The notes under the pieces: generated by a model
What the model was told of the DNA's origin: nothing
Database searches by the model: none
Seen by the model: the letters and a program-made list of their open reading frames with translations, nothing else
Made by a program: the position numbers and the translations under genes
Origin: Halobium salinum
GTDB taxonomy: Archaea > Halobacteriota > Halobacteria > Halobacteriales > Haloferacaceae
Direction of reading: 5' to 3'
NCBI RefSeq assembly: GCF_026586625.1
Contig: NZ_JAODIW010000004.1
Span: 1 to 64,000 of the forward strand
DNA: 64,000 bases
Part shown: positions 1-64,000 of the stretch, one piece after another
Numbering within the stretch: the stretch's first letter is position 1
Layout of the letters: every line of letters starts with the position of its first letter

Positions 1-470
1 GCTGATTTCTGGCATAGAGCACCAAGAAATCACGTCGCCTCACTTTTCACGCTTAACTAAACACGACCCAGCGCGGAGAGGCCACACCGACAGTCGGCGC
101 CGTTACAACGGCGACGGATGCCGAGCCTCGGTAGAATCACGCCGGACGCGTCACGGCTCGCTCCTCGCCGAGGCCGGGACCGTAGCGGGGAGCGGGTTGT
201 CGCGGCGACCGACGGCCTCGGCCGGGAAATCTCTCGTTGCAGTCGATAAACCCGACACAACAGTCGCGGAGTTCATTACCTCCGGGGTCTTCACCCGAGT
301 GTGCGACGGCCCCCTTCGTCGCACGGTCGCCCGGCGACCCCCCCAATTCCCCTATCGGCGCCCTGCCATGCGGCGCCACGTCCCGGGCGATACCCCCTAC
401 GCCGTTTTCCCGATTCGTTCTCCGGAGCGCTTCGAAACCGACAAGCGACGGGGCCGGGAACTGGTTGGCA
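1..470. other. Left-edge region without a recognisable gene
   Basis: I find no open frame here with haloarchaeal protein character. The frames crossing it are Arg/Pro/Ser-rich shadows. The first 31 bases contain an imperfect inverted repeat (GATTTCTGG at 4-12 against CCAAGAAATC at 22-31) beside an AT-richer stretch, perhaps the 3' end signal of a gene lying left of the window. The remainder leads into the methyltransferase start at 471. Confidence 0.5.
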
Positions 471-1475
471 ATGGACCCACTTGAGCGGTACGCGCCGCTC
501 GTCGACGACGAGACGGCGTTCCGCGACGCCTGTGAGCGCCCGCTTCCGTACGTCGTCCGCGTCAACACTATCAAGTCGAGCGTCGAGCGCGCGACGAGGG
601 CGCTCGACGACGAGGGCATCGCGTACGAACGGGCCGACTGGCACCCCGGTCTCCTCCGACTCGCCGAGGGGAGCATCGGAGCCACGTGGCCGTACTTCCA
701 CGGCTGGCTCCACGGCCAGGAGGAGGTGTCGGCGTTCCCCGCGGCGGTGCTCGACCCCCAACCCGGCGAGCGCGTCTGGGACGCCTGTGCCGCTCCGGGG
801 AGCAAGACCACCCAGATGGCCGCGCTGATGGAGGACCGCGGCGTGCTCGTCGGCAACGACAACAACCTCGGCCGGCTCTCCGCGCTGCGCTCGAACGCGG
901 AGCGTCTCGGCGTGACGAACCTCGCCGTCACCAACCAGGACGCGCGGAACTTCTCGCTCAAGCCGTTCGGGTCGGAGGCGGTCGAGCGCGGCGAGGTCGA
1001 GTCCGCCGACTCCCCCGCCTTCGCCGCCTTCGACCGCGCGCTCGTCGACGCCCCCTGCTCCTGTGAGGGCACGATTCGAAAGAACCCGGACGCCTTCGAC
1101 GACTGGTCGCTCGGTCACGTCGAGAGCATCGCCGGCATCCAGAAGGGCATCCTCCGACGCGCCGTGCAGGCCACCCGCCCCGGCGGCGTCGTCGTCTACT
1201 CCACCTGTACGTTCGCCCCCGAGGAGAACGAGGCCGTTCTCGACCACGTGCTCGACGCCGAGGACTGCCACCTCGCCGAGTTCGACACCGACCTCGACAC
1301 CGTCCCCGGCGTCACCGAGTGGGAGGACGACGAGTACGACCCGCAGGTGACGAAAGCCCACCGCGTCTACCCGCATCTCAACGACACGGGCGGGTTCTTC
1401 TGTGCGAAACTGGTCGTCGGCGACGGCGATTCGGAAGCCGACGAGTCGGCCGCGGAGACGGAGGTGGCGGCGTGA
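471..1475 (+). CDS. NSUN/RsmB-family RNA (cytosine-5)-methyltransferase
   Basis: This 334-residue protein is a SAM-dependent RNA m5C methyltransferase of the NOL1/NOP2/Sun family and probably acts on tRNA or rRNA. The N-terminal part (PLPYVVRVNTIK) is the family's RNA-recognition region. The SAM site is DACAAPGSKT near residue 100. The two catalytic cysteines are visible in DAPCSCEGT and YSTCTFAPEENE. I chose the ATG at 471 because the frame upstream is Pro/Ser/Arg-rich and does not resemble the family. The gene shares the 4-nt overlap GTGA with the downstream PUA-like gene, so the two are translationally coupled and probably make one enzyme system: the catalytic chain lacks the C-terminal PUA-like domain found in RsmF. 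The exact target base cannot be read from sequence. Confidence 0.93.
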   Translation: MDPLERYAPLVDDETAFRDACERPLPYVVRVNTIKSSVERATRALDDEGIAYERADWHPGLLRLAEGSIGATWPYFHGWLHGQEEVSAFPAAVLDPQPGERVWDACAAPGSKTTQMAALMEDRGVLVGNDNNLGRLSALRSNAERLGVTNLAVTNQDARNFSLKPFGSEAVERGEVESADSPAFAAFDRALVDAPCSCEGTIRKNPDAFDDWSLGHVESIAGIQKGILRRAVQATRPGGVVVYSTCTFAPEENEAVLDHVLDAEDCHLAEFDTDLDTVPGVTEWEDDEYDPQVTKAHRVYPHLNDTGGFFCAKLVVGDGDSEADESAAETEVAA

Positions 1476-2029
1476 GCGACCCCACGGCGAACGGGGACGG
1501 GCCGAGCGACGACCCGCCCGAGAACGTCGGCCAGCGCTTCGACCGGCTCCCCGAGACGGCCGAAGACCGCGTCGTCCCCGGGCGCGCCTCCCGCGAGGAG
1601 GTCGTCGACTGGTGGGAGACGCGCTTCGGCGTCCCGCCGGAGGCGTTCGACGGCGTCACGCTGTGGGAGAAGGGCGCCGGGAAGATTTGGGCCTTCGGCG
1701 GCGATGCGGTCGACCCCCTCGACGTGGAGGGGCTCGGGATGACCCTCCTTCGGACCAGACAGGAACACTGGAAGCCGACGACGAACGCCGTCCAGCGGTT
1801 CTGTACGGAGGCCACGAGGAACGTCGTCGACCTCGACGACGAGGCCGCCGCTCGCTTCGCCGCCGGCGAGGACCAGAAGCTCGAATCGTGGGACGGCGAC
1901 TGGGGCTACCTCGTCGCCGCCCACGAGATAGCCGGCGAGCGCGAGCCCATCGGCGTCGGGCTCTACCTCCACGGCGAACTCCGTTCGACGGTGCCGAAGG
2001 GTCGTCGCGAGCGGATGTCGCCGCTGTAG
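1472..2029 (+). CDS. PUA-like RNA-binding partner of the m5C methyltransferase
   Basis: This acidic 185-residue protein starts at a GTG that overlaps the methyltransferase stop. The central segment (GLGMTLLRTR through a conserved NVVDLDDE to FAAGED) resembles the C-terminal PUA-like extension of RsmF/NSUN enzymes, which positions RNA. The family resemblance plus the overlap suggests the ancestral enzyme was split into catalytic and RNA-binding chains. The start is set by the overlap, because the longer upstream frame is Arg-rich and lies inside the methyltransferase. I see no catalytic motif. It could instead be a free-standing RNA-binding protein. Confidence 0.8.
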   Translation: MSDPTANGDGPSDDPPENVGQRFDRLPETAEDRVVPGRASREEVVDWWETRFGVPPEAFDGVTLWEKGAGKIWAFGGDAVDPLDVEGLGMTLLRTRQEHWKPTTNAVQRFCTEATRNVVDLDDEAAARFAAGEDQKLESWDGDWGYLVAAHEIAGEREPIGVGLYLHGELRSTVPKGRRERMSPL

Positions 2030-2749
2030 CGGCGCACAGGGGTTCAGTCGACCGGCCGTCCAGCGACCGACCGTCCGAGCGACTGACCGGTTATGCTCCG
2101 CCCTACAGCACTCCAGACACCGATTGTGCAAGCGGGCACGGACCCGTCGCCCGCGAACGTTCAGTCCTCCTGACTGATAGGTTTGAACGGCGGTACTCGG
2201 AAATATCCTATTCATTCCGAAACGACCGACGCGATTGATAATCGCGCACCGCCACGGAACCCACGTCCATCGCACGACACCGGGCGTGGTGTGACCCGTC
2301 TGGTGGTGTGTCAGCGGCGCGTGGGAGAACCGGGGTCGGTGCGGTGGACAGACGGGGGACCGGTCTGCGCCGGCCGGTGTCCCAGCGGACCCCGTTCGGG
2401 TCCGTCCGACGCGCTCCGACGACCGACGCGGCTCGTCCTCCCGACGACACGACTCACGCCGACCAGCGGGAGCGCGTCGTGACCGACGGGGGCCGCCGTA
2501 GTCGGGTAACTGGAGGGCGAAAGCGACGTACCGGGTCGAGCAACCGCCTCGGAACTCCGGAGCCCCTCGTGGGCCGTAGCGACCTCCCCCGGCCGGTCAG
2601 CGCCGAGTGGACCGGGGGTGCGACGGGACCGGCGAGTAGAGTCCGGAATCACACTCGGCGAGTCGAACCGGGTGGTCAGGGGACGAGCCGCGTCAGCGTT
2701 CTGCACGGCGGCCGCCACGTTTTCCTCCGCAGCCGGCGTTCGGGTGGGT
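2030..2749. other. 720-bp region without a convincing gene
   Basis: This gap holds only Arg/Ser/Pro-rich frames on both strands with no recognisable protein. An AT-richer patch around 2160-2240 (tcggaaatatcctattcatt) could be a promoter or a gene relic, but no sensible frame follows it. Near 2717-2728 a T-rich stretch (cacgttttcc) lies about 27 nt before the ATG at 2750 and may be the TATA region of that gene. Confidence 0.5.
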
Positions 2750-2995
2750 ATGGGACTGTTCAAGAAGCTCGGATTGAAGAAGATTCTCAGCTCGAAACGA
2801 ACCAAACAGCTGAGCGCGCTGTCGATGCTCGCACAGGCCGGCAACGAGTTCCGCAAGGGGAACGTCAAGCTGGCCGTTCTCTACGTCGCCGGCGCCGCGG
2901 TCTCCTACAAGAACAGCACGGTCGGCTTCGCGATGCAGGCCGCCCTGCGCGCCTTCGGTAAGGGCGGCAAAGGGAAGAGCAAGTCCCCCTTCTGA
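2750..2995 (+). CDS. Small basic conserved protein, function unknown
   Basis: This is an 81-residue protein starting MGLFKKLGLKKIL and ending in a Gly/Lys-rich tail (GKGGKGKSKSPF). It is unusual for a haloarchaeal protein because it is basic, with lysine clusters at both ends and a moderately hydrophobic middle (LAVLYVAGAAVSY). That layout fits a peripheral membrane or nucleic-acid-binding protein, but no family is recognised. The start is the ATG whose upstream T-rich stretch gives leaderless spacing. It stands alone, with the convergent Bax1 gene about 100 bp downstream. Codon use is typical of the window, so I consider the gene real. Confidence 0.7.
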   Translation: MGLFKKLGLKKILSSKRTKQLSALSMLAQAGNEFRKGNVKLAVLYVAGAAVSYKNSTVGFAMQAALRAFGKGGKGKSKSPF

Positions 2996-3097
2996 CGGGG
3001 ACGGGCGAGAACGACTGACGGGCTGCGAATGGGGCAGAACGACCGACCGACTGCGGACGATTTTTCGGCTGTGTGACCAGGGGGCCGGAGGCGACAG

Positions 3098-4729
3098 CTA
3101 CGACTCGGTCGCCCCGTGGCCGGCGTCCTCGACGCCGTCGGCGTCTTCTCCGCCCCCGCAGTCCCCGGCGTCGGCCCCCTTCCGCCGAACGGTCCCGCCG
3201 GCCAACCCCTCCCACTCGACCCGGTAGTCGAGCCACGAGAGCGCCGCGCTCGTGTCGTCGACTCCGTACCCTTCGAGCACCGCCTCGGCCTCGCTCAGGG
3301 ACTGCCCCGGCGCTATCTCGCCGCGCAGTCGGTCGAGCACCGCCGGCCTGACGAGCGTCCGGCCGACGCGCTCGTGCTCGGGGAACGACTTGTCCGCGAC
3401 CACCTCGGCGCTCACGCCGTAGTCGGCCGCGAGGTCGTCCAGCGCCACCACGTCGGCCTCGGGGACGAGCGCGTCGGGGAGGTCGCCGGCGGCGTCGGCG
3501 ACGAGGTCCTCCTCGTACCGTCGGAGGGCGTCGACTACGTCCTTCACTCGAACGGAACCGGTGTAGGGGATGGCGCGGTGGTCCCGGGCCTCCACCTCCT
3601 CGCCGACGCCGAGGCTGTCGTCGACCGCGACGAGCAACTCGACGTCCTCGACGCCCGCGAGTTGGGAGAGCTTCTTCTCGACGTACTCCGGCGTCCAGAA
3701 CCCCATAATCTCGAAGTAGACGCGGAAGTCCGAATGGCGGTAGTCGAACGCGAAGTCCGGAATCATCACGCGAGCGCCGCCGTCGACCGCGAGCGGGTCC
3801 GGCTCCCGGACGAGATTCCAGTCGAGGTCCAGTCCCGAGAACCGGGCGGCGAAGTCGCGCTCGACCCCGCTGTCGTAGGTGGGCTCGGCGACCGGCTCGA
3901 CTCCCGGCACCGACACCTCGCCGTCGGAGAGTACCAACTCGCGCTCGGTGCCGCGGTCGTCGACCGTCGCCCGAAGCTCCCACGAGTCGCTCTTCGCCAC
4001 CGTCCGGAGGAGCCGGGCGAAGCCGGTGCCGTAGCGTCGCGTCCGGCGGAACAGCGCGTCGGGGCCGGTGACGACGACCTCGCGGGTGCCGGGGGGGTCG
4101 TCGGGTGAGGCGCCGTTTTCGGAGACGGCTTCCGCGTCGACCCGCCGAACCTCGTACATCAATCGTAACCGTTTGACCGCCGAGACGACCGCCTTCGGGT
4201 CCGAGCTTCGAACCCTGACCTCGACGGCGTCGAACAGCGCGGTCTGGGCGAGCGAGAGGTTGTACTGCGTCAGCAGCGCGTCCGGCTCCCATCGAGGGTC
4301 GAACGCGGAGAGCACCTGTCGGGACTCCCGGTCGGCGTACAGCGAGCGCTCGACGGCGTCGGGCTCGACCGCGAGGCGGTTCGCCGCGGCCGCGAGCGCC
4401 TCCGTTCGCTCCGCCTCGCTCGCGACGCCCACCTCCTCGGCACACTCGAAGGCGACGCGGCGAGCACGCTCGGGTGGCAGGGGGGAACGCGTCTCCCACG
4501 TCGTCTCCCGGTCGAGCAGCGAGGCGAACCCGCGAACGAGTTTGAACTCCGTGTCCGGTTCGGCCTCCAACTCCTCCAGCGCGGCCTCCAGGTCCGCACG
4601 GACCTCACCCATGTGGCCCTGGAACGTCCCGACGACGCGGGCGGCGAGCGGGCGGTCGGCCTCGTCGACGAACTGCGGCCGGTAGCCGCCGCCACGGCGC
4701 GAGACGCGCAGGAGGTCCTTCGTCAGCAC
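3098..4729 (-). CDS. bax1: Bax1 (DUF790) nuclease, partner of XPB helicase
   Basis: This 543-residue protein belongs to the archaeal DUF790 family, whose characterised member Bax1 binds the XPB helicase and cuts DNA next to bubble structures in nucleotide excision repair. The start MLTKDLLRVSRRGGGYRPQF is typical. The C-terminal half contains the nuclease-like strand pattern MIPDFAFDY, FRVYFEIMGFWTPEYVEKK and ELLVAVDD, which matches a PD-(D/E)XK fold. The GTG start is supported by a TATA-like box (gggtaaaag on the plus strand) about 26 nt upstream, so it has its own leaderless promoter. XPB is encoded 2.3 kb upstream on the same strand. In many archaea the two are adjacent, but here two unrelated genes lie between them. 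Confidence 0.88.
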   Translation of the reverse strand: MLTKDLLRVSRRGGGYRPQFVDEADRPLAARVVGTFQGHMGEVRADLEAALEELEAEPDTEFKLVRGFASLLDRETTWETRSPLPPERARRVAFECAEEVGVASEAERTEALAAAANRLAVEPDAVERSLYADRESRQVLSAFDPRWEPDALLTQYNLSLAQTALFDAVEVRVRSSDPKAVVSAVKRLRLMYEVRRVDAEAVSENGASPDDPPGTREVVVTGPDALFRRTRRYGTGFARLLRTVAKSDSWELRATVDDRGTERELVLSDGEVSVPGVEPVAEPTYDSGVERDFAARFSGLDLDWNLVREPDPLAVDGGARVMIPDFAFDYRHSDFRVYFEIMGFWTPEYVEKKLSQLAGVEDVELLVAVDDSLGVGEEVEARDHRAIPYTGSVRVKDVVDALRRYEEDLVADAAGDLPDALVPEADVVALDDLAADYGVSAEVVADKSFPEHERVGRTLVRPAVLDRLRGEIAPGQSLSEAEAVLEGYGVDDTSAALSWLDYRVEWEGLAGGTVRRKGADAGDCGGGEDADGVEDAGHGATES

Positions 4730-4750
4730 GGCCGGAGGTTGCCGGGGGTC

Positions 4751-4760
4751 GGGTAAAAGC
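4751..4760 (-). promoter_or_regulatory. TATA-like box of bax1
   Basis: Minus-strand GCTTTTACCC is centred about 26 nt upstream of the GTG start of bax1. This is the spacing expected of a haloarchaeal leaderless transcript and argues for transcription independent of XPB. Confidence 0.55.
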
Positions 4761-4906
4761 CCGCCGACGTGGCCGGGCAGGGGCCGAGGGCGGTCTGCGC
4801 GGGTTACCCCGGTCTCCGTGGACTACGTCGGTTCACGCCGACCCACTACGAACCCACGCCGGCCTGGAGGGGAACCTTCATGCGCCTCGCCCGGAACGGG
4901 TCGTGC

Positions 4907-5302
4907 GTGAAGCGACGTGCGTTCCTGTCGGTCGCCGTCGGCGCCGCCTCTGCGGGCTGTATGGCCGGTCTGCCCGGACCGACGGGACCGCGAAACCCGC
5001 CGAACGAGCCCGCGAACGACCCGCGGGAGGAACCCGACCGGCGTCCGCTGGTCGTCGAGAGCTTTCGGTTCGCCGATGCCGGCGACGGGAATCTCCTCGC
5101 GACCGTCGTGGTGCGAAACCGGAGCGACCAGACGCGCTCGGCGACGGTAGTCGGGACCGTCGAGGTCGACGGCGACCGGTCGGTCGAGACCGCGGAGGGC
5201 GTCGAAGTGCCGGCCGGAGGCCAGGTCGCGGTCGATTTGACGTACGACGTGCCCTACGAGGAGTTCGACCGAAACGGGTCGTTCCAGCCGCGGCTGGAGT
5301 GA
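4907..5302 (+). CDS. Secreted lipoprotein, function unknown
   Basis: This is a 131-residue protein with a short signal (KRRAFLSVAVGAASAGC) ending in a lipobox cysteine, typical of Tat-exported haloarchaeal lipoproteins. A Pro/Asn/Asp-rich linker follows (residues ~20-45), then one beta-sandwich-like domain (ESFRFADAGDGNLLATVVV through VAVDLTYDVPYEEF) that resembles the small Ig-like or FxLYD-type domains common in these lipoproteins. I chose the GTG at 4907 because it gives the standard twin-basic signal. An ATG at 4880 in the same frame would add nine residues. The gene sits between bax1 and the beta-helix gene on the opposite strand. Confidence 0.72.
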   Translation: MKRRAFLSVAVGAASAGCMAGLPGPTGPRNPPNEPANDPREEPDRRPLVVESFRFADAGDGNLLATVVVRNRSDQTRSATVVGTVEVDGDRSVETAEGVEVPAGGQVAVDLTYDVPYEEFDRNGSFQPRLE

Positions 5303-5324
5303 GCAAAAAGGCGGCGGAGCGGTT

Positions 5325-6812
5325 CTACGTCGAGGTACTGTTCGGGTCGTCGTTCGCGAGCGGGGCGACGACGCCGTTGGGGTCGTCGACGGTGGCGGTC
5401 ACCGTGTTCGCCTCGGTGTCGAGGACGTAATCGTCACAGACGACGGTCCACTCGCCGGTCGCCTCGTCGTAGCGGTAGACGTTGAGCGACTTCTCGTTGC
5501 GGTTCGCCTCCTCCAGCGCCGCCTCGTCGTAGTGGAACGTGACGGTCAGAGACTCGTTCTCGCCGAACGCGGTCGTGTTCAGACCCTCGCCGAAGGCGGC
5601 CTGTCCCGCCGGCGGTTCGGGGAGGTCGGCTACCGGGGCGACGCCCACGTCGCCCGCGACGAACGAGACGCGTCCGGAGTCGGTCTCGGCGTTTCGGACG
5701 GTCGTCTCGGAGCTGTTGAAGCCCGCGTACACGTACTCCACGTCGGACGCTGTGGTGTTCACCACGGTGTTGTTCGTCGCGTTCTCGGCCAGGATGCCGG
5801 CGGACGCGCGCGTCGTGAACGGGTACACTTTCGCGGGCGCCGGGCCGGTCTCGGAGACGTCGTTGTCGACGACGAGGGTGTCGTCGGTGTTTCCGAGAGC
5901 GATGCCGCCGAACGTGTTGTTCGTGGCGTCGTTGTCGACGACGAGGTTCTCACGGGAGTTCGTCCGGGGGACCGCGGGCTCGACGTCGTCGATGGGCTCC
6001 CCGACGGTGCTGTTGTTCAGGGGGAACCCCTCGACCAACACCCCGATGTAACGGTTGTTCGACGCGATGTTGTTCGTGACGGTCGTGTTCGTCGTCCCGA
6101 ACGCCATCACGCCGAACAGGTTCTCGGTCGCGGTATTGTTCGCGACGGTCGAACCGTTCGAGAGGAACAGCGCCGCGCCGAACACGCTGTTGTTTCGCAG
6201 CGTGTTGTCGGCGATGGTGTTGTTCGCGTTCGGGACGCCGGCCCGGGAGTCCACGATGACGCCGAGGATGAGGTTCTCCATCGACGTGGAATCGGTTACG
6301 GACACGTCACTCGAGTTGTCGTAGATGATCCCGCCGCCGTTGTCGTAGGCGGTGATTCCGGAGGTCGACCCGCCGGAGACGTTCTCCGAGAGCACGCCGT
6401 GGTACCAGTTCGAGACGGTGACGTTCGAGACCGAGACGTTCGAGACGCGCTCGTCCGCCCGGACGTTGACGCCGACACCGACGCGGTCACGCGGCGGCGG
6501 CCCGGCGGTCGATTCGTTGATCTCCTCGCGGGAGAGGTTGCCGGCGACGACGTGGCCGTTTCCGTCGAACGTCACGTCACTCGACCGAATGTCGATACAG
6601 ATTCCCTCGGAACTGTCGGTGATGTCCTCGGTGAGGACGTACGTGCCGGGTTGGTCGATGACGGTACACGAGCTGAGCTCGGTCGCGCCGGCCGCCCCGT
6701 CGCCGTCGTTCGCGGCCGTCACCGTGCCGACGAGTGGCACGACGACGCCCGAGAGGGGGGCTAAGACGAGCAGCAGCGCTACCGAGAGCGTGAAATGCTT
6801 GCTGGGGTACAT
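5325..6812 (-). CDS. Secreted NosD-like right-handed beta-helix surface protein
   Basis: This 495-residue protein has an N-terminal signal peptide (MYPSKHFTLSVALLLVLAPLSG) and then a long series of short beta-helix coils of the type VTNNIASNNRYIGVLV and ADNTLRNNSVFGAALF, characteristic of NosD/pectate-lyase-like folds. Coils run from about residue 60 to 400. The last ~100 residues form a separate beta domain (ESLTVTFHYDEAAL, YRYDEATGEWTVV). I count about 20 N-X-S/T sequons, so the protein is probably heavily N-glycosylated outside the cell. The ATG at 6812 is preferred over one 36 nt upstream because it puts the signal peptide at the N-terminus. It lies between bax1 and XPB on the same strand. 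No catalytic residues are recognisable. Confidence 0.82.
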   Translation of the reverse strand: MYPSKHFTLSVALLLVLAPLSGVVVPLVGTVTAANDGDGAAGATELSSCTVIDQPGTYVLTEDITDSSEGICIDIRSSDVTFDGNGHVVAGNLSREEINESTAGPPPRDRVGVGVNVRADERVSNVSVSNVTVSNWYHGVLSENVSGGSTSGITAYDNGGGIIYDNSSDVSVTDSTSMENLILGVIVDSRAGVPNANNTIADNTLRNNSVFGAALFLSNGSTVANNTATENLFGVMAFGTTNTTVTNNIASNNRYIGVLVEGFPLNNSTVGEPIDDVEPAVPRTNSRENLVVDNDATNNTFGGIALGNTDDTLVVDNDVSETGPAPAKVYPFTTRASAGILAENATNNTVVNTTASDVEYVYAGFNSSETTVRNAETDSGRVSFVAGDVGVAPVADLPEPPAGQAAFGEGLNTTAFGENESLTVTFHYDEAALEEANRNEKSLNVYRYDEATGEWTVVCDDYVLDTEANTVTATVDDPNGVVAPLANDDPNSTST

Positions 6813-6999
6813 TGTTCCGGGCACCGGGTGTGTGCCCATCGGTGGCACTTCACCCCGGTACCTAACTGTGTTTGCCAGCCGAAACGACAGTCAGCGGGTG
6901 ATTAGCTTCAATCCGAGGTTTCCACGCCGTATACAACGCCCGAGCCGTCGGATTCGACGTTCGGGCTCGCCGTCGGGGCTCCGGTGTCGAGACGGTGAC

Positions 7000-8352
7000 T
7001 CACCGCCGGCGGTCCGCCACCCGCTCCTCCGCCGTCTCGGCGCTGACGAGTTCGTACAGCAGCGCGCGACCCGTCGGCGACTCCGAGTTCCCCTCCTTCG
7101 GGCGGAGCACGCGCCCGAGACGCTGGGTGAACTCCCGTTCGCTCCCGCTGCCCGAGAGGACGACCGCGACGTTGGCGTCCGGCACGTCGACTCCCTCGTC
7201 GAGGACGTTGGCGGCGACCACGCGGGAGTATCGGCCCTCGCGGAAGCGCGAGAGAATCTCACGACGCTCTTTGGCGCCGGTCTCGCTCGTGATGGCTGGG
7301 AGGAGGAACCGTTCGGAGAGGCGGTAGACGAGGTCGGTGTGGGCCGTGAACACGATGACGCGGTCGCCGCGGTGGCGGTCGAGGATGCGCGCCAACTCCT
7401 CGACTTTCCGGTCCGCGTTCATCATGACGTCGCGGGCGCGCTGTTTGGCGAGCAGCGCCTCCCGTGCGCGCGGGTCGCTCCCCGAGCGCATCACGAGCTT
7501 CTGGTAGTCCGAGCCGGAGGTGAGCGAGAGCCCCGACGACCGGAGGTAGTCGACGAACGTCCCCTGTGCCTCCTCGTAGCGCTCGCGCTCCTCGTCGGTG
7601 AGTTCGACCTCGACGCGCTTGATGTCGTAGGCGGCGAGGTGTTCGCCGGCGAGGTCGTCGACGCTCGCTCGGTAGGCGACGGAGCCGACGAGCTCCTCCA
7701 CGACCTCGTGGGCGCCGTCCGGGCGCTCGAACGTCGCCGTGAGTCCGAGCCGGAACGGCGCGGCGAGCAGTCGCGCCACGTCCCGGTACCCCTCCCCGCC
7801 GAGGTGGTGGACCTCGTCGAAGACGACGAAGCCGAAGTCGTCGCCGACGTCCTCGGCCTTCAGGTAGGCCGAGTCGTACGTCGAGACGGTGACCGCCTCC
7901 GCGCGCTGTTCGCCGCCGCCGAACCGGCCGACCGGCACGCCGAACTCGGCCTCCAACTCCCGTGCCCACTGGTCGAGCAGGTCGACCGTCGGGACGACGA
8001 CGAGCGTCGGGACCCCCAGTTCGACCATCGCGGCGATGGCGACGACGGTCTTGCCGCTACCGGTCGGGAGTTCGAGGACCCCTCGCTTGCCGGCATCACG
8101 CCAGGCGTCGAGGGCGTCTCGCTGGTACGCCCGGAGGTCGTAGTCGGTCGTGAGGTCGAGGTCGGGGAGGTCGAGAACGCGGTCCTCGAAGCCGCCGGCG
8201 CGCTGGGAGAGCAGGTCCCGGAGGGCGGCGTAGCGGTACGCCGGCGCCCGAGCGACGCCGCTCCGTGGGTCCTCTTCGACGAGGGGAATCCCGGACGCGT
8301 CGCCGTCGACCCGGAGCGTGCCGTTCTCGTAGCTGAGCGTGACCGCGGACAC
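7000..8352 (-). CDS. xpb: XPB/Rad25-family DNA helicase
   Basis: This is a 450-residue SF2 ATP-dependent DNA helicase that unwinds or remodels DNA in excision repair. An N-terminal damage-recognition-like region precedes the Q-motif region (DLRAYQRDALDAW). Then come Walker A LPTGSGKT (~95-102), the DEAH-type box DEVHH (~179-183), motif III LTATF, an RED-like/thumb region, motif V (NVLDEGVDVPDA) and motif VI (QRLGRVLRPKEG). The GTG start at 8352 is supported by a TATA-like stretch (plus strand ggtaaaaac) about 26 nt upstream. Longer starts would need a TTG. Its usual partner Bax1 is further downstream on the same strand. Confidence 0.93.
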   Translation of the reverse strand: MSAVTLSYENGTLRVDGDASGIPLVEEDPRSGVARAPAYRYAALRDLLSQRAGGFEDRVLDLPDLDLTTDYDLRAYQRDALDAWRDAGKRGVLELPTGSGKTVVAIAAMVELGVPTLVVVPTVDLLDQWARELEAEFGVPVGRFGGGEQRAEAVTVSTYDSAYLKAEDVGDDFGFVVFDEVHHLGGEGYRDVARLLAAPFRLGLTATFERPDGAHEVVEELVGSVAYRASVDDLAGEHLAAYDIKRVEVELTDEERERYEEAQGTFVDYLRSSGLSLTSGSDYQKLVMRSGSDPRAREALLAKQRARDVMMNADRKVEELARILDRHRGDRVIVFTAHTDLVYRLSERFLLPAITSETGAKERREILSRFREGRYSRVVAANVLDEGVDVPDANVAVVLSGSGSEREFTQRLGRVLRPKEGNSESPTGRALLYELVSAETAEERVADRRR

Positions 8353-8374
8353 GCCGCTCGCTACGTGACGGCCG

Positions 8375-8382
8375 GTAAAAAC
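8375..8382 (-). promoter_or_regulatory. TATA-like box of XPB
   Basis: Minus-strand GTTTTTACC lies about 26 nt before the GTG at 8352, which fixes that codon as a leaderless start. Confidence 0.6.
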
Positions 8383-8425
8383 GGGGCGGGTTTCGGGAGC
8401 CGTGGAACCCGTACACGGCGACAAG

Positions 8426-8433
8426 CGTTTAGT
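8426..8433 (+). promoter_or_regulatory. TATA-like box of the 55-aa gene
   Basis: The element gcgtttag is centred 28 nt before the ATG at 8457, giving a leaderless transcript divergent from XPB. Confidence 0.5.
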
Positions 8434-8456
8434 GAGCCCGAGTCGGAGCGTCGATT

Positions 8457-8624
8457 ATGAGCGACACCAGCGACGCCGACGACCTCGAAGCGGCGGTCGG
8501 AGCGTTCCTCAGCGACGCGGAGGAGGTGCTGGGCGAGTACAACCAGGGGTACATGGACGCCGACGCGGCGCTCTCGATGCTCGTCGACCACATGGAGGAG
8601 TTGGAGGACGCCTACGACGGGTAG
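8457..8624 (+). CDS. Small acidic conserved-type protein (55 aa)
   Basis: This is a very acidic 55-residue protein beginning MSDTSDADDLEAAVG and ending EELEDAYDG. It has two amphipathic helical stretches (AFLSDAEEVLGEYNQG and ADAALSMLVDHMEELE), so it probably forms a helical hairpin and may act through protein contacts. The start has a TATA-like box 28 nt upstream and the third codon positions are GC-rich, both of which support a real gene. It is divergent from XPB and convergent with the next minus-strand gene. I recognise no characterised function. Confidence 0.72.
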   Translation: MSDTSDADDLEAAVGAFLSDAEEVLGEYNQGYMDADAALSMLVDHMEELEDAYDG

Positions 8625-8650
8625 CTCGAGGGGACGGAGCCGGTGTTCGG

Positions 8651-9280
8651 TCAGTACTTCACCGCGTCGAACACCCGGCGGTCGCCCGCGAGGTTCGCAC
8701 GGAGCGCGTCGTCGAGGTCCGACGTGGCGAGCACCGACTCGAAGTCCGTCTGGAAGCGGTGGTTGACGCTGACGGCCTCGCGGGCGGTGTCGAGCACCCG
8801 GCGGTAGCGCCGGACCGCCGACACGTCGGCGCCGAGGTCCTGAGCGACCGTCGCGTCGTCCGCACCGGCCTCGAAGCGCTCGCGGAGGGCGTCCGCGTCG
8901 GCGCCGGCGGGCGGGGTCGCGTCCTCGTCGCGGAGGAGGTGGAGGTCGATGCGGGCGGCGACGACCGTGTCGGGGTCGGTGTCGAGCGTCTCGGCGAGCG
9001 CCGCGTCCGAGCGGTCGGCGTAGAAGCCGCGGACGACGCGAACGAGGGTCGCGTCGTCGAGGTCGGTGGTGAACGCGTACCGCTCGCGCATCCGGGTGAC
9101 GACGGCCGCGAGGTCGTCGTCGACTTCGCTCTCGGAGGGGATGCGGCCGCGGCGGGCCTGCTGGCGCTCGACGAAGGTGGGCGTCGCGTCGCCGGTGACG
9201 GCCGTGAAGATGCGGCGGAGGCGCTCGGTGCGCTCGGCGGTCCGTTCGTCGGTCTTTTCGGAGGAGGTTCGGGTGGCCAT
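8651..9280 (-). CDS. Conditioned-medium-induced protein 4-like DNA-associated protein
   Basis: This is a 209-residue acidic helical protein. Its C-terminal tail (VNHRFQTDFESVL to GDRRVFDAVKY) resembles the haloarchaeal family annotated as conditioned medium-induced protein 4. Residues ~85-180 look like two consecutive helix-turn-helix-like units (DATLVRVVRGFYADRSDAAL and DDATVAQDLGADVSAVRRYR), so a DNA-binding regulatory role is plausible. The ATG at 9280 is chosen because the longer frame upstream is Arg/Pro-rich. It is transcribed alone. The family assignment rests on memory of the C-terminal motif and is moderate; the molecular function is unknown. Confidence 0.65.
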   Translation of the reverse strand: MATRTSSEKTDERTAERTERLRRIFTAVTGDATPTFVERQQARRGRIPSESEVDDDLAAVVTRMRERYAFTTDLDDATLVRVVRGFYADRSDAALAETLDTDPDTVVAARIDLHLLRDEDATPPAGADADALRERFEAGADDATVAQDLGADVSAVRRYRRVLDTAREAVSVNHRFQTDFESVLATSDLDDALRANLAGDRRVFDAVKY

Positions 9281-9499
9281 GGTGGTTCGTGAATCGACCC
9301 TGAAGGTCGTGACTCCGGGCTGGGACGCAAACAGCGGGCTCGTCGCCGGCTGCCGACCCGGTAGGGCCGACTGCCCGTCGATTCGAGAACGTCCCACGTC
9401 AGGAGAGTTTCGTCGGTTACTCTAAGCACGCTGAGGATATAGCCTGCGCGGTGGACGGACGGGAGAGGGATGACGTTGAACCGGTGTCGACGCCGGGTT

Positions 9500-10318
9500 C
9501 TACTCCCCGATGAGCGCGCGAATCCGTTCGACGTGCTCGGCGAACGCCGCGTCGGTGCGCTCGCGAGGCCGGTCGAGGTCGACCGACACGACCTCGCGGA
9601 CCTGCCCGGGGTTCGCCGCCATGACGACGACGCGGTCGGCGAGGGTCACCGCCTCCTCCACGTCGTGGGTGACGAAGAGGACCGTCTTCCCCGTCGCGCC
9701 CCAGATGTCGAGTAGCTCCCCGTGGAGCATGTCTCGGGTCTGGGCGTCGACGCTCCCGAACGGCTCGTCCATCAGGAGGATGTCGGGGTCGACCGCGAGC
9801 GCCCGGGCGATGCCGACGCGCTGTTTCATCCCGCCGGAGAGCTCTTTGGGGTAGGCGTCGGCGAACTCGGTTAGCCCGACGAGGTCGAGCATCTCGCGGA
9901 CGCGCGCCCGGCGCTCCTCCCCGCCGAGCCCCTGCTGTTCCAGTCCGAAGGCGACGTTCTCTGCGACGGTGCGCCACGGGAACAACCCGTACTCCTGAAA
10001 CACCATCCCGCGGTCGGTGCCGGGGCCGTCGACGCGCTCGCCGCTCAGTCGGACCTCCCCGCTCGTGGGGGATTCGAGCCCCGCGATGGTGCGAAACAGC
10101 GTGGTCTTCCCACAGCCGGAGGGGCCGACGATGCAGACGAACTCCCCCTCGTCGACGGCGAAGTCGACGCCGGAGAGCGCCTGGACCGTCTGGCGGTCGG
10201 AATCGTAGCGTTTCCCGAGGTCGGCGACGCGGACCGCGGCGGTGTCGGAGGTACCGGAGGTGTCGGAGGCGGTGTCGGCGGTCGACCCCTCCTCCCGTAC
10301 GTCGTTCACGCCCGCCAT
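9500..10318 (-). CDS. ABC transporter ATP-binding protein, NitT/TauT type
   Basis: This 272-residue cytoplasmic ATPase energises the importer encoded with it. It shows Walker A GPSGCGKTT, a Q-loop (FQEYGLFPW), the signature LSGGMKQR, Walker B ILLMDEPFGS and the H-switch FVTHDVEEA. The family pattern matches the nitrate/sulfonate/taurine (NrtD/SsuB/TauB) group. The first ~30 residues are a Ser/Thr/Asp-rich extension. The ATG start overlaps the permease stop by 13 nt, so the gene is third in the binding protein-permease-ATPase operon. The substrate cannot be assigned: nitrate, sulfonates, and thiamine or riboflavin precursors all use this family. Confidence 0.92.
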   Translation of the reverse strand: MAGVNDVREEGSTADTASDTSGTSDTAAVRVADLGKRYDSDRQTVQALSGVDFAVDEGEFVCIVGPSGCGKTTLFRTIAGLESPTSGEVRLSGERVDGPGTDRGMVFQEYGLFPWRTVAENVAFGLEQQGLGGEERRARVREMLDLVGLTEFADAYPKELSGGMKQRVGIARALAVDPDILLMDEPFGSVDAQTRDMLHGELLDIWGATGKTVLFVTHDVEEAVTLADRVVVMAANPGQVREVVSVDLDRPRERTDAAFAEHVERIRALIGE

Positions 10319-11214
10319 TCGAGCGCCCTCCGTTCGACCCGCCGGAACAGCCCGTCGCTCACGAGGAACACGGCGCTGATGACGAGCATGTACGCCACCG
10401 AGACGTCCATCGCGAGGTTCTGGGCCGCGTTGATTATCTGGAAGCCGATGCCCGGCGCACCGAACAGCTCGGCGGCGACGACGATCATCCAGCACTGGCC
10501 GATGCTCGTGCGGATGCCCGTCAGGATGGAGGGCGACGCCGCCGGCAGGACGACCTTTCGCACCATCGTGAGGTCGTCGTCGACGCCGAGGCTCGCGGCG
10601 ACCTCCTTGAGGTCCGTCGGGACCCCCTCGACGCCGCTGTAGGCGTTGTAGAAGTTGATCCAGAACGCCCCGATGCCGACGATGAACGCCGCGCCGGAGT
10701 GGTTGACGCCGAGCCAGATGATGGCGAAGGCTATCCACGCGAGCGGCGGAATCGGCCGCAGGACGCGCGTGACCGGCGTCAGCGCCGCGTCGAGCGCCCG
10801 GCTCCACCCCATCGCGACGCCGACTGCGACGCCGAGGACGCTCCCGACCAGCAGGCCGGGGACGTAGTGATACAGGCTCTCGACCAGTTTGACGAGCATC
10901 CGGGTGGCACCGAGTTCGACCCCCAGAACGGGGAGGGTGAACGTCGCCGGCGCGGTGAGTTCGGTGACGAACGCGCCCGCGACAGCGACCGGCGAGGGGA
11001 GGAGGATGCCTCCGACGGCGGCGGCCGCGAGGTGCCAGACGACGAGGAATCCTGCGGTGCCGAGCACCCCCAGTCCGAGTCGTCGTAGCGCCCCTTCGCC
11101 GCCCGTCTCCGCCTCGGTGTCACCCCCGCCGAGGAGTCGGCCGAGGAGCCCCGACTCGCCGTCGGTCCCGGCGGTCAGCCCGCCGACGCCGACGGTGCCG
11201 TCCTTCTCGCTCAT
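10306..11214 (-). CDS. ABC transporter permease, NitT/TauT type
   Basis: This is a 302-residue inner-membrane permease with about six membrane segments. The conserved EAA loop is visible as EVAASLGVDDDLTMVRKVVLP, which contacts the ATPase. A ~45-residue polar N-terminal extension (MSEKDGTVGVGG onward) is longer than usual. The conserved C-terminal pattern GIRTSIGQCWMIVVAAELFG is typical of the BPD_transp_1 fold in the SsuC/TauC family. The start codon overlaps the stop of the binding-protein gene by 4 nt (ATGA), which supports translational coupling. It is the second gene of the operon. Confidence 0.92.
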   Translation of the reverse strand: MSEKDGTVGVGGLTAGTDGESGLLGRLLGGGDTEAETGGEGALRRLGLGVLGTAGFLVVWHLAAAAVGGILLPSPVAVAGAFVTELTAPATFTLPVLGVELGATRMLVKLVESLYHYVPGLLVGSVLGVAVGVAMGWSRALDAALTPVTRVLRPIPPLAWIAFAIIWLGVNHSGAAFIVGIGAFWINFYNAYSGVEGVPTDLKEVAASLGVDDDLTMVRKVVLPAASPSILTGIRTSIGQCWMIVVAAELFGAPGIGFQIINAAQNLAMDVSVAYMLVISAVFLVSDGLFRRVERRALEWRA

Positions 11215-12275
11215 AGGGAGTCCCAGACCCCGTAGTCGAACAGCTCCTCGACGGTGAGTTCCTGTTCGGTCTTCCTCGCCTGCTGGGCGTAGTCGGCGAA
11301 GATTTTCGCGCCCGACTCGATCTCGTGCGGGTTCGAGATGAACGCCGAGGCCCGGGAGTCCATCGCCCTCCGTGCCGTCTCGACGGGGAGGGCCTCCTCG
11401 CCGATGACCGTCGAGGCGTGCTGTGCCGCCGTCTCGGGGTTCTCGTTCACGAACCGCGTGGCTCGGCGGTGCTGGCGGACGAACTCGGTGGCGACCTCGC
11501 GGTTCTCCTCCCGCAACCGGTCGTGCATCAGCGTCACCGCCGCCGGCTGGCCAGGCATGAAGTCGCCGGCCCAGGCGATGGACTGGAACGGCGCCCCCCG
11601 CGCCTCGACGATGGTCGGCACCGGCTCCATGATGCTCGTGCCGTCTATCTTCCCCGAGAGGAGCGCCTGCCGAACCGGTCCGGCGCCCGCCAGCGCGGTG
11701 ATCTCCACGTCGTTCTCGGGGTCGACGCCGACCTCCTGTTCGAGCCAGTAGCGAAGCAGGATGTCGGGGACCGAGCCGGGTGGGAACGTGCCGAACTTGA
11801 ACTTCCGACCCGTCTGCTCTTCGAACTTCGCGAACGCCTCGTTGCCGTGTTCCTCCCACATCGCCGCGAACTCGTCGGTCGCGAGAATCTGCATCGCGTC
11901 CCTGATGTTCGCGGCGGTGATGGACGAGGGGATGCCCTTGTCCATCACGATCATCGCCGGGACGATGCCGAACATCATCACGTCGAAATCACCCTTCGCG
12001 GAGGCCTGGACGATGCTCGGACCGTCCGAGAAGACCTTCCCGGACACGTCGGGTCCGAGTTCGTCGAAGTACCCCTCCTCCTGCATGACGAAGTACTGCA
12101 TGTCGGGGTAGATGGGCATGTACGCGACGCGAATCTCGTCGAGGCCGCCGCCTCCACCTCCCCCGCCGAGACTGCTGAGACAGCCCGAGAGCCCGGCGAC
12201 ACCGACGGCACCTGCGCCCGCGAGGAACGACCGCCGCGACGGGCGGCTCGAACCCTTCGAATCGTAGTCGGTCAT
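11211..12275 (-). CDS. ABC transporter substrate-binding lipoprotein, NitT/TauT type
   Basis: This 354-residue lipoprotein captures substrate outside the cell. A Tat-type signal (SSRPSRRSFLAGAG) leads to a lipobox cysteine in LSGC. A Gly-rich tether of about nine glycines follows before the mature domain (DEIRVAYMPIYPDMQYFVMQ), which is the periplasmic-binding type II fold of the SsuA/TauA/NMT1 family. Segments such as KFGTFPPGSVPDILLRYWL and KIDGTSIMEPVPTIVEA match the family's ligand-cleft regions. It is the first gene of the operon and overlaps the permease start by 4 nt. The ligand is unknown. Confidence 0.9.
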   Translation of the reverse strand: MTDYDSKGSSRPSRRSFLAGAGAVGVAGLSGCLSSLGGGGGGGGLDEIRVAYMPIYPDMQYFVMQEEGYFDELGPDVSGKVFSDGPSIVQASAKGDFDVMMFGIVPAMIVMDKGIPSSITAANIRDAMQILATDEFAAMWEEHGNEAFAKFEEQTGRKFKFGTFPPGSVPDILLRYWLEQEVGVDPENDVEITALAGAGPVRQALLSGKIDGTSIMEPVPTIVEARGAPFQSIAWAGDFMPGQPAAVTLMHDRLREENREVATEFVRQHRRATRFVNENPETAAQHASTVIGEEALPVETARRAMDSRASAFISNPHEIESGAKIFADYAQQARKTEQELTVEELFDYGVWDSL

Positions 12276-12488
12276 CGCCCTCCGTACGCGTTCGTCCCTT
12301 AGTCGGCCTTCGTCACCGGTAACGGTCATTGGTAGCTGTCGGGGGCGTCCGGAGGGACAAACTGCGCGCGTTGGAGTACGTACCGCGTGTATTCGAGCGA
12401 ATATCGGCGGAGAAGCCCGACGAGGACGTCGCAGGAAGCGGCGAGTAGTGCCGGATGGTGGCCGCGACTTGCAGGAACGACTAGGCAA

Positions 12489-12497
12489 GAACTATTC
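12489..12497 (+). promoter_or_regulatory. TATA-like box of the aminotransferase gene
   Basis: The element gaactattc lies about 28 nt before the ATG at 12521, giving leaderless spacing. Confidence 0.45.
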
Positions 12498-12520
12498 CGG
12501 CGGGCCTCCCGCGAGTAGTC

Positions 12521-13642
12521 ATGACGGAGTTCTCGGAGCGAGTGGAGCAGGTGTCCATCAGCGGCATCCGCGAGGTGTTCGAGGCGGCCGGCGAAGACGC
12601 CATCAACCTCGGGCTCGGTCAGCCCGACTTCCCGACCCCGCGACACGCCCGCGAGGCCGCAGTCGAGGCCATCGAGTCGGGCGCCGCCGACGGCTACACC
12701 TCCAACAAGGGGACTTACGAACTGCGCGAGGCGCTATCGGCGAAGTACGGCCGCGACTACGACCTCGACCTCGACCCCGAGCAGTTCATCGCCACGGCGG
12801 GCGGGAGCGAGGCGCTCCACATCGCGATGGAGGCCCACGTCGACCACGGTCAGGAGGTCGTCTTCCCCGACCCCGGGTTCGTCGCCTACGACGCCCTCAC
12901 CCGACTGGCGGGCGGCGACCCGAAGCCGGTCCCACTCCGCGAAGACCTCACCCTCGACCCCGCGGCCGTCGAGGAGGCCATCACCGACGACACCGCCGCG
13001 TTCGTCGTCAACTCGCCCGGCAACCCGACCGGCGCCGTCTCGTCCGAGGAGGACGTCCGAGAGTTCGCCCGCATCGCCGACGAGCACGACGTGCTCTGTA
13101 TCTCCGACGAGGTGTACGAACACATCGTCTTCGAGGGCGAACACCGCTCGCCGATGGAGTTCGCCGACTCTGACAACGTCGTCGTCGTCGGCGCCTGCTC
13201 GAAGAGCTACTCCATGACCGGGTGGCGACTCGGCTGGATTACGGGCGCGACGAGGCGAATCGAGCGCATGCTTCGGGTCCACCAGTACGTGCAGGCGTGC
13301 GCGTCGGCTCCGGCGCAGTACGCCGCCGAGGCGGCCATCTCGGGCGACCAGACCGTCGTCGACGAGATGGTCCAGACGTTCCGCGAGCGCCGCGACCTGC
13401 TCCTCTCCGGCCTCGACGACATCGGCATCGAGGTGCCGACCCCCCACGGCGCCTTCTACGCGATGCCGAAGGTGCCCGAGGGGTTCGTCGACGAGTGTAT
13501 CGAGCGCGGCGTCGTCGTCGTCCCCGGCGAGGCGTTCGGCGAGCACGGCGCCGGCTACGCTCGCATCTCCTACGCGACGGCGACCGAGGAGATAGAGGAG
13601 GCACTCGAAATCATGGCCGAGGCGTACGACGCGGTGCAGTAA
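12521..13642 (+). CDS. Class I/II pyridoxal-phosphate aminotransferase
   Basis: This 373-residue cytoplasmic PLP enzyme of fold type I transfers amino groups between an amino acid (aspartate, aromatic or similar) and a 2-oxoacid. Signature features are LGLGQPDFPTP near residue 32, NSPGNPTGAV, the DEVYEHIVF segment whose Asp contacts the PLP pyridine nitrogen, the PLP-lysine in CSKSYSMTGWRLGW, and the substrate-carboxylate arginine in YARISYAT. Length and motifs fit the AspC/PatA group. The ATG has a TATA-like box 28 nt upstream. It is monocistronic. Substrate specificity cannot be assigned from sequence. Confidence 0.93.
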   Translation: MTEFSERVEQVSISGIREVFEAAGEDAINLGLGQPDFPTPRHAREAAVEAIESGAADGYTSNKGTYELREALSAKYGRDYDLDLDPEQFIATAGGSEALHIAMEAHVDHGQEVVFPDPGFVAYDALTRLAGGDPKPVPLREDLTLDPAAVEEAITDDTAAFVVNSPGNPTGAVSSEEDVREFARIADEHDVLCISDEVYEHIVFEGEHRSPMEFADSDNVVVVGACSKSYSMTGWRLGWITGATRRIERMLRVHQYVQACASAPAQYAAEAAISGDQTVVDEMVQTFRERRDLLLSGLDDIGIEVPTPHGAFYAMPKVPEGFVDECIERGVVVVPGEAFGEHGAGYARISYATATEEIEEALEIMAEAYDAVQ

Positions 13643-13696
13643 GGAGTATTCTCGGCACTCTTCTCGGAATACCAACAATAATCGGCTTCAGAGAGA

Positions 13697-13705
13697 CGTT
13701 TAGTG
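13697..13705 (+). promoter_or_regulatory. TATA-like box of the flavin reductase gene
   Basis: The element acgtttagt is centred about 31 nt before the ATG at 13731. Confidence 0.45.
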
Positions 13706-13730
13706 GGGACTCACCGAACGTGAGGACGAG

Positions 13731-14330
13731 ATGGACCCTCCACACGAAGTCCACGTCGCCGCCATCTGTGGCAGCCTCCGCGACGACAGCAGGACCAGAA
13801 CCGCCCTCCGCGTCGCCCTGGACGCGGCCGAAGCCGCCGGCGCCGAGACGACGCTCGTCGACCTCCGTGAGTACGACCTCCCACCCATCGACGCCGACGA
13901 CGGCGACGCCGGGGACGCGCCGGCGCTTCGCCAGGCGGTCGCCGAGGCCGACGCCGTCCTCCTCGGCACGCCGAACTACCACGGGTCGTTCTCGGCGCCG
14001 CTGAAGAACGCCCTCGACTACTGCGGTCGCGACGAGTTCGGGGGGACGACGGTCGGCCTGCTCGAAGTCGCCGGCGGGAGCTTCCCGACGCGACCGCTCG
14101 AACACCTCCGCACCGTCTGCCGGACGCTGAACGCGTGGACTCTCCCACACGAGGTCGGGATGCCGAACTCCGCTTCGACCGTTCGCGACGGCGAAATCGT
14201 CGACGACCGGGTCGCCGCTCGGGTGGCGGAGTTGGGCGAGACAGCCGTCCGCTACGCCGGCGTCGACCGGTATCCCGAACTCGTTGCCGGTGCCGACGAG
14301 GGCGCCCTCGAACCGACGGTCGGGGACTGA
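13731..14330 (+). CDS. NADPH-dependent FMN reductase family flavoprotein
   Basis: This 199-residue flavodoxin-fold protein is predicted to reduce FMN or quinone-like substrates with NAD(P)H. The phosphate-binding loop CGSLRDDSRTRTAL near residue 13 and the flavin-contacting TPNYHGSFSAPLKNALDYCGRDEFGG match the NADPH-dependent FMN reductase family. A Rossmann-like pattern of beta strands and helices runs throughout. It is transcribed alone after the aminotransferase and immediately precedes a decayed cyclodeaminase remnant. The physiological substrate is uncertain (FMN, chromate or azo compounds in relatives). Confidence 0.9.
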   Translation: MDPPHEVHVAAICGSLRDDSRTRTALRVALDAAEAAGAETTLVDLREYDLPPIDADDGDAGDAPALRQAVAEADAVLLGTPNYHGSFSAPLKNALDYCGRDEFGGTTVGLLEVAGGSFPTRPLEHLRTVCRTLNAWTLPHEVGMPNSASTVRDGEIVDDRVAARVAELGETAVRYAGVDRYPELVAGADEGALEPTVGD

Positions 14331-14417
14331 CGCGACCCGACGCCGTGACACGGTCGAACAGGTCACCGAGTTCGCCCTCAGCGAGCCGTCAACACTCCCG
14401 GCGACGTGTCGGCCGCC

Positions 14418-14645
14418 ATGCACACCGTCCTGTCCGACGACGACGCGCGGGCCGCCCTCGACTGACCGACGGCCGTCGCGGCCGACCGCGACTCGACGGT
14501 CGAACTCGACGAACTCGACGAACTCGTGACGGACCGGGAGCGAGGCCGTCGCGGGGACGAGGACCTCACCTCGTTCTGCTCGGTCGGGCTTGCGGATACC
14601 GAGGTCGTACCGATCGACGAGGCGCTCCGGCGGTACTCGGAGTAG
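14418..14645 (+). pseudogene. Collapsed ornithine cyclodeaminase/mu-crystallin family gene
   Basis: Two fragments of one family lie in the same reading frame. The first 15 codons give MHTVLSDDDARAALD, which matches the N-terminus of ornithine cyclodeaminase/mu-crystallin proteins, and end at a TGA at 14463. The same frame then continues as VAADRDSTVELDELDELVTD, a Gly-Arg-Arg segment, and LTSFCSVGLADTEVV to a TAG at 14643, matching the family's C-terminus. Only about 75 of the usual ~320-330 codons remain, so an internal deletion of roughly 250 codons is inferred. It cannot encode an active NAD-binding enzyme. A recoded or very short functional protein is unlikely. Confidence 0.75.
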
Positions 14646-14834
14646 GTCCGGGTCCGCGTCGGTTCGGAGTCGGTAGCCCGTTACGTCTCCGCGTAGCGAG
14701 GCGGACGTGCACGAACGCGCGGCCGTCGTGGCGCCACAGGGACGCCACGGCCGCGGCCGTATCGAGTTAGTCGTCCGGAGCGTGACTCACTGGCTCTCGA
14801 AGGGCTGTAGTTCGCTACACCACCGCGTCAGCGG

Positions 14835-14862
14835 GGCGAGCACGGATACACCCGTGCTCGCC
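14835..14862. terminator. 11-bp perfect hairpin between pseudogene and small minus-strand gene
   Basis: GGCGAGCACGG (14835-14845) is the perfect inverse of CCGTGCTCGCC (14852-14862) around a 6-nt loop. It sits 8 bp beyond the stop of the minus-strand gene at 14870, so it may be that gene's 3' hairpin. No U-tract follows on either strand, so a terminator role is only a suggestion. Confidence 0.45.
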
Positions 14863-14869
14863 GTGGCGC

Positions 14870-15082
14870 TCAGTCGTCCGCGATTGCCGGCTCGTCCCCC
14901 ATCTCCACGTCCTCGTTGATGAGGGCGACGAGGCTGTTGTACGGGACGAACGCGATGAGGTCGTCGTTCTCGCTGTAGAGGTCGACGCCGTGCTCGCCGT
15001 GATTGAAGTCGTCGCACTCGATGATGCCGTCGCGGATGATGGCTCGGAGCATGTGAGACGGTACCGTCTCGATGAAGTTCAA
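14870..15082 (-). CDS. Small acidic conserved-type protein
   Basis: This is a protein of 60 or 70 residues with compact beta-strand character: MLRAIIRDGIIECDDFNHGE, VDLYSENDDLIAFVPYNSL, VALINEDV, then an acidic tail. The longest start is a TTG at 15082. An ATG at 15052 would remove ten residues and is preceded by the perfect palindrome GAGACGGTACCGTCTC (15055-15070). A GAGGAG element before the TTG slightly favours the longer form. The stop of the upstream GTPase gene is only 24 bp away on the same strand, so co-transcription is likely. No family function is known to me. Confidence 0.68.
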   Translation of the reverse strand: MNFIETVPSHMLRAIIRDGIIECDDFNHGEHGVDLYSENDDLIAFVPYNSLVALINEDVEMGDEPAIADD

Positions 15083-15106
15083 CCTCGCGGCTCCTCGAGG
15101 GAGTCC

Positions 15107-16291
15107 CTACTTCGCGGTGCTGACGATTTTGATGACGTCACCCTCTTCGAGCTCCTGCTCGTCGGAGATGCGCCGGTTCTCGCGGGCGTCGACCGCGTGG
15201 AGGTAGCCGTCGCCGATGTCCGAGTGGACCGCGTAGGCGAGGTCTCGCGGCGTCGACCCGCGCGGGAGGAGGAACGCGTCGGGGAGGACGTTCCCCTGTC
15301 CGTCCGTCCACTTCGACTCGTTCTGGACCGGGAACGCGGTGAGGTGGTCGAGCAGGCCGTAGACGGCCTCGTCGAGGGCGTCCTGCACGCCGGTGCCGCC
15401 GTACTCGGTCATCACCTCGCGAATCTTTTCGAGGCCCTGCTCCTGACTCCCACTCAGGTCGCCGAGAATCTCGAAGTCCTCGTCGCCGGGGTCGTAGTCG
15501 ACGACGCCCGCCTCGACCCCTTTCCGGAGCGCGAGTTCGCCGTCGGCGGTGGCGGGGACGACCGTCTTGCCCGTCTCCTCGCGCAGTCGCTCGACCGTGC
15601 CGTCGGGCGCGGCGTCGACCTTGTTGGCGACGAGGACGATGGGTTTCGTCCGGGCGCGGAGTTCGCGGGCGAGGCGTTCGCGGTCCTCGTCGGTCCACTG
15701 GATGGGGTCTTCCGGGTACTCTACCTCGCGGAGGACGGCGGCCACGTCGTACTCGCTCGCCCCGAACCCCGTCAGGAGGTCGGTGAGCGCGTCGTCGAGG
15801 TCGAAGTCGGGCGAGCGTGACTTCCGCTGGACGGACTCCCAGTTCCGGGCGACGATGCCGGCGAGCCACTGGTTCATCTCCTCCTCGATGAAGGTGACCT
15901 CGTCGACGGGGTCGTAGCTCCCGGGTTCGACGGGTTCGCCCTCCTCGTTGGTCGCGCCGGAGGCGTCGACGACGTGGAGGATGGCGTCGGCGTTCGACAG
16001 TTCGTCGAGGAACTGGTTGCCGAGACCGCGGCCCTCGTGCGCGCCGGGGACGAGGCCGGCCACGTCGTACAGTTCGACCGGGACGTAACGCTTCCCGTCG
16101 TGGCAGTGTTCGTCGCCACAGCGCTCCTCGCGGTCGAGGCAGGGACAGCGCGTGCGAGCGTGTGTGACGCCGCGGTTGGCGTCGATGGTCGTGAACGGGT
16201 AGTTCGCGATGTCGACGTCGGCGAGGGTCGCCGCCTTGTAGAAGGTGGACTTGCCCGCGTTGGGTTTGCCCGCGAGAGCGATCGAGAGCAT
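15107..16291 (-). CDS. ychF: YchF/OLA1-like GTPase with TGS domain
   Basis: This 394-residue Obg/HflX-superfamily P-loop protein probably associates with ribosomes. G1 is GKPNAGKST (~8-16). The G2 region follows as [12 protein letters not shown]3 is [17 protein letters not shown] and G4 is NKVD. A cysteine/histidine-rich insertion ([18 protein letters not shown], ~50-70) is typical of archaeal members. The C-terminal ~90 residues form a TGS domain (ending [16 protein letters not shown]). The ATG at 16291 is the only start next to the G1 strand, and a T-rich element (gtgttttccc) lies ~24 nt upstream. It may be co-transcribed with the small gene downstream. Whether it prefers ATP, as OLA1 does, or GTP is not certain. 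Confidence 0.92.
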
Positions 16292-16628
16292 AGCACACCG
16301 TTTCGGCGTGTGGGAAAACACCCTTTCGGTCGGACGAGAGACGACCGGGCCCCGTCGGTCGGGGGTGGCCAGGTCGGACGTAGTCGAGTCGAATCGGTCC
16401 GGTTCGAGTCGAGCGGACCCGACCCGGAGAACGCTTCGGAAGGGCCGGAGCGTCGGTCGCGGGAGTGGGGGAGGTCGACCGACGCCGCGGCGAGTCCCGA
16501 CGCCGGCCGGTGTCAGGGGGCTGACACACCACGTGTCGGGCGGCACCGCGGGAGCGGTGCGCCGAGTTTTGGCATTCCGGGGGCGCCAATCGCCCGTCAC
16601 TACGGGCGACTCTCCTACGTCGTCGCCG

Positions 16629-17378
16629 ATGCTCAACGTGTGGCGGGAGTACTCACGCCGTTCAAGTGCGCCGGCCGAAGGATGGATAGTTGGCCGCTAC
16701 GTACCGTCCGGCGAACTGGAGGCTCATCGCGTGTTACTGGCCGAATTCACGCTCGACCACCCGATTCTGCGCGAGACGCTTCGCTCCCGCCCCGGTCTCC
16801 GGGTCGTCTGGGAGCGCTCCGACACCAGCGGCGAACGCCGCGTCGTCCTCTGTTGGGTCGAAGGCGACGACTTCGACGGGCTCGACGCGGCGCTCGAAGC
16901 CGACCCGACCGTCGCCGACCCGACCGTCCTCACCGAGGTGGGCGGACGCCGGCTGTATCGGTTCGACCTCGCGGACGAGGGGCACCAGAAGAGCGTCTAC
17001 CCCGTCATGGTCGAGGAGAGCGGCGTCATCCGCTCGCTGACCGCGGACGCCTCCGGCTGGCACTTCCGCGTCGAGTTCCCCACCCGGGTGGCGTTCGACC
17101 GCTTCAGAGAGGTCTGTCGGGAGTACGACCTCGACATCTCGTTGGGGCGCATCCTCGCGGAGACCCCGGCCGAGCGCGACGCGGCGTTCGGCCTCACCGC
17201 CCCACAACGCGAGGCGTTGCGGGCCGCCGTCGACACCGGCTACCTCAGCATCCCGCGCGAGGCGAGCCTCGCTGAGCTCGGGGACGCGCTCGACATCTCA
17301 CAGAACGCCGCCTCCGAGCGGTTCCGGCGGGGGGTCGAGACGCTCGTGCAGAATACCGTCATCGACGGCGAGAGCTGA
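16629..17378 (+). CDS. HTH_10 (bacterio-opsin-activator-like) transcription regulator
   Basis: This is a 249-residue haloarchaeal regulator. The N-terminal ~180 residues form an alpha/beta sensing region typical of the Bat/HTH_10 group (SLTADASGWHFRVEFPTRVAF). The C-terminal 60 residues contain the HTH_10 unit LTAPQREALRAAVDTGYLSI followed by the recognition region LAELGDALDISQNAASERFR. No PAS or GAF sensor domain is present, so it is a short, probably ligand-sensing member. The start is uncertain: the ATG at 16629 is the first plausible one, while the family often begins nearer residue 25 of this frame. It is divergent from the YchF-like gene. Its target is unknown. Confidence 0.85.
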   Translation: MLNVWREYSRRSSAPAEGWIVGRYVPSGELEAHRVLLAEFTLDHPILRETLRSRPGLRVVWERSDTSGERRVVLCWVEGDDFDGLDAALEADPTVADPTVLTEVGGRRLYRFDLADEGHQKSVYPVMVEESGVIRSLTADASGWHFRVEFPTRVAFDRFREVCREYDLDISLGRILAETPAERDAAFGLTAPQREALRAAVDTGYLSIPREASLAELGDALDISQNAASERFRRGVETLVQNTVIDGES

Positions 17379-17457
17379 GGGACGGCCGGCGTCGACCGGC
17401 CGGAGGCCGCCGCCTCACCGTCCGCGGCCGGCCTCGTCTCTATCGGCCCCGACCTCG

Positions 17458-18288
17458 CTACTCCGACGCGTCCTCAACCGTGACGGAGCCCACGTCGGTG
17501 CGGACCCCGAGTTCGTGGCCGCCGTCGCCGACCGTGCCGGCGACGCGCTGGCCGCCGACGCCCCGAGCGGAGCCGCCCAAGGGACCGGCGTCGACGCTTC
17601 CGACCGACGAGGTAGCGACGACCTCCGCGTCGAGGGTGGGTCCCAGGCGGACGACCACTCGCCCGTTCGTGGTCTCGACGAGCGCGTCGCCGCGAATCGA
17701 CCGAATCTCGGCGTCGACGGAGCCGTTGCTCGTCGTCACGCGGTCGACGCCGGTGGTCCCGGCGAGCTTGACGGCCCCGTTGCCGGTCTCGACGCTTGGG
17801 TACCCCTCGACGTCTCGGAGGTCGACACGGCCGTTCTTCGTCCGGACCACTACGTCCCCGGTGACGTCCGCCACGTCGACGCGACCGTTCTCTGTCTCGA
17901 CCGTGGTGAGAGCGGTCCCTCGCGGGAGGGCTACGTCGAGGTCGACCGCGACGTCGCGAACGCCGGGTGGATGCTCGACGCGCAGGGCGAGGGAGTCGCC
18001 GTCGTCGCCGGGGGCGTCGCCAGCGCCGGCCGCGGCTCCGGAGCCCGCTTCGGCGACGACCTCGATTCGGTCGAGGTCCGCCTCCTCGCGGGCGTGCTTC
18101 GTCACGTCGACGCGGAGGTCGTCGCGGTCCTCGCCACGGACGTGGATGCGGCCGTTCCGTGTCGCGAGCGACAGCGCGGCGAGGGCGTCGAACGACAGGC
18201 GCTCCTCGCGGGTGTGTCGGTAGCTCTCCTCCATCGCGGTCTCGGCGAGGGCGGTGACGGTCGTCGTGAACCGGTCGAGCAGACTCAT
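17458..18288 (-). CDS. DUF4097-like beta-repeat protein
   Basis: This is a 276-residue protein with an amphipathic N-terminus (MSLLDRFTTTVTALAETAMEE) and then a series of beta repeats built around an NGR/NGS turn: ENGRVDVADVTGDVVV, KNGRVDLRDVEGYPSV, GNGAVKLAGTTGVDRV, SNGSVDAEI and TNGRVVV. This matches the DUF4097/'putative adhesin' beta-solenoid family. No signal peptide or membrane helix is evident, so it is probably cytoplasmic or membrane-peripheral. A TATA-like box (plus strand cgcataagc) lies 27 nt before the ATG. The bactofilin-like gene is only 67 bp upstream on the same strand. Confidence 0.83.
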   Translation of the reverse strand: MSLLDRFTTTVTALAETAMEESYRHTREERLSFDALAALSLATRNGRIHVRGEDRDDLRVDVTKHAREEADLDRIEVVAEAGSGAAAGAGDAPGDDGDSLALRVEHPPGVRDVAVDLDVALPRGTALTTVETENGRVDVADVTGDVVVRTKNGRVDLRDVEGYPSVETGNGAVKLAGTTGVDRVTTSNGSVDAEIRSIRGDALVETTNGRVVVRLGPTLDAEVVATSSVGSVDAGPLGGSARGVGGQRVAGTVGDGGHELGVRTDVGSVTVEDASE

Positions 18289-18310
18289 GGAGCGTGAGTC
18301 GCCGTCTCGG

Positions 18311-18319
18311 CGCATAAGC
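18311..18319 (-). promoter_or_regulatory. TATA-like box of the DUF4097-like gene
   Basis: Minus-strand GCTTATGCG is centred 27 nt before the ATG at 18288, so the gene can be transcribed separately from the bactofilin-like gene. Confidence 0.5.
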
Positions 18320-18355
18320 GCTCGCCGAACGGAGTTTCTGTTCGAGTTCTGAGGG

Positions 18356-19210
18356 TTACTCGGCGTCGCGGCCGCCCTCGCGGACGAGGCGCATCTCGCC
18401 CTTGGCGCGCATCGTCCCGTCGACGGTCGCGCCCTCGTGGATTTCGAGGTCGGCGCACGACACGTCGCCGAGGACGCGGGCACCCTCGGCCACGGTGACG
18501 GTGCCGCCGCGGGTCGTCACGTCCCCGTGGACGCGCGTCCCGCTGCCGACGAACACGTCGCCGCGGGCGCGGAGTGAGCCGAACAGGTTGTTGTCCTCGC
18601 CCATCTCGATTTCGGCAGCGCGGATGTTGCCGTGGAGCCGGCAGCCGTCGCCGACGCTAGCGGGGGTGGAGACGCGCCAGGCGTCGTCGGAGACGCTCGC
18701 GGAACGGGGGATGACGAGCGGCGGGTGGTCCGGCTCCCCGCCGTCGGCGAGCGCCCCGGCGAGTTCGTCGGCGGCGTCCTGTTCGCCGAGGCGGAGGAGT
18801 TGGGAGAGGACGACGAAGTAGAACACGAGCGTGGGGACGGGGTTGCGGATGACGATCCAGCCGTTGGCCTCGAACCCCTCCTCGATGTCGACGTCGTCGC
18901 CGATGTCGAGGTCGCCGGAGACCATCAGGCGGCCGGCGACGTGGACGCGTTCGCCGAGGTAGGCGTCACAGCCGACGAGGACGTTGCCGTCGACCGAACA
19001 CCAGGTGTCGAGGCGGCAGTCGCCCTCGGCCTCGATGTCGCCGCCGAAGTCGACCCGCTCGCCCGCGATGACGTTGTTGCCGCGGACCCCGAACTCGACG
19101 GTGGACTGGCCGCCGACGATGACGTCCCCGTCGGTGACGAGGTCGTGCTCCTCGACCGTCGTCCCGTCGGGGATGCGTAACGCGTCGAGGGGGTCCTGCC
19201 CGAGAGACAC
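18356..19210 (-). CDS. Bactofilin/halofilin-like polymer-forming protein
   Basis: This is a 284-residue protein with two blocks of short right-handed beta-helix coils. The first (~20-120) contains DGDVIVGGQSTVEFGVRGNN and DLDIGDDVDIEEGFEANGW. The second (~180-280) contains HGNIRAAEIEMGEDNNLFGS and RVLGDVSCADLEIHEGATV. Between them is a hydrophobic stretch (NPVPTLVFYFVVLSQLL) that could contact the membrane. This layout is that of polymer-forming bactofilin homologues, which in haloarchaea (halofilins) shape cells. The GTG start has a TATA-like box (plus strand cctaataaa) 26 nt upstream. The DUF4097-like gene follows on the same strand. Confidence 0.8.
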   Translation of the reverse strand: MSLGQDPLDALRIPDGTTVEEHDLVTDGDVIVGGQSTVEFGVRGNNVIAGERVDFGGDIEAEGDCRLDTWCSVDGNVLVGCDAYLGERVHVAGRLMVSGDLDIGDDVDIEEGFEANGWIVIRNPVPTLVFYFVVLSQLLRLGEQDAADELAGALADGGEPDHPPLVIPRSASVSDDAWRVSTPASVGDGCRLHGNIRAAEIEMGEDNNLFGSLRARGDVFVGSGTRVHGDVTTRGGTVTVAEGARVLGDVSCADLEIHEGATVDGTMRAKGEMRLVREGGRDAE

Positions 19211-19231
19211 ACCTCACGCCTACCCCTCTTC

Positions 19232-19240
19232 CCTAATAAA
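19232..19240 (-). promoter_or_regulatory. TATA-like box of the bactofilin-like gene
   Basis: Minus-strand TTTATTAGG is centred 26 nt upstream of the GTG at 19210 in an AT-rich patch, giving leaderless spacing. Confidence 0.55.
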
Positions 19241-19354
19241 CTGAACGGGTGATTGACGGTCTGTCCGGGTCGTCGGCGCCCGAGCGTCAGACGAACGCAC
19301 GACGGCCGGCTGTGCCACCTCCGGCGCCCGGCATCGTCACCCCGCGACGGGAGA

Positions 19355-19362
19355 CTTTTATC
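19355..19362 (+). promoter_or_regulatory. TATA-like box placing an upstream ORF at the transcript start
   Basis: The element cttttatc is centred 27 nt before the ATG of the 21-codon ORF at 19385, not before the main gene at 19454. It therefore predicts a transcript that starts with the short ORF. Confidence 0.6.
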
Positions 19363-19384
19363 CGACCACGGGCTACGACCGGCC

Positions 19385-19450
19385 ATGACCGCACTCTCCT
19401 TCGACGACTATGATTGTACGACTCGCAACCATTGCGGTCTTGACCGATAA
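19385..19450 (+). CDS. Leaderless upstream ORF (21 aa) before the DUF5800-like gene
   Basis: This short frame encodes MTALSFDDYDCTTRNHCGLD plus one arginine and a TAA stop, ending 3 nt before the ATG of the main gene. Its beginning (ALSFDD) echoes the main gene's start (TLKFDD), so it may be a partial duplication of that start. Because the only TATA-like box fits this ATG, ribosomes would read it first and reinitiate at 19454. A translational-control role is an inference. Alternatively the frame may be meaningless leader sequence. Confidence 0.4.
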   Translation: MTALSFDDYDCTTRNHCGLDR

Positions 19451-19453
19451 CCA

Positions 19454-19654
19454 ATGTCAACTACACTGAAGTTCGACGACAAGGGCTGTGACGTGGTGTA
19501 CGAGGGGACGGAGTTCCGACTGGAGAAGGAACTCATCGAGGAGGCGACACAGAAGAACTATCCGGACGTGACCGACCACGACGTGCTGAAGATGGTCGAG
19601 AAGCAGCCGTCGCTGTCGGGTGAACCCCGACGTATCGGCGACATCCTGGCGTAG
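19454..19654 (+). CDS. DUF5800-like small conserved haloarchaeal protein
   Basis: This is a 66-residue acidic protein (MSTTLKFDDKGCDVVYEGTE at the start, HDVLKMVEKQPSLSGEPRRI near the end) resembling the haloarchaeal DUF5800 family, whose function is unknown. It has a short beta hairpin followed by helices, with two Lys/Glu-rich segments. It lies 3 nt after the stop of a possible leaderless upstream ORF. No partner operon is apparent; the lipoprotein array begins 55 bp downstream. Confidence 0.75.
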   Translation: MSTTLKFDDKGCDVVYEGTEFRLEKELIEEATQKNYPDVTDHDVLKMVEKQPSLSGEPRRIGDILA

Positions 19655-19709
19655 ACGGGACGGTCGGCGGCTGCGTCAACTATTTGACCCGACGCCGCGA
19701 GCAGCCGAT

Positions 19710-20327
19710 ATGCGCCGCCGCGCCCTCCTCCAGGCAGGTGCCCTGAGCGCCGCCCTCGCCTCCGCCGGCTGTCTCGCGTCCGTCCAGCAGTCCGTCAACG
19801 GCCGCGTCTACTTCGACTACGGCCACTCGGACATCCATCGTGCCGACGAGCCGTACGTTCGGGGTGGGCTGGACGACGAGAGCGACGCGTGGACCGCGGG
19901 TCGACTGTTCACCGAGCCACCGACGGACCCGGTGTTCACCGACCGCGTCGACGCCGACGAGGAGGGTGGCTTCGTCGACGACGTTCGCGACGTCGACTAC
20001 GACCGCCGGTTCGTCCTCCTCTTCGAGGCCCGGATGACGGCAGACGACCCGTACCGCGTGGGTCCGGGGCCGGTCCTGGGGGCGGAACCACGCTGGACCG
20101 GTTGGCGTGAACTGACCCTCCCGCTCGAATACCAACCGGAGGACTCGCTCGGGTCCGACCTCGCGGACGCCAAGCAGTTGGTCTGTACGCTGGTCGTCCA
20201 CTTCGTGACCCACCCCGAGGAGGAGCCGCTCCGGACGAAACCCGAGTCGGCGACCGTCGAACTGTACGACGACGAGGGGAGTCGGCGCGGCGGGACAGTG
20301 ACGGTGACGGCCGGGGAGTCGTCCTGA
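19710..20327 (+). CDS. Tandem paralogous lipoprotein 1
   Basis: This is a 205-residue secreted protein with signal MRRRALLQAGALSAALASAGC and a lipobox cysteine. The mature domain has conserved landmarks shared with the next two genes: RADEPYVRGGL, WTAGRLFTEPPTDPVF, DYDRRFVLLFEARMTADDPY, WTGWRELTLPL and TVELYDDEGSRRGG. It is probably a single beta-sandwich. The ATG at 19710 starts the signal peptide; the frame upstream is unrelated. Its stop overlaps the next start as TGATG, so the three genes are one translationally coupled operon. No function is known to me. Confidence 0.8.
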   Translation: MRRRALLQAGALSAALASAGCLASVQQSVNGRVYFDYGHSDIHRADEPYVRGGLDDESDAWTAGRLFTEPPTDPVFTDRVDADEEGGFVDDVRDVDYDRRFVLLFEARMTADDPYRVGPGPVLGAEPRWTGWRELTLPLEYQPEDSLGSDLADAKQLVCTLVVHFVTHPEEEPLRTKPESATVELYDDEGSRRGGTVTVTAGESS

Positions 20328-20935
20328 TGCGTCGCCGTCGACTCCTCCACGCGGGCGCCCTGAGCGCCACCCTCGCCACCGCCGGCTGTGTCGGCTCGGT
20401 CCAGCGAGCCATCTCGGGGAGCGTCTTCCCCCGCTACAGCCACAATTCCCTCCACCGCGCCGACGAACCGGTCGTCCGCGGCGGACTGGACGCGGACAGC
20501 GACGCGTGGACTGCGGGTCGACTGGTCACCGAACCGCCCACCGACCCAGTGTTCGTCGACGACGACGGCGAGGACGGGGGTTTCACCGCCGACTTCGAAG
20601 GGGTGGACTTCGAGCGGGAGTTCGCCCTCGCCTTCGAGGTTCGGTCGACGCCCGACGACCCGTACCGGGTCTTGGCGGGGGCGGCCAGCTCGGCGGACCC
20701 GCGGTGGACCGGCTGGTCCGAACTCACGCTCCCGCTCCAGTACTACGCCGACGACTCGCTCGAAGCCGGCCTCGCCGACGCCGACGAGTTGGTCTGCACG
20801 CTGTTCGCACAGTACGAGACTCGCCCCGAGGAGCGACCGCTTCGCGTGAAGCCGACTCGAGCGACCGTCGAACTGTACGACGAGGAAGGGGGGAGACGCG
20901 GCGGGACGACGACGGTGACTGCGGGGGACGACTGA
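20327..20935 (+). CDS. Tandem paralogous lipoprotein 2
   Basis: This 202-residue paralogue of the preceding protein has signal MRRRRLLHAGALSATLATAGC. Landmarks align without gaps in most places: RADEPVVRGGLDADSDAWTA, GRLVTEPPTDPVFVDDD, DFEREFALAFEVRSTPDDPY, WTGWSELTLPLQYYADDSLE, then TVELYDEEGGRRGGTTTVTA. Genes 1 and 2 are clearly the closest pair, so they reflect a recent duplication. The ATG overlaps the previous stop (TGATG). Export and lipid anchoring on the outer membrane face are predicted; function is unknown. Confidence 0.8.
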   Translation: MRRRRLLHAGALSATLATAGCVGSVQRAISGSVFPRYSHNSLHRADEPVVRGGLDADSDAWTAGRLVTEPPTDPVFVDDDGEDGGFTADFEGVDFEREFALAFEVRSTPDDPYRVLAGAASSADPRWTGWSELTLPLQYYADDSLEAGLADADELVCTLFAQYETRPEERPLRVKPTRATVELYDEEGGRRGGTTTVTAGDD

Positions 20936-21534
20936 TGCGTCGGCGCCGACTGCTTCGGACCGGCGCCCTCGGTGCCGTCGTCGGCGCCGCCGGCTGTGTC
21001 GGGTCGGTCACCGACGCCGTCGCCGACGACGTTCGGTTCACATCCGCGCTCTCGACGCTCCACGCCGTCTCCGACCCGTGGGTCCGCGGCGGCTTTGGGG
21101 ACGGCGGTATCGGGAACTTCCGCGGCGAGTTGTTCACCGAGACGCCGGAGGAGCGTCCGTTCGTCGGCGGACGGTACGGTCGTCGTGACGCGACCAGTCA
21201 CGTACTCGGCGCCGACTACGAGCGCGAGTTCGTCCTCCTCCACGAAGTGTTGATTCGCCGGAGTGACCCGTTCCGTGTCGACCCGACCGCCCGGGACCGT
21301 GACCCGACGTGGGCTGACCGGCGCGAACTGGTGCTCCCGCTCTCGAAGGACCCCGTCGACCCGGAGCACCTCGCCTTCGACCTGCGGGACGAGGAGGAAC
21401 TGGTCTGCACCACGGTCGTGACGTACGCCGTCGGTGAGGGCGACGAGCCGATGCGGGTGACGCCCGAGTCGGCGCTGGTTCACCTCTACGGCTACGGAAC
21501 ACACCCGAACGGCCGGTCCATCGTGGTGGAGTAA
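20935..21534 (+). CDS. Tandem paralogous lipoprotein 3 (divergent copy)
   Basis: This is a 199-residue lipoprotein (signal MRRRRLLRTGALGAVVGAAGC) that keeps the framework of its two neighbours but is more divergent: VSDPWVRGGFGDGG, FRGELFTETPEERPFVGG, DYEREFVLLHEVLIRRSDPF, TWADRRELVLPL, ELVCTTVVTYAVGEGDEPMR. The ATG again overlaps the previous stop as TGATG. It ends 95 bp before ileS, which has its own promoter. Retention of three coupled copies suggests dosage need or subfunction, but no ligand can be inferred. Confidence 0.78.
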   Translation: MRRRRLLRTGALGAVVGAAGCVGSVTDAVADDVRFTSALSTLHAVSDPWVRGGFGDGGIGNFRGELFTETPEERPFVGGRYGRRDATSHVLGADYEREFVLLHEVLIRRSDPFRVDPTARDRDPTWADRRELVLPLSKDPVDPEHLAFDLRDEEELVCTTVVTYAVGEGDEPMRVTPESALVHLYGYGTHPNGRSIVVE

Positions 21535-21597
21535 CCGCGACTGAATCCCTGACCACGCTTCGACCGCGGCCCGACACCCGCGACTGCAACACCACCG

Positions 21598-21606
21598 TTT
21601 TCATAA
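21598..21606 (+). promoter_or_regulatory. TATA-like box of ileS
   Basis: The element ttttcataa is centred 28 nt before the ATG at 21630, favouring that codon over the in-frame GTG at 21618. Confidence 0.6.
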
Positions 21607-21629
21607 GCGCACGGCAGGTGAGTGAGCGT

Positions 21630-24600
21630 ATGGAAGACATCAGCGACCAGTACGTCCCCGCCGACGTGGAGGAGTCAGCGGCGGACCACTGGGCGGAGAC
21701 GGACGCCTACGAGGCGACGAAGGAGGCCCACGCCGACGACCCGGCCTTCTTCTTCGTCGACGGCCCGCCGTACACGTCGGGCCAGATGCACCTCGGGACG
21801 GCGTGGAACAAGACGCTGAAGGACACGCTCATCCGGTACAAGCGGATGACCGGCCACCGCGTCACCGACCGGCCCGGCTACGACATGCACGGCCTCCCCA
21901 TCGAGGTCAAAGTCGAGGAGGAACTCGGCTTCGAGTCCAAGAAGGACATCGAAGAACTGGGCGTCGAGGCGTTCATCGAGGAGTGCAAGACGTTCGCCGA
22001 GCGCAACCGCGAGAAGATGGACGAGGACTTCCAGTCCATGGGCGTCTGGATGGACTGGGACGACCCCTACCGCACGGTCGACCCCTCCTACATGGAGGCG
22101 ACGTGGTGGGCGTTCCAGCGGGTCCACGAGAACGGCCTCGTCGAACGCGGGAAGCGCGCCGTCAACCAGTGTCCCCGCTGTGAGACGGCGCTCGCCAACA
22201 ACGAGGTGGAGTACCACGAAATCGAGTCGCCCTCCATCTACGTGAAGTTCCCCTTGAAGGGACGAGAGGGGAACCTCGTCGTCTGGACGACGACGCCGTG
22301 GACCCTGCCGGGGAACACGTTCGTCGCCGTCGGCGAGGACGTAACGTACCAGGGCGTCCGCGCCGAGACCGAGTCCGGCGACACGGAAGTCCTCTACCTC
22401 GCCGAGGAGTGCGTCGAGGAGGTCCTGAAGAAGGGTCGGTACGTCGACTACGAGGTCGTCGAGCAGCTCACCGGCGAGGACCTCGTCGGACTGGAGTACG
22501 AACACCCGCTCGCCGAGGAGGTCCCCGACCACGCCGCCTTCGACGGCGCGCTCCAGGTGTACACCGCCGACTACGTCGAGGTCGACCGGACCGGGTTGGT
22601 CCACTCCGCGCCCGGCCACGGGCAGGAGGACTTCGAACGGGGCCAGGAGCTGGGCCTCGAAATCTTCTCGCCCGTCGTCGGCAACGGCGACTATACCGAG
22701 CAGGCGGGAAAGTACGAGGGCCAGTTCGTCCGCGACGCCAACGACGACATCGTCGCGGACCTCGATTCGAAGGACCTGCTCCTCTCTGGCGAGACGACGC
22801 GCCACGACTACGGCCAGTGTTGGCGCTGTGATACGGACATCATCTACCTCGCCACCGACCAGTGGTTCATCACGGTCACCGACATCAAAGAGGAACTGCT
22901 CGCCAACATCGAGGAGAGCGAGTGGTTCCCGGGGTGGGCCCGCGACAACCGCTTCCGCAACTTCGTCGAGGACGCCCCCGACTGGAACGTCTCTCGACAG
23001 CGCTACTGGGGCATCCCCCTCCCCATCTGGGTGCCGGTCGACGCCGGCGAGGACCTCGAAGCCGAGGACTGTCTCGTCGTCGGCACCCGCGAGGAGCTGG
23101 CGGAGCGCGCCGACCAGGAGCTGAATCCGGAGGAGATGGACCTTCATCGTCCTGCTGTCGACGACGTGACCATCACCGAGGACGGGACGACCTACGAGCG
23201 CGTGCCGGACGTGTTCGACGTGTGGATAGACTCCTCGGTCGCCTCGTGGGGAACGCTCGGCTACCCCGCCGAGACCGAGGCGTTCGAGGAGCTGTGGCCC
23301 GCCGACCTCATCGTCGAGGCTCACGACCAGACCCGCGGCTGGTTCTGGTCCCAACTGGGGATGGGCACCGCCGCCGTCGGCGAGGTGCCGTACGAGCAGG
23401 TGCTGATGCACGGGTTCGCCAACGACAAGGACGGTCGGAAGATGTCCAAATCGGTGGGGAACATCGTCACCCCCGAGGAGGCCATCGACCGCGCCGGGCG
23501 CGACCCGCTCCGGGCGTACCTCCTCAGTCACGACCAGCAGGGCGCGAACCTCGCGTTCCAGTGGGACGGACTCGCGGACGTCGAGTCGACGCTCAACATC
23601 TTCTGGAACGTGTTCCGGTTCCCGCTCCCGTACATGCGACTCGACGGGTACGACCCGGCCGAGGCCGACCTCTCGGACGGCGAGCTGACCGTCGTCGACG
23701 AGTGGGTGCTCTCGCGCCTGCAGTCGGTGAAGTCCGAGGTCCGTGAGGCGTGGGAGGGGTACGAGGTCCACGAGGCGCTCAACACCGTCCTCGACTTCCT
23801 CACCGAGGACGTGTCGCGCTTCTACGTGAAGGCCATCCGCGAACGCATGTGGGAGGAGGAGGACTCCGCCGGAAAGCGCGGCGCGTACGCCACCCTCGCC
23901 ACCGTCCTCGACGAGACGGTCCGCATGATGGCGCCGTTCACCCCGTACCTCGCCGAGCGCATGTACCAGCACCTCGACGGGGGCGAGACGACGGTCCACA
24001 TGCTCGACTACCCCGAGGTCGACGCGGAGCTGCACGACCCCGACCTCGAGGCGCACATGGCCGTCCTCCGCAAGGTCGAGGAGGCGGCCGCCAACGCCCG
24101 CCAGCAGGGCGGGCGCAAACTGCGCTGGCCCGTCTCCCGCGTCGTCGTCGAGAGCGACGAGGCCGCCGTCCGCGAGGCCGTCGAGTCGCTCTCTGACCTC
24201 TTCGCCGAGCGCGTCAACACCCGCGAGGTCGTCGTCGTTTCCCGCTTCGACGAACTCGTCGAGCGCGCGGAGCCGAAGATGAGCGAAATCGGCCCCGCCT
24301 TCGGCGGCGACTCTCAGAAGGTGATGCAGGCAGTGGAGGGCGCCACCCGCGAGGAGGTCGAAGCCGGCGTCGACGCCGACGGCGAGCACTACGACCTCGA
24401 CGACGGAATGGTCGAGTACCACGCCGAGCCTCCCGAGGGAATCAGCGGCGCGGACTTCGACAGCCCCGTCGGCGACGGGAGCGTCTACGTCGACACCACC
24501 CTCACCGACGACCTGGAGTCCGAGGGGTACGCCCGCGACGTGGTCCGGCGAATCCAGGAGATGCGAAAGACGCTGGACCTCGACGTGGAGGAACCTATCC

Positions 24601-24806
24601 ACACCCGCCTCGACGTGAGCGACGAGCGCGTCGCTGGCTTCGTCGACGACCACCGGGAGTTCGTCGCCGACGAGACCCGGACCGCGGAGTGGGTCGACGG
24701 CGACGAGGCTGCCTTCGACCTCGTGGAGGAGTGGGACGTCGAGGGCGTCGACGTGACCATCGGCGTGAAGCGCGTCGAGGACCCCGACACGCCGGACGGC
24801 GAGTAG
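21630..24806 (+). CDS. ileS: Isoleucyl-tRNA synthetase
   Basis: This 1058-residue class I aminoacyl-tRNA synthetase charges tRNA-Ile with isoleucine in the cytoplasm. The HIGH-type site is PPYTSGQMHLGTAWNK (~46-61). The CP1 editing domain covers roughly 160-420 and includes TTTPWTLPGNTF and a CPRC zinc-ligand pair. A second cysteine pair occurs in CWRCDTDIIYLATDQWFI. The KMSKS loop is DGRKMSKSVGN (~600-608). The anticodon-binding helices and a C-terminal extension complete the archaeal/eukaryotic-type enzyme. The ATG at 21630 fits a TATA-like box 28 nt upstream. It is transcribed alone, and length and motifs are complete. Confidence 0.98.
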   Translation: MEDISDQYVPADVEESAADHWAETDAYEATKEAHADDPAFFFVDGPPYTSGQMHLGTAWNKTLKDTLIRYKRMTGHRVTDRPGYDMHGLPIEVKVEEELGFESKKDIEELGVEAFIEECKTFAERNREKMDEDFQSMGVWMDWDDPYRTVDPSYMEATWWAFQRVHENGLVERGKRAVNQCPRCETALANNEVEYHEIESPSIYVKFPLKGREGNLVVWTTTPWTLPGNTFVAVGEDVTYQGVRAETESGDTEVLYLAEECVEEVLKKGRYVDYEVVEQLTGEDLVGLEYEHPLAEEVPDHAAFDGALQVYTADYVEVDRTGLVHSAPGHGQEDFERGQELGLEIFSPVVGNGDYTEQAGKYEGQFVRDANDDIVADLDSKDLLLSGETTRHDYGQCWRCDTDIIYLATDQWFITVTDIKEELLANIEESEWFPGWARDNRFRNFVEDAPDWNVSRQRYWGIPLPIWVPVDAGEDLEAEDCLVVGTREELAERADQELNPEEMDLHRPAVDDVTITEDGTTYERVPDVFDVWIDSSVASWGTLGYPAETEAFEELWPADLIVEAHDQTRGWFWSQLGMGTAAVGEVPYEQVLMHGFANDKDGRKMSKSVGNIVTPEEAIDRAGRDPLRAYLLSHDQQGANLAFQWDGLADVESTLNIFWNVFRFPLPYMRLDGYDPAEADLSDGELTVVDEWVLSRLQSVKSEVREAWEGYEVHEALNTVLDFLTEDVSRFYVKAIRERMWEEEDSAGKRGAYATLATVLDETVRMMAPFTPYLAERMYQHLDGGETTVHMLDYPEVDAELHDPDLEAHMAVLRKVEEAAANARQQGGRKLRWPVSRVVVESDEAAVREAVESLSDLFAERVNTREVVVVSRFDELVERAEPKMSEIGPAFGGDSQKVMQAVEGATREEVEAGVDADGEHYDLDDGMVEYHAEPPEGISGADFDSPVGDGSVYVDTTLTDDLESEGYARDVVRRIQEMRKTLDLDVEEPIHTRLDVSDERVAGFVDDHREFVADETRTAEWVDGDEAAFDLVEEWDVEGVDVTIGVKRVEDPDTPDGE

Positions 24807-24917
24807 TCGGGAGGAGCGCCTTCCGAACCCGCGTCCGGTGCCGGCGCTTCGACTCACGCCGACCCGACGACCACCCCAAACTTTCTGTGAACTCGTGACA
24901 CACCTCTCCGACGAGCC

Positions 24918-25463
24918 ATGCGAATTCGCCCCGCTGCTCCCGACGACGCCCCCGGCATCGCCGAGGTCGCCCGCGAAGCGTGGCACGCCGCCTACGACGA
25001 CCTGCTCGGCCCCGGCCTCGTCGACGACCGCGTGGACGGCTGGTACGACGTGGAGCGGTTGCGGGAGGGACTCGACGCCGCCGACCACTACGTCGTCGCC
25101 GAGGTGGACTCGGGCGGAGCGGGGACCGAAGTCGTCGGCTACGCCGCCGCCTCCACCGGGGTCGAAGGGCGACCCGACGACGAGGCGACGCTCGAGGCGA
25201 TTTACGTCCGGCCGGACCACTGGGGCGAGGGCGTCGGGAGTCGCCTGCTCGAACGCGTCGCCGGGAGCGTCGCCGACACGGGCATCGAGCGGCTCTCGGC
25301 GGTCGTCTTCGCCGACAACGAGGTCGGACGGGCGTTCTACGACCGCCACGGGTTCGCCGTTCGAGGAGGAGCGGACCGAGTCCCTCGGCGGGGAGTCGGT
25401 CGACCCGGTCGACTCGGTGCTCGTCGTCGCCGACGTGGCGGGGCTCACGAACGATTCGTATAG
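24918..25463 (+). CDS. GNAT N-acetyltransferase with frameshifted C-terminus
   Basis: This GNAT-fold acetyl-CoA-dependent acyltransferase (RimI/YkkB-like) starts MRIRPAAPDDAPGIAEVARE. The acetyl-CoA loop is YVRPDHWGEGVGSRLLERV, and the terminal helix pair DNEVGRAFYDRHGF is normal. After GFAV at about 25358 the frame turns into an Arg/Gly-rich tail and stops at 25463. In the +1 frame the expected family ending appears instead (EEERTESLGGESVDPVDSVL, then a TAG at 25465). One extra T at 25360-25361 (GTTC for GTC) would explain this. The last ~33 residues are therefore aberrant, either from a recent mutation or a sequencing error. The substrate is unknown. Confidence 0.85.
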   Translation: MRIRPAAPDDAPGIAEVAREAWHAAYDDLLGPGLVDDRVDGWYDVERLREGLDAADHYVVAEVDSGGAGTEVVGYAAASTGVEGRPDDEATLEAIYVRPDHWGEGVGSRLLERVAGSVADTGIERLSAVVFADNEVGRAFYDRHGFAVRGGADRVPRRGVGRPGRLGARRRRRGGAHERFV

Positions 25464-25499
25464 TTAGATAGAAACGTGCGCGGTCCTCTGGTTTAAATA

Positions 25500-26906
25500 A
25501 TGGAACCGCCCCAGAGCGAGGGCGCGACCCTCGGTGGCGCCCTGGTGAGTCGCGCCGTCCGGATACAGGCCCCGTCGATGCGGGCCGCCCTGGCGGCGCT
25601 CGACGGGCCGCGGACGGCGTGGACGGCGCCGGACGAACCGAGCGTGGTCGCCGGCGGCGCCGCCGCGACGCTGACCGGCGACGGTCCGGACCGGTTCACC
25701 GAGGTCCGGGCCGCCGCCGAGGAGCTGTTCGCGGCCGACGACGCCGACGTGGGCGCCGACGCCGCCCGACCGCGGCTGTTCGGCGGGTTCGCCTTCCACG
25801 GCGACCACCGCGCCGAGGGGACCTGGACGGGGTTCCCCGCGGCGGGGTTCGTCCTCCCGCAGGTGCAGTTGACGTTCGCCGGGGCGTCGGCGGCGCGAAA
25901 CGGCGACACCTCGGCGTGGCTCACGGTCAACGCGGTCGGGTCGGAGGCGACCCCCGAGGCGGTCGAAGCCCGTCTCGAGCGCGAGCGCGAGCGCTTCGAG
26001 TCGTTGCCGGAGCCGAGCCCGGTGGCTGCGCCGCCGGGCGTGGTCTCCCGCGAGCGCACGACCGGCCTGGAGGAGTGGCGCGAGGGCGTGCGAGCCGCGA
26101 TTCGGCGCATCCGCGCCGGCGAGCTCCGGAAGGTCGTCCTCGCACAGGCGCTGCGCTGTGACCTCGCGGCCGACCTCTCCGTGCCCGACACGCTCTCGCG
26201 GCTCGGCGAGCGCTACCCCGACTGCCACCGCTTTCTCGTCGAGCCGACCGGGCCGACGGCGGCGGGTGCGACCAACTGCGACAGTCCCGAGCGGCCCGCC
26301 TTCTTCGGGGCGACCCCGGAGATTCTCGTGAGTCGCCGCGGGCGGACGGTCCACACCGGCGCGCTGGCGGGAACGACCGGGCGCGGCGACACCCCGGCGG
26401 AGGACGAGTGGCTGGCCGAAGAGCTCCGGACGAGCGAGAAGGACATCCACGAGCACGAAATCGTCGCCGACGCCATCCGCGACCAACTCGCGCCGCTCGC
26501 CTCCTCGGTGTCGACCGGCGACCGCACCGTCAGGCGACTCGCCACCGTCCAGCACCTCTGGACGCCCATCTCGGCGGAGCTCGCGGACGACGAACACGTG
26601 CTGTCGCTCGTCGAGGCGCTCCACCCCACGCCGGCGGTCGGGGGACTTCCCCCGGAGAAGGCGCTCGCGACCATCCGCGACACCGAGCCGTTCGACCGCG
26701 GCTGGTACGCCTCGCCGGTCGGCTGGTTCGACGCCGCCGGCAACGGCTCCTTCGCGGTCGCGCTCCGCTCCGCGCTCGCGACCCGGCGGACGGCGACCCT
26801 GTTCGCCGGCGTCGGTGTCGTCGCCGACTCCGACCCCGACCGCGAGTGGGACGAGGTCCAACTCAAGTACCGGCCCATCCTGGACGAGTTGGAACGACCG
26901 CAGTAG
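25500..26906 (+). CDS. menF: Isochorismate synthase (menaquinone biosynthesis)
   Basis: This 468-residue chorismate-binding enzyme converts chorismate to isochorismate, the first committed step of menaquinone synthesis. The C-terminal half carries the family core: ELRKVVLAQALR, FFGATPEILVSRRG, HTGALAGTTGRGDTPAED, the metal-binding HEHEIVADAIRD, VQHLWTPISAEL, the Pro-rich HPTPAVGGLPPEKA, and the final GVGVVADSDPDREWDEVQLK. The N-terminal half is the usual poorly conserved scaffold. The ATG follows an AT-rich stretch (gtttaaataatgg). It heads the men gene set, with menD 550 bp downstream. Confidence 0.93.
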   Translation: MEPPQSEGATLGGALVSRAVRIQAPSMRAALAALDGPRTAWTAPDEPSVVAGGAAATLTGDGPDRFTEVRAAAEELFAADDADVGADAARPRLFGGFAFHGDHRAEGTWTGFPAAGFVLPQVQLTFAGASAARNGDTSAWLTVNAVGSEATPEAVEARLERERERFESLPEPSPVAAPPGVVSRERTTGLEEWREGVRAAIRRIRAGELRKVVLAQALRCDLAADLSVPDTLSRLGERYPDCHRFLVEPTGPTAAGATNCDSPERPAFFGATPEILVSRRGRTVHTGALAGTTGRGDTPAEDEWLAEELRTSEKDIHEHEIVADAIRDQLAPLASSVSTGDRTVRRLATVQHLWTPISAELADDEHVLSLVEALHPTPAVGGLPPEKALATIRDTEPFDRGWYASPVGWFDAAGNGSFAVALRSALATRRTATLFAGVGVVADSDPDREWDEVQLKYRPILDELERPQ

Positions 26907-27116
26907 GAGGCGACCCGGGACGGAGCGACGACCCGACGGGCGGCGGTCCGATGGGCGCCGACCCGATGAGCGACAGCGGAGGCGAAGGACGACCGGAGCG
27001 AGCGGTGGCCGGCAGGGAGAACGGCCGAGGGCAGGGGCACTCGCCGACGACCCTGAAGAGGGACTTCAGTCTCGAAGCCATCGGTTGATTGTGGTCCTCG
27101 AGTAGCTGTCGGACGC

Positions 27117-27377
27117 ATGTCCGACGAGTCCAGCGCAGGCCACGAGGGCACCGTAGGTCACTCCCGGTTCGACGAAGACGAACGAGAGCGCATCCGGCGG
27201 TTCGCGACACTCTCCCGGAGCGACCGTCGCCCGGACCTCCTCCTGCCGAACACCGACGATGGAGAGCGTGCCGACGGCGCGAGCCCTGCCGACGATGTGA
27301 GCCGCGCCGAGGACGTGAGCCACGTCGGCGACGGCGGCCGCCTCGACGACGGAGGCCGACGCGGTCGCGGGTCGTGA
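27117..27377 (+). CDS. Small acidic protein of unknown function between menF and menD
   Basis: This 86-residue frame has GC-rich third positions and a haloarchaeal-type start (MSDESSAGHEGTVGHSRFDE). Its first 45 residues look like a short folded unit (DERERIRRFATLSRSDRRPD, LLLPNTDD). The remainder is low-complexity Asp/Gly/Arg-rich. I recognise no family. It lies between menF and menD on the same strand, which gives positional support, but the repetitive C-terminus could be non-coding sequence that stays open by composition. Confidence 0.42.
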   Translation: MSDESSAGHEGTVGHSRFDEDERERIRRFATLSRSDRRPDLLLPNTDDGERADGASPADDVSRAEDVSHVGDGGRLDDGGRRGRGS

Positions 27378-27444
27378 CCGGCGGAAGCCGACAGCCCGGT
27401 CGCGGGCGCGTTTCGCCGGGGTATTAGCCCCCCGCTCCGAAGGG

Positions 27445-27453
27445 GGAGGGGAG
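27445..27453 (+). promoter_or_regulatory. Strong Shine-Dalgarno site before menD
   Basis: GGAGGGGAG lies 5 nt before the menD ATG. It is unusual in this window, where most genes look leaderless, and indicates that menD is translated from a leadered, perhaps multigene, transcript. Confidence 0.6.
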
Positions 27454-27458
27454 AACCA

Positions 27459-29228
27459 ATGTCCGCGCCGAACCGGAACACGCTCTGGGGGCGAGCGCTC
27501 GTCGACGAACTCGTCGCGGCGGGCGTCTCCGCGGTCTGTATCACCCCCGGGAGCCGCTCGACGCCGCTGACGGTCGCGTTCGCCCGACACGACGACATCC
27601 ACGTCTTCTCGCACCTCGACGAGCGCGCCTCGGCCTTCTTCGCGCTCGGCCGGGCGAAGCGCACCGGCGAGGTGACGCCGCTCGTCTGTACCTCCGGGAC
27701 CGCCGCCGCCAACTTCCACCCGGCGGTTGTCGAGGCGAGTCAGTCCCGGACCCCTTTGCTCATGCTCACGGCCGACCGGCCGCCCGAACTGCGCGACTCG
27801 GGTGCGAACCAGACCGTCGACCAGGAGAAACTGTACGGCGACGCCGTCCGCTGGTACAAGGACTTACCCGAACCGGAGGCCGACGACCGGAAACTCCGCT
27901 CGCTCCGGACGACCGCCGCTCGTGCGGTCGCGGAGGCGGAGGGCACTCCGTCCGGTCCGGTCCACCTCAACGTCCCGTTCCGGAAACCGTTGGAGCCGAC
28001 GCCGGTCGAAGGAGACGTACCCGCCGACCTCCCGCTCGACGCCCGTGAGGGCCGCGGCGACGGGACGGCGTGGGTCCGGACCACCCCCGGCGCGCCCGAC
28101 CTCGACGACCGTTCGCTCCGCGAGGTGGCGGAGGCGCTCGACGCCGACCGCGGACTCGTCGTCGCCGGCCCCGCCGACCCGCCGGGGGTCGACCGGGAGG
28201 CCATCACTGCACTGGCGCACGCGACGGGGTTCCCCGTCGTTGCCGACCCGCTCTCGGGACTCCGCTACGGGGGCCACACCCGCGCCGTGACCGTGCTCGG
28301 TGGCTACGACGCCTACCTCACGTCCGAAGTGACCGACGACTGGCCCGACCCCGAGGTCGTCCTCCGACTGGGGGCGTCGCCGACCTCGAAACCGCTTCGG
28401 AAGTACCTCGCACGAACCGGCGCCCGTCAGCTACTCGTCGACCCCGCCGGAGCGTGGCGAGAGGCGGAGTTCACCGCTACCGACCTCGTGACGGCCGAAC
28501 CGTCGCGACTCGCCGCCCACCTCTCGCGGGTCGTGGGTCGCGGCCGAGGGACGAGCGGCGCCGGCGACGACTGGCGCGAGCGCTGGACCGACGCCGAGGC
28601 GGCCCACTGGAACGCAGTCGACGACGCCCGCGAGGAGGGGGCAACGTTCGAGGGCCGAGTGCTCGCCGACGTGGTCGACCGAGCCCCCGACCCCGCGACG
28701 GTGTTCGTCTCGAACTCGATGCCCGTCCGCGACCTCGACCGGTTCGGTCGGCCCTCGGAGGCGAACCTGACGGTGCTCGGCAACCGCGGCGCCTCCGGCA
28801 TCGACGGGGTCACCTCGACGGCGCTCGGCGCAGGCAGCGCGACGACCGACCCGCTGACGCTCGTGACGGGTGACATCGCGTACTACCACGACCTGACCGG
28901 CCTGCTGGCGGTCGGGCGTGCCGGCGTAGACGCCACGGTCGTCCTCGTCAACAACGACGGCGGCGGCATCTTCCACATGCTCCCCATCGAGGACCACGAC
29001 CCGCCCTTCACCGCGCAGTTCAAGACGCCCCACGGGCTCGATTTCGAACCCACCGGCGACCTGTTCGGGCTCGACTTCGAGCGCGTCGACCTCGACGGCT
29101 TCGCCGACGCCTACGAGGAGCGTGTCGCGAGCGGGGGGACCGACGTGTTGGAGGTGAACGTCGACGCCGAGACCAGCCACGACACGCGCGACCGCCTGCA
29201 GGAGCGCGTCGTGGAGCAACTGGGTTGA
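27459..29228 (+). CDS. menD: 2-succinyl-5-enolpyruvyl-6-hydroxy-3-cyclohexene-1-carboxylate synthase
   Basis: This 589-residue thiamine-diphosphate enzyme joins isochorismate with 2-oxoglutarate to form SEPHCHC. Recognisable parts are the N-terminal GVSAVCITPGSRSTPLTVAF, the catalytic-glutamate region HLDERASAFFALG, the TSGTAAANFHPAVVEA segment, the RGASGIDGVTSTALG turn, and the ThDP/metal-binding site GDIAYYHDLTGL through VNNDGGGIFHMLP. The protein is full length. A strong Shine-Dalgarno site (GGAGGGGAG) lies 5 nt upstream. Two small membrane-protein genes and menB follow on the same strand. Confidence 0.96.
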   Translation: MSAPNRNTLWGRALVDELVAAGVSAVCITPGSRSTPLTVAFARHDDIHVFSHLDERASAFFALGRAKRTGEVTPLVCTSGTAAANFHPAVVEASQSRTPLLMLTADRPPELRDSGANQTVDQEKLYGDAVRWYKDLPEPEADDRKLRSLRTTAARAVAEAEGTPSGPVHLNVPFRKPLEPTPVEGDVPADLPLDAREGRGDGTAWVRTTPGAPDLDDRSLREVAEALDADRGLVVAGPADPPGVDREAITALAHATGFPVVADPLSGLRYGGHTRAVTVLGGYDAYLTSEVTDDWPDPEVVLRLGASPTSKPLRKYLARTGARQLLVDPAGAWREAEFTATDLVTAEPSRLAAHLSRVVGRGRGTSGAGDDWRERWTDAEAAHWNAVDDAREEGATFEGRVLADVVDRAPDPATVFVSNSMPVRDLDRFGRPSEANLTVLGNRGASGIDGVTSTALGAGSATTDPLTLVTGDIAYYHDLTGLLAVGRAGVDATVVLVNNDGGGIFHMLPIEDHDPPFTAQFKTPHGLDFEPTGDLFGLDFERVDLDGFADAYEERVASGGTDVLEVNVDAETSHDTRDRLQERVVEQLG

Positions 29229-29240
29229 CCGGGAGCGGAT

Positions 29241-29249
29241 GGTTTTTGG
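29241..29249 (+). promoter_or_regulatory. TATA-like box of the 113-aa membrane gene
   Basis: The element ggtttttgg is centred 29 nt before the ATG at 29274. Confidence 0.45.
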
Positions 29250-29273
29250 GGGACAGGTCGAAACGCCGGACCG

Positions 29274-29615
29274 ATGCCCTCCACGACGCAGTCGAAGAAC
29301 TGGAAGATAGCGACCGCGGTCGCGGTGCTGGCGGTACTGGCGTACGCCGTCGTCGTCGCGAGCCAACTGCTCCTGGGTGCCATTCTCGCCACGGCGGTGT
29401 ACCTCGTCTCGTGGCTCGCGGCGTACGTCAAGGACAACGGCTACCCCCGGTCGCTCGGCCCGCGCCGAACGTGGCTCGTCGCCGTGCTCTCGACGCTCGT
29501 GTTTCTGTACGCCATCGTGATCGCCGGCCAGGTGCTCCTGGGACTGCTCGCCGTCGCCCTCATCGCGCTCGTGGCGTGGGTGACCAGCCCGACGGGGCCG
29601 CTGGCCAGTCGGTAG
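29274..29615 (+). CDS. Small membrane protein (113 aa)
   Basis: This protein has about four predicted membrane segments arranged as two similar halves: IATAVAVLAVLAYAVVVASQ and ILATAVYLVSWLAAYV, then WLVAVLSTLVFLYAIVIAGQ and LLAVALIALVAWVTSP. The two halves share the pattern of a helix ending SQLLLGA or GQVLLGL followed by a second helix, so the protein probably arose by internal duplication. It starts at the ATG 45 bp after menD with a TATA-like box 29 nt upstream. It may be co-regulated with menaquinone genes, but no function is known. Confidence 0.75.
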   Translation: MPSTTQSKNWKIATAVAVLAVLAYAVVVASQLLLGAILATAVYLVSWLAAYVKDNGYPRSLGPRRTWLVAVLSTLVFLYAIVIAGQVLLGLLAVALIALVAWVTSPTGPLASR

Positions 29616-29652
29616 GACGACCGGCCCCCCGAGCCGACCCTCCCGCCGAACA

Positions 29653-29660
29653 GCCTTTGT
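29653..29660 (+). promoter_or_regulatory. TATA-like box of the 164-aa membrane gene
   Basis: The element gcctttgt is centred 27 nt before the ATG at 29684. Confidence 0.4.
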
Positions 29661-29683
29661 GGTCCGCGTGGGAAGCACTCACT

Positions 29684-30178
29684 ATGGCACCCTCCCGCGG
29701 CACCGACCGCGCCACCGAGGAGCGTCAACTCCGGTCACGGACGGAGGAGAAGGACGCCCTCGGGCAGTGGCTGGAGTCGCTGTTCGACGCGCTCGGCGAG
29801 GTCGCGCTCGTCTGCATCCCCGCGCTCCTGTTCGCGCTCATGGCCGGCGAGGCGGTGACGAAGTTCGTCGCCGCGGTCGTCCTCTCGGCGTTCGTCGGCG
29901 GCGTCGCCGCGGGTCGCCACGGCCGCCTCCGCGTCGGCCCGCCGTGGCCTCGGGTCACACCGTTGCTCGCGGTCCTGCGGCTCGTCTACTACAACGCCGT
30001 CTTCTTCGGGGCGGTCCTGCTCAGTATCGCCGTCGCGCCGGACCTCGGCCTCGGGGCCGAGTGGTCGCCGGTCGACGTGGGCGGCGCGTCGCTCGTCGCG
30101 ATCGCCGTCGTCGCCGCCGCCGTCCTCGCGTTCCCGACGGTCGCTCGGGCGCTCAGGCAGGCCGTCACGACGCGCTGA
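29684..30178 (+). CDS. Membrane protein, function unknown (164 aa)
   Basis: This protein has a polar, charged N-terminal 35 residues (RGTDRATEERQLRSRTEEKD) and about four membrane segments, for example VALVCIPALLFALMAGEAVT, FVAAVVLSAFVGGVAAG, LRLVYYNAVFFGAVLLSIAV and SLVAIAVVAAAVLAFPTVA. The ATG at 29684 has a TATA-like box 27 nt upstream. The longer frame before it overlaps the previous gene. It lies between menD and menB but resembles no Men protein, so its presence in the cluster is positional only. Confidence 0.75.
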   Translation: MAPSRGTDRATEERQLRSRTEEKDALGQWLESLFDALGEVALVCIPALLFALMAGEAVTKFVAAVVLSAFVGGVAAGRHGRLRVGPPWPRVTPLLAVLRLVYYNAVFFGAVLLSIAVAPDLGLGAEWSPVDVGGASLVAIAVVAAAVLAFPTVARALRQAVTTR

Positions 30179-30209
30179 CGGCGCGAGCGGGTTGGCAGAC
30201 GGCGCGGAA

Positions 30210-30217
30210 GCTTTTTG
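30210..30217 (+). promoter_or_regulatory. TATA-like box of menB
   Basis: The element gctttttg is centred 27 nt before the ATG at 30241, so menB can be transcribed from its own start. Confidence 0.55.
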
Positions 30218-30240
30218 CGCGGTCCGGCCGCTCCTCCGGC

Positions 30241-31149
30241 ATGGTTTCGGAACTCTTCGATTCTGACCGCTGGGAGACGGTCCGCGAGTTCGACGACGTC
30301 ACCTACCATCGGGGGACGGACCTCCCGGTCGTCCGCATCGCCTTCGACCGCCCCGACGTGCGCAACGCCTTCCGACCCGGCACCGTAGACGAGTTGTACC
30401 AGGCGCTCGACCACGCCCGCAAGCAGGCCGACGTGGGCTGTGTGCTCCTGACGGGGAACGGCCCCTCCTCGAAGGACGGCGGGTGGGCGTTCTGTGCCGG
30501 CGGCGACCAGTCCGTCCGCGGCGGGTCCGGCTACGAGTACCGCGGCGACGACGCCGCCGGCGACGACGACGACCCCGCCGTCCGGGAGGCGAAGGCCGGT
30601 CGCCTGCACATCCTCGAAGTTCAGCGGCTGATTCGGATGATGCCCAAACCCGTCGTCGCCGTCGTCCCCGGCTGGGCCGTCGGCGGCGGCCACTCACTCC
30701 ACGTCGTCTGCGACCTCACGCTCGCCAGCGAGGAGCACGCGAAGTTCCTCCAGACCGACCCCGACGTGGCCTCCTTCGACGGCGGGTTCGGCTCCGCTTA
30801 CCTCGCCCGGCAGGTCGGCCAGAAGAAGGCCCGCGAGGTGTTCTTCCGCGGGAAGACCTACTCGGCCGAGGAGGCAGTCGACATGGGGATGGCGAACGAA
30901 GCGATTCCGCACGACGACCTCGAAGCGGTGGCCCTGGAGTGGGCCGACGAGATGACCTCGAAGTCGCCGATGGCGATGCGGATGCTGAAGTACGCCTTCA
31001 ACGCCATCGACGACGGGATGGTCGGCCAGCAGGTGTTCGCCGGGGAGGCGACGCGGCTGGGCTACATGACCGAAGAGGCACAGGAAGGCCGGGACGCCTT
31101 CTTGGAGAAGCGCGACCCGGACTTCGACGAGTTCCCCTGGCACTACTAA
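30241..31149 (+). CDS. menB: 1,4-dihydroxy-2-naphthoyl-CoA synthase
   Basis: This 302-residue crotonase-fold enzyme closes the naphthoate ring from o-succinylbenzoyl-CoA. Diagnostic segments are RIAFDRPDVRNAFRPGTVDE, the oxyanion-hole region FCAGGDQSVRGG, VVAVVPGWAVGGGHSLHVVC, the MenB-specific DPDVASFDGGFGSAYLARQV, and the C-terminal AGEATRLGYMTEEAQEGRDA with a final Arg-Asp-Pro-Asp-Phe. The ATG has a TATA-like box 27 nt upstream. A structured hairpin element begins 9 bp after the stop codon, and the accessory patch follows. Confidence 0.95.
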   Translation: MVSELFDSDRWETVREFDDVTYHRGTDLPVVRIAFDRPDVRNAFRPGTVDELYQALDHARKQADVGCVLLTGNGPSSKDGGWAFCAGGDQSVRGGSGYEYRGDDAAGDDDDPAVREAKAGRLHILEVQRLIRMMPKPVVAVVPGWAVGGGHSLHVVCDLTLASEEHAKFLQTDPDVASFDGGFGSAYLARQVGQKKAREVFFRGKTYSAEEAVDMGMANEAIPHDDLEAVALEWADEMTSKSPMAMRMLKYAFNAIDDGMVGQQVFAGEATRLGYMTEEAQEGRDAFLEKRDPDFDEFPWHY

Positions 31150-31157
31150 CCTCCACG

Positions 31158-31218
31158 TTTTTACGCCTCGGGTGGCCGCTTCGCGGCCACCGCTCGGCAC
31201 AAAAACCTGGACGAAAAA
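31158..31218 (+). terminator. Two-tier hairpin element downstream of menB
   Basis: A T5 run (31158-31162), an 8-nt spacer, the perfect stem GGTGGCCGC/GCGGCCACC around a TTC loop (31171-31191), a 9-nt spacer, an A5 run (31201-31205), an 8-nt spacer and a second A5 run (31214-31218) follow the menB stop. The T and A runs can pair to form an outer stem. A second copy with the same layout lies on the minus strand at 47726-47786, also just after a gene. Confidence 0.7.
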
Positions 31219-31305
31219 GGCCGCTCGCTCGTCGCTCGCGGCGTGATTCGCTGGACAGTTCCACGACCGCATGACAGCATCAGCACCGGACGGATTCGGT
31301 TTGGC

Positions 31306-31361
31306 TTTCTTCCAGTGGTGGCCGGACTGACTCAGCTTCTAGAAGCAGGGCGCGTGTCCCG
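31306..31361 (+). repeat. 56-bp imperfect repeat, copy A (plus orientation)
   Basis: It begins TTTCTTCCAG, contains TGACTCAGCTTCTAGAAGC at 31328-31346, and ends GTGTCCCG. It stops 1 bp before the stop codon of the 54-aa minus-strand gene and forms an inverted pair with copy B around that gene. Against copy C it matches 41 of 56 positions by hand alignment. Confidence 0.7.
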
Positions 31362-31362
31362 T

Positions 31363-31527
31363 TTAGTCCTGTTCCGATTCGAGCTGTTCGACTCGCTGCT
31401 TTAGCTCCTCTAATTCTGTCTCGTCGTCTCCTCCTGAGGTGCGATTGAGGAGAGTCATAGCACCGATAAAGAGCGGAACAGTCACCAGAGCGAAGAGAAG
31501 GAGGACGAACCAAACTTCAGGACCCAT
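31363..31527 (-). CDS. Single-span membrane protein with coiled-coil tail (54 aa)
   Basis: This small protein begins MGPEVWFVLLLFALVTVPLF, one hydrophobic membrane helix. It continues with a short Asn/Thr/Ser/Gly linker and ends in a heptad-like charged helix (ETELEELKQRVEQLESEQD) that could form a coiled coil. Codons are more AT-rich at third positions than in neighbouring genes, which suggests transfer. The gene is enclosed by inverted repeat copies A and B and points towards menB. A small toxin-like, holin-like or scaffold role is conceivable, but nothing in the sequence decides this. Confidence 0.7.
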   Translation of the reverse strand: MGPEVWFVLLLFALVTVPLFIGAMTLLNRTSGGDDETELEELKQRVEQLESEQD

Positions 31528-31585
31528 ATTCCTGAGACAGGAACATTGGTAATTATCTCTATCGGTACTCCTCCTTTATTGACAT

Positions 31586-31641
31586 CGGGACTTGCGGCAC
31601 CTCTCTAGGAGCCGACTCACGTCGAACCGGGTCGGAACAAA
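31586..31641 (-). repeat. 56-bp imperfect repeat, copy B (minus orientation)
   Basis: On the minus strand it begins TTTGTTCCGAC, continues TGAGTCGGCTCCTAGAG and ends AAGTCCCG. It pairs in inverted orientation with copy A around the 54-aa gene. Its outer end lies only 5 bp from the outer end of copy C, head to head. Confidence 0.7.
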
Positions 31642-31646
31642 GGTCG

Positions 31647-31702
31647 TTTCTTCCAGCGTCGTTCGGTGTGACTCAGCTCCTGGACTCAGAGCGTGTGTCT
31701 CG
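31647..31702 (+). repeat. 56-bp imperfect repeat, copy C (plus orientation)
   Basis: It begins TTTCTTCCAG, continues TGACTCAGCTCCTGGACTC and ends GTGTCTCG. It lies 67 bp before the start of the 216-aa lipoprotein gene and forms an inverted pair with copy D around it. Confidence 0.7.
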
Positions 31703-31740
31703 GCTTGGTTTCTGTTCAGAACGCGATTCTTGCAGAAAGT

Positions 31741-31748
31741 ACTTATGA
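31741..31748 (+). promoter_or_regulatory. TATA-like box of the island lipoprotein gene
   Basis: The element acttatga is centred about 26 nt before the ATG at 31770. It lies just inside repeat copy C. Confidence 0.45.
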
Positions 31749-31769
31749 GCAAAGTATTAGGAGAGAATC

Positions 31770-32420
31770 ATGCGCCGTCGTCGCCTCCTCGCTTCACTTG
31801 CCTCGGTGCCACTCTTGAGCGGCTGTAATTCCCGCTCTACCGATTCAAGTAGCACACTGAATGCCACGTCTTCATCAGAGCAAACCACCGTCAGAACTGC
31901 TACACCGACTCACACCGAAACGACCGTCTCGAATGCATCAGCCGCCCCAACGACTCCGCAGAGCCCATATGACCTCACTACCCCTGACGGGGAGATTCTT
32001 TGTGAAGGCGGGAGTTCGTGGGAAGACTACTCAATTGGAGAGGCAATAGATGGGAGAGTTGGAGGGTTCACGCTCTCGGTTTCGCCATCCTCGGTGGCAA
32101 GAGGAGAAGAACTCACTGCTGTCCTTGAGAACGTGTCCAATACAGGCCAAGAGACCGGCGGATATAGGAAGTTCGCGGTACAGGAACGAACCGAATTCGA
32201 TTGGAATCACATCCTTACGATAACGAACCGGGGGTTCCCAAGTATCGCATTCGGACATCAACCGGGTAGCGGTTTCAGGTGGCAGTTCACAGTAAGCAGA
32301 CGTGGGTTCTCGGTCGGCCCGTTCTCTGTCTGCCAACCGTTGGAACCTGGTCAATATCGCTTCGTGTATTGGGGACTGTCGGGTAAGAATGCGATAGCGG
32401 ACCGATTCCAAATCGAATAG
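31770..32420 (+). CDS. Low-GC secreted lipoprotein of the accessory patch
   Basis: This is a 216-residue lipoprotein. The signal is MRRRRLLASLASVPLLSGC, then comes a Ser/Thr-rich tether of about 45 residues (a probable glycosylated stalk), then a beta-sandwich domain (GGFTLSVSPSSVARGEELTA, KFAVQERTEFDWNHIL, CQPLEPGQYRFVYWGL) that resembles the immunoglobulin-like domains of other haloarchaeal lipoproteins. Third codon positions are much less GC-rich than in the men genes, consistent with acquisition. It is enclosed by inverted repeat copies C and D, with a TATA-like box just inside copy C. Its binding partner is unknown. Confidence 0.8.
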   Translation: MRRRRLLASLASVPLLSGCNSRSTDSSSTLNATSSSEQTTVRTATPTHTETTVSNASAAPTTPQSPYDLTTPDGEILCEGGSSWEDYSIGEAIDGRVGGFTLSVSPSSVARGEELTAVLENVSNTGQETGGYRKFAVQERTEFDWNHILTITNRGFPSIAFGHQPGSGFRWQFTVSRRGFSVGPFSVCQPLEPGQYRFVYWGLSGKNAIADRFQIE

Positions 32421-32449
32421 CAAGCGTGGTATCGTCTCGGTGTGAAAGG

Positions 32450-32505
32450 CAAGACTCGCGGCACGCCTCTAGGAGCTGAGTCATTCCATGTTCGGTCGAA
32501 AGAAA
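32450..32505 (-). repeat. 56-bp imperfect repeat, copy D (minus orientation)
   Basis: On the minus strand it begins TTTCTTTCGACC, continues TGACTCAGCTCCTAGAGG and ends GAGTCTTG. It lies 29 bp after the stop of the lipoprotein gene and closes the C/D inverted pair. Confidence 0.7.
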
Positions 32506-32581
32506 AGCGCTTTTTCTGCCCGTCCTCCGAGACCTTTGCGCGATTCGCGGGTTACTTCTCACACGACACCGACGCCGAACT

Positions 32582-33268
32582 ATGACACTCGTCTCTGCGC
32601 TCGCCGCGGGCGCGGTCGTCGGGGTGCGCCACGCGCTCGAACCCGACCACCTCGCGGCGGTCGCCACCCTCGTACGTGACGACGACCGAAACCCGGCCCG
32701 CATCGGGGCCTCGTGGGGCGTCGGACACTCGGTGCCCGTCGTCGCCCTCGGCCTGCTGTTCGTCGCACTCGGGGTCCGGCTTCCCGAGTCGGTGACGACG
32801 CTGTTCGAGGCCGTCGTCGGCGTCGTCCTCGTCTACCTCGGCGCCCGGATGCTGTGGTCGCTCCGCGGTGATGGCACCCGGGTCGGGGTCGAGGCCCACG
32901 ACCACGGCGACGACGGCGTCCACAGCCACCTGCATCTCGGCCCGCTCTCCCTGCCCCTGGGACGGCGGAGTCGCCACGGTCATCTCGATAGCGACTCCGC
33001 GCTCGTCGGCGCCCTCCACGGGTTCGCCGGGAGCGGCGCGCTGGTCGTCCTGCTGGTCTCCTCGGCGCCGACCGTCGGCGCGGCGGCGTCGTTCCTCGCC
33101 GCGTTCGCACTGTTGTCGGTGGCGACGATGGCGGCCGTCTCGGCGCTCTGGGGCCGGACGCTCGGCACGCGAGTCGCGACCCTGCTGGAGGCGGCCGCAG
33201 GCGTCGTCGGCGTTCTCGTCGGGCTACTCCTGTTGGTCGAACAGGCCGGAATCACGGTGCCGTTCTAG
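32582..33268 (+). CDS. NiCoT/UreH-type transition-metal permease
   Basis: This is a 228-residue membrane protein with about six helices. The motif RHALEPDHLAAV at residues ~16-27 matches the H-x4-D-H signature of helix II in nickel/cobalt permeases (HoxN, UreH, NicO). A second family feature is ALHGFAGSGALVVLLVSSAP. The cytoplasmic loop between helices is His-rich (HDHGDDGVHSHLHLG), a probable metal-sensing or buffering segment. Ni2+ or Co2+ uptake or export at the cell membrane is therefore likely; direction cannot be judged. The ATG has a TATA-like gttacttct 27 nt upstream. GC content returns to normal here. Confidence 0.83.
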   Translation: MTLVSALAAGAVVGVRHALEPDHLAAVATLVRDDDRNPARIGASWGVGHSVPVVALGLLFVALGVRLPESVTTLFEAVVGVVLVYLGARMLWSLRGDGTRVGVEAHDHGDDGVHSHLHLGPLSLPLGRRSRHGHLDSDSALVGALHGFAGSGALVVLLVSSAPTVGAAASFLAAFALLSVATMAAVSALWGRTLGTRVATLLEAAAGVVGVLVGLLLLVEQAGITVPF

Positions 33269-33341
33269 CCCACGACCACTAGACCGGCGACGACGCGCCG
33301 GCACCGACGACCGCCGGACTGACGACGCGCCGACCGCCCGC

Positions 33342-33842
33342 TCAGAATCCGATGTGCGAGGTCGAACTCGGACCGTCGTCATCGTCGTCGATGCCCCCTG
33401 CGCCGACGAGTCGGTAGTCGTCGTCGGTAAGGTAGACGACGCCGTCCTCGATTTCCAGGTCGAGCGGGACCAGGTTCGTTCCCTTCGCCTCGCCGTTGTC
33501 GCAGTACCCCGAACAGGAGTCGAACATCGAGCCGTGCTTCGGGCAGATGACCTGCCCGTCGCGCATCGCCGCTCCCTGCCCGCGGTCGAGGCGCTGGTCC
33601 TCGTGCGGACAGCGGTTGATCCACGCCTCGACGGCGAGCGGCTCGCTGGAATCGTCGTCCCCGTCGGCGTCGTCGGCCTCGACGGAGTCGAGGACCGCAC
33701 CTTCGGGCGGGGCCGCCTCGGGGTCGGCACAGCGTACGAGGATGGCCTCGTCGTGTTCGCCGTGCATATCGCGGACCGTGAAGAGGAACGAACCGAGTTC
33801 GGGGACGTCCGTCGCATCGGTGAGTTCGAAGCCGCCGAGCAT
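33342..33842 (-). CDS. Rieske [2Fe-2S] domain protein
   Basis: This 166-residue protein has a single Rieske domain. The iron-sulfur ligands are the Cys-His pair in NRCPHEDQRL (~95-104) and the Cys-His pair in ICPKHGSMFDSCSGYCDNGE (~120-139). It lacks a catalytic dioxygenase domain and a membrane anchor, so it fits a soluble ferredoxin-like electron carrier or small regulatory subunit. An acidic insertion (EADDADGDDDSS) and an acidic C-terminal segment (GIDDDDDGP) are halophilic features. The ATG at 33842 is chosen; an upstream frame extension of 26 residues is not Rieske-like. Confidence 0.87.
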   Translation of the reverse strand: MLGGFELTDATDVPELGSFLFTVRDMHGEHDEAILVRCADPEAAPPEGAVLDSVEADDADGDDDSSEPLAVEAWINRCPHEDQRLDRGQGAAMRDGQVICPKHGSMFDSCSGYCDNGEAKGTNLVPLDLEIEDGVVYLTDDDYRLVGAGGIDDDDDGPSSTSHIGF

Positions 33843-33909
33843 TGCCGGGATGTCGCCTCCGGAGGCCGATAGCTGTGTCGGCGAGAGCCACCCGTGGCGC
33901 TGCGACCGG

Positions 33910-34149
33910 TCAATCCTCACCGTCGGCTCCGTTTCTGACCCGCTCCATCACCTGCACGAGCAGGTCGCGCTCGAACATGTCCGCGGGCAACGACGCGAAC
34001 CAGTCCGCCTCCTCGATGTCCTCGTCCGGTTCGCCGAGGTCCTCACCGATTTCGGTCGTCTCGGAGGCGGCGCCGAACAGCACGACCCGGAACGAGAGGC
34101 GGTCGCCGCCGTGGGTGATAGCGTGTTCGGCGACGGCGTGCGGGCGGCG
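33910..34149 (-). pseudogene. C-terminal remnant of a Nudix hydrolase
   Basis: The frame encodes LSFRVVLFGAASETTEIGED, then EDIEEADWFASLPADMFERD to a TGA at 33910. This resembles the last ~75 residues of haloarchaeal Nudix hydrolases, where a strand reading 'vLFgA..ett' is followed by an acidic segment and 'eI.eA.WF..LP'. The catalytic Nudix box (GX5EX7REUXEEXGU) should lie just upstream but is absent. The frame there runs into Arg/Ser/Pro-rich sequence and then the menA promoter. I infer a 5' truncation, possibly from the rearrangement that built this patch. A short functional protein is less likely. Confidence 0.58.
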
Positions 34150-34160
34150 CGAGAACCGAC

Positions 34161-34168
34161 CTTTTACG
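34161..34168 (+). promoter_or_regulatory. TATA-like box of menA
   Basis: The element cttttacg is centred 29 nt before the ATG at 34194, giving a leaderless start. Confidence 0.6.
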
Positions 34169-34193
34169 CCGACTCCGCCCCGAGCCCCGGGTA

Positions 34194-35135
34194 ATGAGCA
34201 CGCAGAACGTCTCGCGGACGAAGGCGTGGCTGATGGCCGCCCGGCCACAGACCCTGCCGGCGGCGGCCGCCCCGGTCGCCGTCGGAATCGGTCTCGCCCT
34301 CGCCGACGGCGTCTTCGCCGCGCTCCCGGCGCTGGCGGCGTTCGTCGGCGCCGCCCTCATCCAGGTGGGGACGAACTTCGCAAACGACTACTACGACGCG
34401 AAACAGGGCGCCGACACCGAGAACCGCGAGGGGTTCACTCGCGTCACGGCCTCGGGCCTCATCGACGCCGCCGAGGTCAAGCGCGCGATGTACCTCACCT
34501 TCGCGGCCGCGATTCTCGTCGGCACCTACCTCGTCTCCGTCGGCGGCGTCCCCATCCTCGTCGTCGGGTTGCTCTCGGTCGCCTCCGGCATCGCCTACAC
34601 CGGCGGCCCGTACCCGCTGGGCTACCACGGCCTCGGCGACCTGTTCGTCTTCGTCTTCTTCGGCGTCGTCGCCGTCACCGGCACCTACTACGTCCAGGCC
34701 GCCTCGGTCGTCGCTGACACGTTCCCCGTCGGAATCCCGCCGGGGACGCTCCCGCTCCTCGCCGTCCTCGCGAGCCTCCCCGTCGCCGCCATCTCGACGA
34801 ACATCCTCGTCGTCAACAACGTCCGGGACAAGGAAGAGGACGCGACGACCGGCAAGCGCACCCTCGCCGTGCGCTTCGGCTACGGCGTCGCCCGCGCGGA
34901 GTTCGTCGGCCTGCTCGTTCTCGCCTACGCCGTCCCGGTGGCTCTTCTCGTCTTCGACCGCTTCGAGTTCGGTCTCCCCGTCCTTCTCCCGCTCCTGACG
35001 CTTCCCTACGCCGCACTCGTCACCAAGACGATGCTCACCGAAACCAAGGGCACCGCACTCAACCCCGCGCTGGAACAGACCGGCAAGCTCCTCGCCGGGT
35101 TCTCACTGCTCTTCGCGGTCGGGCTGGCGATTTGA
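34194..35135 (+). CDS. menA: 1,4-dihydroxy-2-naphthoate prenyltransferase
   Basis: This is a 313-residue UbiA-superfamily membrane enzyme that attaches the prenyl tail to dihydroxynaphthoate. The two Asp-rich diphosphate/Mg sites are [14 protein letters not shown] (~63-76) and [20 protein letters not shown] (~205-224). About eight or nine hydrophobic segments are visible. The start ([20 protein letters not shown]) is typical of MenA, and position beside menC supports that role over other UbiA functions. The ATG has a TATA-like box 29 nt upstream. Its stop precedes a 71-bp palindromic element. Confidence 0.94.
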
Positions 35136-35139
35136 TAGC

Positions 35140-35210
35140 GGTTATCGTAGCCGGACAAAGATTCTCGCCCGACGTCGGGCGAGAATTCTATGAAGGCCTA
35201 CGATAATCCC
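35140..35210. repeat. 71-bp imperfect palindrome with a perfect 26-bp core
   Basis: The core ATTCTCGCCCGAC (35161-35173) and GTCGGGCGAGAAT (35174-35186) is a perfect palindrome with no loop. Outside it, GGTTATCGTAGCC (35140-35152) is complementary, with single-base slips, to GGCCTACGATAATCC (35195-35209). It fills the 55-bp menA-menC gap and overlaps the beginning of the longest menC frame. Confidence 0.75.
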
Positions 35211-35216
35211 TATGAA

Positions 35217-36383
35217 ATGCGCATCGGCGCACACTTGGTCGACCGCGAAGTCCGACTGCGTGAGTTCTCCCTCCCGCTCCGGTCACCGCTCGGCACCGCG
35301 AAGGGGGAGATGACCGAGCGTCGCGGACTGTTAGTCGAGCTACGCGGCGAGCTCGAAACGGGCGACGAAGTACGAGGGGTCGGCGAGGCGACGCCGCTCC
35401 CACCGTGGACGGAAGGGTACGAGGAGTGCTTGGCGACGTGGGTCACACTTCGGGACGCCGCAAACGGCACCGTTTCGGATGGGGACGAGAACGAGGTCGA
35501 TATCGACGGTGTGCCGCCGGCCGCCCGTCACGCGATGAACCTCGTCGGCGCCGACGCCTCGGCTCGGTACGCCAAACGTCCGCTCGCGGCGTGGCTCGCC
35601 GACCGCACGGGGGACTCCGGCGGCTCCGATGCCGCCGCCGAAGTCCCCGTCAACGCCACCGTCGGCGACGGGTCGGTCGAGTCCACGGTCGAGGAGGCCG
35701 AATCCGCCGTCGTAGACGGGTTCGACTGCCTCAAACTGAAGGCCGGCGCCCGCGACCTCGATGCGGACCTCGACCGCTGTCGGGCCGTGCGCGAGGCCGT
35801 CGGCGACGACGTGGCTCTCCGGGCCGACGCCAACGGCGCGTGGAGTCGCGACGAGGCCGAGCGCGCGGTCGACGCCCTCGCGGCCCTGGACTTCGAGTAC
35901 GTCGAACAGCCGCTCCCGGCTGACGACCACGAGGGGCTCGCTGCGCTCCGCGGTCGCGGCGTCGGAATCGCGCTCGACGAGTCGGTGAACGGGCCGAATA
36001 CGTGGCCCGACCCCGTCCGGGAGTTCGCCGACGTGGTCGTCCTCAAACCGATGGCGCAGGGTGGCCCGACACGCACCGTCTCCGTCGCCCGTCGCCTCCG
36101 GGCGCAGGGCGTCACACCGGTCGTCACCACGACGGTCGACGCCGTCGTCGCCCGGACCGCCGCGGTCCACGCCGCGGCCGCGATTCCGAACGTGCCGGCC
36201 TGCGGGCTGGCGACCGGCGACCTGCTCGCCGAAGACCTCGCGGCCGACCCGGTCCCCGTCGAGGACGGTCGGGTTCGGGTGCCCGAGGGGCCGGGGCTGG
36301 CGGGCGACGCCTTCGACAGGTTGGTCGGCGACGACTCCGCCGGCGGTGGCTCGGCCGGTGGTGGTTCGGTCGGCAACGACTGA
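35217..36383 (+). CDS. menC: o-Succinylbenzoate synthase
   Basis: This 388-residue enolase-superfamily enzyme dehydrates SHCHC to o-succinylbenzoate. Catalytic landmarks are the lysine pair in CLKLKAG, the metal ligands in ALRADANGAW, YVEQPLPA and IALDESV, and the second lysine in VVVLKPMAQGGP. The N-terminal capping domain starts REFSLPLRSPLGTAKGEM. A Gly/Ser-rich tail (DDSAGGGSAGGGSVGND) is unusual. The frame is open from an ATG at 35190, but those first codons lie in the palindromic element. The ATG at 35217 has a TATA-like aattctatg 28 nt upstream, so I prefer it. Confidence 0.9.
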   Translation: MRIGAHLVDREVRLREFSLPLRSPLGTAKGEMTERRGLLVELRGELETGDEVRGVGEATPLPPWTEGYEECLATWVTLRDAANGTVSDGDENEVDIDGVPPAARHAMNLVGADASARYAKRPLAAWLADRTGDSGGSDAAAEVPVNATVGDGSVESTVEEAESAVVDGFDCLKLKAGARDLDADLDRCRAVREAVGDDVALRADANGAWSRDEAERAVDALAALDFEYVEQPLPADDHEGLAALRGRGVGIALDESVNGPNTWPDPVREFADVVVLKPMAQGGPTRTVSVARRLRAQGVTPVVTTTVDAVVARTAAVHAAAAIPNVPACGLATGDLLAEDLAADPVPVEDGRVRVPEGPGLAGDAFDRLVGDDSAGGGSAGGGSVGND

Positions 36384-36437
36384 CCCCGACCCGGAACGAC
36401 GCTCCGAAGGTCGGCGCCGCGTGGCGATTCGAGCGAA

Positions 36438-36445
36438 CCTTTTAG
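36438..36445 (+). promoter_or_regulatory. TATA-like box of the acyl-CoA ligase gene
   Basis: The element ccttttag is centred about 32 nt before the ATG at 36474. Confidence 0.5.
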
Positions 36446-36473
36446 GTGGCGTCGTCCATTGTCAGGGACGACC

Positions 36474-38051
36474 ATGGGAAACCTCGTCACCAACGTCGCG
36501 GACGCGGCCACGGAACATCCCGACCAGACCGCCCTCGGATTCCAGGGCGACGAGTGGAGCTACCGTGACTTCTGGGGCCAGACGGGCGCCTTCGCGTCCG
36601 GACTCGCAGAGCGCGGGTTCGACGCCGGCGACCGGGTCGCCGTCTACCTCCCGAACCTCCCGCAGTTCGTCGTCGCCTTCCACGGCACCCTGCGAGCCGG
36701 CGGGGTCGTCGTCCCGATGAACCCCCAGTACAAGTCCCGGGAGATAGAACACCTGCTCTCCGACAGCGGGGCAGAGGTCGTCGTCGCGCTCGCCGACCTC
36801 GTGCCGTTCGTCGAGGAGGTACGCGACGAGACTGACGTGGAGCACGTCGTTACGGTCGGCGGCGAGGCGGACGCCGGGACGCCGTTCTCCGAGTTCGTCG
36901 GCGACCCCGAGTTCGAGACGGTCGAGCGCGCGGACGACGACCTCGCCTGTCTCCCCTACACGTCGGGGACGACCGGCCAACCGAAGGGCGTGATGCTCAC
37001 CCACGAGAACCTCGGCTCGAACGCCGAGCAGTCCGCGAGCATCGTCCCCGACGGCATCAGGCCGGGTGACAAACAGCTCGGTGTGTTGCCACTGTTCCAC
37101 ATCTACGGCATGACCGTCGTGATGAACGCGACGCTCTTCGGCGGCGGCGCGTACTACCCGCTCCCCTCGTGGGACGCGGAACAGGCGATGGGACTGGTCG
37201 AGGAGGAGGAACTCACGCTGATGCACGGCGTCCCGGCGATGTACAACGACGTCATCAACCAGGAGCGCGCCGAGGAGTTCGACCTCTCCTCGCTCCGGAT
37301 GTGTGGCGTCGGCGGCGCCGGCATTCCCGTCGAGGTGCTCCGGCGCTTCGAGGAGCTGTACGACGTGCAGGTGTTCGAGGGGTACGGCCTCACCGAGACC
37401 AGCCCGGTGACGCACTTCAACAGCCCCACCGAGGGTCGCCGCGTCGGCTCCATCGGGAAGGTGCTCCCCGGCATCGACGCGCGAATCGTCGACGACGACT
37501 TCGAGACGGTGCCGCCGGTCGAGCGCGGTCCCGTCGACGAGGACGCGGTCGACCTGGACGACATCACGGGCGAGCTCGTCGTCACCGGCCCGAACGTGAT
37601 GAAGGGGTACTACAACCTTCCCGAGGCCGACGAAGGGGCGTTCAGCGAACACGAGGGGAAGCGGTGGTTCCACACCGGCGACCTCGGCTACCACGACGAG
37701 GACGGCTTCTTTTACGTCGTCGACCGCGAGAAGCACATGATTCTCACCGCGGGCTACAACGTCTACCCGCGGGAAGTCGAGGAGCTGCTCTTCGAACACG
37801 ACGCGGTCGCCGACGCCGCCGTCGTCGGGATTCCGGACGAGCGACGCGGCGAGACGGTGAAAGCCTTTGTCGTCCCCGTTCCCGGCTCCGACGTGACTGC
37901 CGAGGAAATCAAACAGTACTGCCTGGACAACCTCGCGGAGTACAAACACCCCCGCGAGGTGGAGTTCGTCGAGGAGCTCCCCCGGACGACGACCGGGAAG
38001 GTCCAGAAGTTCGAGCTCGTCGAGCGCGACCAGGGCCAGAGCGGGCAGTGA
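36474..38051 (+). CDS. AMP-forming acyl-CoA ligase (possible o-succinylbenzoyl-CoA ligase)
   Basis: This is a 525-residue ANL-superfamily enzyme that activates a carboxylic acid through an acyl-AMP to a CoA thioester. The P-loop is PYTSGTTGQPKGVMLTHENL. Further motifs are FEGYGLTETSPVTHFNSPTE, HTGDLGYHDEDGFFYVVDRE, GYNVYPREVEELLFEHDAVA, and the C-terminal catalytic lysine in RTTTGKVQKFEL. Its position after menC suggests MenE, which would fill the remaining step between menC and menB. However, it is longer than typical bacterial MenE and is translationally coupled to an enoyl-CoA hydratase, which also fits fatty-acid degradation. I therefore leave the symbol open. Confidence 0.85.
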   Translation: MGNLVTNVADAATEHPDQTALGFQGDEWSYRDFWGQTGAFASGLAERGFDAGDRVAVYLPNLPQFVVAFHGTLRAGGVVVPMNPQYKSREIEHLLSDSGAEVVVALADLVPFVEEVRDETDVEHVVTVGGEADAGTPFSEFVGDPEFETVERADDDLACLPYTSGTTGQPKGVMLTHENLGSNAEQSASIVPDGIRPGDKQLGVLPLFHIYGMTVVMNATLFGGGAYYPLPSWDAEQAMGLVEEEELTLMHGVPAMYNDVINQERAEEFDLSSLRMCGVGGAGIPVEVLRRFEELYDVQVFEGYGLTETSPVTHFNSPTEGRRVGSIGKVLPGIDARIVDDDFETVPPVERGPVDEDAVDLDDITGELVVTGPNVMKGYYNLPEADEGAFSEHEGKRWFHTGDLGYHDEDGFFYVVDREKHMILTAGYNVYPREVEELLFEHDAVADAAVVGIPDERRGETVKAFVVPVPGSDVTAEEIKQYCLDNLAEYKHPREVEFVEELPRTTTGKVQKFELVERDQGQSGQ

Positions 38052-38950
38052 ACGGACGCGAGGACGACACCGACGGCGGTGGCAGCACCGACAGTGACGG
38101 CGCCGGCAGCGCCGACGGTGACGGCTCCGGGTCCATCGGACTCGACACCGACGCGGTCTCGCTCGTCGTGGACGACCGCGGCGTCGCGACCGTGACGCTC
38201 CGCAACGAGGGGATGCGAAACGCCATCACCGGCGACGTGGCCGCGGGGCTCGTCGAGGCGTTCGACGCCCTCGGCCCCGTCGGCGACGACGACATCGAGG
38301 CGCGCTGTGTCGTCCTCCGCGGCGAGGGAGGGTTCAGCGCCGGCGGCGACGTGAACGCGATGATGGAGCTCCAGTCCGGCGGCTGGACCCTCGACGAGGC
38401 GGTCGAGCACGTCATCGAGGTACTCGGCCGGGCCGTCCGTCGGGTCCACGAGTGCCCGCTCCCGACCGTCGCGGCGGTCGAGGGGTCGGCCGTCGGCGCC
38501 GGCGCCGCCCTGGCCATCGCCTGCGACCTGCAGGTCGCGAGCGAGGAGGCGCGGGTCGGCTTCGGCTTCCGCCGCGTCGGCCTCGCGGTCGACTCCGGTA
38601 CCTCCTACCTCCTGCCGCGACTCGTCGGCGACAACGTCGCGAAGGAACTCGTGTTCACGGGCGAACTGCTCGACGCCGAGCGCGCGGTCGACCTCGGCGT
38701 GCTCAATCACGCGTACCCCGCCGACGAGTTCGAGACGCGCCTCGACGACCTCGTCGACCGTATCGCCGCGGGGCCGACCGTCGCGCTCCGTGCCTCGAAG
38801 CGTCTGCTGGAGCAGGGCCACGACACCTCACTCGCGGACGCCATCGCGAACGAGGCGGGTGCGCAGGCGGCCGTCTTCGAGACCGAGGACCACGCCGAGG
38901 GCGTGGAGTCGTTCTTCGAACGGCGCGACCCGGAGTTCGTCGGACAGTAG
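38048..38950 (+). CDS. Enoyl-CoA hydratase/isomerase family protein
   Basis: This is a 300-residue crotonase-fold protein. A low-complexity Gly/Asp/Ser linker of ~35 residues (DGGGSTDSDGAGSADGDGSG) precedes the domain, which begins LVVDDRGVATVTLRNEGMRN. The oxyanion holes are in GGFSAGGDVNAMMEL and VEGSAVGAGAALAIACDL. The region FGFRRVGLAVDSGTSYLLPR matches hydratases and isomerases of the PaaG type. The GTG start overlaps the ligase stop (GTGA), so it is made together with the ligase. It lacks the MenB-specific motif of the gene at 30241, so beta-oxidation-like chemistry is the likely role. Confidence 0.88.
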   Translation: MNGREDDTDGGGSTDSDGAGSADGDGSGSIGLDTDAVSLVVDDRGVATVTLRNEGMRNAITGDVAAGLVEAFDALGPVGDDDIEARCVVLRGEGGFSAGGDVNAMMELQSGGWTLDEAVEHVIEVLGRAVRRVHECPLPTVAAVEGSAVGAGAALAIACDLQVASEEARVGFGFRRVGLAVDSGTSYLLPRLVGDNVAKELVFTGELLDAERAVDLGVLNHAYPADEFETRLDDLVDRIAAGPTVALRASKRLLEQGHDTSLADAIANEAGAQAAVFETEDHAEGVESFFERRDPEFVGQ

Positions 38951-39041
38951 GCGCCAGGTCGGCGTCTGCACCCGGGCCCGCACGCACCGCCCCGTCCCGC
39001 TCCACCCCGCCGAGCGGCGTGCTCGCTCGGCTCATCGCTCG

Positions 39042-39049
39042 TGTTTATC
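39042..39049 (+). promoter_or_regulatory. TATA-like box of the DUF5518 gene
   Basis: The element tgtttatc is centred 28 nt before the ATG at 39074. Confidence 0.5.
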
Positions 39050-39073
39050 GTTCCGGCCGGCGTATCTACCGGC

Positions 39074-39508
39074 ATGAGTACACACTCCTCCAGCGACGGC
39101 CGACTCACGAACGCCCTCATCGGCGCGGTCGTGACGGTGGTCCTCTCGTTCGTCCCGTTCTCGCCGGTGCTCGGCGGCGCGGTCGCCGGCTACCTCCAGA
39201 AGCGCGACGGCGCCCGCGTCGGCGCGGTCTCGGGCGCGATGGCCGCCGTCCCCGCGCTGTTCGTCACGGTGCTGGGTCTGCTGCTGTTCGCCGGGTTGGC
39301 GGTCGTCCCCGGTGACGACCTCCTGGGAGCCCAGATCGGCTTCGTCCTCCTCGCCCTGCTCGTCGCCGGCGTCGTCTTGGCGTACGTCGTCGGTCTGAGC
39401 GCCGTCGGCGGCATCGTCGGCGTCGCGCTCGCGGAGCGCTCCGAGCGGCGGCGGGACAGCGCTCGCGGCGGCGACGACCCGTGGGCCGACGAGCGGCTCG
39501 TCGAGTAA
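39074..39508 (+). CDS. DUF5518 family membrane protein
   Basis: This is a 144-residue protein with the DUF5518 signature: ALIGAVVTVVLSFVPFSPVL then GGAVAGYLQKRDGARVGAVS. It has four membrane helices, typical of this haloarchaeal family. The fold has Gly-rich turns between helices, and a charged tail (ERSERRRDSARGGDDPWADE) is cytoplasmic or exposed. The ATG at 39074 has a TATA-like box 28 nt upstream. It is transcribed alone. No function has been shown for the family to my knowledge. Confidence 0.85.
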   Translation: MSTHSSSDGRLTNALIGAVVTVVLSFVPFSPVLGGAVAGYLQKRDGARVGAVSGAMAAVPALFVTVLGLLLFAGLAVVPGDDLLGAQIGFVLLALLVAGVVLAYVVGLSAVGGIVGVALAERSERRRDSARGGDDPWADERLVE

Positions 39509-39615
39509 CATCGAGTAGCGTCGTCGCGCGGTACTGTCACCCGCGCGAATTCCGTCTCCGACCCCGGACGGGACAGGGATAAAGAGTTTTGCCGGGGTCA
39601 CGTGTTGAACGGGAC

Positions 39616-39948
39616 ATGACCGAGTACACCGTCGAGTTCGTCGGGCGCGAGGAGTCCATCACGGTCTCCGACAAGGAGACCATCCTGAAGCGCTGTATCG
39701 AGGAGGGAATCGCTCAGGAGTTCTCCTGCCGCGTCGGGATGTGTCTCGCGTGCTCGGCCGAAATCGTCGAGGGGGAGGTCGTCCAGCCGGCCGCCCGCGG
39801 GTTCACCGAGGAGGAGCGCGAGAACTACGCCCTCACCTGCATGGCCCGCCCGGCCTCGGACCTCAAACTCGACCGCGGGAAGTACCCGCCGAGCATCGAG
39901 AACGACGGAGCAGTCGGTGACGCGGACGCCGCGGCTGCCGACGACTGA
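39616..39948 (+). CDS. Plant-type [2Fe-2S] ferredoxin
   Basis: This is a 110-residue electron carrier. The four cluster ligands are visible as SCRVGMCLACSAEI (C-x4-C-x2-C, ~38-47) and the later cysteine in LTCMARP (~76). It lacks the long acidic insertion of the classical haloarchaeal ferredoxin used by pyruvate oxidoreductases, so it is one of the shorter ferredoxins. An acidic tail (DGAVGDADAAAADD) is a halophilic feature. An AT-rich element (gataaaga) lies about 31-35 nt upstream. No redox partner gene lies next to it. Confidence 0.92.
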   Translation: MTEYTVEFVGREESITVSDKETILKRCIEEGIAQEFSCRVGMCLACSAEIVEGEVVQPAARGFTEEERENYALTCMARPASDLKLDRGKYPPSIENDGAVGDADAAAADD

Positions 39949-39953
39949 GTTCG

Positions 39954-40841
39954 TTACTCCCTGTTCTCGGACATCCACTCGACCCCGAAGTCGACGAGCG
40001 CGCGCTGGTCGACCAGTTTCGCGGTCGCCGCGCCGACCGCTCCCTCGACGAGGCCGACCTCGGCCTCGAACGCCTCGCCGATGTCGGGGAAATCGTCGGA
40101 GTCGATTCGGAGGTCCTCCCACTCCACCCACTGGCGCTCACCGTCGACGAGCATCGGTGCGCCTTTCGTCCGGAACTCCTTCTCGAACGCCGCACGGTAC
40201 TCGGCGAGGTGGAGCGACGTGTTCGTCGCGTGGTCGGTGCCGAGCATGAGCACCGTCGCCTCCCGGTCGTACAGCCGACCGAGCGGCGAGTCCTCGGCGA
40301 GGCCGCCCTCCAGCGGGTGGTCCTCGACGACCGCCGACGCGTCCGGTCCCCGTGCCGCGAACGAGAAGGCCGGATGTCGGGACCGCATCGTCTCCGGATA
40401 GTCGCGGAAACACTCGGGAATCGCTCCCATCCCGTACGTCGGTGTGATTTCCGGGCGGTACGGCGACATCGTCTCCGTCACGGTGTCGAGCCACCCGTCC
40501 GGCAGCGGCGGGTTCTCCCAGACGCTCGGGTCGGAACACTGGGTGGAGTGCGTCGGCGTCACGAGCGTTCCGGCGTCGCCGACCGCCGCGAGCAGTGCGT
40601 CCACGACGGCCGGCGCGCCGCCGCTGACCCAGCCCAGCGAGGACAGCGAGGAGTGAACGAGGAGGCGGTCGCCGCGTTCGACGCCGAGGTCGCGGAGGTC
40701 TGCCGTCATCGACTCGGTCGTCACCGGTTCGTCGACCATCTCCATGGCGCGTCGCTGTCCGTCCCGCCCGGTGTCCGTCGACCCCTCGTCAGCCTCGGGC
40801 GTCGACCCCTCGTCGGCGTCGACCGTCGAATCCTCGCTCAT
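39954..40841 (-). CDS. AAC(3)-family N-acetyltransferase
   Basis: This is a 295-residue protein of the aminoglycoside 3-N-acetyltransferase/YokD fold, which uses acetyl-CoA to acylate an amine. Diagnostic segments are LLVHSSLSSLGWVSGGAPAV, GTLVTPTHSTQCSDPSVWEN, MGAIPECFRDYP, RSRHPAFSFAARGPDA, the substrate-binding PLGRLYDREATVLMLGTDHA and TNTSLHLAEYRAAF. The first ~38 residues are an acidic, repeated Asp/Glu/Ser/Thr-rich extension. Haloarchaea are not targets of aminoglycosides in the usual sense, so a metabolic substrate is likelier than resistance. The gene is convergent with the ferredoxin. Confidence 0.88.
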   Translation of the reverse strand: MSEDSTVDADEGSTPEADEGSTDTGRDGQRRAMEMVDEPVTTESMTADLRDLGVERGDRLLVHSSLSSLGWVSGGAPAVVDALLAAVGDAGTLVTPTHSTQCSDPSVWENPPLPDGWLDTVTETMSPYRPEITPTYGMGAIPECFRDYPETMRSRHPAFSFAARGPDASAVVEDHPLEGGLAEDSPLGRLYDREATVLMLGTDHATNTSLHLAEYRAAFEKEFRTKGAPMLVDGERQWVEWEDLRIDSDDFPDIGEAFEAEVGLVEGAVGAATAKLVDQRALVDFGVEWMSENRE

Positions 40842-40954
40842 ACACTTCTCTCGCGAGCGCCCCGTTTCAGTCTCCCGCCGGTGTGAGTGTCGGTCACGGT
40901 CCCGTCGGTGGGAAAGGTCGGTCACGGGCGGCCCGCCGAACCCGTGATGGACGC

Positions 40955-42226
40955 TCAGTCCGAGGACGCCGGCGACACCGCACAGTTGTTCGGCCCGAGC
41001 TCCAGCTCGAACGCCTCCGCGTCGTCGACGGTCGCCGACCCGAGGTTCGTCTCGACAATGCGCTCGTAGTTGGCGGGGCGGGGTGGGAGGTCGTCGACGA
41101 CGTGTTCGACGAAGGCGTCCTCGTCGAGGGAGAGGGCGCGGAGGCGCTCGCGGAGGGCACCGAGTCGCGCGGTGTAACTCCCGTCGTCGGCGGGAGGGGT
41201 CGTCTCGCCGTAGTGACCCGGGGCGACCCGGGTGTCGTCCGACTGTGCGAGCACGGTCTCGTGGAGCGTCTGGTAGAGCGTGTGTGCGAGGTCGGCGGCG
41301 CCGTCGTCGCCGCGCTCTAAATCCGGCCGCGCGACGCTCTCGACGAACAGCGTGTCCCCGGTGAACAGCAGGTCGGCGAGCCGGAACGAGGTCATCTCGG
41401 TCGTGTGGCCGGGTGTCGCGAGCGCGGTCAGCGTCGCGTCGCCGACCCGGACTTCGTCGCCGTCGGCGACCGGTCGAACCGGAACGTCGTCGGCGTAGTC
41501 CAGCCCCCGGTCCAGCGCGCCTCCGGGGACGACGACCTCGGCGTCACGGAGCGCTGCGACCGCCCGCGTCCCGCTCAGGTGGTCGGCGTGGACGTGGGTG
41601 TCGACCGCGACGACCAAGTCGGCGTCTCGCGCCGCCGCGTCGGCGACGTACCGGTCGGCGAACGCGCGAAGCGGGTCGATGACGGCCGCCGCCCCCTCAC
41701 TCACGACGAGGTAGGCGAGACAGCCACTGGAGGGGCGTCGGTACTGGAGGACGGTCGCCTCCGCGCCGACGTCGAGTTCGACCGCGTCGTAGTGCTCGGC
41801 CCACGCGTCCATCCCGCCGTCGAGATTGTAGGCGTCGTACCCCGCCTCCCGGAGAAGACCGGCGACGTGGGCGCTCGCCTCCCCGCGACCGCAGACGGCG
41901 AGCACCGGTCGGTCGTCGTCGGGGTCGAGGCCGGCGTCGCCCGCGAGGTCGGCGACGGTTCCCTTTGCCCCCGCCGCGACGAACTTCACGTGCGGGACCT
42001 GTGTCGCCTCGACGGCGGGTCCCGAGACGTGCCACTCCTCGAACTCGTCGCGGTCCCGCACGTCGAGCACGCGGAGCGGGTCGCGACCCCGGAGTCGTTC
42101 GTCCAACTGTGCGGGGGAGATGGAGGGGACCGAGTCGAGGTCGGTGTCGGCATCGGTGTCAGTGCCAGCGTCGGTGTCGATACCGTCACCGTCGACACGG
42201 TCGCCGTCGGAGGGGTCGGCTGTCAT
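40955..42226 (-). CDS. Rhodanese-metallo-beta-lactamase fusion (persulfide-dioxygenase-like)
   Basis: This is a 423-residue two-domain protein. Residues ~33-140 form a rhodanese domain with its catalytic cysteine in VLAVCGRGEASAHVAGLL. Residues ~155-400 form a metallo-hydrolase domain with the metal motif DTHVHADHLSGT, then TPGHTTEMTSF, FTGDTLFVESVARPDL and the C-terminal APGHYGET. This combination is typical of glyoxalase-II-like persulfide dioxygenases that oxidise protein- or thiol-bound sulfane sulfur. The N-terminus is an Asp/Thr repeat (DTDAGTDTDADTDLD). An ATG two codons upstream at 42232 is equally possible. It is divergent from the ferritin-like gene. Confidence 0.9.
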   Translation of the reverse strand: MTADPSDGDRVDGDGIDTDAGTDTDADTDLDSVPSISPAQLDERLRGRDPLRVLDVRDRDEFEEWHVSGPAVEATQVPHVKFVAAGAKGTVADLAGDAGLDPDDDRPVLAVCGRGEASAHVAGLLREAGYDAYNLDGGMDAWAEHYDAVELDVGAEATVLQYRRPSSGCLAYLVVSEGAAAVIDPLRAFADRYVADAAARDADLVVAVDTHVHADHLSGTRAVAALRDAEVVVPGGALDRGLDYADDVPVRPVADGDEVRVGDATLTALATPGHTTEMTSFRLADLLFTGDTLFVESVARPDLERGDDGAADLAHTLYQTLHETVLAQSDDTRVAPGHYGETTPPADDGSYTARLGALRERLRALSLDEDAFVEHVVDDLPPRPANYERIVETNLGSATVDDAEAFELELGPNNCAVSPASSD

Positions 42227-42325
42227 GCGCATCGATAGGGTGTCCAGTACGATAGCCGTTGGGCGGGGCAGTGGCTCCTCCACGCCGGCGGCAACGTTGA
42301 AACGCCGCGCGGCCGTGTCGGGGGT

Positions 42326-42979
42326 ATGGACGCCACCGAGTTCCGGGAGGCCGTCGAGGCGGAGAAGCGGACTCAACTGGACCGCCTCGGCTCGAACAAA
42401 CTCCTCGTCGCGCTCACCGACGCCGAACTCGACGCGGAGACGGTGTTGCGGGCGGCCGCCAACAGCGAGTTCGCGGCGACGAACACGTTCGAGGCGTGGG
42501 CCGACGACGAGGCCGACGACGACGCCCGCGAGGCGTTCGCCGCCGTCGCCGACCAGGAGCGCGACCACTACGAGCGCGTGCTGGACTCGCTCTCGGCGCT
42601 CGACGGGTTCGACGCCGACGCGTTCGAGCCGGCGGACGGCGGCCCGATGCACATGTACCTCCGCGGGCAGGAGGACACGCTCGGTCGAGTCGGCGGCGGT
42701 CTCGTCGGCCGGGGGCTGGTGAGCATCAGGACGCACACGCAGATAATCGGCTTCTTCGTCAACGAACCGGACGAGCGCCGCGCGGACCTCTTTCGCGACC
42801 TCAAGACCGAGACCGGCGAGGAAGTCGACCGCGGCCTCGACCTGCTCGACTCACGCTGTGAGACCGACGCCGACTGGGAGCGCGCCCGCGGCGCCGCGGA
42901 GTACACGATTCAGGTCGCGTACGACGACTACGAGGACGCGCTGACGGGGCTGGGCATCGACCCGCGACCCATCTGCTGA
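42326..42979 (+). CDS. Rubrerythrin/ferritin-like family protein
   Basis: This is a 217-residue helical protein of the haloarchaeal ferritin-like group annotated as rubrerythrin family. Iron-ligand-like residues occur in AANSEFAATNTFEAWADDEA and in the ExxH-like ADQERDHYERVL. A second pair of helices (GRGLVSIRTHTQIIGFFVNE, TGEEVDRGLDLLDSRCETDA) has less clear ligands, so the di-iron site may be partial. There is no rubredoxin domain. Possible roles are oxidative stress defence or a structural four-helix bundle. The intergenic space with the divergent sulfur-oxidising fusion is about 100 bp, which allows shared regulation. Confidence 0.7.
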   Translation: MDATEFREAVEAEKRTQLDRLGSNKLLVALTDAELDAETVLRAAANSEFAATNTFEAWADDEADDDAREAFAAVADQERDHYERVLDSLSALDGFDADAFEPADGGPMHMYLRGQEDTLGRVGGGLVGRGLVSIRTHTQIIGFFVNEPDERRADLFRDLKTETGEEVDRGLDLLDSRCETDADWERARGAAEYTIQVAYDDYEDALTGLGIDPRPIC

Positions 42980-43000
42980 GGCGTATCCAACGGTGCGAGT

Positions 43001-44137
43001 TCAGGGAATCGCCCGGAGCACGACGTGGTCCTCGCCCTCGCGAACCCTCTCGACGCGCCGGAACCGGGAGAGGTGCACTCCGAGGTCCAGGTCGCGGTGG
43101 TGCACGAGGAACAGTCGCCCCTCCGGCGCGAGTAGGCCCCGAACGTCGCCGAGCAGTTCCGAGAGGACCCCGGCGCCGGCGTGTGTCGGCGGGTTGCAGA
43201 GGACCGTGTCGAACGTCCGGCCCGCGACCCCTTCGACGCAGTCGGCGGTGACGACGGTGCCGTCGACGCCGGAGGCGCGGAGGCTGCGCTCGGCACACCG
43301 CGTCGCCACCCGACTGTCGTCGCTGAGCCAGAGTTCGCAGTCGGCGACGCGGCCGGCGTAGGCACCGAGCGCCCCGTACCCACAGCAGAGGTCGAGCACG
43401 CGGTCCCCGTCGTCGACCCGAGCGGCCGACGCGAGGAGGCGGGTACCCTCGTCCAGCGCCGACGCCGAGAACGTCCCCGGCGCCGCGACGAACGAGAGGT
43501 CGACGCCGTCGACCGTCGGGGTGAGGGTGCGCTGTGTGACGAACGACGGAGTGTCGGTCCCCAACGAGGACTCGGTGTGGGTCGCCTCCGACAGTCGGAA
43601 CCGCCCGTCCTCGGCGACCTCCCGGACGCTCGCGCCGGTCGTCCGGAGGGCGCTCTCGTAGCGACCGAGCCCCTCCTCCTCGGCCGAGGCGAGGTAGAGG
43701 CGGCCGTCGGGCCGCAGTGCCGAGAGGGCGTCGACGGCGCGTTGCTTCCCGACGGCGACCGGCGTGAACGGTTTCGGGGCGTACGCGACGGTGTCGAATC
43801 GCCCGTCGAGCGTTTCGAGGTCGGCGACGACCGACACCGAGGCGTCGGCGTCGTTCTCGTTCGCGTTCCGGTCACAGAGCGTCGCGGCTCGCGCGCTCGA
43901 CTCGGTCGCGTGAACGCTCTCGGCGGCGGTCGCGAGGACGGTGCCGACGACGCCGTAGTTCGCCTCCACGACGAGCAGGTCGCCGAGGTCCGTCCCCCAG
44001 AGGTGTTCCAGCAGGAGGAGTTCGGGTCGCCGGAACGACTCCTTCGAGACGACCCCGTCGGCGGTGTGGAACCGGTAGGTCGCCGGCCCGGCCGAGACGC
44101 GCGATTCGAGCGCGAGGCTGTAGGGCGTGCGGTTCAC
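43001..44137 (-). CDS. RsmC/RlmG-like SAM methyltransferase
   Basis: This is a 378-residue protein with two methyltransferase-fold halves. The N-terminal half (~1-190) is degenerate. The C-terminal half has the SAM loop VLDLCCGYGALGAYAG and the N6/N2-base catalytic motif LCNPPTHAGAGVLSELLGDV, as in RsmC and RlmG, which make m2G in rRNA. The segment LLVVEANYGVVGTVLATAAE is the pseudo-SAM site of the first half. The GTG at 44137 starts the family-like sequence VNRTPYSLALESRVSAGPAT; upstream residues in this frame are Arg/Ser-rich. Whether the target is rRNA or another RNA is inferred from the family only. Confidence 0.87.
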   Translation of the reverse strand: MNRTPYSLALESRVSAGPATYRFHTADGVVSKESFRRPELLLLEHLWGTDLGDLLVVEANYGVVGTVLATAAESVHATESSARAATLCDRNANENDADASVSVVADLETLDGRFDTVAYAPKPFTPVAVGKQRAVDALSALRPDGRLYLASAEEEGLGRYESALRTTGASVREVAEDGRFRLSEATHTESSLGTDTPSFVTQRTLTPTVDGVDLSFVAAPGTFSASALDEGTRLLASAARVDDGDRVLDLCCGYGALGAYAGRVADCELWLSDDSRVATRCAERSLRASGVDGTVVTADCVEGVAGRTFDTVLCNPPTHAGAGVLSELLGDVRGLLAPEGRLFLVHHRDLDLGVHLSRFRRVERVREGEDHVVLRAIP

Positions 44138-44618
44138 TCGACCACCCCCGGACCCGTGAGTCGATCGTCTCCGGCGTGGGGACGACGCCCGGGAGGTGCG
44201 GCGGGCCGGCGTGTGGTGTTGCGCGTTTCGCGTCGCTGTTCGGCTGTCGCGGTCGGGTTCGGTGGCTGCTGCATCGAGTGGGTTCGGTGCGTCGTGGCGG
44301 TCGGACGGCGAGACACCCCACGCGCTACGCCGTCCGTCGCAGGAACCGAAAGAACGGCTCACGCACGGCTGGTCGTAGCGCGCGAACCGGGCGCCGAACA
44401 GCGTGACCCCGCGGCGGAGTCGCGAGCACTCGCGTCCCCGACCGCTCCGCGGAGCCCACAGTCGGCGAGCCGGCCGAACCGTCGGTCGCGCCCGTTACGC
44501 GAACCGAACCGAGTCCGACCCGAAGCCCTTGGTCAATCCGCTCGGGGGTTCGGCGGCGGCGGAGAAAAAACGTCGGGTCGCTGGTGCGAGCCGGCGTCGG
44601 CGTCGGTGTCGGGTCCCG
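44138..44618. other. 480-bp gap without a recognisable gene
   Basis: This lies between two minus-strand genes. I find only low-complexity Arg/Pro/Ser-rich frames. There is no TATA-like box at the expected distance from the GTG at 44137 and no tRNA-like fold. A short A-run (gaaaaaacg near 44570) may mark the 3' end signal of an approaching transcript on one strand. Confidence 0.45.
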
Positions 44619-45245
44619 TCAGGCGATGTCGCGGCTGGTGTCGATGGCGACCTCCTCGGCCAGCCGGAGCTTGATGGTCTCCTCCATCGCCGCCCCGCCG
44701 CGGAACTTCGGAACGGCGAGCCGGTTCTCGATTTCGGAGCCCGCCACGTCCGTCTGGAGGTCGAACACCACGTCGGCCATGTGTTCGGTCACGTCCCGGT
44801 TCTCGGGCACCGACCGACCGTTCAGCCCGTGGAGCACCGTCAACCCGCCGGTGTTTATCATGTGCGTCTGGAGTTCGTTGAGGAAGTTCCGGTAGCGCGC
44901 CGGCTCCGCACGCTCCAGGACGTCGACGATGTCGACGATGAGGTTCGCTCCCTCCGGGAGGGCGCGAATGAGGCGGTTCGCGTGGTCGAGCGGGGCGTCG
45001 CTGCCGACGTCTCGGATGGTGGGCTTCCCGGCGCGTCCGGGCGTGCGGTCGATGGCGTCCTGGACCGCCTCGACCGAGCGGACGCTCGTCAGATACAGGG
45101 TCCCGCGCGCCGCGCTCAGCTCGTAGAGGAACAGCTCCGACTGGGAAGCCGGCGTCGCCGACAGGAGGACGATGCTCCCGCTGGGGATGCCGCCGCCGAG
45201 GCGACGGTCGAGCACCGTGATTCCGGTGGGGAGCCGGCCGGTCAT
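44619..45245 (-). CDS. RecA/KaiC-fold (RAD55-like) protein with degenerate P-loop
   Basis: This is a 208-residue protein with the start MTGRLPTGITVLDRRLGGGI, which is the classical entry to KaiC/RAD55 ATPases, but the Walker A site reads LLSATPASQSELFLYEL and lacks the GxxGxGK[S/T] lysine. A Walker B-like strand (GANLIVDIVDVLERA) and the core strands GTLYLTSVRS and LTVLHGLNG are retained, so the fold is probably intact while ATP hydrolysis is doubtful. The C-terminal half (VVFDLQTDVAGSEIENRLAV) matches RAD55-like families of haloarchaea. It starts 6 bp after the stop of the MinD/ParA-like gene, so the pair is one operon. Confidence 0.82.
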   Translation of the reverse strand: MTGRLPTGITVLDRRLGGGIPSGSIVLLSATPASQSELFLYELSAARGTLYLTSVRSVEAVQDAIDRTPGRAGKPTIRDVGSDAPLDHANRLIRALPEGANLIVDIVDVLERAEPARYRNFLNELQTHMINTGGLTVLHGLNGRSVPENRDVTEHMADVVFDLQTDVAGSEIENRLAVPKFRGGAAMEETIKLRLAEEVAIDTSRDIA

Positions 45246-45251
45246 ACGGAG

Positions 45252-45905
45252 CTACTTATTCACGCACGACAATAGGTCTTCCTCCTGTCTGATCTCGTCC
45301 GCGAGTCGGGCGTACGCCGACTGGACGGCGGGCCGGGAGAGCACCGGCGGCTCGACCGGCGGGACGGAGCCGAGGACGGGACAGTCCAACAGTTCGGCGA
45401 CGGCGTCGGGCGCGAGGTGGGTCCGCGTCAGGACGACACCGACCGGCTCCGTTCCGAGGGTCCGAGCCATCGCCGCGGTCTTCGCCGTGTCGCGGAGGGC
45501 CGGCCGGCAGAGCGCCGAGACGAGCAACGCGGCGTCGGCGGCGCGGAGCGCCGCGGCGGCGTCCGGACCCGCGCCGGCCGGGCAGTCGACGAGCGTCGGC
45601 GTCGACGCCGAGGGGGTGAGTCCCGAGAGGAGCGCGTCGAGACCGGGTGCGTCGGCGCGCGAGCCGTCCGGCGCCGGAAGCACGGACACGCCGGGTTCGT
45701 CCGGGTGTGCGTGTGCGACGGCGTCGACCGACCCGCCGTGGGCGTCAGCCAGTGTCGGTGTCGCGTCGACGCCGGCGAGACGGTGGAGGTTGGGCAGGTC
45801 GACGTCGGCGTCGACGACGAGCGTCGGGGAGTCGAGCGCCGCCGCGAGACCGAGCGTCGTCGTGGTCTTCCCGCAGCCGCCCTTCCCCCCGGCGATGGCG
45901 AGCAT
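45252..45905 (-). CDS. MinD/ParA-family ATPase
   Basis: This is a 217-residue deviant-Walker-A ATPase (GGKGGCGKTTTTLGLAAAL at residues ~6-24, with the signature lysine in GGKGG). The A' region is VVDADVDLPNLHRLAGV and the B region is TLVDCPAGAG. It is shorter than typical MinD and lacks an obvious C-terminal amphipathic membrane helix; it ends EDLLSCVNK. The ATG at 45905 starts directly at the first beta strand, and a 26-residue upstream extension is Arg-rich. It forms an operon with a RecA-fold partner. In Haloferax volcanii a MinD paralogue (MinD2) and its co-transcribed neighbour affect cell shape and motility; orthology is not established here. Confidence 0.87.
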   Translation of the reverse strand: MLAIAGGKGGCGKTTTTLGLAAALDSPTLVVDADVDLPNLHRLAGVDATPTLADAHGGSVDAVAHAHPDEPGVSVLPAPDGSRADAPGLDALLSGLTPSASTPTLVDCPAGAGPDAAAALRAADAALLVSALCRPALRDTAKTAAMARTLGTEPVGVVLTRTHLAPDAVAELLDCPVLGSVPPVEPPVLSRPAVQSAYARLADEIRQEEDLLSCVNK

Positions 45906-46010
45906 ACCGTCGGTGGTCCCGTCCTCGGCTTTGAACGTTCGTCCCGAGAGGCGGTGTCGCGGGTCGGCGGCTCGCGGAGACACTAAGCCTCCCGCCGACG
46001 ACTTCGTTCC

Positions 46011-46874
46011 GTGAACGACTCCTCGACATCGAGGCTGGCCCGGGACCCGGAGGCGAACTCACCCCTGCGGGTCGACCGCGACCGAATCTACCGCGAGACG
46101 CCCGAGCGGACGCTCGCGATGGACGTCTATCGCGCCTCCGACGGCGAGAGCCGTCCCGCGGTCGTCCTGCTCCACGGCGGCGGCTGGCGGGAGGGGAACA
46201 AGGGACAGCTCTCCCGGTACGCGCTCGACCTCGCCGCCGCGGGGTACGTCACCGTCGAGCCGAGCTACCGATTGAGTCACGAGGCCACGTTTCCGGCGGC
46301 GCTCGAGGACGTAAAGGCCGCGGTGCGGCACGTCCGGTCGAACGCCGCCGAACTCGGCGTCGACCCCGGTCGGGTCGGTGCGTTCGGCCACTCGGCGGGT
46401 GCCCACCTCGCCGTCCTCGCTGGCGCGACCGGCGACCGGTCCGTGCTCGGTAGCGAGCCCGCTGCGGCGTACGAGGAGACTGCCCGACTCGACGCCGTGG
46501 TCGGCGTCAGCGGCGTCTACGACCTCACGCGCGAGCCGAGCACCGATGGGACTGAGTCGTCCTCCGAGATGGCAGTCGCGTTCCTCGGCGGACACTACGA
46601 GGAGGTCCCGGAACGGTACGCGGCGGCATCCGTACACGCGCACGTCGACGCCGGGGGTGACGGTGACTGTCCGCCGACGTTGTTCTCACACGGGACGGCG
46701 GACGACGTGGTCGGTGCGGGTCAGAGCGAGCGGTGCCACGAGGCGCTCGCCGTGGCCGGCGTCGACACCGACCTCCACCTCGCCGACGGCGGCGACCACG
46801 TGTTCCTGCACTCCTCGGCGTGGTATCCGGAGACGTTCCCGCGCTACCGCGAGTTCTTCGATTCGAGGGTGTGA
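46011..46874 (+). CDS. Alpha/beta-hydrolase, HSL-type esterase
   Basis: This is a 287-residue esterase/lipase-like enzyme of the hormone-sensitive-lipase family. The oxyanion loop HGGGWREGNKG lies at ~54-64, the nucleophile elbow is AFGHSAGAHLAVLAG, and the remaining triad residues are an Asp near HGTADDVVGAGQ and a His near DGGDHVFLHS. It has no export signal, so it is cytoplasmic and acts on short-chain esters or related substrates. The start is the GTG at 46011; the alternative later starts lie inside the conserved region. It is divergent from the MinD-like gene. Confidence 0.9.
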   Translation: MNDSSTSRLARDPEANSPLRVDRDRIYRETPERTLAMDVYRASDGESRPAVVLLHGGGWREGNKGQLSRYALDLAAAGYVTVEPSYRLSHEATFPAALEDVKAAVRHVRSNAAELGVDPGRVGAFGHSAGAHLAVLAGATGDRSVLGSEPAAAYEETARLDAVVGVSGVYDLTREPSTDGTESSSEMAVAFLGGHYEEVPERYAAASVHAHVDAGGDGDCPPTLFSHGTADDVVGAGQSERCHEALAVAGVDTDLHLADGGDHVFLHSSAWYPETFPRYREFFDSRV

Positions 46875-46888
46875 GCTAAGACACCCGA

Positions 46889-46984
46889 CTACAGAAGCGA
46901 GAACAGCGCGAGCGTACCGCCGAGGAGGGTAGCGAGCAACAGGACGTGGAGGTAGAGTCGAGCGAGGAGCGGCGGTTCCCGCAT
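46889..46984 (-). CDS. Possible 31-aa membrane peptide
   Basis: The frame starts ATG 6 bp after the stop of the upstream membrane-protein gene and encodes MREPPLLARLYLHVLLLATL continuing LGGTLALFSLL. This is a single hydrophobic helix with an amphipathic start and GC-rich codons. The tight spacing favours co-translation with the preceding gene as a small membrane partner. The frame is too short to be sure. Confidence 0.45.
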   Translation of the reverse strand: MREPPLLARLYLHVLLLATLLGGTLALFSLL

Positions 46985-46989
46985 CGACT

Positions 46990-47391
46990 TCACCGACTTC
47001 CGGTCGCCACCAGCACGGTGAGCCCCATCGTGCCGACGAACGCGACCCAGAACGGGAAGCCGAGCGCCGGGGGGCCGAGCACCACGTCGCCGACGAGAAG
47101 CGCGAGCAGGACGACGACGGCCACGACGATTTCGACTGCCCGGGGCGGCGTGGTGTATCCGACGACGCCGAGGACCGCGTGTGCGAGGACGGCCGTCAGG
47201 AACAGCACCCAGACGACGAGTGCGAGGACCAACGAGACGGTCGCGACCGGCCCGAACGACGGAATCGACTCGGCGACCACCCTTCCGAGGCTGGCGACGG
47301 TGAGGAGCGTGACGAGGCCGAGTCCGAGCGCGCGCTCGACGCCTCGGGGCGTCAGGTCGCGAAGTTCGAAGCGGGAGGGGAGGGCGGACAC
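46990..47391 (-). CDS. Integral membrane protein (133 aa)
   Basis: This is a 133-residue protein with four hydrophobic segments (ALGLGLVTLLTVASLGRVVA, VATVSLVLALVVWVLFLTAV, AVEIVVAVVVLLALLVGDVV, FWVAFVGTMGLTVLVATGS) after a basic N-terminus (SALPSRFELRDLTPRGVERA). The start is a GTG at 47391, supported by a TATA-like cacttttg element (plus strand gacaaaagttc) about 25 nt upstream. A 31-codon membrane peptide follows 6 bp after its stop. No family function is known to me. Confidence 0.72.
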   Translation of the reverse strand: MSALPSRFELRDLTPRGVERALGLGLVTLLTVASLGRVVAESIPSFGPVATVSLVLALVVWVLFLTAVLAHAVLGVVGYTTPPRAVEIVVAVVVLLALLVGDVVLGPPALGFPFWVAFVGTMGLTVLVATGSR

Positions 47392-47461
47392 ATTCAGACG
47401 TTCGCGCTCGGTGACAAAAGTTCGTCGTTCGAGACGGGAGTTCGAGAGCGGCCGTCGCTGT

Positions 47462-47690
47462 CGGTGGTGCGGAGGCGGTAGCGATGCGGTGGCAGTACTG
47501 AGGTAGGGGCGGAAGTGGGGCGGTGGCAGTGCGGAGGCGGGGCAGTAGCGGTGCGGAGGCGGAGCAGTGGCGGTGCGGAGGTGGTAGCGGCGCGATGGCA
47601 GTGCGGAAGCGGGGAAGTAGCGGTGCGGAAGCGGGGAGGTAGCGGTGCGGAGGTGATAGCGGGGCGGTGGCGGTGTCGGACCGACGTAGT
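47462..47690 (+). repeat. Degenerate purine-rich tandem repeat
   Basis: About ten units built from GGTAGCGGTGCGGAGGCGG-like segments (19-31 bp each, with deletions and substitutions) run almost without interruption. The plus strand is strongly G+A-rich and contains many GG runs, so it could form G-quadruplexes. It lies between the 133-aa membrane gene and the YlbF-like gene. The open frames through it are Gly/Arg/Trp-rich translations of the repeat and I do not treat them as genes. Confidence 0.75.
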
Positions 47691-47725
47691 ACCGCGAGCG
47701 AGGCCGTAGGCCGAGCGATCGGCTC

Positions 47726-47786
47726 TTTTTTGGTCGAGCTTTTTCGAGGAGAGGTAGCCGCGAAGCGGCTACCCGACGAAGAAAAA
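47726..47786 (-). terminator. Second copy of the two-tier hairpin element
   Basis: On the minus strand, 9 nt after the stop of the YlbF-like gene: T5 (47782-47786), 8 nt, stem GGTAGCCGC/GCGGCTACC around a TTC loop (47753-47773), 8 nt, A5 (47740-47744), 8 nt, A6 (47726-47731). Layout and spacing match the copy after menB at 31158-31218. Base changes in the stem are compensated on both arms. Confidence 0.7.
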
Positions 47787-47795
47787 GGTCGTTGT

Positions 47796-48197
47796 TTAGT
47801 CGTCCTGACAGCAGCCGCCGGCCTCGCCGCCGAAGTCGACTTCGAGCTGCTCGGAGATGGCCTCGTTGACGGCCTCCAGCCGACCCTGCAGTTCGGCCTT
47901 CGACTCGAGGAACTCCTCCATCACGGGGAGGGAGTGGAGCTCCTCCTGGGTGGCCTGGAGCTCCCGGAGGTCCTCCTGGGTGGCGCTGCCGTTCTGCCGG
48001 GCGAGCGTGAACGCCTGTCGTTCCTGCTCGAACTCCGAGATGAGCGCCTGGGCCTCGTCGTCGTCCTCGACCGCGGCTTGGGCCTCGACGAACCGCTCGT
48101 GGACCGGCGACGACGCGATGGCGGCGCCGAGTTCGCGTCCCATCCCCTCGAGCGTCTCCGACGCGCCGTCGTCGGCGGACTGCGTCTCCATGCTCAT
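47796..48197 (-). CDS. YlbF/YmcA-like coiled-coil protein with C-terminal CC motif
   Basis: This is a 133-residue acidic helical protein. The core (LGAAIASSPVHERFVEAQAA, VMEEFLESKAELQGRLEAVN) matches the Com_YlbF fold, and the sequence ends GGEAGGCCQDD, a vicinal cysteine pair in a Gly-rich tail. Haloarchaeal proteins with this end have been called CC-star proteins, which I recall only tentatively. The cysteines could bind metal or form a redox switch. The ATG at 48197 has a TATA-like box (minus strand cctaaacg) about 26 nt upstream. A strong two-tier hairpin follows the stop. Confidence 0.78.
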   Translation of the reverse strand: MSMETQSADDGASETLEGMGRELGAAIASSPVHERFVEAQAAVEDDDEAQALISEFEQERQAFTLARQNGSATQEDLRELQATQEELHSLPVMEEFLESKAELQGRLEAVNEAISEQLEVDFGGEAGGCCQDD

Positions 48198-48426
48198 GTC
48201 GCCGGTTTGGAACCGGACTCGTTTAGGCCTGCCGTTCGCGGGTGGTCGCGTCAGGCGGTCCACCGAGCGGCCGTCCCGGTTCGGTGCGGGTTCGTCCCGT
48301 CTCTGGAGAGAGAAACACGACGTCTTCGGTGCTGTACTCGTCACGCTCGCCGGTCTCTACCTCACCTTCGTCGGCCGGATGGTCGCCGAGGCGGCGGACC
48401 TGACGGCGCTCGTCCTCGGTGTGTGA
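48196..48426 (+). CDS. Doubtful small frame ending in a membrane-helix-like segment
   Basis: A 76-codon frame ends with KHDVFGAVLVTLAGLYLTFV and GRMVAEAADLTALVLGV, which look like real helical membrane sequence. The first half (LGLPFAGGRVRRSTERPSRF) is Arg/Ser-rich and overlaps the promoter of the divergent YlbF-like gene. It may be the tail of a decayed membrane-protein gene. Confidence 0.25.
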   Translation: MSPVWNRTRLGLPFAGGRVRRSTERPSRFGAGSSRLWREKHDVFGAVLVTLAGLYLTFVGRMVAEAADLTALVLGV

Positions 48427-48478
48427 GCCGGCCGTCGACGCCGCCGACTCCGTCGTCCCCGACGGAGGCCGGTGTAAC

Positions 48479-48486
48479 GTTTATAC
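48479..48486 (+). promoter_or_regulatory. TATA-like box of the first Mrr-like membrane gene
   Basis: The element gtttatac is centred 29 nt before the ATG at 48511. Confidence 0.55.
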
Positions 48487-48510
48487 TCGGTCCGGGGACA
48501 CGTCCACGGG

Positions 48511-49947
48511 ATGCCAGTCCTCCCCCGCGAGGCGTTCGCCCGACGCCTCGACGCCCTCTCTCCGACCGCCCTCCGCGACTTCGCCGCCGACGTGTGGGCC
48601 GCGCGCGGGTTCGACACCCGCGTCGGCGACGGCGACGACTCACTGACCGTCACCCGGGACGGCGTGGACCGAACCGTCGTCCCCGTCGCGACCCGCCGAC
48701 TCCGCGGACTCAGTTCGGTCCCCGGCGGCGTCGACCCGGACGTGGTCGTCGACGGGAGCGGAACCGACGCCGGTCGGTCGCTCGCGGCCGACCACGACGC
48801 GAGCTACGTCGGTCCCGGGGACCTCTATCACCGCCTGCTGTACGGCGTCGACCGCGAGGTCGCCGCTGGCCTGCTCCATCGTCACCTCGGCGCCCCGCTC
48901 CACGTCGACGAGTCGCCGACGACGCCGGCCGGGTCGACCGACCGGCCGGAACCGACCGCCGGTGACGACGACGGCCGGTCCGGACTCGGTCTGCTCCGCC
49001 GGGCGACCCCCGACGGCGGGGACCTCACCACCGCGCTCGTCGTCGGTGCAGTCGTCGTCGCCGCACTCGTCGTCGGCCTCGGACCGGGGGCGCTCACGGG
49101 ACTCGTCCCCGGCGACGGGACGGGGTCGACGCCCGGCGACCCGGTCGACGTCACGGGGGGACAGACCGGAGTGAACGACACGAACGCGTCCGGGTCGGTC
49201 GGCGCCATCGGCGCGACGCCGGACTACCCGCCCGGATTGTCGCGGGACGGCGTCGACGGCGAGGCGCTGTCCGACGCCCACCACGAGTACCTCTCGAACC
49301 GGTCGTACACGCTGGTCGAGCGAAGCGACGCACCGCATGAGGCGACGCGACGGGACTGGGAACACCATCGGCGGACGGTCCAGCGCGTCGAGAGCGAGAG
49401 CCGGTTCCTCGAGTCGACGCGCGGCTGGCGCACGTTCGAGAACGGAACCGGAGACCGGTTCACCGTCGACCAGTACACGGCGGACGGGCTCTCCGTCTCT
49501 CGGGTGAACGCGTCCGACGAGCCGGTCGAGTACCGGGTGCGCCGAGGACACAGGAACGACCCACGTGGGGCGTCGTGGCGGGTCGAACACTACCTCTCCG
49601 GGGAGAACGCCACCGTAACCGAGGAGGAGACCGCCGACGGCCGGCGGTTCCGGGTCGTCGACCCGTCGCCCCCGACCGACTGGAGGGAGAACGACCGCGT
49701 GACCGTCACCGACTACCGGGCCGAGGCGACGGTCCACCCCGCGGGGTACGTCACCTCGCTGTCGGTCCGGATGACGTTCGAGCGGAACGGGTCGGTCGGC
49801 GAGGGCCGGTTCGTACTCGAGTACGACGACGTGGGGAACACCAGCGTCTCCGAGCCACCGTTCGTCGACGAGGCGCTGGCGAACGCGTCGAACGGAACGA
49901 CACCGGCCCGGACCGAGAACGCCACGGCCACGCCGGCCCCCGAGTGA
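48511..49947 (+). CDS. Membrane protein with Mrr-like cytoplasmic and secreted beta domains, copy 1
   Basis: This is a 478-residue three-part protein. Residues 1-135 (LSPTALRDFAADVWAARGFD, DPDVVVDGS, DLYHRLLYGVDREVAAGLLH) resemble the N-terminal part of haloarchaeal restriction-endonuclease-like (Mrr) proteins, but the usual catalytic D...QxK residues are not evident. Residues ~170-195 form one membrane helix (LTTALVVGAVVVAALVVGLG). The outside domain, after a Gly/Thr linker, starts YPPGLSRDGVDGEALSDAHH and resembles the beta-rich DUF7537-type domain of haloarchaeal lipoproteins, with several N-glycosylation sequons. A close paralogue follows 81 bp downstream. The ATG has a TATA-like box 29 nt upstream. 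Function is unknown. Confidence 0.78.
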   Translation: MPVLPREAFARRLDALSPTALRDFAADVWAARGFDTRVGDGDDSLTVTRDGVDRTVVPVATRRLRGLSSVPGGVDPDVVVDGSGTDAGRSLAADHDASYVGPGDLYHRLLYGVDREVAAGLLHRHLGAPLHVDESPTTPAGSTDRPEPTAGDDDGRSGLGLLRRATPDGGDLTTALVVGAVVVAALVVGLGPGALTGLVPGDGTGSTPGDPVDVTGGQTGVNDTNASGSVGAIGATPDYPPGLSRDGVDGEALSDAHHEYLSNRSYTLVERSDAPHEATRRDWEHHRRTVQRVESESRFLESTRGWRTFENGTGDRFTVDQYTADGLSVSRVNASDEPVEYRVRRGHRNDPRGASWRVEHYLSGENATVTEEETADGRRFRVVDPSPPTDWRENDRVTVTDYRAEATVHPAGYVTSLSVRMTFERNGSVGEGRFVLEYDDVGNTSVSEPPFVDEALANASNGTTPARTENATATPAPE

Positions 49948-50028
49948 ACGCTCCGACTCGGCAGGGAACGCCGGAGGCGGCCCCGAACCACGGAAACCTT
50001 CTACTCCGTTGGGTGTGAACACTTACTG

Positions 50029-51612
50029 ATGCCAGTGCTCCCGCGCGGGGCGTTCGTCGACCGGCTCCGGGACCGCTCGGCGGCCGACCTGCGCGCGCTC
50101 GTCGCCGACGTGTGGGCCGCACGGGGGTACGATACCCGGACCGACGGCGACCGCGTCGTCGCGACCCGGGGCGAGGAGCGGCTGGCGCTGTTTCCGAGCG
50201 TCGGTCGCCGACTGCGCGGGCCGACGCGACCGGCCGGGGACGAGACGGTCGACCTCGTCGTCGACGGCGGCGGCGGCGCGGAGCCGGTCGCGACCGACCT
50301 CGACGCCCGCTACGCCGGCCCCGCGGACCTCTACAACCTGCTGCTGTACGGCGTCGACCGGGAGGTCGCCGCGGACCTGCTCCATCGTCACCTCGATGCC
50401 CCGCTCCAGGTCGACGACGCGACCGCCGCGGCCTACGGCGACACGACGCCGGTGGGTGGCGAGCCCGCGGAGGCGACCTCCCGAGGCGGACCGGGGAGCC
50501 GAGTCCGCGCGGCGCTGGGACGCCTGCGCCCCGACGGGGGCGACGCGGCGACCGTCGTCGCCGTCGGGACCGTCGTCTTCGCGGCCGTCGCGCTCGGGCT
50601 GGGTCCGGGGTCGTTTCTAGGTGTTCTCGGGCTGGACGGGTCGAGCGGCGGCGGAGCGGGCGGCGTGACCGGCATCGGTGGGACGGGCGGCAGTGGCTCC
50701 GGCGCGACCGGTGTCGGCGGGGCGGGCGAAGCGAACGCGTCGGGCGAGCCGAACGAATCGAACGGGACGAACGACTCCGGACCGGTCGGCGCCATCGACG
50801 CGTCGCCGACCTACCCGCCGGGGGTCGACCGGGAGCAAGGGTACGTCGACGTAGAGGCGCTCTCGGCGGCGCACGCCGAGGCCCTCGACGGCCGCTCCTA
50901 CCGGTGGGTCGGCGAACTCGACCGCTCTGGGGCGTTCGGAGACCGCGACGACTGGGACGACATCCGCTGGTCGGAGGTCGTCGAGACCGACACCCGGTAC
51001 CTGACGAACGCGACCGGCGTCCGGGTCGAGGAGAACGGGAACGTCGTCCGGCGCTCCTACGCCAGCTACGCCGACGGCGAGGTCCGCTACCGCCGGGTCG
51101 ACGGTGGAGCGGGGCCGGTACGGTACCACCGTACCTCCGCCGAACCCATCGGGCGCCCGCAGGCGACTTGGGCCATCGAACGCTACCTCGGCGGGAGCAA
51201 CGCCAGCGTGAGCCGGCTCGAGACGCGCGAGGGCCGCTTCTACCGGGTGACCGTCGCGGACCCACCGCCGGGCGACGAGGAGCTCCGGCGGGCCGCGGAG
51301 TACCAGGCGACCGCCTACGTCACCGGCGAGGGGTTCGTGGTGGCGCTGCGGGTCACGTACACCCTCTCCGAGGGGGAGGAGACCGGGCGGGTCCGGTACC
51401 GGTTCGAGTACGACCGCGTGGGCGAGGCGTCCGTCGACGAGCCACCGTGGCTCGACGAGGCGCTCCGCCGGACCGCGGGACGACAGAACGGCGGGACGAG
51501 CGGCGAGTCGACCTCGTCGGCGACCGCTGCCTCGTCCGGGAACGCAACGACGGCCGCGAACGTCACGCGAACGGCGAGTGGGGCGGCGAACGCGACGACG
51601 ACGACGAACTGA
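50029..51612 (+). CDS. Membrane protein with Mrr-like cytoplasmic and secreted beta domains, copy 2
   Basis: This 527-residue paralogue of the preceding protein has the same order. The Mrr-like N-terminus (DRSAADLRALVADVWAARGY, then DLYNLLLYGVDREVAADLLH) is followed by one membrane helix (~165-190, AATVVAVGTVVFAAVALGLG), a long Gly/Ser-rich linker (SGGGAGGVTGIGGTGGSGSG) and the secreted beta domain (IDASPTYPPGVDREQGYVDV, YRWVGELDRSGAFGDRDDWD). The Ser/Thr/Ala-rich tail (SSATAASSGNATTAANVTRT) looks like a glycosylated stalk. A TATA-like aaaccttct lies 29 nt upstream of the ATG. Copy 2 keeps the fold but diverges in the linker. Confidence 0.78.
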   Translation: MPVLPRGAFVDRLRDRSAADLRALVADVWAARGYDTRTDGDRVVATRGEERLALFPSVGRRLRGPTRPAGDETVDLVVDGGGGAEPVATDLDARYAGPADLYNLLLYGVDREVAADLLHRHLDAPLQVDDATAAAYGDTTPVGGEPAEATSRGGPGSRVRAALGRLRPDGGDAATVVAVGTVVFAAVALGLGPGSFLGVLGLDGSSGGGAGGVTGIGGTGGSGSGATGVGGAGEANASGEPNESNGTNDSGPVGAIDASPTYPPGVDREQGYVDVEALSAAHAEALDGRSYRWVGELDRSGAFGDRDDWDDIRWSEVVETDTRYLTNATGVRVEENGNVVRRSYASYADGEVRYRRVDGGAGPVRYHRTSAEPIGRPQATWAIERYLGGSNASVSRLETREGRFYRVTVADPPPGDEELRRAAEYQATAYVTGEGFVVALRVTYTLSEGEETGRVRYRFEYDRVGEASVDEPPWLDEALRRTAGRQNGGTSGESTSSATAASSGNATTAANVTRTASGAANATTTTN

Positions 51613-51693
51613 CCGCGGACCCCGGTCGGAGCGGTGACCGATCCGCGAGGAGCCGACGGCGAGTGAGAACGCGCCGATACCGAGAACAGGAGT

Positions 51694-52350
51694 TCAGGCG
51701 AACTGCGACTCGACGAACGCCACGAGCGCCGCGAGTTCGTCGCGACCGACGCCGTGGCCGACCTCGTAGGTCTCGAAGGTCACGTCGGCGCCGAGTTCCC
51801 GGAGCCGGTCGGCGGCGGCTTCGCCCCGACTCGCCGGGATGACTTGGTCGGCCGAGCCGGCGCCGACGAACACCGGCTTCCCCTCGATGCCCGCCGGCTC
51901 CGCGTCGGCGTGTGACTCGGCGAGGTAGCCGTGGAGCGCGACGACCCACGCGAAGCGCTCGGGCGCTTCGAGCAGGAGCGAGAGGCTCGTGATGGCGCCC
52001 TGTGAGAAGCCGAGGAGGCCGAGACGGTCGGGGTCGAGGTCGTAGGCGTCGACGGCGGCGTCGACCGAGTCCGAGACGAGGTCGAGGCTCCGACGGAACT
52101 CCTCGGGGTGGGGTTGGCTCCGGTGGAGGTCACCGTCGGGCATCTGTATCTCGTACCACGTGTACCCGCTCATCAGACGGTCGGGCGCCCGGAAGCTCAC
52201 GACGTGGAAGTCGTCGGGGAGGCGCTGGGCGACCGGGAGCAAGTCCTCCTCGTCGGCGCCGCGACCGTGGAGGACGAAGACGGCCGGCGCGGGCCCGTCC
52301 GTCGGGTCGTCGGGTTCGACGTGAACGTGTTCGAGCGGGATGTCGCTCAT
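51694..52350 (-). CDS. Phospholipase/carboxylesterase family hydrolase
   Basis: This is a 218-residue alpha/beta-hydrolase of the YpfH/EstB type. The oxyanion loop is FVLHGRGADEEDLLPVAQRL, the nucleophile elbow is LGLLGFSQGAITSL, and the Asp and His of the triad lie in GSADQVIP and YEVGHGVGRDEL. No signal peptide is present, so it is cytoplasmic, with a short-chain ester substrate. A TATA-like box (minus strand ggatacaac) lies ~27 nt before the ATG. It is convergent with the Mrr-like membrane gene. Confidence 0.9.
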   Translation of the reverse strand: MSDIPLEHVHVEPDDPTDGPAPAVFVLHGRGADEEDLLPVAQRLPDDFHVVSFRAPDRLMSGYTWYEIQMPDGDLHRSQPHPEEFRRSLDLVSDSVDAAVDAYDLDPDRLGLLGFSQGAITSLSLLLEAPERFAWVVALHGYLAESHADAEPAGIEGKPVFVGAGSADQVIPASRGEAAADRLRELGADVTFETYEVGHGVGRDELAALVAFVESQFA

Positions 52351-52392
52351 GGCTCCCTGTAGGTGGGTCGGCGAGTTGTATCCGGCGCTCCC

Positions 52393-52456
52393 GGCGAGCG
52401 AAGCGAGCCGGGTGCAGGGAGCGGTAGCGACCGTGGTCGCGGCGAGCGAAGCGAGC
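52393..52456 (+). repeat. Two identical 16-bp direct repeats
   Basis: GGCGAGCGAAGCGAGC occurs at 52393-52408 and again at 52441-52456, in the 223-bp gap upstream of the carboxylesterase gene. Each copy itself contains GCGAGC twice around GAA. The pattern is common in haloarchaeal intergenic DNA; I see no gene in the gap. Confidence 0.6.
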
Positions 52457-52573
52457 GGTGAGAAGAAACGTCAGCGACCGCGGGCTGGTTCGATGGGCGA
52501 ACGACGCTGTTCGGCGGGACGCGTCGGCTTCGGAATCGCGTCGTTGCGTAGTCGGCGCATCGACGGACGGCGC

Positions 52574-52732
52574 TCAGTTGACGCCGAGCACCTTCCCGCC
52601 GTGCGGCCGGCGCCACACGTCGCGCTGGTCCGCACCGAGGACGATTCGTGGGGCGTCTTCCCCCTCCTCGTCCGTCGTCTCGTCGTTCGTCTTCGTCCGA
52701 TTCCTTCGGCTGGTGGTAATTGACTCGGACAT
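52574..52732 (-). CDS. Small charged protein downstream of nuoCD (52 aa)
   Basis: This is a 52-residue frame starting MSESITTSRRNRTKTNDETT and ending RIVLGADQRDVWRRPHGGKV before its last four residues. The first half is a Thr/Arg/Glu-rich disordered segment and the second half a compact conserved-looking motif. The ATG is ~95 bp after the nuoCD stop on the same strand, so co-transcription is possible. I recognise no family. Confidence 0.55.
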   Translation of the reverse strand: MSESITTSRRNRTKTNDETTDEEGEDAPRIVLGADQRDVWRRPHGGKVLGVN

Positions 52733-52826
52733 GAGTTCTTCGTTTGAACGGAGGGGCTCCGGCGACAAAAGGCGCGGCTCGGTGTGCACAGGCGGTGCAA
52801 ACCCCCGAAAGCGGCGTGCTAGCGGG

Positions 52827-54488
52827 TCACCTGTCGACTTCGCCCATGATGGTGTCGAGGCTGCCGAGCGAGGCGATGAGGTCCGGGATATGCTCGCCCT
52901 CTGCCATCTCCGGGAGCGCCTGCAGGTTCGAGAACGACGGGCCGCGAATCTTGAACCGGGCCGGGGTGTCCGTCCCGTCGGCGCGGATGTAGATGCCGAG
53001 TTCGCCCTTCGCGGCCTCGACGGCGGTGTACACCTCGGTCCCGTCGTCGGGGCGGATGGTTCGCGGCACGTTGCTCTGAATCGTGCGGTCGTCCTCGGGC
53101 CAGTCCTCGAGGCGGTCGACACACTGGTCGACGATTTTCGCGGACTCCTCGACCTCCCGCAGACGGACGAGCAGGCGGGCGTAGTTGTCACAGCCCTCCT
53201 CGACGGCCACGTCCCAGTCGAGTTCGTCGTAGTAGCCGTACGGGTCGTCCCGGCGGATATCGTAGTCGATGCCGGACCCACGGGCGACCGGACCGGTGCA
53301 ACCGTACGACTTCGCCACGTCGGGGTCGAGTTCGCCGGTGTCGACGGTGCGCATCTGGATGATCTCGTTCCCGGTGAGCAGGTCGTGGAACTCCTCCAGT
53401 CGGTGGGGAAGCCCGTCGAGATAGTCACGAACCTTCTCGAACCACTCCTCGCGGGGTTCGGGGAGGTCCCAGACCACCCCGCCGAGCCGGAAGTAGTTGA
53501 ACATCAGGCGCTGACCGGTGAGGTCCTCGAGCAGGTTCTGGACCCGCTCGCGCTCGTTGATGGCGTACATGAACGTCGCGGTGAAGTCCCCGATGACGTC
53601 GAGCGCGTACGCGCCGACGGCGAGCATGTGTGCGAGGATTCGCGAGAGTTCGGCGCTCATCGTACGAATCACCTGCGCGTACTCCGGTACGTCGATGTCG
53701 GCGAGGGTCTCGGCAGCGCGGGCGTAGGACCACTCGTTCAGGATACCGCCGCCGCCCCAGTCCCAGCGGTCCGGGTAGGGCATGATCTGGTAGCGGTAGG
53801 TGCCCTGCTGGGCCATCTGCTCCTCACAGCGGTGGATGTAGCCGATGTCCGGTTCGACGTCGACGACCTGCTCCCCGTCGAGGACGGCTTCCAGGTGGAG
53901 CACGCCGTGGGTCGCCGGGTGGTGCGGCCCGATGTTGAGGAGCATCGTGTCGGCCTCACGCTCGTCGGCAGCGACGGGATTCGCGTTCTCGTCGTACCGA
54001 ACTATCTGCGGGCGGTCCCGGTCGTAGTCCATCGAGAGCGGGTGGCCCTGCCACGTCTCCGGGAGGAGGATGCGACGGAGGTCCGGGTGGTCGTCGTACT
54101 CGATACCGACGAGGTCGTACGCCTCCCGCTCGTGCCAGTCGGCGGTGCGGAAGACGGCGTCGGCGCTCTCGGAGACCGGGTTCGCCTTCGAAGCGGGGAC
54201 GACGACGCTCACCTCGTCGGTCGGGTCGTCGTAGGACTTCAGGTGGTAGACGGTTTCGTAGCGGTCCTCGTACTCCTGGGCGGTGACACAGGAGCAGTGG
54301 TCGAAGCCGGCCTCGTCCCGGAGGCGAGAGAGCGCGTCCTGTACGGTGTCGGGTCTGACGACGAACCCCGGTGCGTGCAGGTGGTCGTCGCGGCCGACGG
54401 CGAGCGGGCCGAGCAGGTCGGCGAGTTCGTCGGCGCGGTGGTCGTCGGTCGCGGCGGACAGGGAGGGCGCAGGTGACTGTGAACTCAT
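52827..54488 (-). CDS. nuoCD: NADH-quinone oxidoreductase subunits C and D fused
   Basis: This is a 553-residue cytoplasm-facing subunit of respiratory complex I (Nuo type). Residues ~20-160 form the NuoC-like part (DRYETVYHLKSYDDPTDEVS, ADWHEREAYDLVGIEYDDHP), ending in the segment DLRRILLPETWQGHPL. Residues ~175-553 form the NuoD part (NIGPHHPATHGVLHLEAVLD, IGYIHRCEEQMAQQGTYRYQ, FNYFRLGGVVWDLPEPREEW, YGCTGPVARGSGIDYD, KGELGIYIRADGTDTPARFK, ending LGSLDTIMGEVDR). It is full length. In haloarchaea this gene normally sits inside a nuoA-N operon; here neither side carries another nuo gene. The ATG at 54488 has no clear TATA-like box. Confidence 0.94.
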   Translation of the reverse strand: MSSQSPAPSLSAATDDHRADELADLLGPLAVGRDDHLHAPGFVVRPDTVQDALSRLRDEAGFDHCSCVTAQEYEDRYETVYHLKSYDDPTDEVSVVVPASKANPVSESADAVFRTADWHEREAYDLVGIEYDDHPDLRRILLPETWQGHPLSMDYDRDRPQIVRYDENANPVAADEREADTMLLNIGPHHPATHGVLHLEAVLDGEQVVDVEPDIGYIHRCEEQMAQQGTYRYQIMPYPDRWDWGGGGILNEWSYARAAETLADIDVPEYAQVIRTMSAELSRILAHMLAVGAYALDVIGDFTATFMYAINERERVQNLLEDLTGQRLMFNYFRLGGVVWDLPEPREEWFEKVRDYLDGLPHRLEEFHDLLTGNEIIQMRTVDTGELDPDVAKSYGCTGPVARGSGIDYDIRRDDPYGYYDELDWDVAVEEGCDNYARLLVRLREVEESAKIVDQCVDRLEDWPEDDRTIQSNVPRTIRPDDGTEVYTAVEAAKGELGIYIRADGTDTPARFKIRGPSFSNLQALPEMAEGEHIPDLIASLGSLDTIMGEVDR

Positions 54489-54585
54489 GTGTCGTGGGTG
54501 GAGAGCCGAGCGGTCGAGTGGGGAACCGACCGTGTCTCATCGTCGGCGCCGACTCCCCGAGGTCGTTCTGCCGCACATCTGGGGC

Positions 54586-54593
54586 CATTTAAG
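54586..54593 (+). promoter_or_regulatory. TATA-like box of the second HTH_10 gene
   Basis: The element catttaag is centred about 30 nt before the GTG at 54620, favouring that codon over the GTG at 54593. Confidence 0.55.
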
Positions 54594-54619
54594 TGTCACC
54601 GGTCGAAAACGTCGACGAC

Positions 54620-55288
54620 GTGAAGTCGCTCACCCTCCGACTCGACCTCGACGAGGCGACGACCCACCCGATGCACGCGTTCGTCGCGGAACGCCCCGAG
54701 TACGGACCGACGAGCCTGCTCCAGTGGAACCCGGACGTCGGCGAGCGGAACGTCCTCCTCTTTCACGTCGACGGACCACAGGAGCCGTTCCTCCCGATGC
54801 TCGACGGCGTGGAGACGGCCGAGGTGGTCGAACCGTCGCCCGCCTCGGGCGTCGGCGGGTTCTACCTGTACGTCCGGGAGCGGCTCGAAGGGGACGTACA
54901 GGCGCTGGTGGAGGCGTACGCCGGCGAGGACGTGGTCGTCGTCCCCCCCGTCGTTTACGCGACCGACGGGTCGATGCGATTCACGCTCGTCGGGACGAGC
55001 GAGGCGCTGCAACGTGCGGTGGCGGCGACGCCCGCCGGAATCGACGTGACGGTCGAGCGGGTCCGGAGCGGTCCGGGTGGCGCACTCGAACCCGGGAGCG
55101 GCCTCAGCGACCGGCAGGCGGAGGTCGTCGCCTGCGCGGTCGACGCGGGGTACTACGAGGAGCCGCGGGCGGCGACCGTCGCCGACGTGGCCGACCGACT
55201 CGACTGCGCGACGAGCACGGTCGCAGAGCACCTCCGAAAGGCCGAGTCGACGCTCGTCAGGCGGGCGGTCGGTGAAGCCGTCGACTAA
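54620..55288 (+). CDS. HTH_10 transcription regulator (bacterio-opsin-activator-like)
   Basis: This is a 222-residue regulator starting KSLTLRLDLDEATTHPMHAF after a GTG, the typical opening of short haloarchaeal HTH_10 proteins. The middle part (~30-150) is the associated alpha/beta domain (RNVLLFHVDGPQEPFLPMLD). The C-terminal 60 residues hold the HTH_10 unit: LSDRQAEVVACAVDAGYYEE, then VADVADRLDCATSTVAEHLR and KAESTLVRRAVGEAVD. The TATA-like box ~30 nt upstream supports a leaderless start at 54620. It is divergent from nuoCD, so regulation of that gene is possible but untested. Confidence 0.88.
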   Translation: MKSLTLRLDLDEATTHPMHAFVAERPEYGPTSLLQWNPDVGERNVLLFHVDGPQEPFLPMLDGVETAEVVEPSPASGVGGFYLYVRERLEGDVQALVEAYAGEDVVVVPPVVYATDGSMRFTLVGTSEALQRAVAATPAGIDVTVERVRSGPGGALEPGSGLSDRQAEVVACAVDAGYYEEPRAATVADVADRLDCATSTVAEHLRKAESTLVRRAVGEAVD

Positions 55289-55297
55289 CGCCGGCGG

Positions 55298-55486
55298 TCA
55301 GGGAGGCGCGTCTCGCGTGCCGACCGCGAAGAGGACGTAGAGCGACATCGCCACCGACAGCCCGACCGCGACCGCCGCGACCGGGTCGGTTCTGGCGACC
55401 AACGCGCCGACGGCGACCCCGACGAGGAGCGCGAGGAGTCCTCTGGAGGACGGCGAGGAGACGAGCGGGTCGCGAGCGTACGGCAT
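55298..55486 (-). CDS. Small two-helix membrane protein (62 aa)
   Basis: This is a 62-residue protein starting MPYARDPLVSSPSSRGLLAL, with two hydrophobic segments (RGLLALLVGVAVGALVARTD and VAAVAVGLSVAMSLYVLFAV) and a short polar end (GTRDAPP). A TATA-like cataaa element on the plus strand (55514-55520) lies ~32 nt upstream. It is convergent with the HTH_10 gene with only 9 bp between stop codons. Function is unknown. Confidence 0.6.
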   Translation of the reverse strand: MPYARDPLVSSPSSRGLLALLVGVAVGALVARTDPVAAVAVGLSVAMSLYVLFAVGTRDAPP

Positions 55487-55618
55487 GATTCCCCGCTTAC
55501 AACGACGGCAATGGGCATAAATCGGCGCACGACTCGGACCGTCCGGGGGTCCGAGTCCGTCCGGACGCCTTCGAGGCCGTCCCCGGGGCACCGCCGACGC
55601 TCCGCCCCCAAACGCCGA

Positions 55619-55626
55619 CGTTAAAC
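55619..55626 (+). promoter_or_regulatory. TATA-like box of dph2
   Basis: The element cgttaaac is centred about 29 nt before the ATG at 55651. Confidence 0.5.
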
Positions 55627-55650
55627 GTCCCCACCGGTAACGGGGTTGCA

Positions 55651-56724
55651 ATGAGCCAGGACGCGAGCGAGGAGGTCCGAAGCGAGGGCGACCTCCGGAA
55701 CACGGGCATGTCGCTGAAACACGACCGGGAGTGGGATTACGAACTCGACCGTATCGTCGAGGCCATCGAGGAGCGGGGCGCCGAGAAGGTCGGCCTCCAG
55801 TTCCCCGAGGGGCTGAAGCGCCGCGGTCCGGCCGTCGCCGACGACCTCCGCGAACTCACCGACGGCGTCACCTTCCTCCTCTCCGGACAGCCCTGCTACG
55901 GCGCCTGCGACCTCGACACCTACCTGATGCGCCGCACCGACGTGTTCGTCCACTTCGGCCACTCCCCGATGAAGGAGTCGGACAAGATCATCTACGTCCC
56001 CCTCTTCTCGAACGTCGACCCCTTCCCCATCATGGAGGAGTCCATGGCGGAGCTACCGGACCCCGAGGCCGAGGAGTACGCGGACGAGGAACCCGCCGTC
56101 GGCCTCGTGACGACGGCTCAGCACATGAACCTCTTCGGCGACATGGTCGACTGGCTGGAAGAGCGCGGCTTCGACGTGCGGACCCGCCGCGGCGACGACC
56201 GTCTCACTCACGAGGGGCAGGTGCTCGGCTGTAACTACGCCAGCGCCGACATCGACGCCGAGCACGTCCTCTACGTCGGCGGGGGGAAGTTCCACCCGCT
56301 CGGCCTCGCGATGGAGCACCCCGACAAGAAGGTGACCATCGCAGACCCCGTCAACAACGTCGTCACCGTCGCCGACACGGAGCAGTTCATGAAGCAGCGC
56401 TACGCCTCCGTCCACAAGGCGATGGACGCCGAAACGTGGGGCGTCGTCTTCTGCACCAAAATCGGTCAGGGTCGATGGGACGTGGCGGAGGAAATCGTCG
56501 AGAACAACGAGAACGCCTACCTCATCACGATGGACGAGGTGACGCCCGACCGTCTGCGGAACTTCGGCTTCGACGCGTTCGTCAACACCGGCTGTCCGCG
56601 CATCACGACAGACGACGGCCCGCAGTTCCATAAGCCGATGCTCACACCGGGCGAGTACGAAATCGCCGTCGGCAACAAACCCCTCGAGGACCTGGAGTTC
56701 GACACGTTCCACGGCACGTGGTGA
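55651..56724 (+). CDS. dph2: Diphthamide biosynthesis 3-amino-3-carboxypropyltransferase
   Basis: This is a 357-residue radical-SAM-type enzyme that transfers the aminocarboxypropyl group of SAM to a histidine of elongation factor 2, the first step of diphthamide synthesis. The three cluster-binding cysteines lie in LSGQPCYGACDLDT, QVLGCNYAS and VNTGCPRITTDD, one per domain, as in archaeal Dph2. Other family segments are KVGLQFPEGLKRRGPAVADD, VFVHFGHSPM, VLYVGGGKFHPLGLAME and YEIAVGNKPLEDLEFDTFHG. The ATG has a TATA-like box ~29 nt upstream. The protein is full length and transcribed alone. Confidence 0.95.
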   Translation: MSQDASEEVRSEGDLRNTGMSLKHDREWDYELDRIVEAIEERGAEKVGLQFPEGLKRRGPAVADDLRELTDGVTFLLSGQPCYGACDLDTYLMRRTDVFVHFGHSPMKESDKIIYVPLFSNVDPFPIMEESMAELPDPEAEEYADEEPAVGLVTTAQHMNLFGDMVDWLEERGFDVRTRRGDDRLTHEGQVLGCNYASADIDAEHVLYVGGGKFHPLGLAMEHPDKKVTIADPVNNVVTVADTEQFMKQRYASVHKAMDAETWGVVFCTKIGQGRWDVAEEIVENNENAYLITMDEVTPDRLRNFGFDAFVNTGCPRITTDDGPQFHKPMLTPGEYEIAVGNKPLEDLEFDTFHGTW

Positions 56725-56774
56725 GGGGCCGATTCGGCTGAGTGCCGTCGGTCGCGGACCGTTCGCTCCACAAG

Positions 56775-56782
56775 ACATTTAT
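56775..56782 (+). promoter_or_regulatory. TATA-like box of the signal-bearing membrane gene
   Basis: The element catttatg is centred 27 nt before the ATG at 56805, so the in-frame ATG at 56781 is too close to be the start. Confidence 0.55.
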
Positions 56783-56804
56783 GCAGTCTTTCGCCTCCTC
56801 CGAT

Positions 56805-57344
56805 ATGGTCTCCCGTAGAACCCTCCGTACCGTCGGGTCGGCGGGCGTGGCGCTGGCCGCACTCGCCGCACTCGTCGGCACCGCAGCCGCACAGCAGCCG
56901 CCGGGTGGCGTCCCACAGATTTCACTCACTGTTCAGGCCGTCGGCTCGCTGCTCCTCAATCTCGTCATCGGTATCATCGTCATCGCAGTCCTCCCCGACT
57001 ACGTCGAACGGACCGGTGCCAGACTCCGGGACGACCCGCTGATGTCCGGCTTCTGGGGTCTTCCGGTCCTCATCGGGTTAGCACTGGTGTCGATTCTCAT
57101 CATCACGCTGCTCGTGACGATTCCCGTGGCCCTCGTCGGAAGCACGGTCGCCATCGTCGCGCTCGGTCGGACCCTCGCCAGCGACTGGACCGCGGGAAGC
57201 CAGTTCAAGGCGCTCGTCGTGGGCACGCTCGTAGCCGTGCTCGTGGGACTCGTTCCGATACTGGGAGGTCTGGTCAACCTCGTCCTCTCGATGGCGGGGT
57301 TGGGTGCGATGGCTACGGAGTTCCGCGCGAGTCGAAGCGACTGA
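56805..57344 (+). CDS. Membrane protein with N-terminal signal (179 aa)
   Basis: This is a 179-residue protein. A signal-like N-terminus (VSRRTLRTVGSAGVALAALA) ends near ALVGTAAAQQPPGG. Four hydrophobic segments follow (AVGSLLLNLVIGIIVIAVLP, LPVLIGLALVSILIITLLVT, VALVGSTVAIVALGRTL, ALVVGTLVAVLVGLVPILGG). The tail is short and polar (ATEFRASRSD). The ATG at 56805 is 27 nt after a TATA-like box. The arrangement resembles small membrane proteins found near bactofilin-type genes, but none is nearby and I assign no function. Confidence 0.75.
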   Translation: MVSRRTLRTVGSAGVALAALAALVGTAAAQQPPGGVPQISLTVQAVGSLLLNLVIGIIVIAVLPDYVERTGARLRDDPLMSGFWGLPVLIGLALVSILIITLLVTIPVALVGSTVAIVALGRTLASDWTAGSQFKALVVGTLVAVLVGLVPILGGLVNLVLSMAGLGAMATEFRASRSD

Positions 57345-57369
57345 AATCGGCCCCGAGAACGGGACACAC

Positions 57370-57377
57370 ACCTTTAC
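57370..57377 (+). promoter_or_regulatory. TATA-like box of the ribbon-helix-helix gene
   Basis: The element acctttac is centred about 28 nt before the ATG at 57402. Confidence 0.5.
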
Positions 57378-57401
57378 CCCCGGGCGCTCGTAGCACGTCC
57401 C

Positions 57402-57944
57402 ATGCCGACGAACCGGCTCACGATCTCGCTCGACGACGAGGCCGAAGCCGCACTCGACGACCTGGTCGCCCGTACCGACGAATCGCGGAGCGAGGTCGTC
57501 CGCCGGGCGCTGACGTTCTACGCCGCGAACTTCGAGGCCGCGAGCGCCGACGCCGGCCCCAACCTCGAAGCCTACCACCAGATGCTCTCCTCCGGCGAGC
57601 ACGTCCTGCTCGACGTGGACTTTCTGCACTGCTTCCTCGACTACGTCGAGGACGGGTCGGGCGAGCCGAATTCAGCGTTTCTGGCGGAGGCCGACCGCGT
57701 CTCCGACTACCACGCCCACGAGTACGAACAGCGCTTCGGCTCCCTCGGAGAGCTGCTCGACTGGCTCTCCTTCTGTGGCTTCCTCACGGTCCGCCGCACC
57801 GAGGGGAGCACGTACCACGTGGTGTTCCCTTCGGAGTCCGTCAAGTGGTTCATGCTCCGGTTCGTCGAGCGCTCCAGCGCGAACTTGCCCTTCGAGCTGA
57901 CCATCGAGGAGGGCGTCTCGAAGGTGTTGCTGACGGAGTCTTGA
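57402..57944 (+). CDS. Ribbon-helix-helix (CopG-type) regulator with C-terminal domain
   Basis: This is a 180-residue protein. Residues 1-45 form the DNA-binding unit: the strand NRLTISLDDEAEAALDDLVA and helix RSEVVRRALTFYAANFEA. A ~130-residue C-terminal domain follows (VLLDVDFLHCFLDYVED, EQRFGSLGELLDWLSFCGFL, STYHVVFPSESVKWFMLRFV, LPFELTIEEGVSKVLLTES) that looks like a ligand-binding or dimerisation fold of haloarchaeal regulators. No partner toxin gene is adjacent, so an antitoxin role is not indicated. The ATG has a TATA-like box ~28 nt upstream. Target genes are unknown. Confidence 0.83.
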   Translation: MPTNRLTISLDDEAEAALDDLVARTDESRSEVVRRALTFYAANFEAASADAGPNLEAYHQMLSSGEHVLLDVDFLHCFLDYVEDGSGEPNSAFLAEADRVSDYHAHEYEQRFGSLGELLDWLSFCGFLTVRRTEGSTYHVVFPSESVKWFMLRFVERSSANLPFELTIEEGVSKVLLTES

Positions 57945-58090
57945 GTCGGTTTACGCGGCGGGTGGCACGCTCTTTCGGGAGATGGTTCAGAGTGATTCTG
58001 CTGCTGGAGACGGAGCGTCTCCGGAGGTGAGTTCCTTCCGGCGGAGCCCGGAACAGAAGGTATCGCGGTCAGAAGCTCCAAGCTCCGCTT

Positions 58091-59335
58091 TTAGCAGGGG
58101 TGTGTCGAGATATCGGCCCAGACGAGTCGGTGGTCCGAGGCTCTCCTCACGTCCTCGAGGAGATTCTGTTTCGTCGTGTTCTCGCTCGGCCAGACGACCG
58201 ACGAGGCACCCAGCGAGAGGTCCGGCGAGGGGAGGACGTAGTCTATCTGCTCGACGACACCTTCGACGTCACCGCCGGTACGTGTCGCGGTGGGGAGACC
58301 GCGTTGTGCCCCGCCGGGGCTCCTCGGGAGGCGGTCCGTGTAGAAGTCGTCGTTGTCGATAAGGAACTTCTGGGCCGGTCGAAGCGGACGCTCGTCCCGG
58401 CCCAGACCCGGCCCTGCGTTCATGTCGCCCATCAGAACGTAGGAGGCGTCGTCGTCGAGACCGCCACAGACGCCACTATCGTCGTAGATGTAGTCTTCGC
58501 CGGCGACGTAGTCCGCGAAGAACCGGACCTCGTCGTGGTTCCACTTCCCGTTGAAGTTGTTCACACCGTCGAAACCGGGCGGCGTCGGGTGTGCGAACAG
58601 CCCGTGAACCGTCTCCTCTTCGATTTCGAACGGCACGTCGACGTGGGTCTTCGAGGGGAGCCGATAGACCTCGAGTTCCTCCTCCGTGAGGTACAGCGCA
58701 GTTTCGTCGTCTTCCGGGTCCGTGACGACGCCCTCTTCGCCTGCGACCGGGATGAGATTCCCGGGCATGTCCGCCCATTCGAACGTCTGGAAGGAACGGA
58801 TGCTCGACTCGTCGATGGGGTACTTGCTCGCGATTGCGAACGCATAGTGACCCGGATACTCTCCGAACCCGAACGCATCACCCGGTCGTTCCCGGTAATT
58901 TCCGTCCTTGTTGAAATCGTAGCACCCGTCTGGAAGGACGCCTGTATTGCTCGTCGGCTGGAGCGTGTACTCGTAGTCGATACCGCTGAGCTCGTCCCGT
59001 TGTGGGACGCTGAGGTAGTTCTGGACGAAAGCGTCGATGTTCGCTCTGTCGGTGTACTTGTCCTGCTGGAAGTTGTTCGTGAGTTCGTTGACGACGAGGA
59101 TGTCCGGTCTGACTTCCTGAACGATTCGGGCGGCCGCTTCTGCTTGCGGGTCTCCCGGATTTTGAACCTGTTCGGTCTCCAGTTCGATTATATTGAACGC
59201 AGCGTAGCGCACTCCACAGCTCTGTTTTCCGTCTTGGTTTCGCTGGTGCCCGCTTGCTGTACCGACGAAGCCCGCTATAGTTGCTGTCCCACCGATCGTC
59301 TTGAGTACCTGTCGTCTGGGTTGAGAGTAAACCAT
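58091..59335 (-). CDS. Exported endonuclease/exonuclease/phosphatase-family protein
   Basis: This is a 414-residue protein with a Tat-like signal (SQPRRQVLKTIGGTATIAGF) and an EEP fold. Catalytic landmarks are the first strand VRYAAFNIIELE, the metal ligand in LVVNELTNNF, HYAFAIASKYPI, the GDxN-type YVLMGDMNAGPG, and the terminal SDHRLVWADI. A 75-residue insertion between strands is Glu-rich. Export suggests an extracellular DNase or phosphatase, for example nutrient scavenging from DNA. Codons are less GC-biased than neighbours, which hints at transfer. An ATG three codons upstream (59344) is also possible. It is transcribed alone. Confidence 0.83.
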   Translation of the reverse strand: MVYSQPRRQVLKTIGGTATIAGFVGTASGHQRNQDGKQSCGVRYAAFNIIELETEQVQNPGDPQAEAAARIVQEVRPDILVVNELTNNFQQDKYTDRANIDAFVQNYLSVPQRDELSGIDYEYTLQPTSNTGVLPDGCYDFNKDGNYRERPGDAFGFGEYPGHYAFAIASKYPIDESSIRSFQTFEWADMPGNLIPVAGEEGVVTDPEDDETALYLTEEELEVYRLPSKTHVDVPFEIEEETVHGLFAHPTPPGFDGVNNFNGKWNHDEVRFFADYVAGEDYIYDDSGVCGGLDDDASYVLMGDMNAGPGLGRDERPLRPAQKFLIDNDDFYTDRLPRSPGGAQRGLPTATRTGGDVEGVVEQIDYVLPSPDLSLGASSVVWPSENTTKQNLLEDVRRASDHRLVWADISTHPC

Positions 59336-59705
59336 CCAACACATGATTGTGACACGTTCGCATCAGCGTTTTTGCGACCTCGGTGGAAATTAACATTTAT
59401 TGATGAAGAGTTCCGCAAGCAGAGCTTCAGGAGGAAGCAGGAGTTCGGAGAAGACCGCCCGGGTGCCACTTCGTGAGGTGGACGACGCTGACCGGTTCGA
59501 GAAATCGGGGAGGAGCGTCGCTCGCCGGGCGGCTATTGCAGAAGAATCTGAAATCAGTACACCACTAACGAGTCCCCTATCCGTTCGGTAGCGCTCACAC
59601 CGTCATCGGTCGTTCACATCCGTTCATACGGGACGTGCATCCGGTACACAGCGCTCTCAACAACCCTTTTGCCCGAACGCCGAGCACTGTGCGAACAGAC
59701 CACGC
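59336..59705. other. 370-bp gap between the EEP gene and the NRAMP-like operon
   Basis: The first ~70 bp are AT-rich (ggaaattaacatttattgat near 59384-59403) and probably hold the promoter of the minus-strand EEP gene. A T-rich cccttttgcc at 59664-59673 may serve the divergent transporter operon, although it is ~38 nt from the ATG. A 63-codon frame at 59400-59591 is Ser/Arg-rich and not credible. Confidence 0.5.
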
Positions 59706-60914
59706 ATGACTCTCGTTGACAGACTGAAAGCCATCGGTCCGGGGGCGATGGTCGCCGCGGCGTTCATCGGTCCGGGAACCGTCACGACCGCGAGCGTCAC
59801 GGGCGCGCGCTTCGGCTACGCGCTCGTCTGGACCATCCTGTTCTCGGTCGTCGCCACGATAATCCTCCAGGAGATGAGCGCTCGACTCGGCCTCGTCTCC
59901 CGCGAGGGGCTCGGCGAGGCGCTTCGCGACCAGTTCGACACCGAGGCGGTGCAGTGGGCCGCGGTCGCGCTCGTCGTCTCGGCTATCGGCATCGGCACCG
60001 CCGCCTACGAGGCCGGCAACATCCTCGGCGGCGCGGCGGGGCTGGAGACCATCACGGGTATCAGCGCGACGGTGTGGGGCGCCCTGATGGGTCTCGTCGC
60101 CGGCGCCCTGCTGTGGACGGGCAGGTACAAGCTCATCGAGCGCGCGCTCGTCGGTCTCGTGGGCGTCATGGCCGTCTCCTTCCTCGTCTCGGCGGCGCTC
60201 ATCGGCCCCGACCTCTCGGCGCTCGCGCTCGGGTTCGTCCCCGGCATCCCCGAGGGGTCGCTATTCCTCATCACGGGACTCATCGGCACCACCGTCGTCG
60301 GCTACAACCTCTTTCTCCACGCCAGCAACGTCCAGGAGCGGTGGGGTGGTCCGGAGGACCTGCCCGAGTGTCGCACCGACACGGTGCTCTCCATCGTCGT
60401 CGGCGGGCTCATCACGGTCGCCATCCTCGTGACGGCCGCGGCGGCGTTCCCCGTCGGCACCGAGATTTCGGACGTGGGTCGGATGGCCGAACAGCTCCGG
60501 CCCATCGCCGGCCCGTACGCGACACTGTTCTTCAGCATTGGCCTCTTCGCCGCCGGGTTCACCAGCGCGACGACCGCGCCGCTGGCGGGGGCTTACGCCA
60601 CCGCCGGGGCGCTCGGCTGGGAGTCCGACCTGACGAGCACGAAGTTCCGCGCCGTCTGGGGGGTCATCCTCACGGTCGGCGTCTCGGCCGTGCTTCTCGG
60701 CGGCAGTCCCGTCGAAATCATCGTGTTCGCACAGGTGGTCAACGGAATCCTCCTCCCCATCGTCGCGGTGTTCCTCATCGTCGCGATGAACTCCGACAGC
60801 CTGCTCGGGGAGTACACGAACGGGACGACCGCGAACGTGCTCGGCGGCGTCGTCACGGCCATCGTCGTCTGGCTCGGCGTCCGGACCCTCCTCTCGGTGG
60901 CGGGGGTGCTCTGA
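59706..60914 (+). CDS. NRAMP-like transporter of a hydantoinase/oxoprolinase operon
   Basis: This is a 402-residue membrane protein with about eleven helices and NRAMP-family topology. Helix 1 reads IGPGAMVAAAFIGPGTVTTA, where metal-transporting NRAMPs carry DPGN, so the first metal ligand (Asp) is Gly. The helix-6 Met-Pro-His unit is replaced by VVGYNLFLHASN. The canonical manganese/iron site is therefore lost. Its stop overlaps the start of hyuA (TGATG). In Bacillus the NRAMP-like protein YcsG is encoded with 5-oxoprolinase genes, so uptake of an oxoproline- or hydantoin-type substrate is a reasonable hypothesis. Confidence 0.83.
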   Translation: MTLVDRLKAIGPGAMVAAAFIGPGTVTTASVTGARFGYALVWTILFSVVATIILQEMSARLGLVSREGLGEALRDQFDTEAVQWAAVALVVSAIGIGTAAYEAGNILGGAAGLETITGISATVWGALMGLVAGALLWTGRYKLIERALVGLVGVMAVSFLVSAALIGPDLSALALGFVPGIPEGSLFLITGLIGTTVVGYNLFLHASNVQERWGGPEDLPECRTDTVLSIVVGGLITVAILVTAAAAFPVGTEISDVGRMAEQLRPIAGPYATLFFSIGLFAAGFTSATTAPLAGAYATAGALGWESDLTSTKFRAVWGVILTVGVSAVLLGGSPVEIIVFAQVVNGILLPIVAVFLIVAMNSDSLLGEYTNGTTANVLGGVVTAIVVWLGVRTLLSVAGVL

Positions 60915-62974
60915 TGGCGGAAGAGACGCAAAAGACCCGCCTCGGCGTCGACGTGGGCGGCACGTTCACCGACGTGGTGCTCCTCACGGACGAGAACGAC
61001 CTCGTCACCGCGAAGGTCCCCTCCACCGCGGACCAGTCCGTCGGCGTCGTCGACGGCATCGAGAAGGCGTGTGCCGAAGCCGGCGTCGACCCCGCCGAGG
61101 TGGACGCGTTCACCCACGCGATGACCGTCTCGGTGAACGCCCTGTTGGAGGAAGACGGCGCGAAGACCGCGCTCGTCACGACGGAGGGGTTCCGCGACGT
61201 GTTGGAAATCGGTCGACAGGCCCGGCCCGACCTCTACGACCTCGACGCGACGAAGCCGGCGCCGCTCGTCCCCCGACGCCGACGCTTCGAGGTCGACGAG
61301 CGCGCGACCGTCGAAGGCGTCGAACGGGAAGTCGACCCGGCGGAGGTCCGAGCGGTCGCGGACCGAATCCGCGACGACGGCGCCGAGAGCGTCGCCGTCT
61401 CTCTGTTGCACGCCTACGCGCACCCGGAGAACGAGCGGCGGGTCGCCGAGACGCTGCGCGACGAACTCGACGTCCCCGTCTCGGCCTCCCACGAGACGCT
61501 CGCGGAGTTCCGCGAGTTCGAGCGCACCTCCACCACGGCAGTCGACGCCTACGTCACCCCACCGATTCGCGACTACGTCGGCAGGCTCGTCGACCGCGCG
61601 GACGACCTCGGGCTCCCGGTCCCGCGCATCATGCAGGCCAACGGCGGCATCGCCGCGGCCGAGACCGTCCGAAACCACGCGGTGACGACGGTCATGTCCG
61701 GACCGGCGGCGGGCGTCGTCGGCGCCGCGTCGGCCGTCGGCGACGCGGCCGGCGCCGACCCGGCGGACGAGGGCGAGGACGACGACTCCTCGCACCGCGG
61801 GCTCGTCACCTTCGACATGGGCGGCACCTCCTCGGACGTGAGCCTCGTCCGCGACGGCGAGGCAGAGCGGACGACGAGCGCCGAAATCAACGACCGGCCG
61901 GTGAAGACCCCGATGGTCGACGTGAACACCGTCGGCGCCGGGGGCGGCTCGGTCGCGTGGGTCGACGACGGCGGCGCCCTGCGGGTGGGGCCGCGCTCCG
62001 CCGGCGCCGAGCCGGGACCGGCCTGCTACGGCCGCGGCGGCACCGACCCGACCGTGACGGACGCGAACGTCGTCCTCGGCTATATCGGCGAGAGCACGGC
62101 GCTCGGCGGGGAACTCTCCCTCGACGCCGAGGCGGCCCGCGACGCCCTGTCGGGACTCGCCGACGAGGCCGACCTCGACGGGCCAGTCGAGGCCGCTCGC
62201 GGCGTCTACCGCATCGCCAACGCGAACATGACGCGGGCGATTCGCGCCATCACGGTCGAGCGCGGCCACGACCCGCGACGGTTCGCCCTCGTCGCCTTTG
62301 GCGGCGCGGGGCCGATGCACGCCGCCGCGCTCGCGGACGACCTCGACGTCGACACCGTGGTCGTCCCCCGCGCCTGTGGGGTGCTCTCCGCGTACGGCCT
62401 GCTCTCGGCCGACGAGAAACACGACGCGGTGAAGACCCTGCGGACGCCCGTCGCCGACCTCGACGACGGCGTCGTCGCCGACGCCTTCGACAGCCTCGCC
62501 GACGACGTGCTCGCGGACTGTTCGGACCCCGAGGCCGCCTCGGTCGAGCGCGCGATGGACCTCCGGTACGTCGGCCAGTCGTTCGAACTGACGGTCCCCG
62601 TCTCGCTGCCGTTCGACCCCGAGGCCGTCACCGCGGCGTTCCACGACGCCCACGAGTCGGCGTACGGCTACCGGATGGACGACGCCGTCGAACTCGTCAA
62701 CGTGCGCGCCACGGCGGTCGTCGAGCGCGACCCGGTCGACGTGCGCTACGAGGGTGGGACGGACCCCCAGAAGGACACCCGCGAGGCGAACTTCGGCGGC
62801 GAGTACCACGACACGCCCGTGTACGTCCGCGAGCGGGTCCCTCTCGGGACCACACTGTCCGGGCCCGCGGTGTTCGAAGGTGACGAGTCCACCGTCGTGG
62901 TGCCCCCGGCGTGGGACGCCGAGGTCGACGAGCGCGGGACGCTCGTGCTGACGCGGGGAGGTGACGGGAAGTGA
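60914..62974 (+). CDS. hyuA: Hydantoinase/oxoprolinase family protein, subunit A
   Basis: This is a 686-residue ASKHA-fold protein. The ATP-binding loop is LGVDVGGTFTDVVLLTDEND, and the family core follows as FTHAMTVSVNALLEEDGAKT, EFERTSTTAVDAYVTPPIRD, RIMQANGGIAAAETV, VTFDMGGTSSDVSLVRDGEA, TVGAGGGSVAWVDDGG, PGPACYGRGGTDPTVTDANV and FALVAFGGAGPMHAAALADD. With subunit B it performs ATP-dependent hydrolysis of a cyclic amide such as 5-oxoproline, hydantoin or N-methylhydantoin. It overlaps the transporter stop (TGATG) and the subunit B start (GTGA), so it is the middle gene of a coupled operon. An acidic insertion (DPADEGEDDDSS) lies near residue 280. Confidence 0.94.
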   Translation: MAEETQKTRLGVDVGGTFTDVVLLTDENDLVTAKVPSTADQSVGVVDGIEKACAEAGVDPAEVDAFTHAMTVSVNALLEEDGAKTALVTTEGFRDVLEIGRQARPDLYDLDATKPAPLVPRRRRFEVDERATVEGVEREVDPAEVRAVADRIRDDGAESVAVSLLHAYAHPENERRVAETLRDELDVPVSASHETLAEFREFERTSTTAVDAYVTPPIRDYVGRLVDRADDLGLPVPRIMQANGGIAAAETVRNHAVTTVMSGPAAGVVGAASAVGDAAGADPADEGEDDDSSHRGLVTFDMGGTSSDVSLVRDGEAERTTSAEINDRPVKTPMVDVNTVGAGGGSVAWVDDGGALRVGPRSAGAEPGPACYGRGGTDPTVTDANVVLGYIGESTALGGELSLDAEAARDALSGLADEADLDGPVEAARGVYRIANANMTRAIRAITVERGHDPRRFALVAFGGAGPMHAAALADDLDVDTVVVPRACGVLSAYGLLSADEKHDAVKTLRTPVADLDDGVVADAFDSLADDVLADCSDPEAASVERAMDLRYVGQSFELTVPVSLPFDPEAVTAAFHDAHESAYGYRMDDAVELVNVRATAVVERDPVDVRYEGGTDPQKDTREANFGGEYHDTPVYVRERVPLGTTLSGPAVFEGDESTVVVPPAWDAEVDERGTLVLTRGGDGK

Positions 62975-64000
62975 GTGAAGAAATCGACGCCGTCACCCTC
63001 GAAATCATGCGCAACCAGTTCGAGAGCGTCGCCGAGGAGATGGGGCAGGTGCTCGTCACGAGCGCCTACTCGCCGAACATCAAGGAGCGACGGGACTGCT
63101 CGACCGCGCTGTTCGACGCCGACGGCCGACTCGTCGCGCAGGCCGAACACATCCCGGTCCACCTCGGCGCCATGCCGGAGGCGGTCGACGCCGTGCTCGA
63201 CCGGGACCCGGAGCCGGGCGACGTGTTCGTCCTCAACGACCCGTTCGAGGGCGGCACGCACCTCCCGGACGTGACGATGGTCTCCCCCGTCGCTCCCGAC
63301 GGAGAGGTACTGGGATACGCCGTCTCCCGTGCTCACCACGCCGACGTGGGCGGGATGGCCCCGGGGAGCATGCCGGCGGGGGCGCGCGAAATTTTCCAGG
63401 AGGGCCTCCGGCTTCCCCCGACCAGACTCGTCGCCGGCGGCGACCCCGTCGACGACGTGATGAACCTCCTGCTCGCGAACGTCCGCAACCCGAGCGAGCG
63501 CCGGGCGGACCTCCGAGCCCAGATAGCGGCCAACGACCGCGCCGAGGAACGCGTCGGCGACCTCGTCGCCGACCACGGGGAAGAGAGAGTGCTCGCGGCG
63601 TTCGACGCCGTGATGGACTACTCCCGCGAGCGCGTGACGAGCGAACTCCGGGAGTTGCCGGGCGGCGAGTTCGCCGCCCGCGACGTGCTGGAGGGCGACG
63701 GTGTGACCGACGACGACGTGCCCATCGAGGCCACCGTCACGGTCGACGGCGACACCCTGACCGTGGACTTCGCGGGCACCGCCGACCAGGTCGCCGGCAA
63801 CGTGAACGCCCCGCTCGCGGTCGCCAAGAGCGCGGTGTACTTCGTCGTGCGCTGTGTGACGGACCCCGAGATACCCCCGAACGCGGGCTGTTACGCCCCC
63901 ATCGACGTGCGGGTGCCGGAGGGCTCCCTGCTCAACCCGAACCCGCCGGCCGCCGTCGTCGGCGGCAACGTCGAGACCAGCCAGCGCGTCACCGACGTGA
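62971..64000 (+). CDS. hyuB: Hydantoinase/oxoprolinase family protein, subunit B (runs off the window)
   Basis: The first 343 codons are present and the gene continues past the right edge. The GTG start overlaps the hyuA stop. Family landmarks are [20 protein letters not shown] at the N-terminus, [40 protein letters not shown], the His pair in [20 protein letters not shown], and [20 protein letters not shown]. Subunit B supplies the hydrolase active site that works with the ATP-binding subunit A. Full-length relatives are about 500-580 residues, so roughly 60-65 percent is visible. Confidence 0.93.

Follow-up and report, generated by a model that had tools for sequence, protein, structure and literature searches.

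A probable 77-bp palindromic mobile element with a 3-bp target duplication at the menA stop codon of Halobium salinum, and related copies in other Halobacteria

Background

The closest described counterparts of the element reported here are SMR-A and SMR-B of Haloquadratum walsbyi, which are about 80–110 bp long, have prominent inverted ends and no coding capacity, and occur in many copies; in the available part of their description, no matching transposon is known for them, they make no target duplication, and they insert into other mobile elements (PMC3119063). The same source, to the extent available, describes haloarchaeal MITEs, whose terminal repeats are related to known transposons (PMC3119063). 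In bacteria, GTAG-tagged REPs are short extragenic palindromes which, according to the accessible portion of their description, can supply a TAG stop to a neighbouring ORF (PMC3733652).

The present element lies between menA and a menC-like gene of Halobium salinum, in a stretch of 64,000 nucleotides that was analysed as a whole and is referred to as the window. Insertions of the IS1031 type (IS5 family) make 3-bp TNA duplications, and in this respect the element is similar to them; unlike for that type, no IS1031-like element or IS5-family transposase with the present ends was found (0 of 30 PF01609 loci). With haloarchaeal MITEs it shares inverted ends, a target duplication and the lack of a transposase, and three features by which MITEs are recognised, namely terminal inverted repeats, a fixed 3-bp duplication and many dispersed copies with no transposase gene in them, were found. 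It differs from haloarchaeal MITEs in that the search for a parent transposon sharing its ends found none, in being unusually short, and in that its 78-bp class is almost wholly palindromic. The likeness to SMRs, as far as these are described in the available text, extends to size, inverted ends, lack of coding capacity, lack of a parent found and many haloarchaeal copies, but the 3-bp duplication and the gene-end targets set the element apart from them, by description and not by sequence; among 223 copies, gene ends and intergenic sites predominate. Compared with the REPs of the accessible description, the present elements are longer, duplicate their target, mostly do not carry the GTAG tag and are archaeal. 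No published description of this element family was found in the open-access literature searched.

Results and discussion

The palindrome in the window

The features of the locus, with coordinates in the window, are as follows.

34194–35135, plus strand: menA, 1,4-dihydroxy-2-naphthoate polyprenyltransferase, 313 aa (TIGR00751, 189.5 bits; NF004751, 374.6 bits; both above cut-off)
35133–35135, plus strand: target duplication TGA, left copy, which doubles as the menA stop codon
35136–35212, no strand assigned: probable palindromic mobile element, 77 bp (TAGCGGTTATCGTAGCC...GGCCTACGATAATCCCTA), 84% identical to another copy elsewhere in this genome
35136–35150, plus strand: left terminal inverted repeat TAGCGGTTATCGTAG, read from the sequence
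35161–35186, no strand assigned: perfect palindromic core, 26 bp, ATTCTCGCCCGACGTCGGGCGAGAAT, 0.006 expected by chance in 64 kb
35198–35212, minus strand: right terminal inverted repeat, reading TAGGGATTATCGTAG on the minus strand, an exact match in the terminal-repeat search
35213–35215, plus strand: target duplication TGA, right copy
35217–36383, plus strand: menC-like gene of the enolase superfamily from its likely native start (MRIGAHLVDREVRLREFSLPLRSPLG) (Pfam MR_MLE_C, 161.5 bits)

The original prediction had pointed to a 71-bp imperfect palindrome at this junction, with a perfect loopless 26-bp core that was not expected by chance and was nested in outer complementary arms, and had suggested that it may be a small inserted element. 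All of this was borne out, with the correction that the unit is slightly longer, running over 77 bp and flanked by TGA on each side. For perfect palindromes with arms of at least 13, the arm length of the core, the chance expectation at the base composition of the window is 0.006 per 64 kb, and the runner-up perfect palindromes in the window measure 16 bp (arms of 8). The outer arms were found at 35142–35150 (TTATCGTAG) and 35198–35206 (CTACGATAA), and the nested inverted repeat ranks second in length within the window (spacing of at most 100). As single-stranded RNA, the region 35133–35220 folds with -43.5 kcal/mol (z -7.6), while a search of 34000–36500 against Rfam gave no match up to E 1. 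The view of an inserted element gained from additional copies, found both in this genome and across many Halobacteria, from the 3-bp target duplication and from the empty junction in relatives. Taken together, the feature is very probably an insertion at the menA stop, with a 3-bp duplication, of a non-autonomous element that lacks a transposase and can be called a very small MITE or a small mobile repeat.

The menA–menC junction

As had been described, the element fills the gap that opens at the menA stop and closes shortly ahead of menC, and the ATG at 35190, with which the longest menC frame begins, lies inside it. The downstream gene is likely to be menC, an identity that rests on similarity and position and is only likely since the NCBIfam o-succinylbenzoate synthase models match the protein below their cut-offs, whereas the Pfam enolase C-terminal domain is found above its own. 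Comparison of the junction in close relatives had been proposed as a check, with conservation of the palindrome there as coding sequence counting against the proposal. A menA query against 60 relatives matched 59, and 30 loci were examined, the window's own included; in all 29 others the element is absent between menA and menC, and so is the palindrome as coding sequence. In many relatives the menA stop overlaps or almost touches the start codon, as in three loci that read TGA-G-ATG (L316, L339 and L340), and by eye the menC proteins of these three align with that of the window starting at its ATG 35217. This argues that the frame from 35190, which is longer by the nine codons MKAYDNPYE, carries codons derived from element and duplication, and that the native menC start is likely to be 35217, judging by the aligned proteins; the overlap of the element with the first menC codons is an accident of an in-frame ATG within it. 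An automatic start call at 35190 would append nine residues encoded by the mobile element to the menC product.

Excising 35136–35215 from the window leaves GCGATT-TGA-A-ATG-CGC, which presumably represents the site before insertion. By landing on the menA stop codon, the element would have widened the distance from menA to menC by 80 bp and left menC preceded by a strong hairpin and by an in-frame ATG (35190) that is spurious. It is plausible that a hairpin in this position leads to weaker translational coupling or to partial termination.

Copies and distribution of the family

A search of the 4.46-Mb genome with the junction, a check also proposed at the outset, returned a second good copy on another contig, with 84% identity over 84 query bases. 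This copy follows a short-chain dehydrogenase (SDR) gene at its 3' end, and the TGA stop of the gene is in the same register as the menA stop. Other traces listed in this genome were weak relics only, and a search for the ends with two mismatches allowed gave 8 matches against 9 in the reversed control and thus added no further copies. Among 170 genomes of the same family, 20 matched by sequence search and 26 by covariance model at E <= 0.01, where scoring covered no more than 27 candidates in each genome and several genomes reached this limit, so that copy numbers are minimum values; the alignment had initially lost 15 of 51 loci as duplicates or partial, and L050, L044 and L045 were then removed from it (alignment A1). 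At the level of the order, 38 of 392 genomes, belonging to 20 of the 95 genera, were positive at E <= 1e-4. When both ends were sought at 50–78 bp spacing in 84,980 species genomes, 75 stretches were obtained, all titled as haloarchaea or euryarchaeal metagenome bins, and viral contigs yielded either none or what we read as low-GC chance matches.

The family has inverted ends of about 15 bp (TAGGGRTTATCGTAR) and a typical length of about 78 bp. By their paired ends, 223 distinct copies were found, leaving out those less than 300 bases from the edge of their locus and those whose two ends together had over 5 mismatches; they span 73–109 bp (search window 70–112 bp) and fall into two size classes with common ends, one of 76–80 bp that is almost wholly palindromic and one of 95–102 bp with a non-palindromic interior, besides a few copies of 103–109 bp. 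In the longer class, here called the 99-bp class (L200, L201, L205 and others), the interior CGAAACC...TGTGTCTCGGTTC...AAACTATGAAC is conserved, non-palindromic and common to several genera, and is therefore not mere filler. The element appears to have been mobile recently in some lineages, since four copies within one genome (G070) differ by at most one base. A member of the 99-bp class also occupies an apparently identical site in two species (L165 and L166 in G024 and G026), which indicates that some insertions outlive speciation.

Two further forms were observed. Copies of 160 bp with proper TCA duplications (L096, 3861–4020; L051, 1004–1163) appear to combine a 78-bp element with a second short repeat, which is unrelated to it and starts TATAGTAGCGTTTGCAAC. 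A variant with ends close to TACGGTTTATTGTAA and the same TGA/TCA-type duplication was seen at five loci (L066, L069, L072, L141 and L145).

Target site and duplication

In the window, the element is framed as TGA|element|TGA. After 22 of 141 copies had been dropped as not near full length, the flanking 3-mers were identical in 81 of the remaining 119, against 0–7 at ten other offsets. Over the 223 distinct copies, an exact 3-bp duplication is present in 151, with TGA in 66, TCA in 61, ACT in 6, TAA in 5, TTA in 4 and nine others; TGA, TCA, TAA or TTA thus make up 136 of the exact duplications, and TGA or TCA 127. The 3-mers stand in direct repeat (TGA...TGA, TCA...TCA) and are therefore not an extension of the palindrome. 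The target consensus is ACTSAG(T), where S is G or C, and when aligned on TGA the insertions have A C T G A G in common. Among TSA insertions, C precedes the 3-mer (position -1) in a fraction of 0.91 at stop codons and 0.88 elsewhere, compared to 0.51 at 569 element-free TGA stops, and G is found at +3 in 0.70 and 0.60, respectively, compared to 0.33 at the same control stops. The target is therefore read at the DNA level and a stop codon is not required. Two observations count against this picture: at the site in the window, TT-TGA-AA, the C and G that flank TGA in the consensus are missing, and 72 of the 223 copies have no exact duplication, which we tentatively put down to decay.

Insertion at stop codons

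Exactly at a predicted gene stop stand 97 of the 223 copies, and 2 lie inside a coding region. Considering only CTSAG insertions with duplication (n = 72), 43 are at stops, 29 at other noncoding sites and none in coding sequence, while unoccupied CTSAG control sites of the same loci (n = 889) comprise 65 at stops, 305 at other noncoding positions and 519 coding. Between stop and other noncoding sites, the contrast (43/72 insertions against 65/370 controls) gives a Fisher P of 1.5e-12 over loci that are partly related by descent and not independent, and corresponds to odds of a stop codon about sevenfold those of other noncoding CTSAG sites. The genes behind these statistics come from our own small codon-usage predictor, which misses genes, so that the 305 noncoding control sites are probably too many; were half of them coding, the odds would by our estimate still differ about threefold. 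One case independent of this predictor is found in a related family, described below: on plasmid pHH400 of Haloarcula hispanica, a copy at 263 kb abuts the stop of a CPBP protease gene annotated in RefSeq, and the TCA duplication is this stop read backwards.

The orientation relative to the gene is random (78-bp class: 37 same, 35 opposite, one tie; 99-bp class: 6 same, 11 opposite). In genome G070, a histidine-kinase gene ends on TAA and is followed by the element and a TAA duplication, and the orthologues in the four closest relatives within the genus are all without the element. Random orientation and absence in orthologues both argue against a conserved terminator. The target is often a stop codon, given that one of its strands reads TGA and that genes in these genomes commonly stop on TGA, and insertions at stops would survive because the duplicated stop leaves the gene intact. 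The simplest reading of the bias is therefore survival of harmless insertions, with selection as its presumed cause; a direct preference for gene ends is a possible alternative source.

Alternative explanations

The original prediction had also considered an operator or a protein-binding cruciform that provides a TATA-like aattctatg to menC. A regulatory site of this kind, evolved in place at the operon, would agree with the strong hairpin directly before menC and with the loopless 26-bp core, which is typical of dimer sites. Similar units, however, stand beside unrelated genes in many genomes, a direct 3-bp duplication flanks the element, and the junction is empty in 29 of 29 relatives, so that next to no probability can be assigned to such an origin. 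The sequence, the aattctatg motif included, goes with the element wherever it is inserted, and in relatives menC starts on the menA stop or right beside it, without such DNA; none of operator, cruciform and promoter was upheld. If gene ends instead retained the family by selection, as a transcription terminator or a 3'-end RNA element, the many copies at stop codons and the strong fold of the window copy would be accounted for, and the duplication would be the stop codon mirrored in the palindrome. A mirrored stop would read TGA...TCA, whereas the 3-mers are direct; furthermore, insertions that are not at stop codons show the same target and duplication, orientation is random, and orthologues lack the element, all of which makes a terminator very unlikely.

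Maintenance of the hairpin by compensatory change was considered as well and gained no support, as cross-arm pairing shows hardly any excess (0.635 of cells pair against 0.630 after partner shuffling; ungapped register, 116 distinct 78-mers), which also counts against a terminator, in a test that is weak because copies with an odd core are misaligned in this register. The single pairs at positions 7/72 and 22/57 do show double changes. An archaeal REP spread by a RAYT-type Y1 transposase, through a single-strand hairpin mechanism, would fit a palindrome with GTAG near its ends. Single-strand Y1 transposition is not known to make a target duplication, whereas the 3-bp duplication seen here is clear. 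The ability of REPs to give TAG stop codons to neighbouring ORFs is also in favour of this origin, but in the accessible part of their description REPs measure 20–40 bp (PMC3733652), against 77 bp here, and most aligned copies carry GTAA rather than GTAG, which leaves a REP highly improbable.

Possible mode of transposition and search for a parent

For the favoured reading, a non-autonomous inserted element, the ends and the duplication lead us to infer a transposase acting in trans in a staggered-cut, cut-and-paste mode. Such a transposase would recognise the inverted ends, and a 3-bp staggered cut at the palindromic-like ACTSAG(T) sites would duplicate TSA, or less often TAA or TTA. Where the target coincides with a stop codon, the duplication would keep the host gene ending on the same TGA, and the insertion would be harmless and could persist.

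By exact terminal repeat, no transposase-bearing element with these ends was found in the 170 family and 392 order genomes, which are overlapping sets searched non-exhaustively; 42 of 45 further exact terminal-repeat sites (40 additional loci) were the ends of short elements. Several loci have equal 3-mers at 636–4264 bp spacing, which we read as neighbouring short elements or chance pairs. Of 84 DDE_Tnp_1 (PF01609) places in 6 genomes, 30 loci were inspected, and in none are the ends present as a pair on either side, and the ends of repeated IS copies did not match those of the element; a repeated transposase family in one genome (G269) ends in AGGGTGTCATAGAA. An autonomous parent was likewise not found in the viral contigs or on the plasmids searched.

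A sister family

Other genomes of the order contain a sister family, the one represented on pHH400, with a length of 78 bp, different ends (TACTATCGGACGTAA) and the same inner core (AGATTCTCGCC...GGCGAGAATCT). Its duplications are TCA, TGA, TAA or TTA, at the same target as in the main family. That two families with different ends have the same 78-bp length and core suggests that the core, besides the ends, may be read by the mobilising machinery. The sister family occurs at 26 places on one replicon of Natribaculum breve, and several copies within genome G345 are identical. Contig C1 of G345 has twelve near-identical copies in a stretch of about 1 Mb, which makes G345 a promising genome in which to seek the active transposase.

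Conclusions

The insertion in the window is an ordinary one at the menA–menC locus, yet it is one of a widespread element family of Halobacteria. As a tentative and rather unlikely extension, the ultra-short mobile palindromes of Halobacteria may have evolved stop-codon-preserving insertion as a safe-harbour strategy, in which a transposase with the TGA-containing target ACTSAG(T) duplicates the stop and transcribed gene ends are possibly favoured directly. The family explains a class of palindromes at haloarchaeal gene ends that might be misread as operators, terminators or promoters, and such elements lead the annotation of start codons astray, as for menC here. It also poses a testable question, namely which enzyme moves a nearly pure hairpin of 78 bp, and whether stop codons are chosen by it or are merely where insertions survive. 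The sister copy on a plasmid of Haloarcula hispanica makes this question approachable in a laboratory organism.

Follow-up and report, generated by a model that had tools for sequence, protein, structure and literature searches.

Two tandem genes of Halobium salinum, P0001 and P0002 (478 and 527 aa), encode predicted one-pass membrane proteins, each built of an N-terminal domain of ~130 aa that descends from Mrr nucleases and is classified here as catalytically dead, one transmembrane (TM) helix, and an outside domain with a predicted LolA/LppX-like fold (Table 1). Both proteins belong to a haloarchaeal family in which the same N-domain and TM helix are combined with different outside domains. 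Our tentative reading, to which we give not quite an even chance, is that P0001 and P0002 are one-pass receptors whose dead Mrr module has been reused inside the cell for binding or signaling.

Table 1. Features of the P0001/P0002 locus; positions refer to the window, i.e., the whole 64,000-nt stretch of DNA that was analyzed.
Feature	Position	Strand	Evidence
DUF7125 KaiC-like protein and MinD-like ATPase, near the YlbF-family gene	44622-45242, 45255-45968	-, -	
YlbF-family gene, head-to-head with P0001	47799..48338	-	Pfam PF06133 E 7e-21
TATA-like box TTTATACT, start 31 bp upstream of P0001 ATG	48480..48487	+	sequence; putative function
P0001, ORF	48511-49947	+	
P0001 N-terminal cytosolic domain, predicted catalytically dead, trimmed Mrr/REase-like, aa 1-134	48511..48912	+	profile matches, hhalign, AlphaFold2, catalytic columns
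P0001 TM helix, aa 172-193, LLRRATPDGGD just before	49024..49089	+	hydropathy
P0001 extracellular LolA/LppX-like domain (DUF7537), predicted	49216..49878	+	Pfam PF24381 E 5.5e-10, AlphaFold2, Foldseek
TATA-like box TTCTACT, start 30 bp upstream of P0002 ATG	49999..50005	+	sequence; putative function
P0002, ORF	50029-51612	+	
P0002 N-terminal Mrr-like domain, predicted dead, paralogue of that of P0001	50029..50421	+	profile A1 E 1.6e-41
P0002 single TM helix	50545..50613	+	hydropathy
P0002 extracellular LolA-like domain, divergent DUF7537, predicted	50803..51465	+	profile A3 E 2.9e-55 (P0002 itself a member of A3)

The original prediction of a gene duplicated side by side was borne out. Both ORFs were confirmed at their positions, and the duplication is considered genuine, since the N-domains of the two proteins are 54–56% identical and group together as sisters (support 99/99) in the N-domain tree; the outside domains are 36–38% identical. 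Relatives in the genomes G183 and G267 are present as a single copy in a matching neighborhood. The dN/dS ratio between the tandem copies is 0.65 for the N-domain and 1.13 for the outside domain, and the latter is not taken as a sign of positive selection, since the outside domains share only 38% identity and dS is unreliable at high GC content. A TATA-like box is located 30–31 bp upstream of each ATG, and thus each gene may be transcribed separately into a leaderless transcript, the box positions being read in the light of what is generally known of haloarchaeal promoters.

Hydropathy analysis of 45 ORFs, taken from 40 loci as well as from the window, showed a strong TM segment directly C-terminal to the N-domain, in agreement with the expected single membrane helix between a cytoplasmic and an outside part. 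The exceptions are an extra marginal stretch in L111 and a second, C-terminal TM segment in L092. N-glycosylation sequons are 3.7-fold enriched in the outside regions (219 vs. 58.8 expected from composition), whereas 3 sequons vs. 4.5 expected were counted in the N-domains, including none in those of P0001 and P0002, and 85 vs. 81.8 expected in the neighboring genes that served as background. Since the TM segment follows rather than precedes the N-domain and sequons are enriched only past it, the N-domain probably resides inside the cell and the C-terminal domain outside.

Recognition of the Mrr resemblance of the N-domain required profile methods, since no Pfam family covers residues 1–140 of P0001 or P0002 even at E = 10. 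Mrr_cat (PF04471) has no match at E = 10 in either the full-length proteins or their N-domains, so its curated cut-off is missed; direct searches of NCBIfam and PHROGs with the N-domain gave no match, and a profile search of PDB sequences gave no credible one. A single-sequence search already reached L021, a genuine Mrr protein (E 2.8e-5), and the profile A1, which comprises 25 N-domains and no Mrr sequences, matched mainly Mrr proteins beyond its own family. One of them (G144:C16:65680) is matched by A1 at E 7e-10 and by Mrr_cat at 1.6e-30. Among the 20 weaker A1 matches that were fetched, 17 satisfy a stringent pattern for the Mrr active site, another has an active site judged intact by eye (L148, SLDV...QAK), and two are inactive (L140 and L142); TM helices are present in 14 of the 18 active proteins and are nearly always C-terminal to the nuclease domain. 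The hhalign comparison of A1 with 13 haloarchaeal Mrr sequences gave 96% (E 1e-8), and 0.0–0.1% was obtained for six controls (five column-shuffled and one reversed). By these profile comparisons the family N-domain is homologous to Mrr nucleases, and the Mrr-like N-terminus that had been proposed is well supported.

More generally, many haloarchaeal Mrr nucleases that appear to be active carry TM helices at the C-terminus (L065, L073, L063, and L133–L149). In two other haloarchaeal proteins lacking a TM segment (L081 and L142), an inactive Mrr-type domain is located C-terminally, after long acidic helical regions.

The AlphaFold2 model of the N-domain (25 sequences; pLDDT 89.7, pTM 0.83) contains the elements H18-31, E35-38, E45-49, E52-59, E78-81, H86-94, E98-100, H102-112, and H115-126, corresponding to an alpha-beta-beta-beta-beta-alpha-beta-alpha topology. 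We read this predicted order as a trimmed version of the restriction-endonuclease core, without alpha2. A Foldseek search of the model against the PDB gave no significant match, the best being HindIII (E 0.23). Entries that we take to be restriction-endonuclease-like (HindIII, terminase nuclease, XisH, archaeal-type Holliday resolvase with prob 0.77, EndoMS, Cap4, and Hachiman) are frequent among the top 50 matches, each being individually insignificant. The original proposal would be refuted by a predicted structure without a PD-(D/E)XK-like fold at the N-terminus, an outcome that did not arise; the element order of the model fits such a fold in a trimmed form, while Foldseek by itself would not establish it.

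According to the joint alignment, the beta1-beta2 loop, the site of the catalytic Asp in Mrr, is ~6 residues shorter in the family. The D...[Q/E]xK signature is kept in none of the 45 members, each of which retains at most one of the three catalytic positions. The lack of catalytic residues, first noted for P0001 and P0002, hence extends to every member examined, and on the alignment we classify the N-domain as a catalytically dead Mrr domain. It carries no recognizable DNA-binding motif, and a surface for binding nucleic acids may have been lost with the trimming. The dN/dS ratios of the N-domain, which are rough because of GC bias, vary between 0.35 and 0.65 and are below 1 in all seven pairs, and hence suggest moderate purifying selection. 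A comparison of net charge as a hint of DNA binding was dropped, since the background gene set had been charge-filtered.

The outside domain of P0001 matches DUF7537 (PF24381) with 35.4 bits, above the cut-off of 31.7, and that of P0002 scores 19.1 bits, below it; among 30 relatives, 11 have a DUF7537 match at E 0.01. The AlphaFold2 model of this domain (30 sequences, pLDDT 91.1) is similar to the LolA-type structure 4mxt (Foldseek E 1.6e-5, prob 1.00) and to LprF (E 2.8e-4), with a weak match to VtrA/VtrC (5kew, E 0.024). The TM-scores against LolA-like structures (0.38–0.42) indicate fold-level similarity only, and at this level the model points to a lipid-carrier fold of the LolA/LppX type. 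The same genome encodes a LolA-like domain behind a lipobox signal peptide (C11:393933-394664, ...LLTAGC), so the outside domain is, as anticipated, of a type found in haloarchaeal lipoproteins.

The survey of the domain combination in other genomes agreed with a modular design, the N-domain and TM helix recurring across Halobacteria with at least five kinds of outside domains. The outside regions were grouped by BLAST into DUF7537-like (30), DUF4864 (5, among them L018 with a Pfam E of 2.7e-7), a third type (6), a fourth type (2), and a PQQ propeller with CARDB (1, L092). On the N-domain tree, three label changes are required for the third type even when only well-supported branches are counted, the deep tree being weak; thus, pairing of the module with outside domains probably occurred at least twice. 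An inactive Mrr-type domain and a TM segment are joined to a DUF4352-type outside domain in two proteins, L079 and L140 (Pfam E 2.8e-5 in L079, just under the DUF4352 cut-off; assigned by eye in L140). The inactive domain of L079 is still above the Mrr_cat cut-off (35.2 vs. 21 bits). By their sequences, these proteins are intermediates that bridge the active membrane-anchored Mrr nucleases and the receptor-like family. In one further family ORF (L100:3486-5531, +), the outside domain appears to go out of frame soon after the PPGV motif, which reflects either a pseudogene or a sequencing error.

The family is present in at least 63 of 292 Halobacteria genomes (A1 matches listed, E ≤ 1.4e-14), and the phylum sample contains no family match outside the order at E 1e-6; within the sample searched, it was thus found only in Halobacteria. 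A peptide-pattern scan of genome contigs with P0001 recovered no relatives, the family being probably too divergent for such a search. Among 25 family-bearing genomes, 14 have a family gene located head-to-head with a YlbF gene at a distance of up to 2.4 kb (G000, G183, G267, G336, G200, G214, G342, G271, G188, G275, G144, G306, G060, and G238); these genomes represent ~8 genera, are not independent, and were picked partly for carrying the family. The YlbF-DUF7125 neighborhood also occurs without a family gene (G132, G076, G104, and G158). DUF7125 itself was found in 28 of the 29 genomes searched and is close to YlbF in many of them, including ones that lack the receptor-like family. The YlbF protein of Bacillus is part of a complex that directs a nuclease involved in RNA processing; given this role, the pairing of YlbF with a dead nuclease is curious.

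If P0001 and P0002 are receptors, the LolA-like domain would most likely bind a hydrophobic or lipid-linked ligand outside the cell, and binding would be relayed via the single TM helix, probably by altered oligomerization. The cytosolic domain would derive from a membrane-anchored Mrr nuclease that lost the active-site loop, the catalytic residues, and helix alpha2, and would now serve as a binding module contacting a cytosolic partner or DNA. Together with the TM helix, it would form an output module common to different sensors (DUF4864, PQQ propeller with CARDB, and two unnamed types), and the variety of outside domains on the same N-domain and TM helix fits the expectation for such a module. 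The signal transduction originally suggested is consistent with this architecture. The anatomy of the proteins, comprising Mrr ancestry, loss of catalysis, topology, LolA-like fold, and modularity, is well supported by sequence and prediction, whereas signaling itself, with its ligand binding, signal transfer, and identity of the output, is inferred.

The main rival to the receptor reading is an anchored carrier without signaling, in which the dead Mrr-like domain only holds, positions, or dimerizes the protein, and the LolA-like domain carries lipids or lipoproteins. We consider it possible, if somewhat doubtful. The outside domain alone is encoded in the same genome as a lipoprotein with a lipid anchor, its nearest folds are the carriers LolA and LprF, and many haloarchaeal Mrr proteins are already membrane-anchored, so that a fusion could have inherited the anchor. 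However, a lipobox or a bare TM segment would suffice for anchoring, yet a domain of ~130 aa with conserved helices has been kept, with dN/dS below 1 in every pair compared, and it is paired with several unrelated outside domains.

Defense sensing, also raised by the original prediction, would imply that virus contact is detected at the envelope and that the nuclease-like domain triggers an intracellular response. This idea did not hold up well and appears very unlikely: Mrr nucleases are parts of restriction systems, and PADLOC models match the active relative L021, but P0001 and P0002 have no match in PADLOC, PHROGs, or the plasmid search, their neighbors are housekeeping genes, the chromosomal position beside YlbF is conserved in ~8 genera, and no effector partner was seen. 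It seems hardly credible that the N-domain has kept nuclease activity by way of a rearranged active site. Enzymes with the restriction-endonuclease fold can relocate their catalytic residues, and D is found at the aligned Asp column in a few members; on the other hand, no acidic or lysine position is conserved in place of the lost residues, conservation of ≥90% being reached only at A31, L105, and Y111, and, in addition, the Asp-bearing loop is shortened and alpha2 is missing. The receptor reading can be widened to propose a class of haloarchaeal receptors with exchangeable outside sensors that share a former membrane-anchored restriction nuclease as their intracellular output module, dispense with both kinase and helix-turn-helix domains, and work with a divergently encoded YlbF in many genomes; in this full form, we regard it as unlikely.

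The closest known relatives of the N-terminal half are the Mrr proteins (PF04471), in particular the haloarchaeal ones with a C-terminal TM segment, which have the same element order and place the TM segment after the nuclease domain. The P0001/P0002 family differs from them by the absence of D...[Q/E]xK, the shortened loop, the loss of alpha2, scores below the Pfam cut-off, and the addition of a large outside domain. The latter resembles LolA, LppX, and LprF as well as the DUF7537 haloarchaeal lipoproteins, but, unlike these free or lipid-anchored proteins, it is joined via the TM helix to a domain in the cytosol. Dead folds retained as non-enzymatic modules are also represented by the inactive REase domains of NA-iREase1 (PF22722), which has no match in P0001 or P0002, and of the Orc/CDC6 ATPases, which contain a dead iREase domain (PMC10853773). 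Hence, reuse of a dead restriction-endonuclease fold is not new; those domains, however, are cytosolic parts of NTPase conflict systems, whereas here the domain is the cytosolic portion of a protein that spans the membrane once. A cytosolic module, a membrane segment, and an outside sensor are likewise combined in VtrA/VtrC, where the lipocalin-like barrel of VtrC senses bile acid, in CadC (PMC9214523), and in the archaeal ArnR (PMC6396743), but these have a helix-turn-helix DNA-binding domain, rather than a dead nuclease, as the cytosolic module.

Within the open-access literature searched, subscription papers being outside its scope, no earlier description of an inactive membrane-bound Mrr or of DUF7537 was found, and the placement of the dead fold in a one-pass membrane protein whose outside domains can be swapped appears to be new. 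If signaling is true, the family would represent an archaeal class of transmembrane receptors with interchangeable outer sensors, the inner module of which is a pseudo-nuclease, neither a kinase nor a helix-turn-helix domain. The receptor-like family is carried by at least a fifth of the sampled haloarchaeal genomes and is missing from the libraries of domains that were searched. The sampled proteins form a series that leads from active Mrr-TM proteins via inactive Mrr-TM-DUF4352 proteins to the family, and this series documents how an enzyme can turn into part of a receptor.

Different kinds of outside domains adjoin different operons, i.e., those of an ABC sugar transporter, CcdA, and YlbF/esterase. 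Four members with the third type of outside domain (L083, L094, L095, and L110) are located next to a sugar ABC transporter operon, and the neighborhood of L095 also contains an isopropylmalate/isocitrate dehydrogenase-like gene. A CcdA-like gene (thiol/cytochrome c biogenesis) adjoins the family members L115, L116, and probably L118, being preceded by a lipoprotein gene in L115.
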